Below, one piece after another: positions 1-32,112 of a DNA stretch of 32,112 nucleotides. The notes beneath the pieces are model-generated. The model did no database searches and had not been told where the DNA came from. It was given only the letters and a program-made list of their open reading frames with translations. The translations under genes were made by a program, and so were the position numbers. This DNA is from Flavobacteriales bacterium (lineage in GTDB: Bacteria > Bacteroidota > Bacteroidia > Flavobacteriales_D > Cryomorphaceae). The stretch spans positions 1 through 32,112 of the forward strand of contig SLDS01000030.1 of NCBI GenBank assembly GCA_007125175.1, read 5' to 3'. Positions within the stretch are counted from its first letter, which is position 1. Every line of letters begins with the position of its first letter.

Positions 1-2813
1 CTCAAATACAAATTCCGCTCGCTGTACACCTTTCGGAAAAATGGATCCATTAGATCCTCGATAAAGTAAATGGCCTCGCCGGTGCTTTTCATTTCCGGGC
101 CCAATTCCTTATTCACATCGGGAAATTTCTCGAAAGAGAAAACGGGAATCTTGATGGCGTAGCCTCTTTTTACCGGCTTAAAATCAAAGTCTTTGAGTTT
201 GGCTTCGCCAAGCATGATCTTGGTGGCATAGTTTACATAGGGCTCCCTGTAGGCTTTGGCGATGAAGGGCACTGTGCGCGAGGCACGTGGATTGGCCTCG
301 ATGATGTAGACGGTATCGTCCTTGATGGCAAATTGTATGTTGATCAGCCCCACTGTTCTTAAGGCCAGTGCTATGCGCTTGGTGTACTCCTCGATCTGCG
401 CGATGATGAGGTCGCCGAGGTTGTAGGGCGGCAACACGGCGTAGGAGTCGCCGGAGTGTATGCCCGCCGGCTCGATGTGCTGCATCACGCCGATAATGTG
501 TACCTCTTCGCCATCGCAAATGGCGTCGGCCTCTGCTTCAATGGCCCCGCTGAGGAAGTGATCCAGAAGAATTTTGTTGTCGGGCATGTCGCGAAGGATG
601 TTCACGACGTGCTTTTCGAGGTCTTCCTTATTGATCACGATCTTCATTTGCTGTCCGCCCAGCACATAGCTCGGGCGCACCAGCAAGGGGAAACCCAGCT
701 CATCAGCCAGCTCGAGCGATTGCTCGGCATTGTCTACCACACCAAATTCTGGGTAGGGGATGTCCTTTTCCTTGAGGAGGCTGGAAAAGCTGCCGCGGTC
801 TTCGGCCAGGTCAAGGGCTTCGAAGCTGGTGCCCATTATTTTGATTCCATAGCGGTGGAGCTTCTCAGCGAGCTTAAGGGCCGTTTGGCCGCCGAGCTGC
901 ACAATGACCCCCTCGGGTTTTTCATGCAAAATGATGTCGTAGATGTGCTCCCAAAATACCGGCTCGAAGTAAAGCTTGTCGGCTGTGTCGAAGTCCGTGC
1001 TCACCGTTTCGGGATTGCAATTGATCATGATGGTCTCGTAGCCACATTCTTTTGCGGCGAGCACACCATGCACACAGCAGTAGTCAAACTCGATACCCTG
1101 TCCGATGCGGTTGGGGCCTGAGCCCAGCACCACCACCTTTTTGCGCCCGCTTACCACCGACTCATTCTCCTGCTCAAAGGTGCTGTAGTAGTATGGGGTC
1201 TGGGCTTCAAATTCAGCGGCGCAGGTGTCCACTAGCTTGTACACGCGGTGGATGCCCATTTCTCTGCGCTTGGCAAATACTTCACTTTCAAGGCAGCGCA
1301 GCAGGTGGGCAATTTGTCGATCGGCATAGCCCTTTTGCTTGGCTTCAAAAAGCAAGTCTCGCGGGATGCTGGCCAATTGGTGTTTTTCGATCTTGTCTTC
1401 CAGCTGTATCAGCTCTTCGATCTGCTTGAGAAACCAATAGTCGATGCGGGTTTTCTCATGAATCGTTTTGAAGGGAATGCCCAACTTGATGGCATCGTAG
1501 ATGTGGAAGAGGCGGTTCCAACTGGGGTGCCCGAGGCTGTGCAGGATTTTGTCCTGATCCTTGAGCTCCTTACCGTCGGCTCCGAGTCCGTTTCTTTTGA
1601 TTTCCAAGCTTTGGCAAGCCTTCTGCAGGGCTTCTTGAAAGCTGCGCCCTATGCCCATCACCTCGCCCACCGATTTCATCTGAAGGCCCAGCTCGCGGTT
1701 GGAGCCGTGAAACTTATCAAAGTTCCATCGGGGTATTTTTACAATCACATAGTCGAGGGTGGGCTCGAAGAGAGCCGATGTGGTTTTGGTAATTTGATTG
1801 TTTAGTTCGTTGAGGTGATAGCCCAGCGCCAGCTTGGCGGCAACTTTGGCGATGGGATAGCCCGTGGCCTTGGAGGCCAGGGCCGATGAGCGCGATACCC
1901 GCGGATTGATCTCGATGCAAATGATGTCCTCTTTTTCGTCAGGGCTTACCGCAAATTGCACATTACAGCCTCCGGCAAAATTGCCGATGGAGCGCATCAT
2001 CTTGAAAGCCATGTCGCGCATGCGCTGATAGGTGCGATCGCTCAAGGTCATGGCCGGGGCTACGGTGATGCTGTCACCGGTGTGTATGCCCATGGGATCC
2101 ATGTTTTCCACAGAGCATACGATCACCACATTGTCATTGCTGTCGCGGAGCAGTTCGAGTTCAAACTCTTTCCAACCCAAGAGGGCCTTGTCGATCATCA
2201 CCTCATGGATGGGCGAGATATGCAGGCCGCGCGTGAGCATTTTTTCGAAGTCTTCCTGATTGTGCACCACAGCGGCGCCGCTGCCACCCAGGGTATAGCT
2301 CGCCCTTATGCAGAGCGGAAAGCCAAAGCGTTGAGCGATCTCTTTTCCTTCCAGAAATGAATTGGCTGTGGCCTGAGGAGCCATGCCGATATTGAGTTTT
2401 TCCACCAGGAGCTTTCGGAAGGCCTCCCGGTTTTCGGTAATGTTGATTGCGTTGATGTCAACACCGATCAGGCGCACACCGTACTTTTCCCAGACGCCCA
2501 TTTCATCGCAGGTCATGGCCAGGTTGAGGGCCGTTTGGCCACCCATGGTGGGCAGCACGGCATCGATATCGTGCTTTTCCAGGATTTCTATGATGCTTTC
2601 GGGCTCCAGTGGCTTGAGGTAGATGTGATCGGCCGTCACCGGGTCGGTCATGATCGTAGCCGGATTGGAGTTGATCAGAATCACTTCTACTCCCTCTTCG
2701 CGGAGGGATCGCGCTGCTTGAGAGCCGGAATAATCGAATTCGCAAGCCTGACCAATGAGGATGGGCCCACTGCCGATGATGAGAACAGAGCGTATGCTAG
2801 TATCCTTTGGCAT
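1..2813 (-). CDS. carB: carbamoyl-phosphate synthase large subunit, 3' end cut by window edge
   Basis: The enzyme makes carbamoyl phosphate from bicarbonate, ATP and ammonia supplied by CarA, for arginine and pyrimidine synthesis in the cytoplasm. Translating the minus strand from ATG at 2813 gives 937 open codons to the window edge. Two homologous halves are visible: GSGPILIGQACEFDYSG near residues 12-28 and GSGPNRIGQGIEFDY from about residue 561, each starting a pre-ATP-grasp plus ATP-grasp unit. The second half contains EANPRASR, a typical ATP-grasp metal/ATP site. The last visible residues (DPFFRKVYSERNLYL) resemble the extreme C-terminus of short Bacteroidota CarB proteins, so probably only a few codons are missing. 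The E. coli protein continues with a regulatory MGS-like domain that would have to lie outside the window. carA is not in view. Family assignment is very secure; completeness is inference. Confidence 0.96.
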   Translation of the reverse strand, partial: MPKDTSIRSVLIIGSGPILIGQACEFDYSGSQAARSLREEGVEVILINSNPATIMTDPVTADHIYLKPLEPESIIEILEKHDIDAVLPTMGGQTALNLAMTCDEMGVWEKYGVRLIGVDINAINITENREAFRKLLVEKLNIGMAPQATANSFLEGKEIAQRFGFPLCIRASYTLGGSGAAVVHNQEDFEKMLTRGLHISPIHEVMIDKALLGWKEFELELLRDSNDNVVIVCSVENMDPMGIHTGDSITVAPAMTLSDRTYQRMRDMAFKMMRSIGNFAGGCNVQFAVSPDEKEDIICIEINPRVSRSSALASKATGYPIAKVAAKLALGYHLNELNNQITKTTSALFEPTLDYVIVKIPRWNFDKFHGSNRELGLQMKSVGEVMGIGRSFQEALQKACQSLEIKRNGLGADGKELKDQDKILHSLGHPSWNRLFHIYDAIKLGIPFKTIHEKTRIDYWFLKQIEELIQLEDKIEKHQLASIPRDLLFEAKQKGYADRQIAHLLRCLESEVFAKRREMGIHRVYKLVDTCAAEFEAQTPYYYSTFEQENESVVSGRKKVVVLGSGPNRIGQGIEFDYCCVHGVLAAKECGYETIMINCNPETVSTDFDTADKLYFEPVFWEHIYDIILHEKPEGVIVQLGGQTALKLAEKLHRYGIKIMGTSFEALDLAEDRGSFSSLLKEKDIPYPEFGVVDNAEQSLELADELGFPLLVRPSYVLGGQQMKIVINKEDLEKHVVNILRDMPDNKILLDHFLSGAIEAEADAICDGEEVHIIGVMQHIEPAGIHSGDSYAVLPPYNLGDLIIAQIEEYTKRIALALRTVGLINIQFAIKDDTVYIIEANPRASRTVPFIAKAYREPYVNYATKIMLGEAKLKDFDFKPVKRGYAIKIPVFSFEKFPDVNKELGPEMKSTGEAIYFIEDLMDPFFRKVYSERNLYL

Positions 2814-2915
2814 GGCAAAGTTTTTTGTTGGGGATCAGTAAAATGGGATGGGGGCTACAAAAGCAGCTAAACGAGCGCCAGAAGAATATCCGATTTTTTC
2901 GCGTCATTTAGGCGA

Positions 2916-2923
2916 CAAAAGTA
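2916..2923 (-). promoter_or_regulatory. candidate -7 promoter element for carB
   Basis: The minus strand reads TACTTTTG, an exact match to the Bacteroidota -7 element TAnnTTTG, about 100 bases upstream of the carB ATG. No clear TTG at the expected -33 spacing was found, so this is a half-site only. The 128-base gap 2814-2941 separates carB from the divergent hydrolase and would carry promoters for both; no plus-strand match was seen. Confidence 0.4.
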
Positions 2924-2941
2924 GGTCATTTTTTCGAAGCT

Positions 2942-3805
2942 ATGTCCACAACAAATGAAATAGAAAAGTCATTTTTTCACAAAGCGGGGCTCCGTATGCA
3001 CTTTGCGACCTGGGGCGTGGGGGCGAATCACTTACTCGCCCTCCATGGCTTTGGACGCACTCACCGCGATTTCCTGCGTTTTACCCGGCCCCTGAATGCC
3101 TATTTTCGCATCCATGCTGCCGATATCTTCTTCCATGGCGAGAGCATTGTAGAGCGGGAGAATCCCGATGAAAACCCCATCGAGATTCAAGAGTGGATCG
3201 ATTTTGTCAATGCCTTTTTGGATGAGCTCGGCGTCGACAAGGTATGGCTCATGGGCTATAGCCTTGGTGGCAGGCTTTGCCAGGTGATTGCAGAGCACCT
3301 CCCCCATCGGGTGGGCGGTCTTTACCTGCTCGCCCCTGATGGCTTGATAGTTAACAGGTGGTATGCCCTCTTCAGCCACTACAGTGCAGGGCGCAGCCTT
3401 TTTCGATTTTTCAAGCGCCGTCCTGCGTGGTTTTTCCGCAGCCTCTGGGCCCTGCGCAAGGCGAATATTGTCAGCGAGCGCACCGCCGACTTCGTGCGCG
3501 AGGAGGTAGGCAGTGCTGAAGGGCAGGAGCGGGTGTACATGGTGTGGTGCTTTTTGCGGAAGCTCGAGCCAAATCACAAAGCGCTGGCTGAGGGCCTTTC
3601 GGCAAATCAGGTGAGCCTGGACCTCTACTTCGGAATGTACGATCGCATCATACGTCCTGCGCAGGCCGACAAACTTTGCAAGTATTATCTGGCGGCCAGG
3701 CTACACATGCTGCGATCGGGCCACTTTTTGCTTACAGCTGCCAATGGCATACGCATCGTGAGAGATGACATCATCCAGCTTCCCGCTAACGATGCTGTCA
3801 GTTGA
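2942..3805 (+). CDS. alpha/beta-fold hydrolase
   Basis: This 287-residue protein has the layout of a single-domain alpha/beta hydrolase. HGFG at residues 35-38 fits the oxyanion-hole loop, GYSLGG at 105-110 is the nucleophile elbow with Ser107, Asp234 lies in GMYDR and His261 in SGHFLL, which gives a complete Ser-Asp-His triad. A basic, aromatic stretch at about 150-175 sits where these enzymes carry a lid. No signal peptide is visible, so it is probably cytoplasmic. The substrate cannot be read from the sequence; esterases, C-C hydrolases and menaquinone-pathway enzymes share this fold. It stands alone, divergent from carB and convergent with the AddA-like gene (67-base gap), so its neighbours give no functional hint. 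Confidence 0.88.
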   Translation: MSTTNEIEKSFFHKAGLRMHFATWGVGANHLLALHGFGRTHRDFLRFTRPLNAYFRIHAADIFFHGESIVERENPDENPIEIQEWIDFVNAFLDELGVDKVWLMGYSLGGRLCQVIAEHLPHRVGGLYLLAPDGLIVNRWYALFSHYSAGRSLFRFFKRRPAWFFRSLWALRKANIVSERTADFVREEVGSAEGQERVYMVWCFLRKLEPNHKALAEGLSANQVSLDLYFGMYDRIIRPAQADKLCKYYLAARLHMLRSGHFLLTAANGIRIVRDDIIQLPANDAVS

Positions 3806-3872
3806 GATTGTGTAGCATTCCCGATTCTGGCCTTATATCTTTTTTGCGAAAAGCAGAGGAAGGGAAAAGCCG

Positions 3873-6800
3873 CTAAGTGATGGAGGCGCTGCGGGTTTGG
3901 AGATCCACCCATCGCAAAGGAGAGAGGTAGAGCAGGCTCGCGCGCACTTCGCTCCCGCTAATGGCCCTTAGTGCCTCTGCATAGCTGTCGACTTGCTCCC
4001 GGTGAGAAGGCTTCTCCGCACCTGTCTTGAAGTCGATAATGAGGTAGTGGCCTTCACCCTCCAGGATGAGGTCGGGCCGCAAAAATTGTCCATCGTGGTA
4101 GAGATCCCGCTCTGCCCATGGCTTCATCTGGCTTAGGCACTGATCGTAGCGCGGGTCAGAGAAGAGCTGTCCTGCCGTCTCGATGAGGCTTTGCTCTTCA
4201 TCGGAGCTTATTTCTCCCCGATTTTTTTTGTGGGCTATCCACTGCTCGGCTTCCCGCATTGTTCGGCTTTCGGCGGCCATGCGGTGAAAGTAGATGCCCA
4301 TCTTTCTCGTGAGGGCTTTGCCAAGGCTTTCAGGGCGATAGGCCGGTGGAAACCGCTCGTGCCACGCCCTGCCTTTGGGCGGACTCATGGCCATGGCTGC
4401 TTCACTTGTGCTTGAGGTGTTTTGCTCTTCCCTATCGGCCCTTTGGCCTTGCACCACCGCAATTTTGTTTTGGCTGAGTTCGCCAAATCTCTGGCATTTG
4501 GCTATGGGGCTGAGCGCCATGCCCGCATACCAAGGATGCTCGATAGCCTCGCAATCGCGCATTAGGGGCAGGCCTTCGGCATCTGCGATGTCTGCAAGTG
4601 CCTGTTCGAAATAGAAAGACATCGACTTGGTACCGCCCTTACTCGGGCTATAGTAATTGATGAAGAGGGCCTGCTCGGCGCGCGTGGCGGCCACATACAT
4701 CAGGTTGAGGTTGTCAAAAAGATTGGCAAGCTCTTCTTTTTCGGCTACTTCAGTCAGGCCAACATTTTTCAGTTTACTGCTTACATTGAGAATGGCATAT
4801 TCGAGGCCCTCTACGGGCGCTTCCTTCAGGTGTACCCATTGCTCATTGATGCTTTGCGACATACGCCAATCCAGATCTGGAATGATCACGGCTTTGAATT
4901 GCAGTCCCTTGGCTTTGTGAATGGTCATGATCTGCACCGCTTCGTTGCTATCGCTATTGCCGGCTCCGGGCAGATCCTTGCTTCGGCCCCATATTTCCAA
5001 AAAATCGGCTGTATTGAGGCTTATGCCCCCTTGGCTGTACACAAAGTCCAACAAGGCGCGTATGGCAGGCTCGAAGCGGGCTTCCGGCAGGTAGGTGTCA
5101 ATCAGGTTATTCAGGCATTGATAAGTGCCCGATGCAAAGTGAGATGGCTCGGGTCTCGGCAAGCTGTGGTCGTCGAGGTAGCGGTGGAGGTCGAGCTGAG
5201 CCGGTCTTGCGCCTCCTTTATCCACAAGATATTGTCCCGGAGCCATGGGAATATCCCTCCATATATGGAGGCATCTCATGATGGCAAGTATGGCTGCATT
5301 GTGACCCGGATTGTGAACCCATCGAATAAAGGCCACAAGCATGCGCACTACAGGATCTTTATCGATGCTTCGGCTGTCGGAGGTTTTCACCTCCACACCT
5401 CGTTCTGCAAGGTAGGCTGCCAGATTTTGTCCTTTTTTGCGAACGCTTCGCAGTAGGATACAAATATCTCCCCCGGAATAGCCTTTTTCTCTGAGACCCT
5501 GGATTTGCCTGTACACCCATTCATCCTGGTTTCCCAATTCTTCCTTGGCGCCGAGGTAATTGACCTCCACATAGCCCAGGCCTATCGCTTTTTCGGGCAC
5601 TTCTTGCTTCACCTCGCAGTAGGCATCGTAGTAGGAGTATCTCGGATCGAGCATGATATGAGCCAAAGCCGGGAATAGCACATTGTTGAAGTCGATGATA
5701 TTTCCACCGCTTCGGTAATTGGTACTCAGGTGTTCGATATGATGTTCTTCGATGAGCCTTTTTTGCAGAAGCGGGTCGATGCCTGCTTCTCCATGTCTCA
5801 CTATTGGCAAATCAATGAGTTGCTCGGCTTTGCCGCTGCGCCAGCGGTAGATGCTCTGCTTGGCATCGCCCACCACCATGCTTCGTCTGCCCTGAGCCAG
5901 TGAGTCTTCAATCAGGGGCAAGAGGTTGTGCCACTGCAAGCTGGAGGTGTCCTGAAACTCGTCGATGAGGATGTGCCGGTAGCGCGCCCCGAGCTTTTCG
6001 TATATGAAGGCAGCGGGCTCCTCGCGCAATGCCTGTGAGATGAGCGGGTTGAATTGGTTGATAGGCAGTATGTTTCGCTCTTGGCAAATGGCCCTGAGTG
6101 CAGAGCGCAAGTCATCGATCACGGCGAAGAGATAGATGCGTTTGAGCAGCATTAGCCTGAGCAGGTAGCCTTCGAGGTGTATTTTCAAGTGTTCCACTGC
6201 CTCTTCGGCCAGTGCGATCAGTTCGGGGCTCGCGGCCTTGATGGCATCCTGGATTTGCTTTGGGGCTTTTGCATTCGACCAATCCTCCTTTTGCAAAAGA
6301 TCAAGTCGCGTATTGCTTGGTATGGTATCGTATTTCTTGCCTTCTGCCCAGTGCTCCCAAAGTGGTATCCAGCTATTGCTCTTCTGGGCAAAATCGCTGG
6401 CAGTGGCTCCGAGTGGCTGCAGGATGGCCATCCCTCTTGCTCCGATGCTGCGCAATTTGTTTTCAAAATCTTTTTTTTCACCCCACCATTGCGATTGGAG
6501 GCGCTGAATGGAGCCGGACTCCATGGCTGAGAGGTGCCTCAAAGGCTCCACCGCTTCCTCGCTGAGGATGTGGGCTCTGAGCTTTCTCAGTTCCTCTACC
6601 ACACGGGCCTTGGAATCTTCTCTTTGCCGCTGCTCTACAAAGGCTTCCAGGTCGGAGGTGAGCTTCTCATTTTCACCCACTTCATCGAGGAGCCTTTGGA
6701 TGGCCTCTTCAAAAAGGGCTTTCGTATCCAATTCGACGGTAAAATCACTCCGCAATTTCAGATCCCGGCTGAAGGCGCGAATGAGACGGTGATTGAAACG

Positions 6801-7145
6801 GTCTATCGTGCTCATGCCTACGCTGCCCTGATCAAAGAGCATTTTGGTGAAGGCTTTTTCTGCGCGTTCTTTCAACCGGCTCCAGCCAATGCCGCATTTG
6901 CCGAGAAGGCCGTCCACCATATAGTCACCTCCGCTGTAGCTCTCCGGCAGTGACTTGATCTTAAGGAGCTCATGCATGAGCCTCTCCTTCATCTCGTAAG
7001 TGGCTTTATTGGTGAAGGTAATGGCGAGAATGCGGCGGAAAAAGTGGGGATCCTCGCTGCTGAGCATGAGCTCGAGAAAAACGGATACCAGGGCAGAAGT
7101 TTTGCCCGAGCCCGCAGAAGACTTATAAATGAGAAAACGTGACAT
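3873..7145 (-). CDS. AddA/RecB-like UvrD-family helicase with C-terminal nuclease
   Basis: This 1090-residue protein looks like the helicase-nuclease subunit of an AddAB/RecBCD-type double-strand-break repair enzyme, which unwinds and resects DNA ends for RecA. Visible superfamily 1 motifs are Walker A AGSGKT (11-16), TFTNKA (43-48), Walker B with DEFQDT starting at Asp395, GDAKQSIYRWR (about 420), NYRSGG, TIHKAKGLQFK (about 741-751) and the VAATRA motif VI (about 820). The C-terminus carries a RecB-type PD-(D/E)xK nuclease: Asp1025, Asp1038 and Lys1040 in DFKTG, followed by a Q-x3-Y motif. Length fits the family. The usual partner AddB (inactivated helicase plus nuclease) is not next to it. 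The start at 7145 puts the P-loop at the N-terminus, as expected. Calling it AddA rather than RecB is inference. Confidence 0.9.
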   Translation of the reverse strand: MSRFLIYKSSAGSGKTSALVSVFLELMLSSEDPHFFRRILAITFTNKATYEMKERLMHELLKIKSLPESYSGGDYMVDGLLGKCGIGWSRLKERAEKAFTKMLFDQGSVGMSTIDRFNHRLIRAFSRDLKLRSDFTVELDTKALFEEAIQRLLDEVGENEKLTSDLEAFVEQRQREDSKARVVEELRKLRAHILSEEAVEPLRHLSAMESGSIQRLQSQWWGEKKDFENKLRSIGARGMAILQPLGATASDFAQKSNSWIPLWEHWAEGKKYDTIPSNTRLDLLQKEDWSNAKAPKQIQDAIKAASPELIALAEEAVEHLKIHLEGYLLRLMLLKRIYLFAVIDDLRSALRAICQERNILPINQFNPLISQALREEPAAFIYEKLGARYRHILIDEFQDTSSLQWHNLLPLIEDSLAQGRRSMVVGDAKQSIYRWRSGKAEQLIDLPIVRHGEAGIDPLLQKRLIEEHHIEHLSTNYRSGGNIIDFNNVLFPALAHIMLDPRYSYYDAYCEVKQEVPEKAIGLGYVEVNYLGAKEELGNQDEWVYRQIQGLREKGYSGGDICILLRSVRKKGQNLAAYLAERGVEVKTSDSRSIDKDPVVRMLVAFIRWVHNPGHNAAILAIMRCLHIWRDIPMAPGQYLVDKGGARPAQLDLHRYLDDHSLPRPEPSHFASGTYQCLNNLIDTYLPEARFEPAIRALLDFVYSQGGISLNTADFLEIWGRSKDLPGAGNSDSNEAVQIMTIHKAKGLQFKAVIIPDLDWRMSQSINEQWVHLKEAPVEGLEYAILNVSSKLKNVGLTEVAEKEELANLFDNLNLMYVAATRAEQALFINYYSPSKGGTKSMSFYFEQALADIADAEGLPLMRDCEAIEHPWYAGMALSPIAKCQRFGELSQNKIAVVQGQRADREEQNTSSTSEAAMAMSPPKGRAWHERFPPAYRPESLGKALTRKMGIYFHRMAAESRTMREAEQWIAHKKNRGEISSDEEQSLIETAGQLFSDPRYDQCLSQMKPWAERDLYHDGQFLRPDLILEGEGHYLIIDFKTGAEKPSHREQVDSYAEALRAISGSEVRASLLYLSPLRWVDLQTRSASIT

Positions 7146-7162
7146 GCTCTATGCTTTCAGCG

Positions 7163-7170
7163 CCAAAGTA
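7163..7170 (-). promoter_or_regulatory. imperfect -7 promoter element for the AddA-like gene
   Basis: The minus strand reads TACTTTGG, one mismatch from TAnnTTTG, 18 bases upstream of the ATG at 7145. It lies in the short divergent region shared with the MbnP-like gene. The match is imperfect and no -33 element is evident. Confidence 0.25.
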
Positions 7171-7215
7171 GTGAATCCTGAGAAGTCGGTAGGGAAAGCC
7201 TCTCCAAAATTGTCG

Positions 7216-7223
7216 TAAATTTG
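7216..7223 (+). promoter_or_regulatory. candidate -7 promoter element for the MbnP-MbnH pair
   Basis: TAAATTTG is an exact TAnnTTTG match. Transcription would start near 7229, so translation start codons at 7221 or 7224 would not be on the transcript; ATG at 7239 or 7245 fits. No TTG was seen at -33. Confidence 0.45.
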
Positions 7224-7238
7224 ATGATCATTATCTCC

Positions 7239-8018
7239 ATGCACATGCTATCTCACCGACACTTCAAATGGCTAACATGCCTGCTCATCTTATCCGTGTT
7301 TGCGACATCTTGCAAAAAGGATGATGAGAGCGAGCCCGAAGCTCAAAGTTTGAATTTGAGCTTTTACCCCAAGTATGAGGGGCAGGACTTGCAATTGTTC
7401 AAAACGTACAACAACATCCACAATTGCAGTTTTGAGTTTCGGGATCTCAAGTTTTACATCGCGCACATCAGTCTGCACTTGAGCAATGGCGATTCTCTGG
7501 AGCTGTCCGAAATCGAGCTGATGGACATCCGAAATGGCAAGCAGAGCCTGACTTACGACATGCCCGCCGGACAGTTTGTCGCTATCAGTTTTGGTCTGGG
7601 TGTGCCGCAGCATCTCAATGGTACTGACAATCCCGACTTTCTCACCTCGGTGTACAGCCTGGACCACCCCCTGAGCGGCAACAATGGCACATATTGGACC
7701 TGGGCCACGGGCTATCGATTTTTCATGACCGAGGGCCGCTTCGACACGGTGCCCGACGTAGAAGCCCCCACCCGCAACTTCAGCTACCATACGGGCCCGG
7801 ATGTGCTCTACAGGCATGTTGGGCCCTTTGCAGCCGACATCAGTGCTGCGGGCCGCTCTCAACTGAACTTTGCCCTGGATATGGAGCGTTTTTGGGCCAC
7901 TGAAACCGATACGGTAAATTTGAGATTGGAGAGGGAGTTTCACGGTACCCACTCCATAGATGATCTAGGCCATCGATTGGCCAATAACAGCGCAGCTACC
8001 TTTCGATTGATGCCATGA
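7239..8018 (+). CDS. MbnP-family lipoprotein
   Basis: The protein is about 260 residues and begins with a lipoprotein signal peptide ending FATSC, so Cys25 is the likely lipidated residue, followed by a charged KKDDESEPE linker. The mature part matches the MbnP family: a beta-rich domain with LSFYPKYEGQDL near its start and the conserved YWTWATGYRFF segment (Trp153 and Trp155, counting from 7239). In a characterised homologue a tryptophan of MbnP is oxidised to kynurenine by its partner MbnH, creating a copper site. The gene overlaps the di-heme peroxidase gene downstream by ATGA, exactly the expected pairing. ATG 7239 was chosen because the promoter element at 7216-7223 excludes earlier codons; 7245 is equally possible. 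Copper binding here is inference from the family. Confidence 0.8.
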   Translation: MHMLSHRHFKWLTCLLILSVFATSCKKDDESEPEAQSLNLSFYPKYEGQDLQLFKTYNNIHNCSFEFRDLKFYIAHISLHLSNGDSLELSEIELMDIRNGKQSLTYDMPAGQFVAISFGLGVPQHLNGTDNPDFLTSVYSLDHPLSGNNGTYWTWATGYRFFMTEGRFDTVPDVEAPTRNFSYHTGPDVLYRHVGPFAADISAAGRSQLNFALDMERFWATETDTVNLRLEREFHGTHSIDDLGHRLANNSAATFRLMP

Positions 8019-9232
8019 GGAGAAGAACAGCAAAAAATGTGTGTGGTCTTGTTCCTTTGGCCCTTAATCCTTTCCATGCGGGCTTCCCTGGCAAAAGGAA
8101 CTCTGCGCGGTGTGCTGTTTTGACCATCCTGCTTCTGCCTCTATTCTTGATGGCTTGCCGCAGCAATGACGATGATGGTGGAGGGGCTCCATCCGGTACT
8201 GCAACCGCTTTATGCGAACAGAGCGATTATGCTGCTACTCCATATGAGCTCGAAGTGCCGTATTTTTTTCCTGACCCCATCATACCTGCCGACAATCCCA
8301 TGACGTTGGAAGGGGTGGAATTGGGCCGCTTTCTGTTTTGGGAGAAAGCCCTGTCCAGAAACAATGCAGTAAGTTGTGGTTCCTGTCATTTTCCGGCAGC
8401 TGCATTCAGTGATGACAAACCATTTAGTTTTGGGCTGTACGGGGAGCCTACAGACCGCAACAGTATGGGCATTATTAATTTGGCATGGGTGAAGGATTTC
8501 TTTTGGGATGGAAGGGCGAGCAGCCTTGAGGAGCAAATTCTCGAGCCATTGGTTCACCCTGTAGAGATGGATTTTACCTGGGCTGAGGCTGTGGAGCGAA
8601 TCGGTGAAGACCCGGAATATCAGCAGCGTTTCGAGGCCGCCTTCGGCACGGCTTGCGTTGACTCTGTGCGCATGGTCAAGTCCATTGCACAGTTCATGCG
8701 CACGATGATTTCCCACCGGTCTAAGTTCGACAAGGCCCGCTATTACGGAGAAGCCCTGCTCAGCCCGGCTGAAAACCGAGGCTTGGAGCTTTTTCTCGCT
8801 GAAGGTGGAGATCCTGCTTTTGTGGACGGCGGTCAGGGCGGAGGAGACTGCTTTCACTGCCATGGAGGTGATTTGATTCTCTTCACGGACAATCTCTTTC
8901 GCAACAATGGCCTCGATACGGTTTTCACCGATCTCGGCAGGGCCGATCATACCGGAAATCCCTGGGATGAAGCCACTTTTCGCACCCCTACCTTGCGAAA
9001 TATAGCCCTCACCGCACCCTACATGCACGACGGTCGCTTTGCCACCCTTGATGAAGTCATTGATCACTACGATATGGGCGGCCACTTTTCGGCTACCCTC
9101 GACCCCTTGATGAAGCTGCAGGGCATAGGGCTTTCGCTCAGCCCACAAGACAAAGCCGATCTTATCGCATTTCTGGAGACGCTTACCGATTACGAGTTTA
9201 TCGAAAACGAGGCCTTTCACGATCCACATTGA
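8015..9232 (+). CDS. MbnH/MauG-like di-heme cytochrome c peroxidase family lipoprotein
   Basis: The 405-residue protein has two c-type heme sites, CGSCH (Cys121, Cys124, His125) and CFHCH (Cys279, Cys282, His283), plus the family signature WDGR followed by SLEEQ and the FRTPTLRN and APYMHDGRF segments. It belongs to the bacterial di-heme peroxidase/MauG superfamily. Its start overlaps the stop of the MbnP-like gene (ATGA), which points to the MbnH branch that modifies a tryptophan in MbnP. A lipobox ending LMAC puts the lipidated Cys at residue 48, so it would be anchored facing the periplasm. The stretch before the hydrophobic core is unusually long (about 33 residues); GTG at 8039 is an alternative start. 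The peroxidase family is secure; the MbnH role rests on neighbour and family. Confidence 0.88.
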   Translation: MRRRTAKNVCGLVPLALNPFHAGFPGKRNSARCAVLTILLLPLFLMACRSNDDDGGGAPSGTATALCEQSDYAATPYELEVPYFFPDPIIPADNPMTLEGVELGRFLFWEKALSRNNAVSCGSCHFPAAAFSDDKPFSFGLYGEPTDRNSMGIINLAWVKDFFWDGRASSLEEQILEPLVHPVEMDFTWAEAVERIGEDPEYQQRFEAAFGTACVDSVRMVKSIAQFMRTMISHRSKFDKARYYGEALLSPAENRGLELFLAEGGDPAFVDGGQGGGDCFHCHGGDLILFTDNLFRNNGLDTVFTDLGRADHTGNPWDEATFRTPTLRNIALTAPYMHDGRFATLDEVIDHYDMGGHFSATLDPLMKLQGIGLSLSPQDKADLIAFLETLTDYEFIENEAFHDPH

Positions 9233-9277
9233 TCCTCTGAAAATTTCTTAAAGCGCCCAAGGGCCCGCCTGTACACC

Positions 9278-9286
9278 TAACTTTTG
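9278..9286 (+). promoter_or_regulatory. possible -7 promoter element for the T9SS adhesin operon
   Basis: TAACTTTTG differs from TAnnTTTG by one extra spacer base and lies 24 bases before the ATG at 9311. Between it and the start a 5-bp inverted repeat (CCTGC at 9292-9296, GCAGG at 9305-9309) could form a small leader hairpin. The 78-base gap 9233-9310 makes an independent promoter plausible. Confidence 0.3.
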
Positions 9287-9310
9287 CGAACCCTGCCCGT
9301 ATAAGCAGGC

Positions 9311-12300
9311 ATGAAAAAGCGTGTACTCTACTTTGTAACAAGCTTTTTAGTCCTCATATTCAGCTCTTTGAATCAAATCAAGGGGCAGTGTGAGCTCTTC
9401 GATTTCAATGGTGTTCCATCCATGGATCCGGTATGGTATAACTGTACCGGAACCAATTATACCCTCAATTTGCAGTCGCCCCACAATATTGGAGCCTGGA
9501 TGGTAGATTGGGGAGATGGATCTCCGATTGAAAGCGGTGCAGACCTTGTGCCGCCCAATGCCCTGTCGCACGTATACCTCGCGTCAGTGGCGGTGTACAC
9601 CATCACCTTTACGGAAACGGCTACAGGCTGTACAGTGGTGGGTACCTTGTACATGGAGGAGCCTACGAGCGCATCCATTCAGATTCCTGTGGGAGGTCTC
9701 ACACAAGCTTGTGCTCCCCAGACCATGGACTTCATCAATTCCAGTACCAATACCTCTACCACCACAGTCTTCACATGGGATTTTGGAGATGGATCTCCAC
9801 CCCAGCAATTTGACTATACCAACCTCGGCCAAACCATCAGCCACACTTACCAGCCGGGTACAGTGGACTGTGAAACTGTGGTCACCCTCACCGCACAAAA
9901 TGAGTGTAATACCATTCAGGGTGGGCCCAGTCAGGCGACCTTTAATCCCATCAGGATTTGGGATATTGACGATGCGGGCATCTCCGCTTCTGAGACGGTG
10001 CTCTGCTGGCCTGATAATGAGGTGACTTTTAACAATACCACCGAGCGAAACTGCCTCTTTCAAGGCAATATCTTCCAGCGCTATGAGTACTGGAATTTTG
10101 GTGATTATTGGGGCCTCGGCTACGACTCCATTATCGATTGGCGCCCCTGGCCTCCTACCTTTCCCCATACCATCGAGTATCCGGCCATCGGTACTTATCA
10201 GGTCACCCTGCTCGACAGCAATATCTGTGGTATCGATGCAGCCACCATCACCATCGAGATTGTGGCTCCGCCTACAGCCGATGCCGCCGCTTCGGCAAGC
10301 ACCATTTGCGAGGGGCAATCGGTCATTTTTACCAACCAGTCTTCTGCCAATGCCACCGATTTCATTTGGAATTTTGGTGATGGCAGCCCCGAAGTGTACA
10401 CTGCTGCACCCACGGTGGAGCATGTCTTTCAAAATGCGGGTAATTACGATGTCACCCTTATCGCGGCAGTAGGAGGGCCGGCTTCCGGCTGTCAAGACCA
10501 AGTGATCATCCCCATTGAGGTGCTGCCCGGGCCTGAAGCCCTCATTCAGCTCGATCAGGGCGAAGATTGCGATGAGCTGAATGTCACTTTCAGCGATGCC
10601 TCCAATGGTGATATCATAGCCTGGGATTGGTTTTTCGGAAATGGCAATACCAGTACAGATCAAAACCCTCCTACGCAGCAATACAGCGATGTAGGTGCCT
10701 ACAATGTAATTCTCACCGTTGAGGCCAGCAATGGCTGTCTGAATTCAGATACACGGATCGTGCGTGTGCATGAATCGCCCGAAGCGGCTTTTCTGGCTCA
10801 GGATGTATGTGTGGGGAGTCTGGCCTCCTTTACCGACCTGTCCACGAGTCAGGCCGGTGATCCCATAGTGAGTTGGGATTGGGATCTCGGCAATGGCCAA
10901 ACCAGCACCGAGCAGAACCCCAACGGGATTTTCAACAGCATTGGCACCTTCGACGTATCGCTGGAGGTAAGCACTGCCCACTGTTCGGGCAGCATCACGC
11001 AGCAGATCAATGTGGAGCCTTCTCCTGACGCTAATTTTGCCGCAAGCACCCTCTCAGGATGCGCCCCTCTGGAGGTGGAGTTTAGCAATGCCTCCGCAGG
11101 TGCAGTATCCTACACATGGATCTTTGGCGATGGAGCGGGCACAGGAGAGGAGGATCCCACACATACCTTTGTCAACTTTGGTGATGTGGACAGCATCTAT
11201 CAGGTGCAGCTGGTGGCTTTCACTGCATTTGGATGCAGCGACACGGCAAGGGTAGATGTGGTGGTGCACCCCGGTGCTCAATCCATGTTTCAAAGCTTCT
11301 ACACCCCAGGTTGTGCCCCCATGCCGGCGAGTTTTGTCAATAATTCCCAGAATGCCAATAGCTATCAATGGGATTTTGGCGATGGATCGCCTGTGAGCAC
11401 AGAGGTGAACCCCACCCACATCTACAGCAACCCGACTCCTTTTTTGCAGAATTATGTGGTGGAGCTGATCGCCTTTACGGCAAATGGTTGTAACGATACC
11501 ACCGAGGCCACGGTCACGGTGTTTCCCGAGCCCAACTTTCAGTTCACACTTGAAGAAAACGCGGGTTGTGCACCTTTCCAGGTACAGTTTCCACTCACCT
11601 CAGGAGCGGTGAGCCATTCTTGGAATTTTGGCGATGGTACCATCAGTTCATCTCCGGCCCCGAGCCACACCTTTATGAACAATACCCTCGATACCGCAGT
11701 GTACACCACGGAATTGGTGGCCACCTCTCCTTTCGGATGCGTGGATACGGCCGAGGTGGATATTGTGGTCTTTCCCAACCCCATTTCACAGTTTTCAGTG
11801 AACCTTACCGCCGGCTGTAGCCCGCTGGAGGTGACCTTTGAAAATCAGTCTGTACTTGCCGATTCGGTGTTTTGGAGCTACGGAGATGGCAATACATCCG
11901 ATACTTCGGCGCAATTTCACGAGCATGTATTCCACAATACCAGTGATCAGGTACTCACGTATACCATAGAGCTCACTGCCTTTACGGAAAATGGTTGCAG
12001 CCGCAGCTTTACCCGCACCATCGATGTGTTTCCCGAGGTGGAAGCCGCCTTTGAGCACCCACCTGCAGGCTGCTCTCCGCTCAGCTTCACCATGCAAAAT
12101 ACTTCTGCGAATGCCAGCATTTACCAGTGGGATTTTGGCAATGGAACCTCAAGCCTGGCGCCTCAGCCGGTGGTCGCCTACAGCAATAGCGGCCCCCAAA
12201 ACGATACCCTGAACATCCAGCTTGTGGCTACTTCGGCCTTTGGTTGCGAAGACACTGCCCGAAGTCAGATTGTGGTTTATCCCAAGCCCAATGCGGCCTA

Positions 12301-14359
12301 CTTCAATCAGATCGAAGCGGGTTGTTCTCCTCTTGAGGTGACTTTTCAAAATACCAGTTCTGTGGCCGATGCCTATCTGTGGAATTACGGAGATGGCACC
12401 ACCGCCGAAGTGGACGAAGCCATCCATAGCCACACTTTCGTGTCTACGATGAATGTGCCTCAAAATTTTGAGGTGAGCCTGGTGGCCTTTTCGGAATTTG
12501 GCTGTAGCGATACTGCTCGTGGGCAAATAACGGTATATCCTGAAGTGATCGCCAATTTTCAGCCGGAGGCCGAGGGCTGTACTCCGCTCGATGTCAATTT
12601 TGTGAATCAGAGCTTCGGGGCATCCACTTACTTGTGGCGATTCGGTGATGGAAATGAGGCTTTCCAACCCAATACATCTCACACTTTCGTCAATTCTCTC
12701 GATACGGTCAGAGACTTTGAAGTGATGCTGGTGGCACAATCGGGTTTTGGATGTACCGATACGGCTTATCAGAATGTCAAGGTCTTCCCCCTGCCCAATG
12801 TGCTATTTGCCGTAGAGCAAATCGAAGGTTGCTTCCCCGCCGATGTACACTTTGGCAATTACACCACAGGCGCTGTGAGCTATGAATGGGCTTATGGCGA
12901 TGGGAATACCTCGACCGAAACGGCTGCCAGCCATGCGCATACCTATGTGAATGAAAGCGAGCAGATTCAAACCTACACGGTGAGCTTACAGGCCACAAGC
13001 GAGCACGGCTGCCAGCGCTCATCGAGCATTGATGTTGATATCATACCTGAGATCGAAGCAAATGCGGTGATACCTCCCGGAGGCTGTTCGCCCTACACAG
13101 CCCAATTTGAGAACAATTCGCGAGGTGCCTTCTCCTATCTGTGGGAGTTTGGCGATGGCAATACCTCTGAGGCCAACAGTCCGAGCTATATCTACACCAA
13201 TCCCAGTGTGGAAGACAGTACCTATGTGGGGCGCTTTATTGCCCGTTCACTCTGGGGTTGTGCTGATACACTTGATTTTGAGATCCCTGTTTTCGGGCAG
13301 CCTGAAGCCGCTTTTTTGGCTGCACCGGCCGTACAGCAATTTCCCGATGCTACTGTCGATTTGGCCAATTTCAGCGCGGCCAATGCCACGGCGAGCTTTC
13401 GTTGGACTTGGGGGGATGGTCAGATCACTGAGAGCAATGTGCTCGATGAACCTGCGAGCTACACCTACGATACCTGGGGAGAGTTCGACATTGTGTTAAG
13501 GGTGGGCAATGACCTCTGTTTTGACACCACAACACAGCGCGTGCGCATTGATCCTCCACGTCCTATCGCCGCCTTCGAAGGAGAAGGTGAGGGGTGCTTG
13601 CCACTGAGGGTCAATTTCACCAATCAATCCACCTATGGAGTGTCCTATCTGTGGGACTTTGGTGATGGCAATAGCAGCACCGATGAGCATCCCACACATG
13701 TATATCAAACTGCGGGTACCTTCAATGTAAGCCTGACGGTGACCGGGCCCGGAGGAGAAACCGATATTGCGGTGGCACCGGCAGCGGTTACTGTACATCC
13801 ACGTGCAGAGGCTTTCTTCACGGTAAACCCGCCTGTGATCAATGTGCCCGATCAGGTCTTCTTCCTCAATCTCTCGACCAATGCCGGTATTTACCAATGG
13901 GATTTTGGCGATGGCAATACTTCTACCCAATTCTCACCGCAACACTTCTACGAGACCTTGGGCTGGCACGCCGTGACATTGATTGCCAACAATATTCACA
14001 ACTGTCCGGACACCTTCACGGTAGAAAATGCCGTGCGGGGTAATGTGGACAGCCAAATCGCCTTCCCAAATGCTTTTACCCCGAGCGCAACTGGCCCTAC
14101 GGGAGGCTATTGGACGGTGGACGACATGTTCAATAACAACATCTTCTTTCCTCAATACAAAGGTGTAGAGGAGTTTCAAATGCAAATTTTCAACCGCTGG
14201 GGCGAGCTGCTCTTTGAGTCCAATGATGTGCGTCAAGGTTGGGATGGTTACTACCGTGGCCGCCTTTGCCAGATGGACGTGTACGTATGGCGTGTTAAAG
14301 TGCGATTCCTCGATGGTGGGGAGCTAACCGATATGGGTGATGTGACCCTGATTCGATAA
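9311..14359 (+). CDS. giant PKD-repeat surface protein with T9SS type B sorting domain
   Basis: This 1682-residue protein starts with a signal peptide (MKKRVLYFVTSFLVLIFSS, cut near residue 26) and is then built almost wholly of PKD domains. I count about 18 units by the W-x-(F/Y)-G-(D/N)-G turn, such as YQWDFGDGSP and YLWEFGDGNT; the third is degenerate (WNFGDYWG). Nine consecutive central units repeat every 248-255 bases and each carries a GC-x-P and a (F/N/H/W)GC pair. From about residue 1585 the C-terminus (FPNAFTP, IFNRWGELLFES, GWDGYYRG, YVWRVKV) is the gliding-motility-associated/CHB type B sorting domain used for export through T9SS and surface attachment. It heads an operon with a TPR/PD40 protein and a PorP/SprF protein. 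The likely role is adhesion or surface scaffolding; the ligand is unknown. Confidence 0.93.
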   Translation: MKKRVLYFVTSFLVLIFSSLNQIKGQCELFDFNGVPSMDPVWYNCTGTNYTLNLQSPHNIGAWMVDWGDGSPIESGADLVPPNALSHVYLASVAVYTITFTETATGCTVVGTLYMEEPTSASIQIPVGGLTQACAPQTMDFINSSTNTSTTTVFTWDFGDGSPPQQFDYTNLGQTISHTYQPGTVDCETVVTLTAQNECNTIQGGPSQATFNPIRIWDIDDAGISASETVLCWPDNEVTFNNTTERNCLFQGNIFQRYEYWNFGDYWGLGYDSIIDWRPWPPTFPHTIEYPAIGTYQVTLLDSNICGIDAATITIEIVAPPTADAAASASTICEGQSVIFTNQSSANATDFIWNFGDGSPEVYTAAPTVEHVFQNAGNYDVTLIAAVGGPASGCQDQVIIPIEVLPGPEALIQLDQGEDCDELNVTFSDASNGDIIAWDWFFGNGNTSTDQNPPTQQYSDVGAYNVILTVEASNGCLNSDTRIVRVHESPEAAFLAQDVCVGSLASFTDLSTSQAGDPIVSWDWDLGNGQTSTEQNPNGIFNSIGTFDVSLEVSTAHCSGSITQQINVEPSPDANFAASTLSGCAPLEVEFSNASAGAVSYTWIFGDGAGTGEEDPTHTFVNFGDVDSIYQVQLVAFTAFGCSDTARVDVVVHPGAQSMFQSFYTPGCAPMPASFVNNSQNANSYQWDFGDGSPVSTEVNPTHIYSNPTPFLQNYVVELIAFTANGCNDTTEATVTVFPEPNFQFTLEENAGCAPFQVQFPLTSGAVSHSWNFGDGTISSSPAPSHTFMNNTLDTAVYTTELVATSPFGCVDTAEVDIVVFPNPISQFSVNLTAGCSPLEVTFENQSVLADSVFWSYGDGNTSDTSAQFHEHVFHNTSDQVLTYTIELTAFTENGCSRSFTRTIDVFPEVEAAFEHPPAGCSPLSFTMQNTSANASIYQWDFGNGTSSLAPQPVVAYSNSGPQNDTLNIQLVATSAFGCEDTARSQIVVYPKPNAAYFNQIEAGCSPLEVTFQNTSSVADAYLWNYGDGTTAEVDEAIHSHTFVSTMNVPQNFEVSLVAFSEFGCSDTARGQITVYPEVIANFQPEAEGCTPLDVNFVNQSFGASTYLWRFGDGNEAFQPNTSHTFVNSLDTVRDFEVMLVAQSGFGCTDTAYQNVKVFPLPNVLFAVEQIEGCFPADVHFGNYTTGAVSYEWAYGDGNTSTETAASHAHTYVNESEQIQTYTVSLQATSEHGCQRSSSIDVDIIPEIEANAVIPPGGCSPYTAQFENNSRGAFSYLWEFGDGNTSEANSPSYIYTNPSVEDSTYVGRFIARSLWGCADTLDFEIPVFGQPEAAFLAAPAVQQFPDATVDLANFSAANATASFRWTWGDGQITESNVLDEPASYTYDTWGEFDIVLRVGNDLCFDTTTQRVRIDPPRPIAAFEGEGEGCLPLRVNFTNQSTYGVSYLWDFGDGNSSTDEHPTHVYQTAGTFNVSLTVTGPGGETDIAVAPAAVTVHPRAEAFFTVNPPVINVPDQVFFLNLSTNAGIYQWDFGDGNTSTQFSPQHFYETLGWHAVTLIANNIHNCPDTFTVENAVRGNVDSQIAFPNAFTPSATGPTGGYWTVDDMFNNNIFFPQYKGVEEFQMQIFNRWGELLFESNDVRQGWDGYYRGRLCQMDVYVWRVKVRFLDGGELTDMGDVTLIR
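11050..13280 (+). repeat. nine tandem cysteine-paired PKD repeats inside the adhesin gene
   Basis: Starting at the GCAPLEV codons near 11058, GC-x-P motifs recur near 11308, 11563, 11811, 12065, 12318, 12573, 12825 and 13079, a period of 248-255 bases (83-85 residues). Each unit reads GC-x-P, then a W-x-(F/Y)-G-(D/N)-G turn, then a second motif of the FGCxDT kind. Nucleotide identity between units is clearly partial, so this is an old protein repeat rather than a recent DNA duplication. Confidence 0.8.
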
Positions 14360-14360
14360 A

Positions 14361-15923
14361 ATGATTTTTATGAAAAGAGTTGTATTCCTTTCAATTTTGG
14401 CTTTCGCGCTCTCCTCTTTTGCCGCTCAGGCGCAAAAGAAGATGGGTCGATACCATAAGAACTTGCTCTACGAAGCTGACCTGTACCTGGTACAAGGCGA
14501 TTATTATTACTCTGCCGAGCTGTACGAGGAGTTACTGAGGGTGAGCCCAAAAAATGCCGAGATCAACGGCAAATTGGGCATTTGCTACTACAACCTGCCC
14601 ACAATGAAGCCGCAAGCCCGTGAAGCCCTTGAGCGTGCAGTGGATGGTGGCGACACGGAGGCGCTCTACTATCTGGCCAAGCTCAAGCATGAGGATTACC
14701 TCTTTTACGACGCCCTCGAGCTATTGGAGCGCTATGAGCGTAGGCCCAGCCGCGAAAAAACGGCAGCTGAGATCGAGCGGGCCAAAGAGATTTCCAAGAG
14801 GGCCTCTGTGCTTGTAAAGGATCCACTTCTTGTAAAGATTGAGAATCTGGGCCCTGGAGTCAATTCTTCGGCTCATGACTACGCTCCTGTTTGGGATATG
14901 TCCGGAGACCGCATCTATTTCACTTCGCGCCGGCGTTTTGATGACAAGAGCGAGAAGGATTTTACAGAGCAATTTGATGAAAATATCTATGTGATCAACC
15001 TTGAGGAAGAGAGCCTCGAGGCGAGACCCGCACTGGGTAGCATCAACTCGCGGAGCAATGATGCCGCTGTGGCCTGCTCGCATGATGGCAATGAGCTGAT
15101 CGTGTACCGCACGAGCAAGGACGGCTTCTCCGGCGATCTGTACAAAGCGGTACACACCGAGGATGGCTGGGGCAAATTGGAAAAGCTCAGCGAAAAAATC
15201 AATAGCCGATACCAGGAAGCCAGTGCTTCGTATGGAGGCCCTGAGCAGAATGTGCTCTACTTTTCCAGTGATCGGCCCGGCGGCTACGGGGGAAAGGATA
15301 TCTACAAGGTGCAGCAATTGCCCGATGGTACCTGGAGTGAGCCCTTTAATCTCGGGCCGACCATCAATACACCTTACGATGAGGATGCACCATTCATAGC
15401 CGCTGATGGTACCCTGTATTTTGCCTCGAAGGGGCATGATAATATGGGAGGTTTCGACATCTTTTCTGCTAGACCGCTTACCGGCGGTTATTCCGAACCT
15501 GTGAACCTGGGATACCCGATCAACACCCCTGCCGATGATATCTTTTTTTCGATTGAGCCGCAGGGTAAGCAGGCCTATTTTTCTTCGGATCGCAAAGGAG
15601 GCTATGGCCTTCAGGATATTTATACCGTCCACCTCAACCTAGACGAGACCATCATCTACCGGGGCAAGTTGCTGAGCATGGGTATGCCTGTGAAGAGCAG
15701 AGCTACAGTAACACTCATCGAAAAGCAAGGGGTAGAAAACCGAGTGCTCTTTCAGGTGGAAACGGGTAAGAGTGAATTTATCCTAGCCTTGGATGCTGAA
15801 AAGGCCTACACGGTAGAAGTAGAAGCTGATGGCTATGGTCAATCTACCCGAGACCTTCATTTTGAGCTGCCGGTGAGCGGCACAAAGGAGGTAGTAGAAG
15901 ACATAGAGCTTAGCCGCAAATAA
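14361..15923 (+). CDS. TPR and PD40 beta-propeller protein, PorE/OmpA-like but without an OmpA domain
   Basis: The product is about 520 residues. A signal peptide (KRVVFLSILAFALSSFAAQAQ) is followed by TPR-like helices (residues about 30-130, ADLYLVQGDYYYSAELYEELL), then PD40/WD40-like propeller blades (about 165-420, with IYFTSRR, LYFSSDRPGGYGGKDIY and AYFSSDRKGGYGLQDIY), then a small carboxypeptidase-regulatory-like beta domain to the end. This order matches the proteins encoded beside PorP/SprF and T9SS adhesin genes, which normally end in an OmpA peptidoglycan-binding domain. Here the gene stops after the regulatory domain and the next gene begins 5 bases later, so no remnant is hidden. 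The start at 14361 lies one base after the upstream stop; ATG 14370 gives a cleaner signal peptide. It probably acts in the periplasm with the adhesin and the PorP/SprF protein. Confidence 0.85.
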   Translation: MIFMKRVVFLSILAFALSSFAAQAQKKMGRYHKNLLYEADLYLVQGDYYYSAELYEELLRVSPKNAEINGKLGICYYNLPTMKPQAREALERAVDGGDTEALYYLAKLKHEDYLFYDALELLERYERRPSREKTAAEIERAKEISKRASVLVKDPLLVKIENLGPGVNSSAHDYAPVWDMSGDRIYFTSRRRFDDKSEKDFTEQFDENIYVINLEEESLEARPALGSINSRSNDAAVACSHDGNELIVYRTSKDGFSGDLYKAVHTEDGWGKLEKLSEKINSRYQEASASYGGPEQNVLYFSSDRPGGYGGKDIYKVQQLPDGTWSEPFNLGPTINTPYDEDAPFIAADGTLYFASKGHDNMGGFDIFSARPLTGGYSEPVNLGYPINTPADDIFFSIEPQGKQAYFSSDRKGGYGLQDIYTVHLNLDETIIYRGKLLSMGMPVKSRATVTLIEKQGVENRVLFQVETGKSEFILALDAEKAYTVEVEADGYGQSTRDLHFELPVSGTKEVVEDIELSRK

Positions 15924-15928
15924 ACTTC

Positions 15929-16954
15929 ATGCGCATCCTTCGCTACATATCCTTTGTATTGTGCTTACTGGCTATGACCGTGAGTGGGGCACTTTATGGG
16001 CAGGATCAGCAGTTCACGCAGTTCTATGCCTCGCCCATCACGCTCAACCCGGCTTTTGCGGGTACATCGATGCAAAGCCGCGCGGCCATGAATTACCGCA
16101 ATCAATGGGCTACACTGCCGAGGGCTTTTGTTGCTTACAGCGCGGCCATAGACCACTATGTTCCTGAGCTCAATAGCGGTTTTGGGCTCTTGGTGTCGCA
16201 TGACAGGGCCGGGACAGGAGCATTGAGCTATACCTCTGTAGCCCTTCAGTATGCCTATGAAATCAAAATCAACCGAAAGCTCAGCATTCGTCCGGCACTC
16301 AGCTTTGGATATGGTAGTACCTATCTCGATATAGACAGGCTCACCTTTGGCGATCAACTTGCCAGGGGAGATGGTGCCACCACCACCCTGGATCCGGACC
16401 GTGCGCGCTTCGCACAAGAGCCTGTCGGCTCAGCCGATTTTGGCACCGGACTTTTGCTATTCAGCGATAACTTCTGGTTTGGGGCCTCTATCCACCACAT
16501 CAATGAGCCTACTGTATCCGTAGTAGGAAGAGACACGCAGCTTCCGAGGAGGTACAGCGTTCACGGTGGCTACAGATTTCGGGTAAGCGAATTGGGGGCT
16601 TTTTCCAACAGGCAATTCATCGTGCCTGCCATCCATTATCAGAGCCAGGGTATGTTCGACCAATTGGATATCGGATTTTACTACGAGTATTCTCCCATTA
16701 CTTTTGGCTTGTGGTACCGTGGTTTGCCATTGTTCAAGAGCAATGATCACCCATATATCAATCACGACGCTGTCGCCGTTCTTGTAGGGTATGAAGTTAA
16801 CAACTATAGATTTGGCTATAGCTATGATGTAACCATTTCTCAAATGACCAATCGGAGCGGAGGTTCGCACGAGATAAGCATGGTAGTAGAATGGGCTAGC
16901 AAAAAGAGCAAGCGCAAAAGCAAGCGAAGGGTTATACCATGTGCCAAATTTTAG
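15929..16954 (+). CDS. PorP/SprF family type IX secretion system membrane protein
   Basis: The 341-residue protein has a signal peptide (about 25 residues ending YGQ) and the PorP/SprF opening QDQQFTQFYASPITLNPAF-AG, followed by NYRNQW. The rest alternates short beta strands ending in aromatic residues, as in an outer-membrane barrel (for example LSIRPALSFGYGSTYLDI and FGYSYDVTISQM). PorP/SprF paralogues are usually paired with a particular T9SS type B substrate and help attach or export it. Here the partner is the PKD adhesin two genes upstream. It is the last gene of the three-gene operon, with a terminator-like hairpin 11 bases after the stop. The lysine/arginine-rich tail (SKKSKRKSKRRV) is a little unusual. 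Confidence 0.92.
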   Translation: MRILRYISFVLCLLAMTVSGALYGQDQQFTQFYASPITLNPAFAGTSMQSRAAMNYRNQWATLPRAFVAYSAAIDHYVPELNSGFGLLVSHDRAGTGALSYTSVALQYAYEIKINRKLSIRPALSFGYGSTYLDIDRLTFGDQLARGDGATTTLDPDRARFAQEPVGSADFGTGLLLFSDNFWFGASIHHINEPTVSVVGRDTQLPRRYSVHGGYRFRVSELGAFSNRQFIVPAIHYQSQGMFDQLDIGFYYEYSPITFGLWYRGLPLFKSNDHPYINHDAVAVLVGYEVNNYRFGYSYDVTISQMTNRSGGSHEISMVVEWASKKSKRKSKRRVIPCAKF

Positions 16955-16965
16955 AACGAGTGGAC

Positions 16966-16990
16966 GCACAATTGATTGTGTATATTTTTT
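16966..16990 (+). terminator. weak intrinsic terminator after the T9SS operon
   Basis: CACAA (16967-16971) and TTGTG (16976-16980) form a 5-bp stem around loop TTGA, extendable by a G-T pair, and are followed by TATATTTTTT. The stem is short and A/T-rich, so efficiency may be low. It also argues that the next gene does not start before it. Confidence 0.45.
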
Positions 16991-17063
16991 GGTGAAAATG
17001 ATGGCCTGCCCCGCCAAGCTCAATAAGTTTAATTTATATCTTGGTCGAATCAATATTGCCTTG

Positions 17064-17639
17064 ATGACCCCGAAACCAGACGACTTGTCCTTGTTTTATC
17101 GGCATGCTGAAGAGCAGTACGATAAGCTTAAAGGGGACAGCGATGCCCATGTCATCATGTATTACATAGGTGATTTGAGCAATGGTTTTGCCAATGCGAT
17201 CGCGACCCGACTTGAGCTCATGCTACACCAGGAAGTTGAGAATCGACGGGCTGTTAAGCGTTTCTTTTCGGTTTTTATTGAGGCCATTCAGAACATTCGC
17301 ATCCACGGAGTGCAAGATCAAAGCGACAGGGTACATGCCTCGCTCATCGTTTACACCAAGCACGGAAAGCTCTGTGCGCGCTTTGCCAATATCGTGAGCC
17401 TTGCCCAGGCGCGGATGCTCGAAAGACGTTACAGCGAGGTGAACCAAATGGAGCATGCCGCGATCAAGGAAAAATACCTGGAAATATTGCAGGAAGGAGA
17501 AGTATCTGAAAAAGGAGGAGCCGGTCTTGGCATCCTCACCATTGTGATGCGCTCCCGCAATCCCAGCCCTGTGAGCTTCACCGAGCTCGGCGACACCTGG
17601 AGCATTTTCGCTACCGATGTTTGTGTGGACATGCTGTGA
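17064..17639 (+). CDS. SiaB-like protein kinase (GHKL-fold, DUF6272-type)
   Basis: From ATG 17064 the protein is 191 residues. It resembles the SiaB family, small GHKL-fold kinases that phosphorylate a SiaC partner and are opposed by a SiaA PP2C phosphatase in a partner-switching pathway linked to surface growth. A helical segment FIEAIQNIRIHG matches an N-box (Glu, Asn and His in place) and EKGGAGLGILTI is the glycine-rich ATP-lid motif. No membrane segment or sensor domain is present. Neither a SiaC-like nor a SiaA-like gene is in the window. The frame stays open upstream to a GTG at 16941, but that start would include the terminator hairpin and overlap the preceding gene, so 17064 is preferred. 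Function is assigned by family resemblance. Confidence 0.72.
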   Translation: MTPKPDDLSLFYRHAEEQYDKLKGDSDAHVIMYYIGDLSNGFANAIATRLELMLHQEVENRRAVKRFFSVFIEAIQNIRIHGVQDQSDRVHASLIVYTKHGKLCARFANIVSLAQARMLERRYSEVNQMEHAAIKEKYLEILQEGEVSEKGGAGLGILTIVMRSRNPSPVSFTELGDTWSIFATDVCVDML

Positions 17640-17679
17640 GTACTAAGCAATCTGCCCCGAGAGTCTTACATTTACAGGT

Positions 17680-18000
17680 ATGATTTTCATCTTTGACTGG
17701 GGCTATACCACCGATAAGGTGATAGGGCCAATAGGCCGAGAGGATGTAGGAGGAGATGTAGGTGCTCAGGACTTCTATCTGCTCATTCGCCGCACTGAGT
17801 GGTTCAGAATGTTTTTCATCCCGACCATCCCCACAGCCCGTCGGTACTATTTGCAAGAAGAGCGAGGAGGATTGGAGCGCGAAGTCGACAAGGACTTCTA
17901 CGAGCGCTACAAAGGGCTCGCAGAGCTCAATGCCGAAGTGAGGAAGGGCACTTGCGATGAGGGCGAATATCAGGAGCGAAGAAGTCAATTGGGATTTTAA
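17680..18000 (+). CDS. zinc-ribbon-15-like small protein that has lost its cysteines
   Basis: The 106-residue product starts FIFDWGYTTDKVIGPI and continues with RRTEWFRMFFIPTIP, the layout I know from small proteins with a FIFGWG opening, a CxxC knuckle, a TWFTLFFIPxIP core and a second CxxC. In this copy the knuckle positions hold no cysteine; the only Cys is near the C-terminus, in KGTCDEGEY. Zinc binding through the usual four cysteines is therefore not possible. The C-terminal 40 residues are charged and probably helical. It is 3 bases upstream of the NRDE gene, so the two are probably co-transcribed. A near-match to the -7 element (TACATTTA, 17667-17674) precedes it. Homology is my recognition; function is unknown. 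Confidence 0.65.
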   Translation: MIFIFDWGYTTDKVIGPIGREDVGGDVGAQDFYLLIRRTEWFRMFFIPTIPTARRYYLQEERGGLEREVDKDFYERYKGLAELNAEVRKGTCDEGEYQERRSQLGF

Positions 18001-18003
18001 GTC

Positions 18004-18705
18004 ATGTGCACTGTCTCATTCATTTCCCGCAAAGGGCTGGAGCTTATTACTGCCAATAGGGATGAAGATCCGCGCAGGGCTGCGGCACTGCTGCAAACTT
18101 ATCGAAGCCTCTCAGGTGATGACTATTGGATCGCCCGGGAGCCGGTGCATGGGGGCAGCAATCTTGCCATTTCGAAGCGGGCTGAGATTACCGTACTCCT
18201 CAATGGTGCCTGGGAGGCCCATGAGCGTGGCTCGCACTATCGTAAGAGCAGGGGCTTGGTGGTGCTTGACTCTCTTGAGCAGAATAGCTTAGAGGATTTT
18301 TGCGAAAGCTATGACTTCGAAGGTATCGAGCCCTTCACCATGTTGCGACTGGCTAAGATTATGGAGGAGCTGCGCTGGGATGGCAGCCGCACCTTTTACA
18401 AGACGAAGGCTCCGGGCAAGCCCGCCATTTGGGCCTCAGCACAGCTCTACGAGCCCGAGGTGAGAGCAGCCCGGGAAGTGTGGTTTGAGCATTTACTGAG
18501 TTCTTCACCGAGCCCCGAAGATGTACTGGACTTCCACAAGCATGGCGGTATTGGCGATCCCTGGAACGACATGTGCATGAACCGTTTCGGACTTGTACGT
18601 ACGGTTTCGATTACCCAACTGTGCCGGCGGGAAGGCTCGGCCACATGGGAGCATTTGGATCTGGTAGGAGGCAACAGCCGGAAGCACAAATGGGAGTGGG
18701 GGTGA
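18004..18705 (+). CDS. NRDE/TANGO2 family protein
   Basis: The 233-residue protein begins MCTVSFI and carries the family-defining NRDE tetrapeptide at residues 18-21 (ITANRDED). The second residue is Cys, as in N-terminal-nucleophile-like TANGO2/NRDE proteins whose initiator Met is thought to be removed. A GGSNLAISK segment near residues 56-64 and the LLNGAWEAH segment near 66-74 fit the family core. Animal TANGO2 is linked to lipid and heme handling; the bacterial role is not established. No signal peptide is present. It is preceded by the zinc-ribbon-like gene at a 3-base gap and its stop lies 6 bases from the stop of the convergent methionine aminopeptidase. Confidence 0.85.
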   Translation: MCTVSFISRKGLELITANRDEDPRRAAALLQTYRSLSGDDYWIAREPVHGGSNLAISKRAEITVLLNGAWEAHERGSHYRKSRGLVVLDSLEQNSLEDFCESYDFEGIEPFTMLRLAKIMEELRWDGSRTFYKTKAPGKPAIWASAQLYEPEVRAAREVWFEHLLSSSPSPEDVLDFHKHGGIGDPWNDMCMNRFGLVRTVSITQLCRREGSATWEHLDLVGGNSRKHKWEWG

Positions 18706-18711
18706 TACTGC

Positions 18712-19539
18712 TCAGACAACAGATTTTGAGATGCTTTGGAGCGTCATGCGCAGTGGATTCATGCCGCGTTTTTCGAGGGTGTTTTCCACCTCTTCGAAGC
18801 TTGATAAAATGTCCGGCTCTCCGTTGATCAGGGCCACATCGTGCTCAAAGTGGGCTGAGGGCTTTTTGTCGGCGGTGATGATGGTCCAGTCATCGTCGAG
18901 CATGAGCACTTCCTTGGTGCCGAGGTTGATCATGGGTTCTATGGCCAGCACCATCCCATCGGAGAGTTTCTTACCCCTGCCTCTTTTGCCATAGTTGGGT
19001 ACCTGTGGATCCTCGTGCATGGTTTTCCCCAGGCCGTGGCCCACCAGCTCCCGCACCACTCCATAGCCATGCTTTTCGGCGTGGTCTTGAATGGCAAAGC
19101 CGATGTCGCCTACGCGCTTGCCCTTTCGCATCTGCTCGATTCCCAGATAGAGGCACTCTTTGGTGATGCGAAGCAGATTTTCAAGCTCCAGATCTATCTC
19201 GCCTACGGCAAATGTGTAGGCATGGTCACCGTAAAAACCGTTTTTCACCGCTCCACAGTCCACGGATACGATATCGCCAGAGCTAAAGGGCTTATCATTC
19301 GGAATGCCATGTACCACAGCTTCATTGACCGATATGCACAGCGTATTTGGAAAGCCCCCAAAGCCGAGAAAGCCGGGAACTGCACCCTGATCATTGATGT
19401 ATTCATGGGCAAGCTTGTCAAGCTTCAGGGGGGTGACCCCTTCGCCAATGTGCTCAGCGACCAAATTCAGCGTGCGTGATACAATGAGCGCACTCTCGCG
19501 CATGAGCTCTATTTCTTCAGCCGATTTGAGATAAACCAT
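18712..19539 (-). CDS. map: type I methionine aminopeptidase
   Basis: The 275-residue enzyme removes the initiator methionine from new proteins. All metal ligands are visible: Asp94 (SVDCG), Asp105 (GDHAYTF), His168 (GHGLG), Glu201 (IEPM) and Glu232 (FEHD). Substrate-pocket histidines His77 (VVHGIP) and His175 are also present. The protein has no N-terminal zinc-finger extension, as is normal for bacteria, but a tail of about 25 residues follows the catalytic core (SSFEEVENTLEKRGMNPL). The gene is the downstream member of a two-gene minus-strand unit: its ATG at 19539 lies 31 bases inside the preceding HAD-type gene, which suggests coupled translation. Confidence 0.96.
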   Translation of the reverse strand: MVYLKSAEEIELMRESALIVSRTLNLVAEHIGEGVTPLKLDKLAHEYINDQGAVPGFLGFGGFPNTLCISVNEAVVHGIPNDKPFSSGDIVSVDCGAVKNGFYGDHAYTFAVGEIDLELENLLRITKECLYLGIEQMRKGKRVGDIGFAIQDHAEKHGYGVVRELVGHGLGKTMHEDPQVPNYGKRGRGKKLSDGMVLAIEPMINLGTKEVLMLDDDWTIITADKKPSAHFEHDVALINGEPDILSSFEEVENTLEKRGMNPLRMTLQSISKSVV

Positions 19540-19988
19540 AGTGGGTTTTTCAGGATTTTATTGAGGAAAGACCGGTCTTTCGGGTAGTTGAAATGGGCCT
19601 CGGGATCGATGAGTTGATAATCCAAAGCACCTCCCTCGGGATAGAGCATTTGGTATATTTTACCCCAGCCCGGGAAGCCTCCGATATTGCGATCGTCTAT
19701 GAACAGGTCTGCATGAATTTTGCGGCTTACGCCTTCTTGAAGCACCTCCTCTGCGTAGCTTTTATTGACGGCGTAGAATTCCACCCCATTCTTGCGGCAA
19801 TACTCAACTGCTTCCTCGAGGAGAGGGCCTTCTCTATAGGTCCACAATATGAGTTTGTGGCCTTTTTTCTGAATGGCCTTGAGGGTGTCAAAGGCGAAAA
19901 GCATCTCCCGTCCTATGCGGGGGTAATCGTGTTCCACAATCGTGCCGTCAAAATCTACAGCTATGGTTAATACCGCTTCTCCTGTCAT
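19509..19988 (-). CDS. HAD-superfamily small phosphatase
   Basis: From ATG 19988 the protein is 159 residues. Motif I is DFDGT (Asp12 nucleophile, Asp14 acid/base), motif II is the Thr in LILWTYREG, and the acidic pair in FIDDRNIGG gives the metal-binding motif IV. The protein lacks a large cap domain, so it should act on an accessible phosphate group or a small molecule; it resembles short Bacteroidota HAD hydrolases. ATG 19997 is three codons upstream but would be only 5 bases from the -7 element at 20003-20010, so 19988 is the better start. Its last 31 bases overlap the start of map. The C-terminal region (ALDYQLIDPEAHFNYPKDRSF) is not part of the HAD core. Substrate unknown. Confidence 0.8.
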   Translation of the reverse strand: MTGEAVLTIAVDFDGTIVEHDYPRIGREMLFAFDTLKAIQKKGHKLILWTYREGPLLEEAVEYCRKNGVEFYAVNKSYAEEVLQEGVSRKIHADLFIDDRNIGGFPGWGKIYQMLYPEGGALDYQLIDPEAHFNYPKDRSFLNKILKNPLWFISNRLKK

Positions 19989-20002
19989 GGCCTCCATGGG
20001 TG

Positions 20003-20010
20003 CAAAAGTA
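20003..20010 (-). promoter_or_regulatory. -7 promoter element for the HAD-map unit
   Basis: The minus strand reads TACTTTTG, an exact TAnnTTTG match ending 14 bases before ATG 19988. Transcription starting about 6 bases downstream would give a leader of fewer than 10 bases. This decides the start codon of the HAD-type gene. No -33 TTG was seen. The remaining gap up to 20126 shows nothing else recognisable. Confidence 0.5.
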
Positions 20011-20126
20011 GTGATTATTCGAAGCCTTATGCAGGAATTGGCGCGAGCTTTGGCTCAGCGTCTAAACAAAATAGGGTACATTGGCTTTATAGAACGTGCA
20101 AGGATGCGCCGACCAAAACAAATATT

Positions 20127-20798
20127 ATGGCCAAGAGCCCTGCCCGTCTGTTGATTGAGACATTTGCTGAGCCCTTATACCGATTGTATTCCAGTGATTT
20201 GAGAACCTGGAAGTACGAAGAATTGGATTTGCTGGTGATGCCCGGAGTATTTCATCCCGGTTGGTTTGTCACTTCGCGCATGCTCCTTGATAAAATCGAC
20301 AGGCTAGAACTTCAGGGAAAGTCAGTATTAGAGCTCGGATGTGGATCTGGGGCACAAGCCTGTCGGGCTGCACAGCTTGGTGCCATATCGCATGCCAGCG
20401 ATGTGACTCCAGTAGCCTGCAAGAATGCACAGCTCAACGCCGAGAGAAATGGACTACAAGTGTCGGTGTTTGCCAGCGATATTTTTGAGAGTATACCGGA
20501 GGGAGTCCATTTTGATTACGTCTTTGTAAATCCACCTTTTCTGCCCTCTTATCCCGAAGAAGAGAGGGATTTTGCATTCTGTTGCGGCGAGCAATACGAG
20601 TATTACATGTGCCTATTTCAGCAGTTGCGACAGGTGCTGCACAAGGACGGACGGGTCATCATGGCCCTTGCTAAGAGCTGCGAGATCGAGCGAATCCTCG
20701 CTTTGGCCGATATGGAAAAAATCCAGCACATGCGCATTGACAAGCTCAGGCGCTGGGCAGAGACCAATTACCTCTTTGAATTTTCGATCCGGGATTGA
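20127..20798 (+). CDS. class I SAM-dependent methyltransferase with NPPF motif
   Basis: The 223-residue protein has a Rossmann methyltransferase motif I, VLELGCGSG (67-75), an acidic SDVTP after strand 2 (91-95), and NPPF at 135-138. (N/D)PP(F/Y) is typical of enzymes that methylate a planar amide or exocyclic amine, such as PrmC-type glutamine methyltransferases and rRNA or tRNA guanine-N2 methyltransferases. About 60 residues precede the Rossmann core, containing WKYEELDLLVMPGVFHPG, reminiscent of the pre-core region of PrmC/RsmC-like proteins. The substrate cannot be named. It is a single gene, with its stop 2 bases from the stop of the convergent OmpA gene. Confidence 0.85.
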   Translation: MAKSPARLLIETFAEPLYRLYSSDLRTWKYEELDLLVMPGVFHPGWFVTSRMLLDKIDRLELQGKSVLELGCGSGAQACRAAQLGAISHASDVTPVACKNAQLNAERNGLQVSVFASDIFESIPEGVHFDYVFVNPPFLPSYPEEERDFAFCCGEQYEYYMCLFQQLRQVLHKDGRVIMALAKSCEIERILALADMEKIQHMRIDKLRRWAETNYLFEFSIRD

Positions 20799-20800
20799 GC

Positions 20801-22012
20801 CTAATTCTCCAAAATGGTGAATTCTACCCTTCGATTGAGCGCACGCCCCTCTTCACTCTCATTGCTCGTAAAGGGTCTTTCACTTCCATATCCCTTGTAG
20901 CTCAGCCGTTCGGGATCTATTTTTGCTTTGAGCAGATACTCCACCACGGCACGGGCCCGTTCTTCACTGAGCTTTTTATTGTAGTCGGCCGAGCCTACAT
21001 TATCGGTGTGTCCTGATATTTCGATCTTTAGCTTGGGGTAATCCTGTAGGATATCATTCATCTTATCGAGCTCCTGCTTGGACTCCCGAAGCAAAGTCTC
21101 CTTGTCAAATTCGAAAAAGATATTCTCCAGCCTGATGGTATTTCCCACCTTGTAGTCTATGCTGTCGAGTTTCACCTCCACTGTCGACACAATTTCGGCT
21201 TCTTGTAGCACCCGCTTTGGCTTTGGAGGGTGGCTGGCTCGGGGTTTTGGGCTGAGTTTCTCATCCGGCTTTGCCCGCCTCACGTATACATCGTCTACGT
21301 AGTAGTAGGCTCCCCGCTCCCCTTCCGGAAATTTTTCGATCAGGGTTTCGTCGTCGTGGTAGAAATTGCCGATTAGCAAGAATTTTTTCTCGCTGTCCAC
21401 TTCAAAGACTCCGCTCACCTTCTGCCACATGTTCCAGCGCGATTTCACCAATTTATCGCTGTTTACATGAGGGGTAAAAAAGAGGGGCATCCTGTCGCGG
21501 GTGACCACTGCGGTATCGCTGAAGTACATTCCGAGATTGTTGGATGCCATAGCAGAGGCCACACTTCGATTGGCATAAAATTCAGCGTAGTAGCGTTGAC
21601 CTGCTTGCAGTGCTGAGTCCAATTCCACCATGAGGTACTCGTGCCAAAAGGTGTCTGTGCCTCCCTTCCCATAAGTTTTTATGCCTGCCATGTTGTCGCC
21701 GTTTCGGGGGCCTTGCTTGCCTTTGCTGTGCTTGCGTGGGTGTGCCCAGCAGCTACGTGCCACCCGCATGCTGAGTATGTCGGGGGTGGATTCGGTAGGA
21801 GAGTCCCAGTACAAAACGTCTTCCATATAGGCACGGCCTTTCTGATTCCACACGCAGTACTCCCGCTTGGTATCCTCGAAGCTCGCATTGGGTACGTAAT
21901 TGTAATAGCCCTCATTGGAGCTGGAAAAAAGCTCTCCCAATTGGGCATGAACATTTCGCGGCAGCAGCAAAAAGGAGCAGCAGATCGCCAGTAGCATGGG
22001 TCTTTTCAACAT
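20801..22012 (-). CDS. OmpA-family protein with N-terminal jelly-roll-like domain
   Basis: From ATG 22012 the protein is 403 residues with a signal peptide (LKRPMLLAICCSFLLLPRNVHA-Q). The N-terminal 240 residues, starting NYVPNASFED, then ILYWDSPT-like and YVDDVYV segments, look like a carbohydrate-binding-like jelly-roll module. A proline/lysine-rich linker (PKPRASHPPKPKR) leads to a canonical OmpA C-terminal domain: FFEFDKETL, ISGHTDNVGSADYN, LSEERARAV and GYGSERP, with both diaminopimelate-binding residues (Asp of HTD, Arg of ERA) present. It should therefore be tethered to peptidoglycan. The frame is open to 22042, but the promoter element at 22047-22054 and the signal peptide favour 22012. 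It is divergent from a second OmpA gene. Confidence 0.88.
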   Translation of the reverse strand: MLKRPMLLAICCSFLLLPRNVHAQLGELFSSSNEGYYNYVPNASFEDTKREYCVWNQKGRAYMEDVLYWDSPTESTPDILSMRVARSCWAHPRKHSKGKQGPRNGDNMAGIKTYGKGGTDTFWHEYLMVELDSALQAGQRYYAEFYANRSVASAMASNNLGMYFSDTAVVTRDRMPLFFTPHVNSDKLVKSRWNMWQKVSGVFEVDSEKKFLLIGNFYHDDETLIEKFPEGERGAYYYVDDVYVRRAKPDEKLSPKPRASHPPKPKRVLQEAEIVSTVEVKLDSIDYKVGNTIRLENIFFEFDKETLLRESKQELDKMNDILQDYPKLKIEISGHTDNVGSADYNKKLSEERARAVVEYLLKAKIDPERLSYKGYGSERPFTSNESEEGRALNRRVEFTILEN

Positions 22013-22032
22013 GAGTTTTCCACAATGGTGTA

Positions 22033-22048
22033 TGTAGGTCATCCTACA
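22033..22048. promoter_or_regulatory. inverted repeat between the divergent OmpA genes
   Basis: TGTAGG (22033-22038) and CCTACA (22043-22048) form perfect 6-base arms around TCAT. The repeat sits at the predicted transcription start of the minus-strand OmpA gene, partly overlapping its -7 element, where an operator would act. It could equally be a chance palindrome. Confidence 0.3.
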
Positions 22049-22054
22049 AATCTA
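22047..22054 (-). promoter_or_regulatory. -7 promoter element for the minus-strand OmpA gene
   Basis: The minus strand reads TAGATTTG, an exact TAnnTTTG match, with the ATG at 22012 about 35 bases downstream. No -33 TTG was found. Confidence 0.45.
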
Positions 22055-22155
22055 CTGCGCGGCCTCTGTTGCCTGCATTTATACTTGCTTTTCTTTCATC
22101 AGGGCAGTGTGGAAAATGCCACTGCCAAGGCCATCCGAGGCCCGGAGTACAGGCA

Positions 22156-22163
22156 TATATTTG
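22156..22163 (+). promoter_or_regulatory. -7 promoter element for the OmpA-wza-wzc operon
   Basis: TATATTTG is an exact TAnnTTTG match, 24 bases before GTG 22187. It lies inside the open frame that begins at ATG 22025, which is the main reason to prefer the later start. Confidence 0.45.
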
Positions 22164-22186
22164 TTCAAAGCATCTGTGCCTCCGGA

Positions 22187-23362
22187 GTGAAATTTTCATC
22201 CTTCATAGCCTTTTCGGCCATTTTTATCCTTGTCCATGCCTCAGTTTTGGCCCAAACCGAAACAGTTGAGACTTGTATGGATGCTCAGGTTTTGCTTTTT
22301 CCCCTTTCGGAAAATGACTTTAGCACCAAGCGCATCGAGGTAGATGGCCGAGCCGTCAATGCCGTGTATTACGTGTATCAAGATAAGTACACATTTTGGT
22401 ATAAACTCGTTTTTAGCGAAGATCAGGTGGTCGATTTCTCCGTGCAGCCCAGTGTGGAAAAGGACCGCTACGGTGCGACAGCCTACCGTTATGGAGGCAG
22501 TGATTTCTGTGAGCGATTTGTAAACCAGGGCATAGACCCCATCATGCTGCAGCGGGCTCCCATGTTTTCAAAAGATGAAAAGCTCACCTACCTCAACCGT
22601 TTCGAAGCCTCAGCAGGCGACACGATCTACTTGGCAGTTTTGAGTCTTAATCCTGATGATTGTGGCCATTACCTCTACGTGGAGAGCGGCGGTCAAAGGC
22701 TGTCCGTACACGCCATCCACAGACCGTGCTATCAGTTTGCGCAATTGGATGCTCCCGACTTCAAGATGGCCCGCATGGGTGAGCCCGATGTGCAACTCTA
22801 CATCGAAGATTTGGACAGGAGGGCTCAAAGAGGTAGCGAGGAGCCAAAAACCGAACAAGCTGATCCCGAGCCTGCAGTACTTGTGGAGGAAGAGGATGAA
22901 GCCGGCTTCTCAAGTCTGAGCTCAGTGGTAGTAGAAAGCGCTGATGATGATCTTATTAGCGTTGGGGATCGACTGGTGCTCAATCAAGTTTTTTTCTACA
23001 ACAATACCTATGCTCTCAAGCCCGAGGCGGATGATGAACTCCAGCAATTATTGCAGTTTCTCAGGGACAACCCCAGCGTGAAGGTTGAAATAGAGGGTCA
23101 CAGTGCCAACTACAATGAGGACATTCGACCCGACCCCAACTTTAAGGGGCAGGGCAAAGAGTGGAATTTCAAGGGCAACTCTACTCAGCTGAGTGAGATG
23201 AGAGCCAAAGCAGTGCGTTCGTTTTTGATTGACAATGGCATACACAAGAAACGGCTAAAAGCGGTAGGTTACGGAGATACGCGTAAGCGCATAGTGGATG
23301 CAAAGGAGTTTGAAGAACACGAAAAAAATATGAGGGTAGAGGTGCTCATCACCGCCCAGTAA
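22187..23362 (+). CDS. OmpA-family protein leading the capsule-export operon
   Basis: The frame is open from ATG 22025, but the signal peptide (VKFSSFIAFSAIFILVHASVLAQ) starts at GTG 22187, which also lies just after a promoter element, so 22187 is preferred (391 residues). The N-terminal half is a beta-rich module of unknown type with several Cys residues; an acidic linker (about residues 220-245) follows. The C-terminal domain is OmpA-like (VFFYNNTYALKPEADDEL, IEGHSAN, LSEMRAKAV, AVGYGDTRKR) but the Asp of the usual HTD is Ala, and about 20 extra residues separate that loop from LSEMRA. The wza-like gene starts one base after its stop. It probably helps anchor or gate polysaccharide export at the outer membrane. 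Confidence 0.82.
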   Translation: MKFSSFIAFSAIFILVHASVLAQTETVETCMDAQVLLFPLSENDFSTKRIEVDGRAVNAVYYVYQDKYTFWYKLVFSEDQVVDFSVQPSVEKDRYGATAYRYGGSDFCERFVNQGIDPIMLQRAPMFSKDEKLTYLNRFEASAGDTIYLAVLSLNPDDCGHYLYVESGGQRLSVHAIHRPCYQFAQLDAPDFKMARMGEPDVQLYIEDLDRRAQRGSEEPKTEQADPEPAVLVEEEDEAGFSSLSSVVVESADDDLISVGDRLVLNQVFFYNNTYALKPEADDELQQLLQFLRDNPSVKVEIEGHSANYNEDIRPDPNFKGQGKEWNFKGNSTQLSEMRAKAVRSFLIDNGIHKKRLKAVGYGDTRKRIVDAKEFEEHEKNMRVEVLITAQ

Positions 23363-23363
23363 T

Positions 23364-24119
23364 ATGAAGAAACTGCGATACATAGCATCAGGGCTTATCT
23401 TTTTGTTTCTCGGAGCCTGCGTCCCTTACAAAAAGGCTTTGTACATGAATGACTTGCGCGAGCGTGAGGCACAAGTGGCCATCGCCAAGGCTGAGGAGAT
23501 ACCACTGGTGAGCGGCGATCTGGTCGAAATCTACATCAGCAGCATTAGCCGTGAGACCAGCGAATTCTTCTACAAGCCCGGGGGCGATCCCGATACCAAA
23601 TCGGGCGCCAATGTCTATCAGATTGGCGCCAATGGCAGCGTAGACCTCCCGCTCGTCGGCATGGTGGAGCTCGCAGGCAAGCAGATAGAAGAGGCGGAGG
23701 AATTGCTGCGTATCAAACTTGCCGACTATCTTCAGAAGCCCACCGTGAATCTGCGACTGATCAATTTTCAGGTCACTGTACTTGGAGAGGTCGCCCGGCC
23801 GGGTACATATCGCATACCTTCAGGCCGTAGCAACCTGCTCGAGGCTTTGGGTAGTGCCGGAGATATCACCCTCTTTGGTGAGCGCGGCAATGTATTGCTC
23901 ATTCGCGGAGAGGGCCCGGACTCTCAGTATTTTCGCATCAATCTGAATGAATCAGAATTCTTGCAGAATCCGCAATATCATTTGAAAAACAATGATATAA
24001 TCTACGTTCCTCCCACCAGAGGCCGTACTTCTGCCGATGACAACGTGTACAGATTGCTGCCCTTGGTGCTCAGCGGCCTCACCTTTGTAGCGGTCATAAT
24101 CAGTCTTTTGAGCAGTTGA
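23364..24119 (+). CDS. Wza-type polysaccharide export lipoprotein
   Basis: The 251-residue protein starts with a lipoprotein signal peptide (lipobox LGAC, Cys19). A Poly_export domain follows (SGDLVEIYISS, then QIGANGSVDLPLVGMVELAGK), then an SLBB domain (VLGEVARPGTYRIPSGRSNLLEAL). A C-terminal hydrophobic stretch (LLPLVLSGLTFVAVIISLL) could be the outer-membrane helix seen in Wza. These proteins form the octameric outer-membrane channel for capsule or exopolysaccharide. Order in the operon is OmpA, this gene and the Wzc-like gene, each one base apart, so translation is probably coupled. The assignment is strong. Confidence 0.93.
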   Translation: MKKLRYIASGLIFLFLGACVPYKKALYMNDLREREAQVAIAKAEEIPLVSGDLVEIYISSISRETSEFFYKPGGDPDTKSGANVYQIGANGSVDLPLVGMVELAGKQIEEAEELLRIKLADYLQKPTVNLRLINFQVTVLGEVARPGTYRIPSGRSNLLEALGSAGDITLFGERGNVLLIRGEGPDSQYFRINLNESEFLQNPQYHLKNNDIIYVPPTRGRTSADDNVYRLLPLVLSGLTFVAVIISLLSS

Positions 24120-24120
24120 G

Positions 24121-26538
24121 ATGAAGGAGGAGCAGGCACGCAATCAGGACGAGCTTCGCGAAGAGCGCGATTTCAATGTGAGGCAGTTCCTCATCAGATA
24201 TGGCTCATATTGGCCTCTTTTTGCGATTTCCTTGGTACTTGCTATGGCGATCGCCTATACCTACAATTGGTACCAAAATCCTGTCTTTGCCGTTTCCGCA
24301 AAACTGCATGTGCGCGACGACAATACAGGCAAGGAAGGGCTTTTGCGGGCCCTCGACGCGGATCCCAGTGCAAAGAATATCGAAAATGAGATGGAGATCT
24401 TGCGCTCCTACAGCTTGCTGGCCAAAACGCTGAATGACCTCGAGTTTGACGTCTCCTACTATCTCGTCGGCGATCTCAAAGTATCGGAGGTGTACAAGGA
24501 TTGCCCCTTCAAGATTCAGGCCCTGCAGCTTCATTTCTCTGCATACTCCATTCCCATTGAGGTGGAACTCATCGATGCTGAGCGATTCAGCCTGCGCTAT
24601 TCGCACGCAAAGGAAGAACACAGCAGGGAAGGACGATATGGCGATACCTTGATGGAGCCCATCGGGCAGCTCATGCTGGAAAGGCGGGATAATTTTCCCG
24701 AAGCAGCCCTTGCCTCCGGTAGCCTCGAAAAGCGCAATTACAAGGTGCGCTTCAATACCATGGGCTACAATCAGAACAAATACCTCTCCCGGCTCAGTGT
24801 GGGGCTGTCGAGACCACAAAGCACCATCCTCCAGCTCTACCTGGAGGATGAGGTGCCCCTTAAAGCCTTGGATTTTCTCAATAAGCTGGTCGAAGTATAC
24901 CTGGAAAACGACATCGAGGAGAAAAACAAGGCTGCAGCAACCACACAAACTTTTCTCGACCGGCAGCTTAGCAGCATTACACATGATCTGGAGCAGATTG
25001 AGACCAATCGGGAGCGCTACAAGGTGTCGAAAGGCATCATCGATCTGCAATCCGAGTCCAAGCTGGTTATGGAGAGCATCAAGGATGTGGATGTGCAGCG
25101 TTCGCTCAACAATGCCCGTATCGGAATGATCGATCAACTCGTGACCTATGTGGTCGACAATGCCGACCTCCGCGATTTGGCCCCCGCCGCCCTCGACATC
25201 AGCGATCCCTTGCTGGTACGCCTGATCAATAAGCTCTCAGAGTTGCAGAGCCAGCGAGAGATTATCCTCAACAAGAGCACCATTAACGACCCCACATTGG
25301 TGCCCCTCAATGCTGAGATTGAGCTCACGCGTTCTTCCCTGCTCGAGAATGCCCGCAACATTCGCAAGGGACTCAAGCGAAAGGAGGCTGAGCTCGATGA
25401 GGAAGTGCGGCGATTGAGCGGCCGCATGCAACAGATTCCCACCACCGAGAGGGAATTGCTGGAGATTGAGAGGCGCTTTCGCATTCAAGAGGGGCTGTAC
25501 ACATTTTTGCTGCAAAAGCGAGCCGAACTCGCCATCTCCCTTGCGGCAAATGAAAGCAATGCCCGGCTGGTAGACTCCGCCCGACTGCTACCAGGTCCTA
25601 TATACCCCATTCCCAAAAAGGCCTACAGCATTGCCATATTGCTGGGGTTCTTATTCCCCCTTGCATTTGCACTGGCCCGTGAAAAGTTCAACGACAGCAT
25701 CACAGATATATCCCAGCTCAAGAGCCTTACGCGCATACCACTCATTGGTGTGGTGCGGCTCAGCAAGCGAGAAGGGTCGCTGGTAAGCCTCACCGCTCCG
25801 CAGTCGCCGATTGCAGAGGAGTACCGCAGCATACGCACCAATTTGAAGTTTTTCATCCAGCCCGGCCCGTACGAGCAGGGTAGCAGCGGAAGGGTTTTGG
25901 CGGTGACATCATCGGTGGGTACTGAGGGCAAGACATTCAATGCCATGAACCTCGCCTGCGTGCTCGCCGCCTCAGGTGCACGGGTAGCCTTGGTGGGCCT
26001 GGATCTCCGCAAGCCGAGGATTGTCGAAGATTTTGGCCTTAGCAATGATGTTGGCTGCAGCAATTTTCTGATCGGGAGTGCCGATCTGGCCGAGATCACC
26101 TTTCCATCGGGCGTGTACGATAGCCTCTACGTGGTGCCCTCGGGGCCCGTGCCGCCCAATCCTTCCGAGCTCGTGGCATCGCCCAGAATGGAGGTGCTCA
26201 TGCAGGAGCTGCGCAGCAAATATGATTGGGTAGTGATTGACACACCTCCTGTGGGCTTGGTGAGCGATGGCCTTGTACTCGCGGAGCATGCCGATCTCAA
26301 TCTATTCATCGTGCGCCACGAGATTACCCGACGCGAGCATGTGAAGCACATCGATGAGCTTCATTCAAGAGGCCGCATCGCCAACATGGCCATCATCTTC
26401 AATGCAGTGTCACGAAAGAAAGGTGCCTATGCATACGCCTCCACATACGGTTATGGTGCGGCCTACGGAAAGTACTTTCAAGATGATGAAAGCCTTGGCA
26501 AGGGCAGCAAGCTAAGGCGCTGGTTGGCCAAGAAATGA
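24121..26538 (+). CDS. Wzc-type polysaccharide copolymerase / BY-kinase
   Basis: The 805-residue inner-membrane protein has a first membrane helix at about 33-52, a Wzz domain, a long periplasmic coiled-coil region (about 270-480) and a second helix at about 503-522, followed by a cytoplasmic tyrosine kinase. Walker A is VGTEGKT (about 599-605), Walker A' is ALVGLDLRKPR (about 622-632) and Walker B is VVIDTPP (about 703-709). The C-terminal tail has six tyrosines in 16 residues (YAYASTYGYGAAYGKY), the expected autophosphorylation cluster. It controls chain length and export with the Wza-like channel. No phosphatase gene (Wzb or PHP type) is in view. Its stop overlaps the flippase start by ATGA. 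Confidence 0.95.
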   Translation: MKEEQARNQDELREERDFNVRQFLIRYGSYWPLFAISLVLAMAIAYTYNWYQNPVFAVSAKLHVRDDNTGKEGLLRALDADPSAKNIENEMEILRSYSLLAKTLNDLEFDVSYYLVGDLKVSEVYKDCPFKIQALQLHFSAYSIPIEVELIDAERFSLRYSHAKEEHSREGRYGDTLMEPIGQLMLERRDNFPEAALASGSLEKRNYKVRFNTMGYNQNKYLSRLSVGLSRPQSTILQLYLEDEVPLKALDFLNKLVEVYLENDIEEKNKAAATTQTFLDRQLSSITHDLEQIETNRERYKVSKGIIDLQSESKLVMESIKDVDVQRSLNNARIGMIDQLVTYVVDNADLRDLAPAALDISDPLLVRLINKLSELQSQREIILNKSTINDPTLVPLNAEIELTRSSLLENARNIRKGLKRKEAELDEEVRRLSGRMQQIPTTERELLEIERRFRIQEGLYTFLLQKRAELAISLAANESNARLVDSARLLPGPIYPIPKKAYSIAILLGFLFPLAFALAREKFNDSITDISQLKSLTRIPLIGVVRLSKREGSLVSLTAPQSPIAEEYRSIRTNLKFFIQPGPYEQGSSGRVLAVTSSVGTEGKTFNAMNLACVLAASGARVALVGLDLRKPRIVEDFGLSNDVGCSNFLIGSADLAEITFPSGVYDSLYVVPSGPVPPNPSELVASPRMEVLMQELRSKYDWVVIDTPPVGLVSDGLVLAEHADLNLFIVRHEITRREHVKHIDELHSRGRIANMAIIFNAVSRKKGAYAYASTYGYGAAYGKYFQDDESLGKGSKLRRWLAKK

Positions 26539-27893
26539 TCCGCAAGCTACAGGAACTCTATCGGGCCTCGGCCGATGAACGCGGCAAGCGCATCCTTCGT
26601 CATATCCTTATGGGAGCCGGCCTTAAGGTGGTCAATTCCATCGTTAGCATCCTCATTATACCTCTTTATCTCAGTTTGCTCACTGAGGTGTCATTCGGTA
26701 TCTGGCTCACGGTAACTGCCGTGATCAATTGGTTCAACATCTTTGACCTGGGATTGGGCAATGGCCTTCGTAATCGATTTGCTGAGGCCCGCGCTCAGGG
26801 CAATGAAGCCCTGGCAGCCAGCTATGTGAGCACATCCTACTTTTGCCTTGCAGGCGTATCGCTCTTTCTGCTGCTACTCTTTCTACTAGCCGATGCTTTC
26901 GCAAATTGGGGGAGCCTATTCGCTGCTCCTGAGCATTTGCACACCCAAGTAAATGCGATGACGCGCATACTGATGCTGCTCTTCCTGCCCCAGTTTGTGT
27001 TCCAACTGGTCAAGGTAGTGCTCACCGCCGATCAACGTCCCGCATGGGGCAATGCCATCAATAGCCTCATCAATGTGCTGCAAATGGCTATGGTGTGGCT
27101 GCTTATCACTGTAGAGGCCGATAGCCTCCCTGTGCTGGCCATCGCTATTGGCGGAGTCAATTTGCTGGTGCTCCTGCTCTCCAATCTCTACTTCTTCTTA
27201 GGAAAGTACCGGCGCTACAGGCCCTCCTACAGCCGCTTTGCCCTCCAACACATTCGACCGCTTATGGAGTTGGGCATCGTCTTTTTCGTGCTTCAGGCGG
27301 CAGCAGTGGTGGTTTTCATGACCGACAATCTCATCATTTCCAGGGTGCTTGGCCCCGAGGAGGTTCCCGCCTACAATGTTGCATACCGCTATTTCAACTT
27401 TGCCGCAGTATTTTTTGGGCTGGTCACCACACCTTTTTGGTCGGCTTTTACCGATGCTTTCGCCAAAAGGGAAATGGAGTGGATAGCCAGCATGGTGAGG
27501 CGACTTTTGCGTTTGTGGGTGCTCCTCGCCCTGCTTTGCATCCTCATGCTGGTATTTAGCAATGTGGTGTACCGTCTCTGGCTGGGCGATGCCCTCGAGA
27601 TCCCATTCCTGCTCAGCGCCATCATGGCTGCATGGGTCACAATGTCCATGCTTCTAGGTATATACGGCACAGTGCTAAGTGGCATGGGAGTGCTGAGGCT
27701 CTCTCTTTACCATGCAGTGCTGGTCATGCTGATCAATATACCCCTGTCGGTATGGCTGGCTGGTATGCCCGCTCTGGGCAGCGCAGGTGTGATTCTGGCC
27801 ACACTCATTGGCCTCATGCTCCGCGCCTTTTTTCAGCCCTTGCAGTGTTACAAAATACTCAATGGCAGTGCCCGGGGCATTTGGTCACGATAG
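26535..27893 (+). CDS. Wzx-like polysaccharide flippase (MATE/PST superfamily)
   Basis: The 452-residue protein is a polytopic membrane protein with about 12-14 hydrophobic segments, beginning LKVVNSIVSILIIPLYLSLL and the GIWLTVTAVINWFNIFDLGLGNGLRNR segment (shown here in family terms: a loop with FDLGLGNGLRNR), which is characteristic of oligosaccharide flippases. It would move lipid-linked repeat units across the inner membrane. Its start overlaps the Wzc-like stop by 4 bases. A Wzy polymerase is not recognisable within the window. Its last 9 bases overlap the convergent sulfotransferase-like gene. Confidence 0.9.
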   Translation: MIRKLQELYRASADERGKRILRHILMGAGLKVVNSIVSILIIPLYLSLLTEVSFGIWLTVTAVINWFNIFDLGLGNGLRNRFAEARAQGNEALAASYVSTSYFCLAGVSLFLLLLFLLADAFANWGSLFAAPEHLHTQVNAMTRILMLLFLPQFVFQLVKVVLTADQRPAWGNAINSLINVLQMAMVWLLITVEADSLPVLAIAIGGVNLLVLLLSNLYFFLGKYRRYRPSYSRFALQHIRPLMELGIVFFVLQAAAVVVFMTDNLIISRVLGPEEVPAYNVAYRYFNFAAVFFGLVTTPFWSAFTDAFAKREMEWIASMVRRLLRLWVLLALLCILMLVFSNVVYRLWLGDALEIPFLLSAIMAAWVTMSMLLGIYGTVLSGMGVLRLSLYHAVLVMLINIPLSVWLAGMPALGSAGVILATLIGLMLRAFFQPLQCYKILNGSARGIWSR

Positions 27894-28805
27894 GTAGTGT
27901 TTTCTAAAACCTTCGAGTGTAGAGCCTTCCGGCAAATCTGCATACACGGCTTTCAGGTCTGGCTCATAGTATTCATGCAAGGCTTCACGCACTTCGGAGC
28001 TAAAGCCGAAGCGCTGCCCCCAGCCCATGTATTTTTCAATAAAGCGCACCTTGCGGCGAAAGAGGCCGCTGCCCAGGGAGCTGGCGTGGTGCAGGTCTTT
28101 CCACAAATTCAGTCGGCGCATGAAGCGCAATTGCATCCGGGTGAAGCTTCTGTTTACCTTTCGGGAAAAGTGGGGCTTACGGCTGTAGGAGAGCTCTAGC
28201 CTGCTGCACAAAGCTTCACAGAAGGCTTCGGCATCCTCAGCAAAATCTTCGTAAAAGAATAGATGAACCTTGGAAAAATGCTTGTTGCACAGCGCTAGTA
28301 AGGGCTGATAGAGGTATGACTCCAGATGTTCTCCTTGCTCGTAAGTGGGATATATATCCGGCTGCCCCTGTGCCAAGGGAATGGGTGAGGGGTGCAGAAA
28401 GTCGGAGGGGCCTTTGGAGAAGCCCGCGTAAACCGCAAGGCTGTAAAGGGATTCGAGCAGATCCACCTGGCGACGCAGGATGATCACCGCTTCTGCTTCC
28501 GGAAAGGCCGCTGCGAGTCTTTCCAGCGTGCGGCTGCGGGTGGTAGAACAAAAGTAGAGTGATTGGCCCACAAAGAGCTCATTGGAAAGCAAGGCATCAC
28601 TTCTGCGCAGCTCGGCTGTGCTGTGGGCAAAAGCGTCCGAATCAAAGAGGCTGTCATCTTGAAACAGCATTTGCTGAAAAGCCCGGCTGTACTGGCAGCG
28701 ATCCACACCTGCGTATTGGAAACCCTCCAAAAAAGGCCATACTTCACGCTGGAAAAAAGTGCTCGCTGCGCGCGGCATGCCGAGGTGTATGAGGGTGCGG
28801 GCCAT
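27885..28805 (-). CDS. sulfotransferase-like protein
   Basis: From ATG 28805 the protein is 306 residues. Residues 4-19 (TLIHLGMPRAASTFFQ) match the 5'-phosphosulfate-binding loop of PAPS sulfotransferases, where PR-x-(A/S)-ST is typical, and IILRRQVDLLESLYS (108-122) matches the 3'-phosphate-binding motif with Arg112, Ser119 and Tyr121. The C-terminal third is basic and aromatic. If functional it would transfer sulfate to a sugar or polysaccharide. It is the only minus-strand gene in the polysaccharide region and overlaps the flippase 3' end by 9 bases. No PAPS-synthesis genes are in the window. The family call is fairly good; the substrate is inference. Confidence 0.7.
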   Translation of the reverse strand: MARTLIHLGMPRAASTFFQREVWPFLEGFQYAGVDRCQYSRAFQQMLFQDDSLFDSDAFAHSTAELRRSDALLSNELFVGQSLYFCSTTRSRTLERLAAAFPEAEAVIILRRQVDLLESLYSLAVYAGFSKGPSDFLHPSPIPLAQGQPDIYPTYEQGEHLESYLYQPLLALCNKHFSKVHLFFYEDFAEDAEAFCEALCSRLELSYSRKPHFSRKVNRSFTRMQLRFMRRLNLWKDLHHASSLGSGLFRRKVRFIEKYMGWGQRFGFSSEVREALHEYYEPDLKAVYADLPEGSTLEGFRKHYLS

Positions 28806-28808
28806 GCA

Positions 28809-28816
28809 CAAAACTA
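28809..28816 (-). promoter_or_regulatory. -7 promoter element for the sulfotransferase-like gene
   Basis: The minus strand reads TAGTTTTG, an exact TAnnTTTG match ending 4 bases before the ATG at 28805. Transcription would begin at or just inside the start codon, giving a leaderless message or indicating a slightly later start. Confidence 0.4.
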
Positions 28817-28829
28817 CTCAAATCCGCTA

Positions 28830-28858
28830 TTGCCAGACGCTCACTTCGCTTATCTTTG
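28830..28858 (+). promoter_or_regulatory. complete Bacteroidota-type promoter, TTG-N18-TATCTTTG
   Basis: TTG at 28830-28832 and TATCTTTG at 28851-28858 are 18 bases apart, inside the 17-23 range of this promoter class. The ATG at 28863 is only 4 bases after the element, so the message would be nearly leaderless. It would drive the plus-strand glycan genes from 28863 onward. Confidence 0.55.
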
Positions 28859-28862
28859 GCTC

Positions 28863-29579
28863 ATGAAGGAGCTCAGCATCTGCCTCACAGGAACGATAAA
28901 GCCCCATACCTCATTTGTGAGTAGGGGCGATGTGCAGGAGCGCCTTGCCGATTATAAGTCCGCAATCGCCTTTTACCTCAAGCATACCGAGCTGCCCCTG
29001 GCTTTTGTTGAAAATTCCGACTTCGATCTGGAGGCAGATCCCGACTTTCGGGCATGGAGCGCCTTGGAGCGCTTTCAACTCATACGCCTCAGCACCCATC
29101 CCGATACCCATCTTGGCAAGGGCTTTCAGGAGTTTTACATGCTGGATCGCTTCGTGGAAGAGCACCTGAGTACAACGCGTTTTGTGAAAATCACCGGGAG
29201 GTACATCATCCGAAACATTGGCAGCATACTGCCTCGGCTCAAGGGCCGCTTGCACATTGACTTGCACCGCAAGCGGGCCTTGGCGATCACAGCCTTTTTT
29301 GCCGTAGAGCGATCTCTGTACCTCGAGCACCTTAAGGCTTGCTACCGGGAAGCAGATGATGCCAGAATGCGCTTCATTGAGCACGTGGTATACGATGCAA
29401 TTTGCTCAGGTGAATTGATCAAGGAGGCTGAGCTGCTTCCTGAGGGGCCTGTCTATGAGGGAGTATCGGGCAGCCACGGAAGCTCACTCAACCGCCATCC
29501 GTTGAAGCGCTTTTTGCGTGAGCGAGAGAGACAAGTGATTCGTAGCCTTGGCATCGAGCAATTTTTAATTGAGTATTGA
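28863..29579 (+). CDS. capsule-locus protein of unknown function, candidate glycosyltransferase
   Basis: The 238-residue product starts KELSICLTGTIKP and contains QERLADYKSAIAFYL, PLAFVENSDFDL, HLGKGFQEFYMLDRF and RFVKITGRYIIRN. I know this combination (LTG-x-I-x-P, an ENS motif, KG-x-x-E and KITGR) from proteins of unassigned function in capsule and O-antigen gene clusters. A GT-A-like nucleotide-sugar fold is possible: an N-terminal beta strand, an acidic ENSDFD turn and a conserved KITGR. There is no signal peptide or membrane helix. The frame is open upstream to TTG 28563, but that overlaps the sulfotransferase-like gene and its promoter. Its TGA overlaps the next ATG (TGATG). Enzyme activity is inference. 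Confidence 0.6.
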   Translation: MKELSICLTGTIKPHTSFVSRGDVQERLADYKSAIAFYLKHTELPLAFVENSDFDLEADPDFRAWSALERFQLIRLSTHPDTHLGKGFQEFYMLDRFVEEHLSTTRFVKITGRYIIRNIGSILPRLKGRLHIDLHRKRALAITAFFAVERSLYLEHLKACYREADDARMRFIEHVVYDAICSGELIKEAELLPEGPVYEGVSGSHGSSLNRHPLKRFLRERERQVIRSLGIEQFLIEY

Positions 29580-30742
29580 TGCGTTTCCACAGCTATTTTA
29601 CGAAAGTGAGCAATGTACACATCAGCAAGGATGTGGGCCTGCTGCCCTGGCATATTGGACAGGCTGAGGCTTGGGCATCCAGCCTGGTGGGCCACTTCGT
29701 AGACGAGGCCTACCCAAGCCTGGAGGGTGAGTTGGATGGTTTGGAGGTGCGCAGGCTGGATGATGCTCCCGATCTTGCTTACCTGGACCGCAGCTTTTTG
29801 CGCTACCTGCGCGAGGAGGCCATCCACATTGATGTACTCCAGCTCTGGCACCTGGGTCGCGATAGCATTGTGTACGGCACCTTGTACAAGCGCTACAATC
29901 CCAAGGGATTGCTCTACCTCAAGCTCGATGCCTACAATACCCAATTCGAAGAGCGAAAACGCTACTCAATGAACCTGGCAAAAAACATGTTTCTCAAGTG
30001 GGTGGAAACACGTTTTCTCGAAGCATTGGATCTTGCGAGTGTGGAGAATAGGGCCGCCCTCAGCCTCATCTCCAACACCTATCCTGAGCTGGCTTCCAAA
30101 CTTGTATACGCCCCCAATGGAGCCAATGACAGCTTCCTTTCTCAGCACTTTCCCGAGCCTGAGGCCGCGAAGCCCTTCCTGCTCTGTGTAAGCAGACCGG
30201 GCAGCCAAGAAAAGAATTGCGAGCTTCTCCTACGCAGCTTGCCCCACCTCCGATTGGCCTCGCAATACCGCATCGTATTGGTCGGGCCCGGCACAGAGGC
30301 TTTCAGATTGGCATGGGCAGAAGCCCTGCTGAGCCATCCGGAATGGAGAGATCGAATGGAGTGGAAGGAAGAGATCACCGATCGATTGGAGCTGTACCGG
30401 CTCTACAGTCAGGCTTCTGTATGCTTTCTTCCATCACGCGTAGAGTCCTTTGGCATCGCATATGTCGAGGCCCTTTACTTCGGCGCTATGCTGGTGGGCC
30501 ACAGGGGGATGTTTGCCTATCCAGAGCTCTGTGATCAGGGGGCTTATGGTACTTTTTACGACGACAACGACGAAGCCTCTTTTGCGAAAGCGCTGGAAGA
30601 AGCTGTCGAGATGAGTGAGCGCCAAGAATTGCGGGAAGCAGCCCGAAAATACGCCCGAAAGCACTTTGCATGGAGCAGCATTTCTGATGAGATTCGAATG
30701 CACCTGCTCGAGGCAAAAGCAAGGCTGGAGAGCAAGGCTTGA
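29579..30742 (+). CDS. GT4-type glycosyltransferase
   Basis: The 387-residue protein has a GT-B fold layout. Its C-terminal half shows the nucleotide-sugar domain: FLLCVSRPGSQEKNCELLLRSL, then VLVGPG, then the E-x7-E motif ESFGIAYVE with Glu289 and Glu297, followed by a GA-x-LVGHRGMF-like loop. The N-terminal half contains the acceptor domain, with YAPNGAN at the domain junction. It would add a sugar to a lipid-linked intermediate on the cytoplasmic face; donor and acceptor cannot be predicted. ATG 29579 overlaps the stop of the preceding gene (TGATG), so translation is probably coupled. Confidence 0.87.
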   Translation: MRFHSYFTKVSNVHISKDVGLLPWHIGQAEAWASSLVGHFVDEAYPSLEGELDGLEVRRLDDAPDLAYLDRSFLRYLREEAIHIDVLQLWHLGRDSIVYGTLYKRYNPKGLLYLKLDAYNTQFEERKRYSMNLAKNMFLKWVETRFLEALDLASVENRAALSLISNTYPELASKLVYAPNGANDSFLSQHFPEPEAAKPFLLCVSRPGSQEKNCELLLRSLPHLRLASQYRIVLVGPGTEAFRLAWAEALLSHPEWRDRMEWKEEITDRLELYRLYSQASVCFLPSRVESFGIAYVEALYFGAMLVGHRGMFAYPELCDQGAYGTFYDDNDEASFAKALEEAVEMSERQELREAARKYARKHFAWSSISDEIRMHLLEAKARLESKA

Positions 30743-30791
30743 GCCCCTGCAGAAGAATCTTATTGACTAGCTTTAGCCACTGAAAGCAGCC

Positions 30792-31352
30792 ATGTCACGA
30801 CTCTACGAATACCTGAGAGCCATACGTCGCCATCTATTGGGTTTTGCCTTGCGCATATACCTGTACAGCACAGGCTGCAAGGTTGGTAAGGATCTGCGAT
30901 GTCTCGGTTTTCCCGTGTTCAGAGACATCCCTCATGGCAATATCCAATTGGGCGATCGCGTGGTCATTGGCAAGGGAGTTGTCTTTGAAATCAACCGCAA
31001 TGGCAGCTTACATCTCGGCGATGAGGTGGTGATTGGTGATGGTGTAAGGCTGAGCTCGGCAGGCCGCATCCAAATAGGTGATTGGTCGGGAGTGGCAGAG
31101 CACTCGAGCCTCAGGGGCAGTTTCCATAAGCTTGAGCGCAATAGGCCTTACATGCAGCAAGGCGATACTGTAGCCGATATTATCATCGGTAAGGATGCAC
31201 TGATAGGGGCGCATTGCGTGGTACTGCAGGGCAGTGAGATACCCGATGGAGCGGTGATTGGGGCGCTTTCGCTGGTCAGTAAGAGCGATAAATTGCATGC
31301 CTATGGTATCTTTGCCGGTTCGCCAATCAAGCACATACGCGACCGTACATGA
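30792..31352 (+). CDS. hexapeptide-repeat (left-handed beta-helix) acyltransferase
   Basis: The 186-residue protein has a basic, hydrophobic first 25 residues and then hexapeptide repeats (IQLGDRVVIGKGVVFE, LHLGDEVVIGDGVRL, IQIGDWSGVAEHSSL, IIIGKDALIGAHCVVLQGSEIPDGAVIGA). A loop at about 112-128 interrupts the helix, and His141 is a candidate catalytic base. The C-terminus ends with the family motif FAGSPIK. It probably O- or N-acetylates a sugar of the surface polysaccharide, or a lipid-linked precursor. A 49-base gap precedes it; no clear promoter was seen, though TAGCTTTA (30767-30774) is a near match. Its stop overlaps the next ATG. Confidence 0.88.
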   Translation: MSRLYEYLRAIRRHLLGFALRIYLYSTGCKVGKDLRCLGFPVFRDIPHGNIQLGDRVVIGKGVVFEINRNGSLHLGDEVVIGDGVRLSSAGRIQIGDWSGVAEHSSLRGSFHKLERNRPYMQQGDTVADIIIGKDALIGAHCVVLQGSEIPDGAVIGALSLVSKSDKLHAYGIFAGSPIKHIRDRT

Positions 31353-32077
31353 ATACCAGCGAAGTAAAAGCCTTTTTCGAACGTACCGAGCATTACCTCA
31401 CGTACAATTACAACTTGAGGATTCGTATGGAAACGGTTGGGCATTTCATCGGTGATAAGCAATACGATCAGGTGCTGGATATGCCATGCGGTACAGGTGA
31501 TATCTCGGCTCCCTTCATCCGGCAATTCGGCCACCTAACGCTGATGGATTTTTCGGAGAACATGATCGAAACGGCCCGCAGTCGTTTTTCGGATGAGCAG
31601 AGCGAAAAACTTCGCTTTGTCCGGGATGACTTTTACGCACACGATTTTGAAGGGGAGCAATACGATCTGGTGCTCAATATTGGTATCCTTGCTCACATCA
31701 GCGATCCATGGACTTTTTTGGAGCGCAGCATGGCCCTCGTGAAGCCTGGGGGCAAGCTCATCTTGCAGAATACCAACAGCAATCACTGGTTTGCCAGGCT
31801 CATTTTTTTGTACCTCTCCCTACGTCGGCTTATTGGTCTGGACAAATACCGCCTGAACCGAATACCCGAGAAGCGCCTCTTGCGCACCCTGCGCGAAGGG
31901 GGCTTCGTGCTGCGCAGGCGCTTTGCATATAACCAGAGCTTTCTTGGATTCTCCAGGCTCTTCAGCAACCGGCGCAAGTATGAGGCTACCAGACGGTATT
32001 TTGGCACTGCCGAGAAGCCCTTGCGGCAAAAGTACGGTAGCGACTGCACCTACTTTTTTCACAAAAAACTCAAGTGA
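31349..32077 (+). CDS. class I SAM-dependent methyltransferase
   Basis: The 242-residue protein has motif I LDMPCGTGD (43-51), then LTLMDFSENMIETARSRF with the acidic Asp that binds SAM ribose, and ILAHISDPWTFLERSMALVKPGGKLILQ (shown as two motifs: LNIGILAHI and LVKPGGKLI). The basic C-terminal 80 residues (LSLRRLIGLDKYRLNR, then FSNRRKYEATRRYF) may bind a lipid-linked or anionic glycan. By position it may methylate a polysaccharide sugar or a capping residue. Its ATG overlaps the acyltransferase stop by ATGA. A role in biotin, quinone or small-molecule methylation cannot be ruled out. Confidence 0.85.
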   Translation: MNTSEVKAFFERTEHYLTYNYNLRIRMETVGHFIGDKQYDQVLDMPCGTGDISAPFIRQFGHLTLMDFSENMIETARSRFSDEQSEKLRFVRDDFYAHDFEGEQYDLVLNIGILAHISDPWTFLERSMALVKPGGKLILQNTNSNHWFARLIFLYLSLRRLIGLDKYRLNRIPEKRLLRTLREGGFVLRRRFAYNQSFLGFSRLFSNRRKYEATRRYFGTAEKPLRQKYGSDCTYFFHKKLK

Positions 32078-32081
32078 GGCC

Positions 32082-32112
32082 ATGCGCGTGCTGCTCATGC
32101 CCGAACTCTTTC
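32082..32112 (+). CDS. start of a further gene, probable glycosyltransferase, cut by window edge
   Basis: An ATG 4 bases after the methyltransferase stop opens a frame reading MRVLLMPELF to the window edge. A short basic start with a hydrophobic strand is typical of GT-B glycosyltransferases, and the operon context agrees, but ten residues cannot establish a family. Confidence 0.4.
   Translation, partial: MRVLLMPELF

Follow-up and report, generated by a model that had tools for sequence, protein, structure and literature searches.

An OmpA-family protein with an altered diaminopimelate site at the head of a Wzc-type export operon in Cryomorphaceae

Introduction

Domains of the OmpA/Pal/MotB type are, as a rule, taken to be anchors in the cell wall. 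In PorE, Asp576, Asn584 and Arg591 grip the peptidoglycan stem peptide with their side chains (PMC7192894), and the underlying motif has been described as TD(x)7NxxLSxxRA, in which the Asp, the Asn and the Arg are the most critical residues (PMC5104382). Mutating the Asn position abolishes the binding of TagL to the wall (PMC8253398). The nearest described departure from this pattern is Tp0624 of Treponema pallidum, a multi-domain protein with Ala in place of the Asp, the Asn replaced and the Arg kept, which failed to bind diaminopimelate (DAP) both by ITC and by soaking (PMC5104382). For the export channels relevant here, short OPX proteins of up to 280 aa with a C-terminal helix, found mostly in Bacteroidetes, likely work like Wza, while helix-less short OPX proteins couple to beta-barrels (PMC9601211).

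The sequence analyzed here, referred to as the window, is a stretch of 32,112 nucleotides from a Flavobacteriales bacterium of the family Cryomorphaceae. It contains an export operon whose first gene encodes an OmpA-family protein, designated OmpA-X, with an unusual DAP site. OmpA-X resembles the OmpA/Pal/MotB domains of PorE, Acinetobacter baumannii OmpA and TagL in its fold, its PF00691 score, its LSxxRA motif and its Arg, and differs from them in the replacement of both the Asp and the Asn, in a loop that is longer by 17 residues, and in a C-terminal NMRVE where NRRVE is usual. It shares with Tp0624 the change of Asp to Ala, the replaced Asn, the kept Arg and a multi-domain build (Tp0624 structure 5jir, Z 13.8), but the other domains are different, treponemes lack DAP while the host here looks DAP-type, and no exporter linkage is described for Tp0624 in the portion of PMC5104382 considered. 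In the open-licence PMC literature, searched by title and the start of the abstract, no paper was found on a polysaccharide export operon with an OmpA protein that lacks the Asp. The unusual site of OmpA-X is real and conserved; the fold is known, and the operon is restricted to one lineage, a small group of marine bacteria. The reading that we favor, with about even confidence, is that OmpA-X serves one lineage of Wzc exporters, in Cryomorphaceae and one neighboring family, as a dedicated accessory that is soluble and periplasmic, with an OmpA domain that most likely does not grip DAP.

Results and Discussion

Organization of the export operon

OmpA-X occupies positions 22187..23362 of the forward strand, as assigned from the ORF and an alignment with seven other full-length homologues. 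The longest ORF over the gene runs from 22025 to 23362, and the GTG at 22187 was taken as the start because the first Met falls at this position in the two most distant relatives, and because a stretch resembling a signal peptide comes next. The signal peptide was placed at 22187..22252, with cleavage before QTETVE set by eye rather than by a signal-peptide program, and the mature protein has about 368 residues. The second gene (23364..24119, forward strand) encodes a short Wza-type OPX lipoprotein of 251 aa (PF02563, 48.1 bits against a cut-off of 28; SLBB, 35 against 27; lipobox by eye). It is followed on the same strand by a gene for a Wzc-type co-polymerase and tyrosine autokinase (24121..26538; TIGR01007, 134.5 bits against a cut-off of 108.05; GNVR and AAA_31) and by a flippase-like gene, here Wzx (26535..27893), an ORF that was labeled by eye and from context rather than by a family library and whose position is conserved.

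The TAA of OmpA-X ends at 23362 and the wza ATG lies at 23364, which confirms the single base between the two genes given in the original prediction. In five relatives the two genes overlap by 1 or 4 bases, so that the junction is tight in six of six loci, and the first genes of the operon are therefore probably translationally coupled. A scan of positions 20600-24300 for promoters and terminators gave no signal above that of shuffled sequences, and no match to Wzy_C (PF04932) was found on the window contig (G000:C86), the matches of this genome lying on other contigs.

On the other side of OmpA-X, 144 bases from its GTG start, lies a divergent OmpA-family gene (20801..22042, reverse strand; PF00691, 87.3 bits) in which the Asp, Asn and Arg are intact. 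A divergent canonical OmpA gene stands beside OmpA-X in all nine loci that carry OmpA-X or a piece of it (the window and L021-L028), including those of the family without wza at the locus. Judged from their binding residues, one protein of this conserved pair is likely to bind the wall and the other likely not.

The DAP site and the long loop

The OmpA/Pal-type domain of OmpA-X (22991..23329, forward strand; residues 269-381 of 391 aa) scores 55 bits against PF00691, with a gathering cut-off of 27.2. At the position of the DAP-binding Asp there is an Ala codon (GCC, 23105..23107, forward strand), as had been predicted, and OmpA-X reads GHSA where the adjacent divergent OmpA reads GHTD. This position is Ala in six and Ser in two of the eight full-length homologues. 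The original prediction missed two further changes. At the position of the DAP-binding Asn there is a Ser codon (23180..23182, forward strand; Ser in five and Ala in three of the eight), and the C-terminal NMRVE in place of NRRVE is present in 8/8. The Arg of LSxxRA (23201..23203, forward strand) is kept in all eight. Since two of the three side-chain contacts to DAP are replaced throughout while the Arg stays, the original proposal is supported as far as a dedicated component with an altered ligand site is concerned, and the residues at the site suggest that the domain most likely has no grip on the stem peptide of peptidoglycan. The retained Arg counts against a complete loss of binding, as it would be expected if some peptidoglycan carboxylate were still bound.

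The loop of the DAP site is replaced by a long loop (23102..23188, forward strand) that contains IRPDPN and WNFKG and spans 29 alignment columns, ten of which are invariant in 8/8. The distance from the Asp site to LS is 27 residues in all eight homologues, compared to 10 in 35 of 38 Asp-bearing domains. The extra stretch before LSEMRA is thus real, but it amounts to 17 residues and not to the "about 20" estimated before. Pairwise identity in the loop is 77% within the family of the window genome (Cryomorphaceae, the home family) and 47% between this family and the one neighboring family in which full-length homologues were compared. The N-terminal domain gives 62% and 30%, the OmpA part that precedes the loop 71% and 32%, and the OmpA part that follows it 68% and 43%. 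The loop is the best-conserved region of the protein, though between families the part after the loop (43%) nearly matches it (47%). This pattern of identity, together with the invariant columns, is unlike that of a site in simple decay.

The Asp-less OmpA clade

To place OmpA-X among related domains, 80 distinct OmpA domains were collected, 38 with the Asp and 42 without it. Because OmpA-X or its paralogue served as the query for the Asp-less rows, the number of these rows is uninformative on frequency. The Asn is kept in 37 of the 38 Asp-bearing domains and lost in all 42 Asp-less domains; the Arg is present in all 80, as is built in by a search pattern that demanded it. When the site columns were removed, the 42 Asp-less rows and 35 canonical rows were split by a single branch with support of 99/97, and OmpA-X formed one group inside the Asp-less clade (99/86). 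This tree holds 77 of the 80 rows, with the long-branch canonical rows L054, L055 and L057 excluded, and its bootstrap had not settled. A quick tree that kept the site columns and all 80 rows gave the same split, with support of 91.

Asp-less OmpA domains are therefore not unique to OmpA-X, and they are monophyletic in this sample. The loss of the Asp looks old, with the exporter-linked OmpA-X as a later specialization that has its own loop. As loss of the Asp is common to this larger clade, it cannot serve as a hallmark of capsule export. The single clade without Asp and Asn is the broader and less expected point. As the Asn is lost in 42/42 Asp-less domains and kept in 37/38 of the others, wall binding may not hold for many proteins of this class, and many Bacteroidota proteins annotated as "OmpA family" may not bind the wall.

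An Asp-less paralogue in the window genome (G000:C206, L076 4041-5354) reads GHVN in place of GHTD and lies near a gene labeled tsaB by eye. In overall plan it is the closest relative of OmpA-X. It is not beside an exporter, so loss of the Asp is by itself no pointer to export. The paralogue shares with OmpA-X a homologous N-terminal domain (hhalign, 97.9%) and an Asp-less OmpA domain; it differs in an extra middle stretch, a short loop of 12 residues and a place outside the export operons. It is present in both the home and the neighboring family and beyond them in the order. Of 60 relatives, 37 have a match to it at E 1e-20 or better, and some of these matches span the OmpA domain only.

Two further Asp-less OmpA domains, each with a 32-residue loop, are encoded in genome G243 (L077 7221-8447, reverse strand, and L078 5169-6455, forward strand). 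The L077 protein has a SPOR match before its OmpA domain (16.3 bits, below the cut-off of 21), and the L078 protein has a SPOR-like start by eye.

The host cell wall

The MurE of the window genome carries DNPR, which we take to be a marker of meso-DAP enzymes. There are 18 PF00691 matches in this genome, 17 of which cover the Asp position, and 15 of these 17 carry the Asp; the two domains without it are OmpA-X and one paralogue. Taken together, MurE and the 15/17 domains indicate that the wall should be an ordinary meso-DAP wall, so the change of the Asp would be specific to the protein and would not reflect a wall that lacks DAP. A host without DAP, as in Treponema, was rejected on the same two grounds.

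These observations bear on the main rival to our favored reading, namely that OmpA-X still anchors in the wall but through a different peptidoglycan ligand; the Arg would then hold some other group, such as D-Glu or a modified stem, and the exporter would be tied to the wall. The Arg kept in 8/8 is consistent with such an anchor, as is the sub-threshold SPOR match in the Asp-less member of G243, which hints at a wall context. The host, however, looks meso-DAP and has many canonical OmpA domains, among them the divergent neighbor, and the Asn position that is needed for the binding of TagL to the wall (PMC8253398) is lost as well. In favor of such an anchor, the authors of the Tp0624 study proposed binding of D-Glu for the same change of Asp to Ala (PMC5104382). 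On balance, an anchor of this kind is considered rather unlikely.

Predicted structure and localization

The whole-protein model of OmpA-X has a mean pLDDT of 66.5, with values of mostly 70-93 in the OmpA domain. The OmpA part aligns with chains of OmpA, Pal, MotB and PorE with VIA-align Z scores of 12.6-15.6 and rmsd values of 1.9-5.9 over 107-140 residues. A variable linker joins this domain to an N-terminal domain bounded by its first and last invariant Cys (22274..22729, forward strand). Modeled alone, the N-terminal domain is a beta-sandwich (mean pLDDT 70) that weakly resembles PPC and collagen-binding domains. The best match, to a collagenase PPC domain (Z 7.4, rmsd 3.1, 99 residues), is within the range of common sandwiches. 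No named family could be assigned, as Pfam gave no match up to E 1, PPC included, and the matches within the list of structures searched were weak.

Hydropathy peaks at 2.09 in the first 35 residues and at 0.77 in the mature part. With no strongly hydrophobic segment, the mature protein is most likely soluble and would reside in the periplasm. No barrel family was found in Pfam scans of OmpA-X, the N-terminal domain is modeled as a sandwich, and the protein does not appear to be an outer-membrane beta-barrel. The original prediction of an outer-membrane or cell-wall part of the exporter is therefore modified to a protein that looks soluble and periplasmic. The composite OPX/beta-barrel translocon is distinguished by an OPX protein without a C-terminal helix, whereas the Wza-type protein of this operon has a C-terminal hydrophobic helix (hydropathy 2.55). 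Together with its 251 aa, this places it with the short OPX proteins of PMC9601211, and the adjacent OmpA-X gene is what sets it apart from those described in the part of that paper considered here. Since short OPX proteins with such a helix likely work like Wza (PMC9601211), the channel itself should need no barrel from OmpA-X.

The model of the N-terminal domain also raises the alternative that OmpA-X is a surface or matrix protein, in which a PPC-like domain would retain finished polysaccharide at the cell and not aid the exporter. The best structural matches are indeed PPC and collagen-binding domains and adhesin sandwiches (Z 5.7-7.4), but these matches are weak and of a kind that sandwiches often give, Pfam has no PPC match, and inspection by eye revealed neither a surface anchor nor a T9SS signal. 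This alternative is considered very improbable compared to a periplasmic accessory of the exporter.

Distribution and linkage to Wzc

With the family profile at E 1e-20, 17 matches were found in 399 genomes of the order, consisting of eight full-length proteins, one N-terminal piece at a contig end and eight matches to the OmpA domain only. Among 395 genomes of the phylum, three matched the profile, the window in full and two others in the OmpA domain only. A scan of 84,980 species with one genome each gave eight loci (five full length, one truncated and two with the OmpA domain only), Cryomorpha ignava among them; it used two peptide patterns and may miss relatives. In 395 genomes of the class, the loop's exact DNA pattern matched only the window itself, and exact patterns miss variants.

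In all six complete loci of the home family, the window included, the genes after OmpA-X are wza, wzc and the flippase-like gene. A pair confined to the window genome, which the original prediction named as a refuting outcome, is thus not what was observed, but all six genomes belong to one family. In the neighboring family, wza is missing from both loci (L026 7665-12612 and L027 9776-14729), where OmpA-X, wzc and the flippase-like gene are consecutive. These two genomes have a single PF02563 gene each, located elsewhere beside another Wzc.

The 59 wza loci and 20 wzc loci examined are the best-scoring matches, some of them cut by contig ends. Of the 59 wza loci, drawn from the order and the phylum, 58 are flanked by wzc and six by an OmpA domain, which is OmpA-X each time and always in the same family. 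No OmpA domain was found in the flanks of 11 other wza loci in six genomes of the home family (the window genome, G001, G002, G003, G005 and G006). Where the Wzc is at least 45% identical, OmpA-X adjoins in eight of ten loci, and the other two (G001 and G002) stop at contig edges just upstream; below 45% identity, OmpA-X is present in none of ten loci. The constant genetic partner of OmpA-X is the Wzc of one clade. The link to Wzc is rated above that to wza, which had been proposed as the partner and does pair with OmpA-X in six genomes, because two genomes keep OmpA-X directly before wzc with no wza between. A clade-specific indel in Wzc was considered as a docking site, and none of at least 3 residues was found between 9 rows of the clade and 10 others.

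As the linkage is confined to two families, an inherited old gene order could explain it, which argues against a dedicated role. OmpA-X might then be a passenger, a general envelope protein that stays in the operon with no part in export, as is also suggested by the paralogue of the same plan that is not beside an exporter and by the 53 of 59 wza loci that lack OmpA-X (some with flanks ending at contig edges). The overlapping or 1-base wza junctions in 6/6, the persistence of OmpA-X beside wzc where wza is absent, and an own loop conserved above the rest of the protein within the home family all speak against this, and a passenger gene is judged distinctly unlikely.

The reading of OmpA-X as a dedicated periplasmic accessory is as follows. 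OmpA-X belongs to an older Bacteroidota clade of OmpA-fold domains without the Asp and Asn ligands of meso-DAP, and the extra loop (IxPDPN...G..WNFKG) and the retained Arg may form a new surface or pocket. This surface would most likely dock on Wzc at its periplasmic portion, and on Wza in loci that have it, or bind a carboxylated glycan in transit. What the data show directly are the altered residues with their conservation, the membership of the clade and the linkage of the genes; the loss of DAP binding, the location in the periplasm, the partner and the ligand are inferred. It is possible, though doubtful, that Bacteroidota contain an unrecognized monophyletic class of OmpA domains that lost DAP binding and were put to use for other ligands, of which one has become a new obligatory periplasmic part of a Wzc exporter in Cryomorphaceae, the neighboring wza being dispensable. 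The exporter-linked OmpA-X offers a handle on the ligands of Asp-less domains and on the accessory parts of Wzc-type export in Bacteroidota.

Other genes of the region

Upstream of the export operon, positions 14361-16954 encode a PD40/TPR protein followed by a protein of the PorP/SprF family, a T9SS-type pair that has the same order in relatives. Within the export cluster, an ORF on the opposite strand (27885-28811, reverse strand) appears sulfotransferase-like by eye, and it is kept in the window and in the four relatives whose fetched stretch reaches that far.
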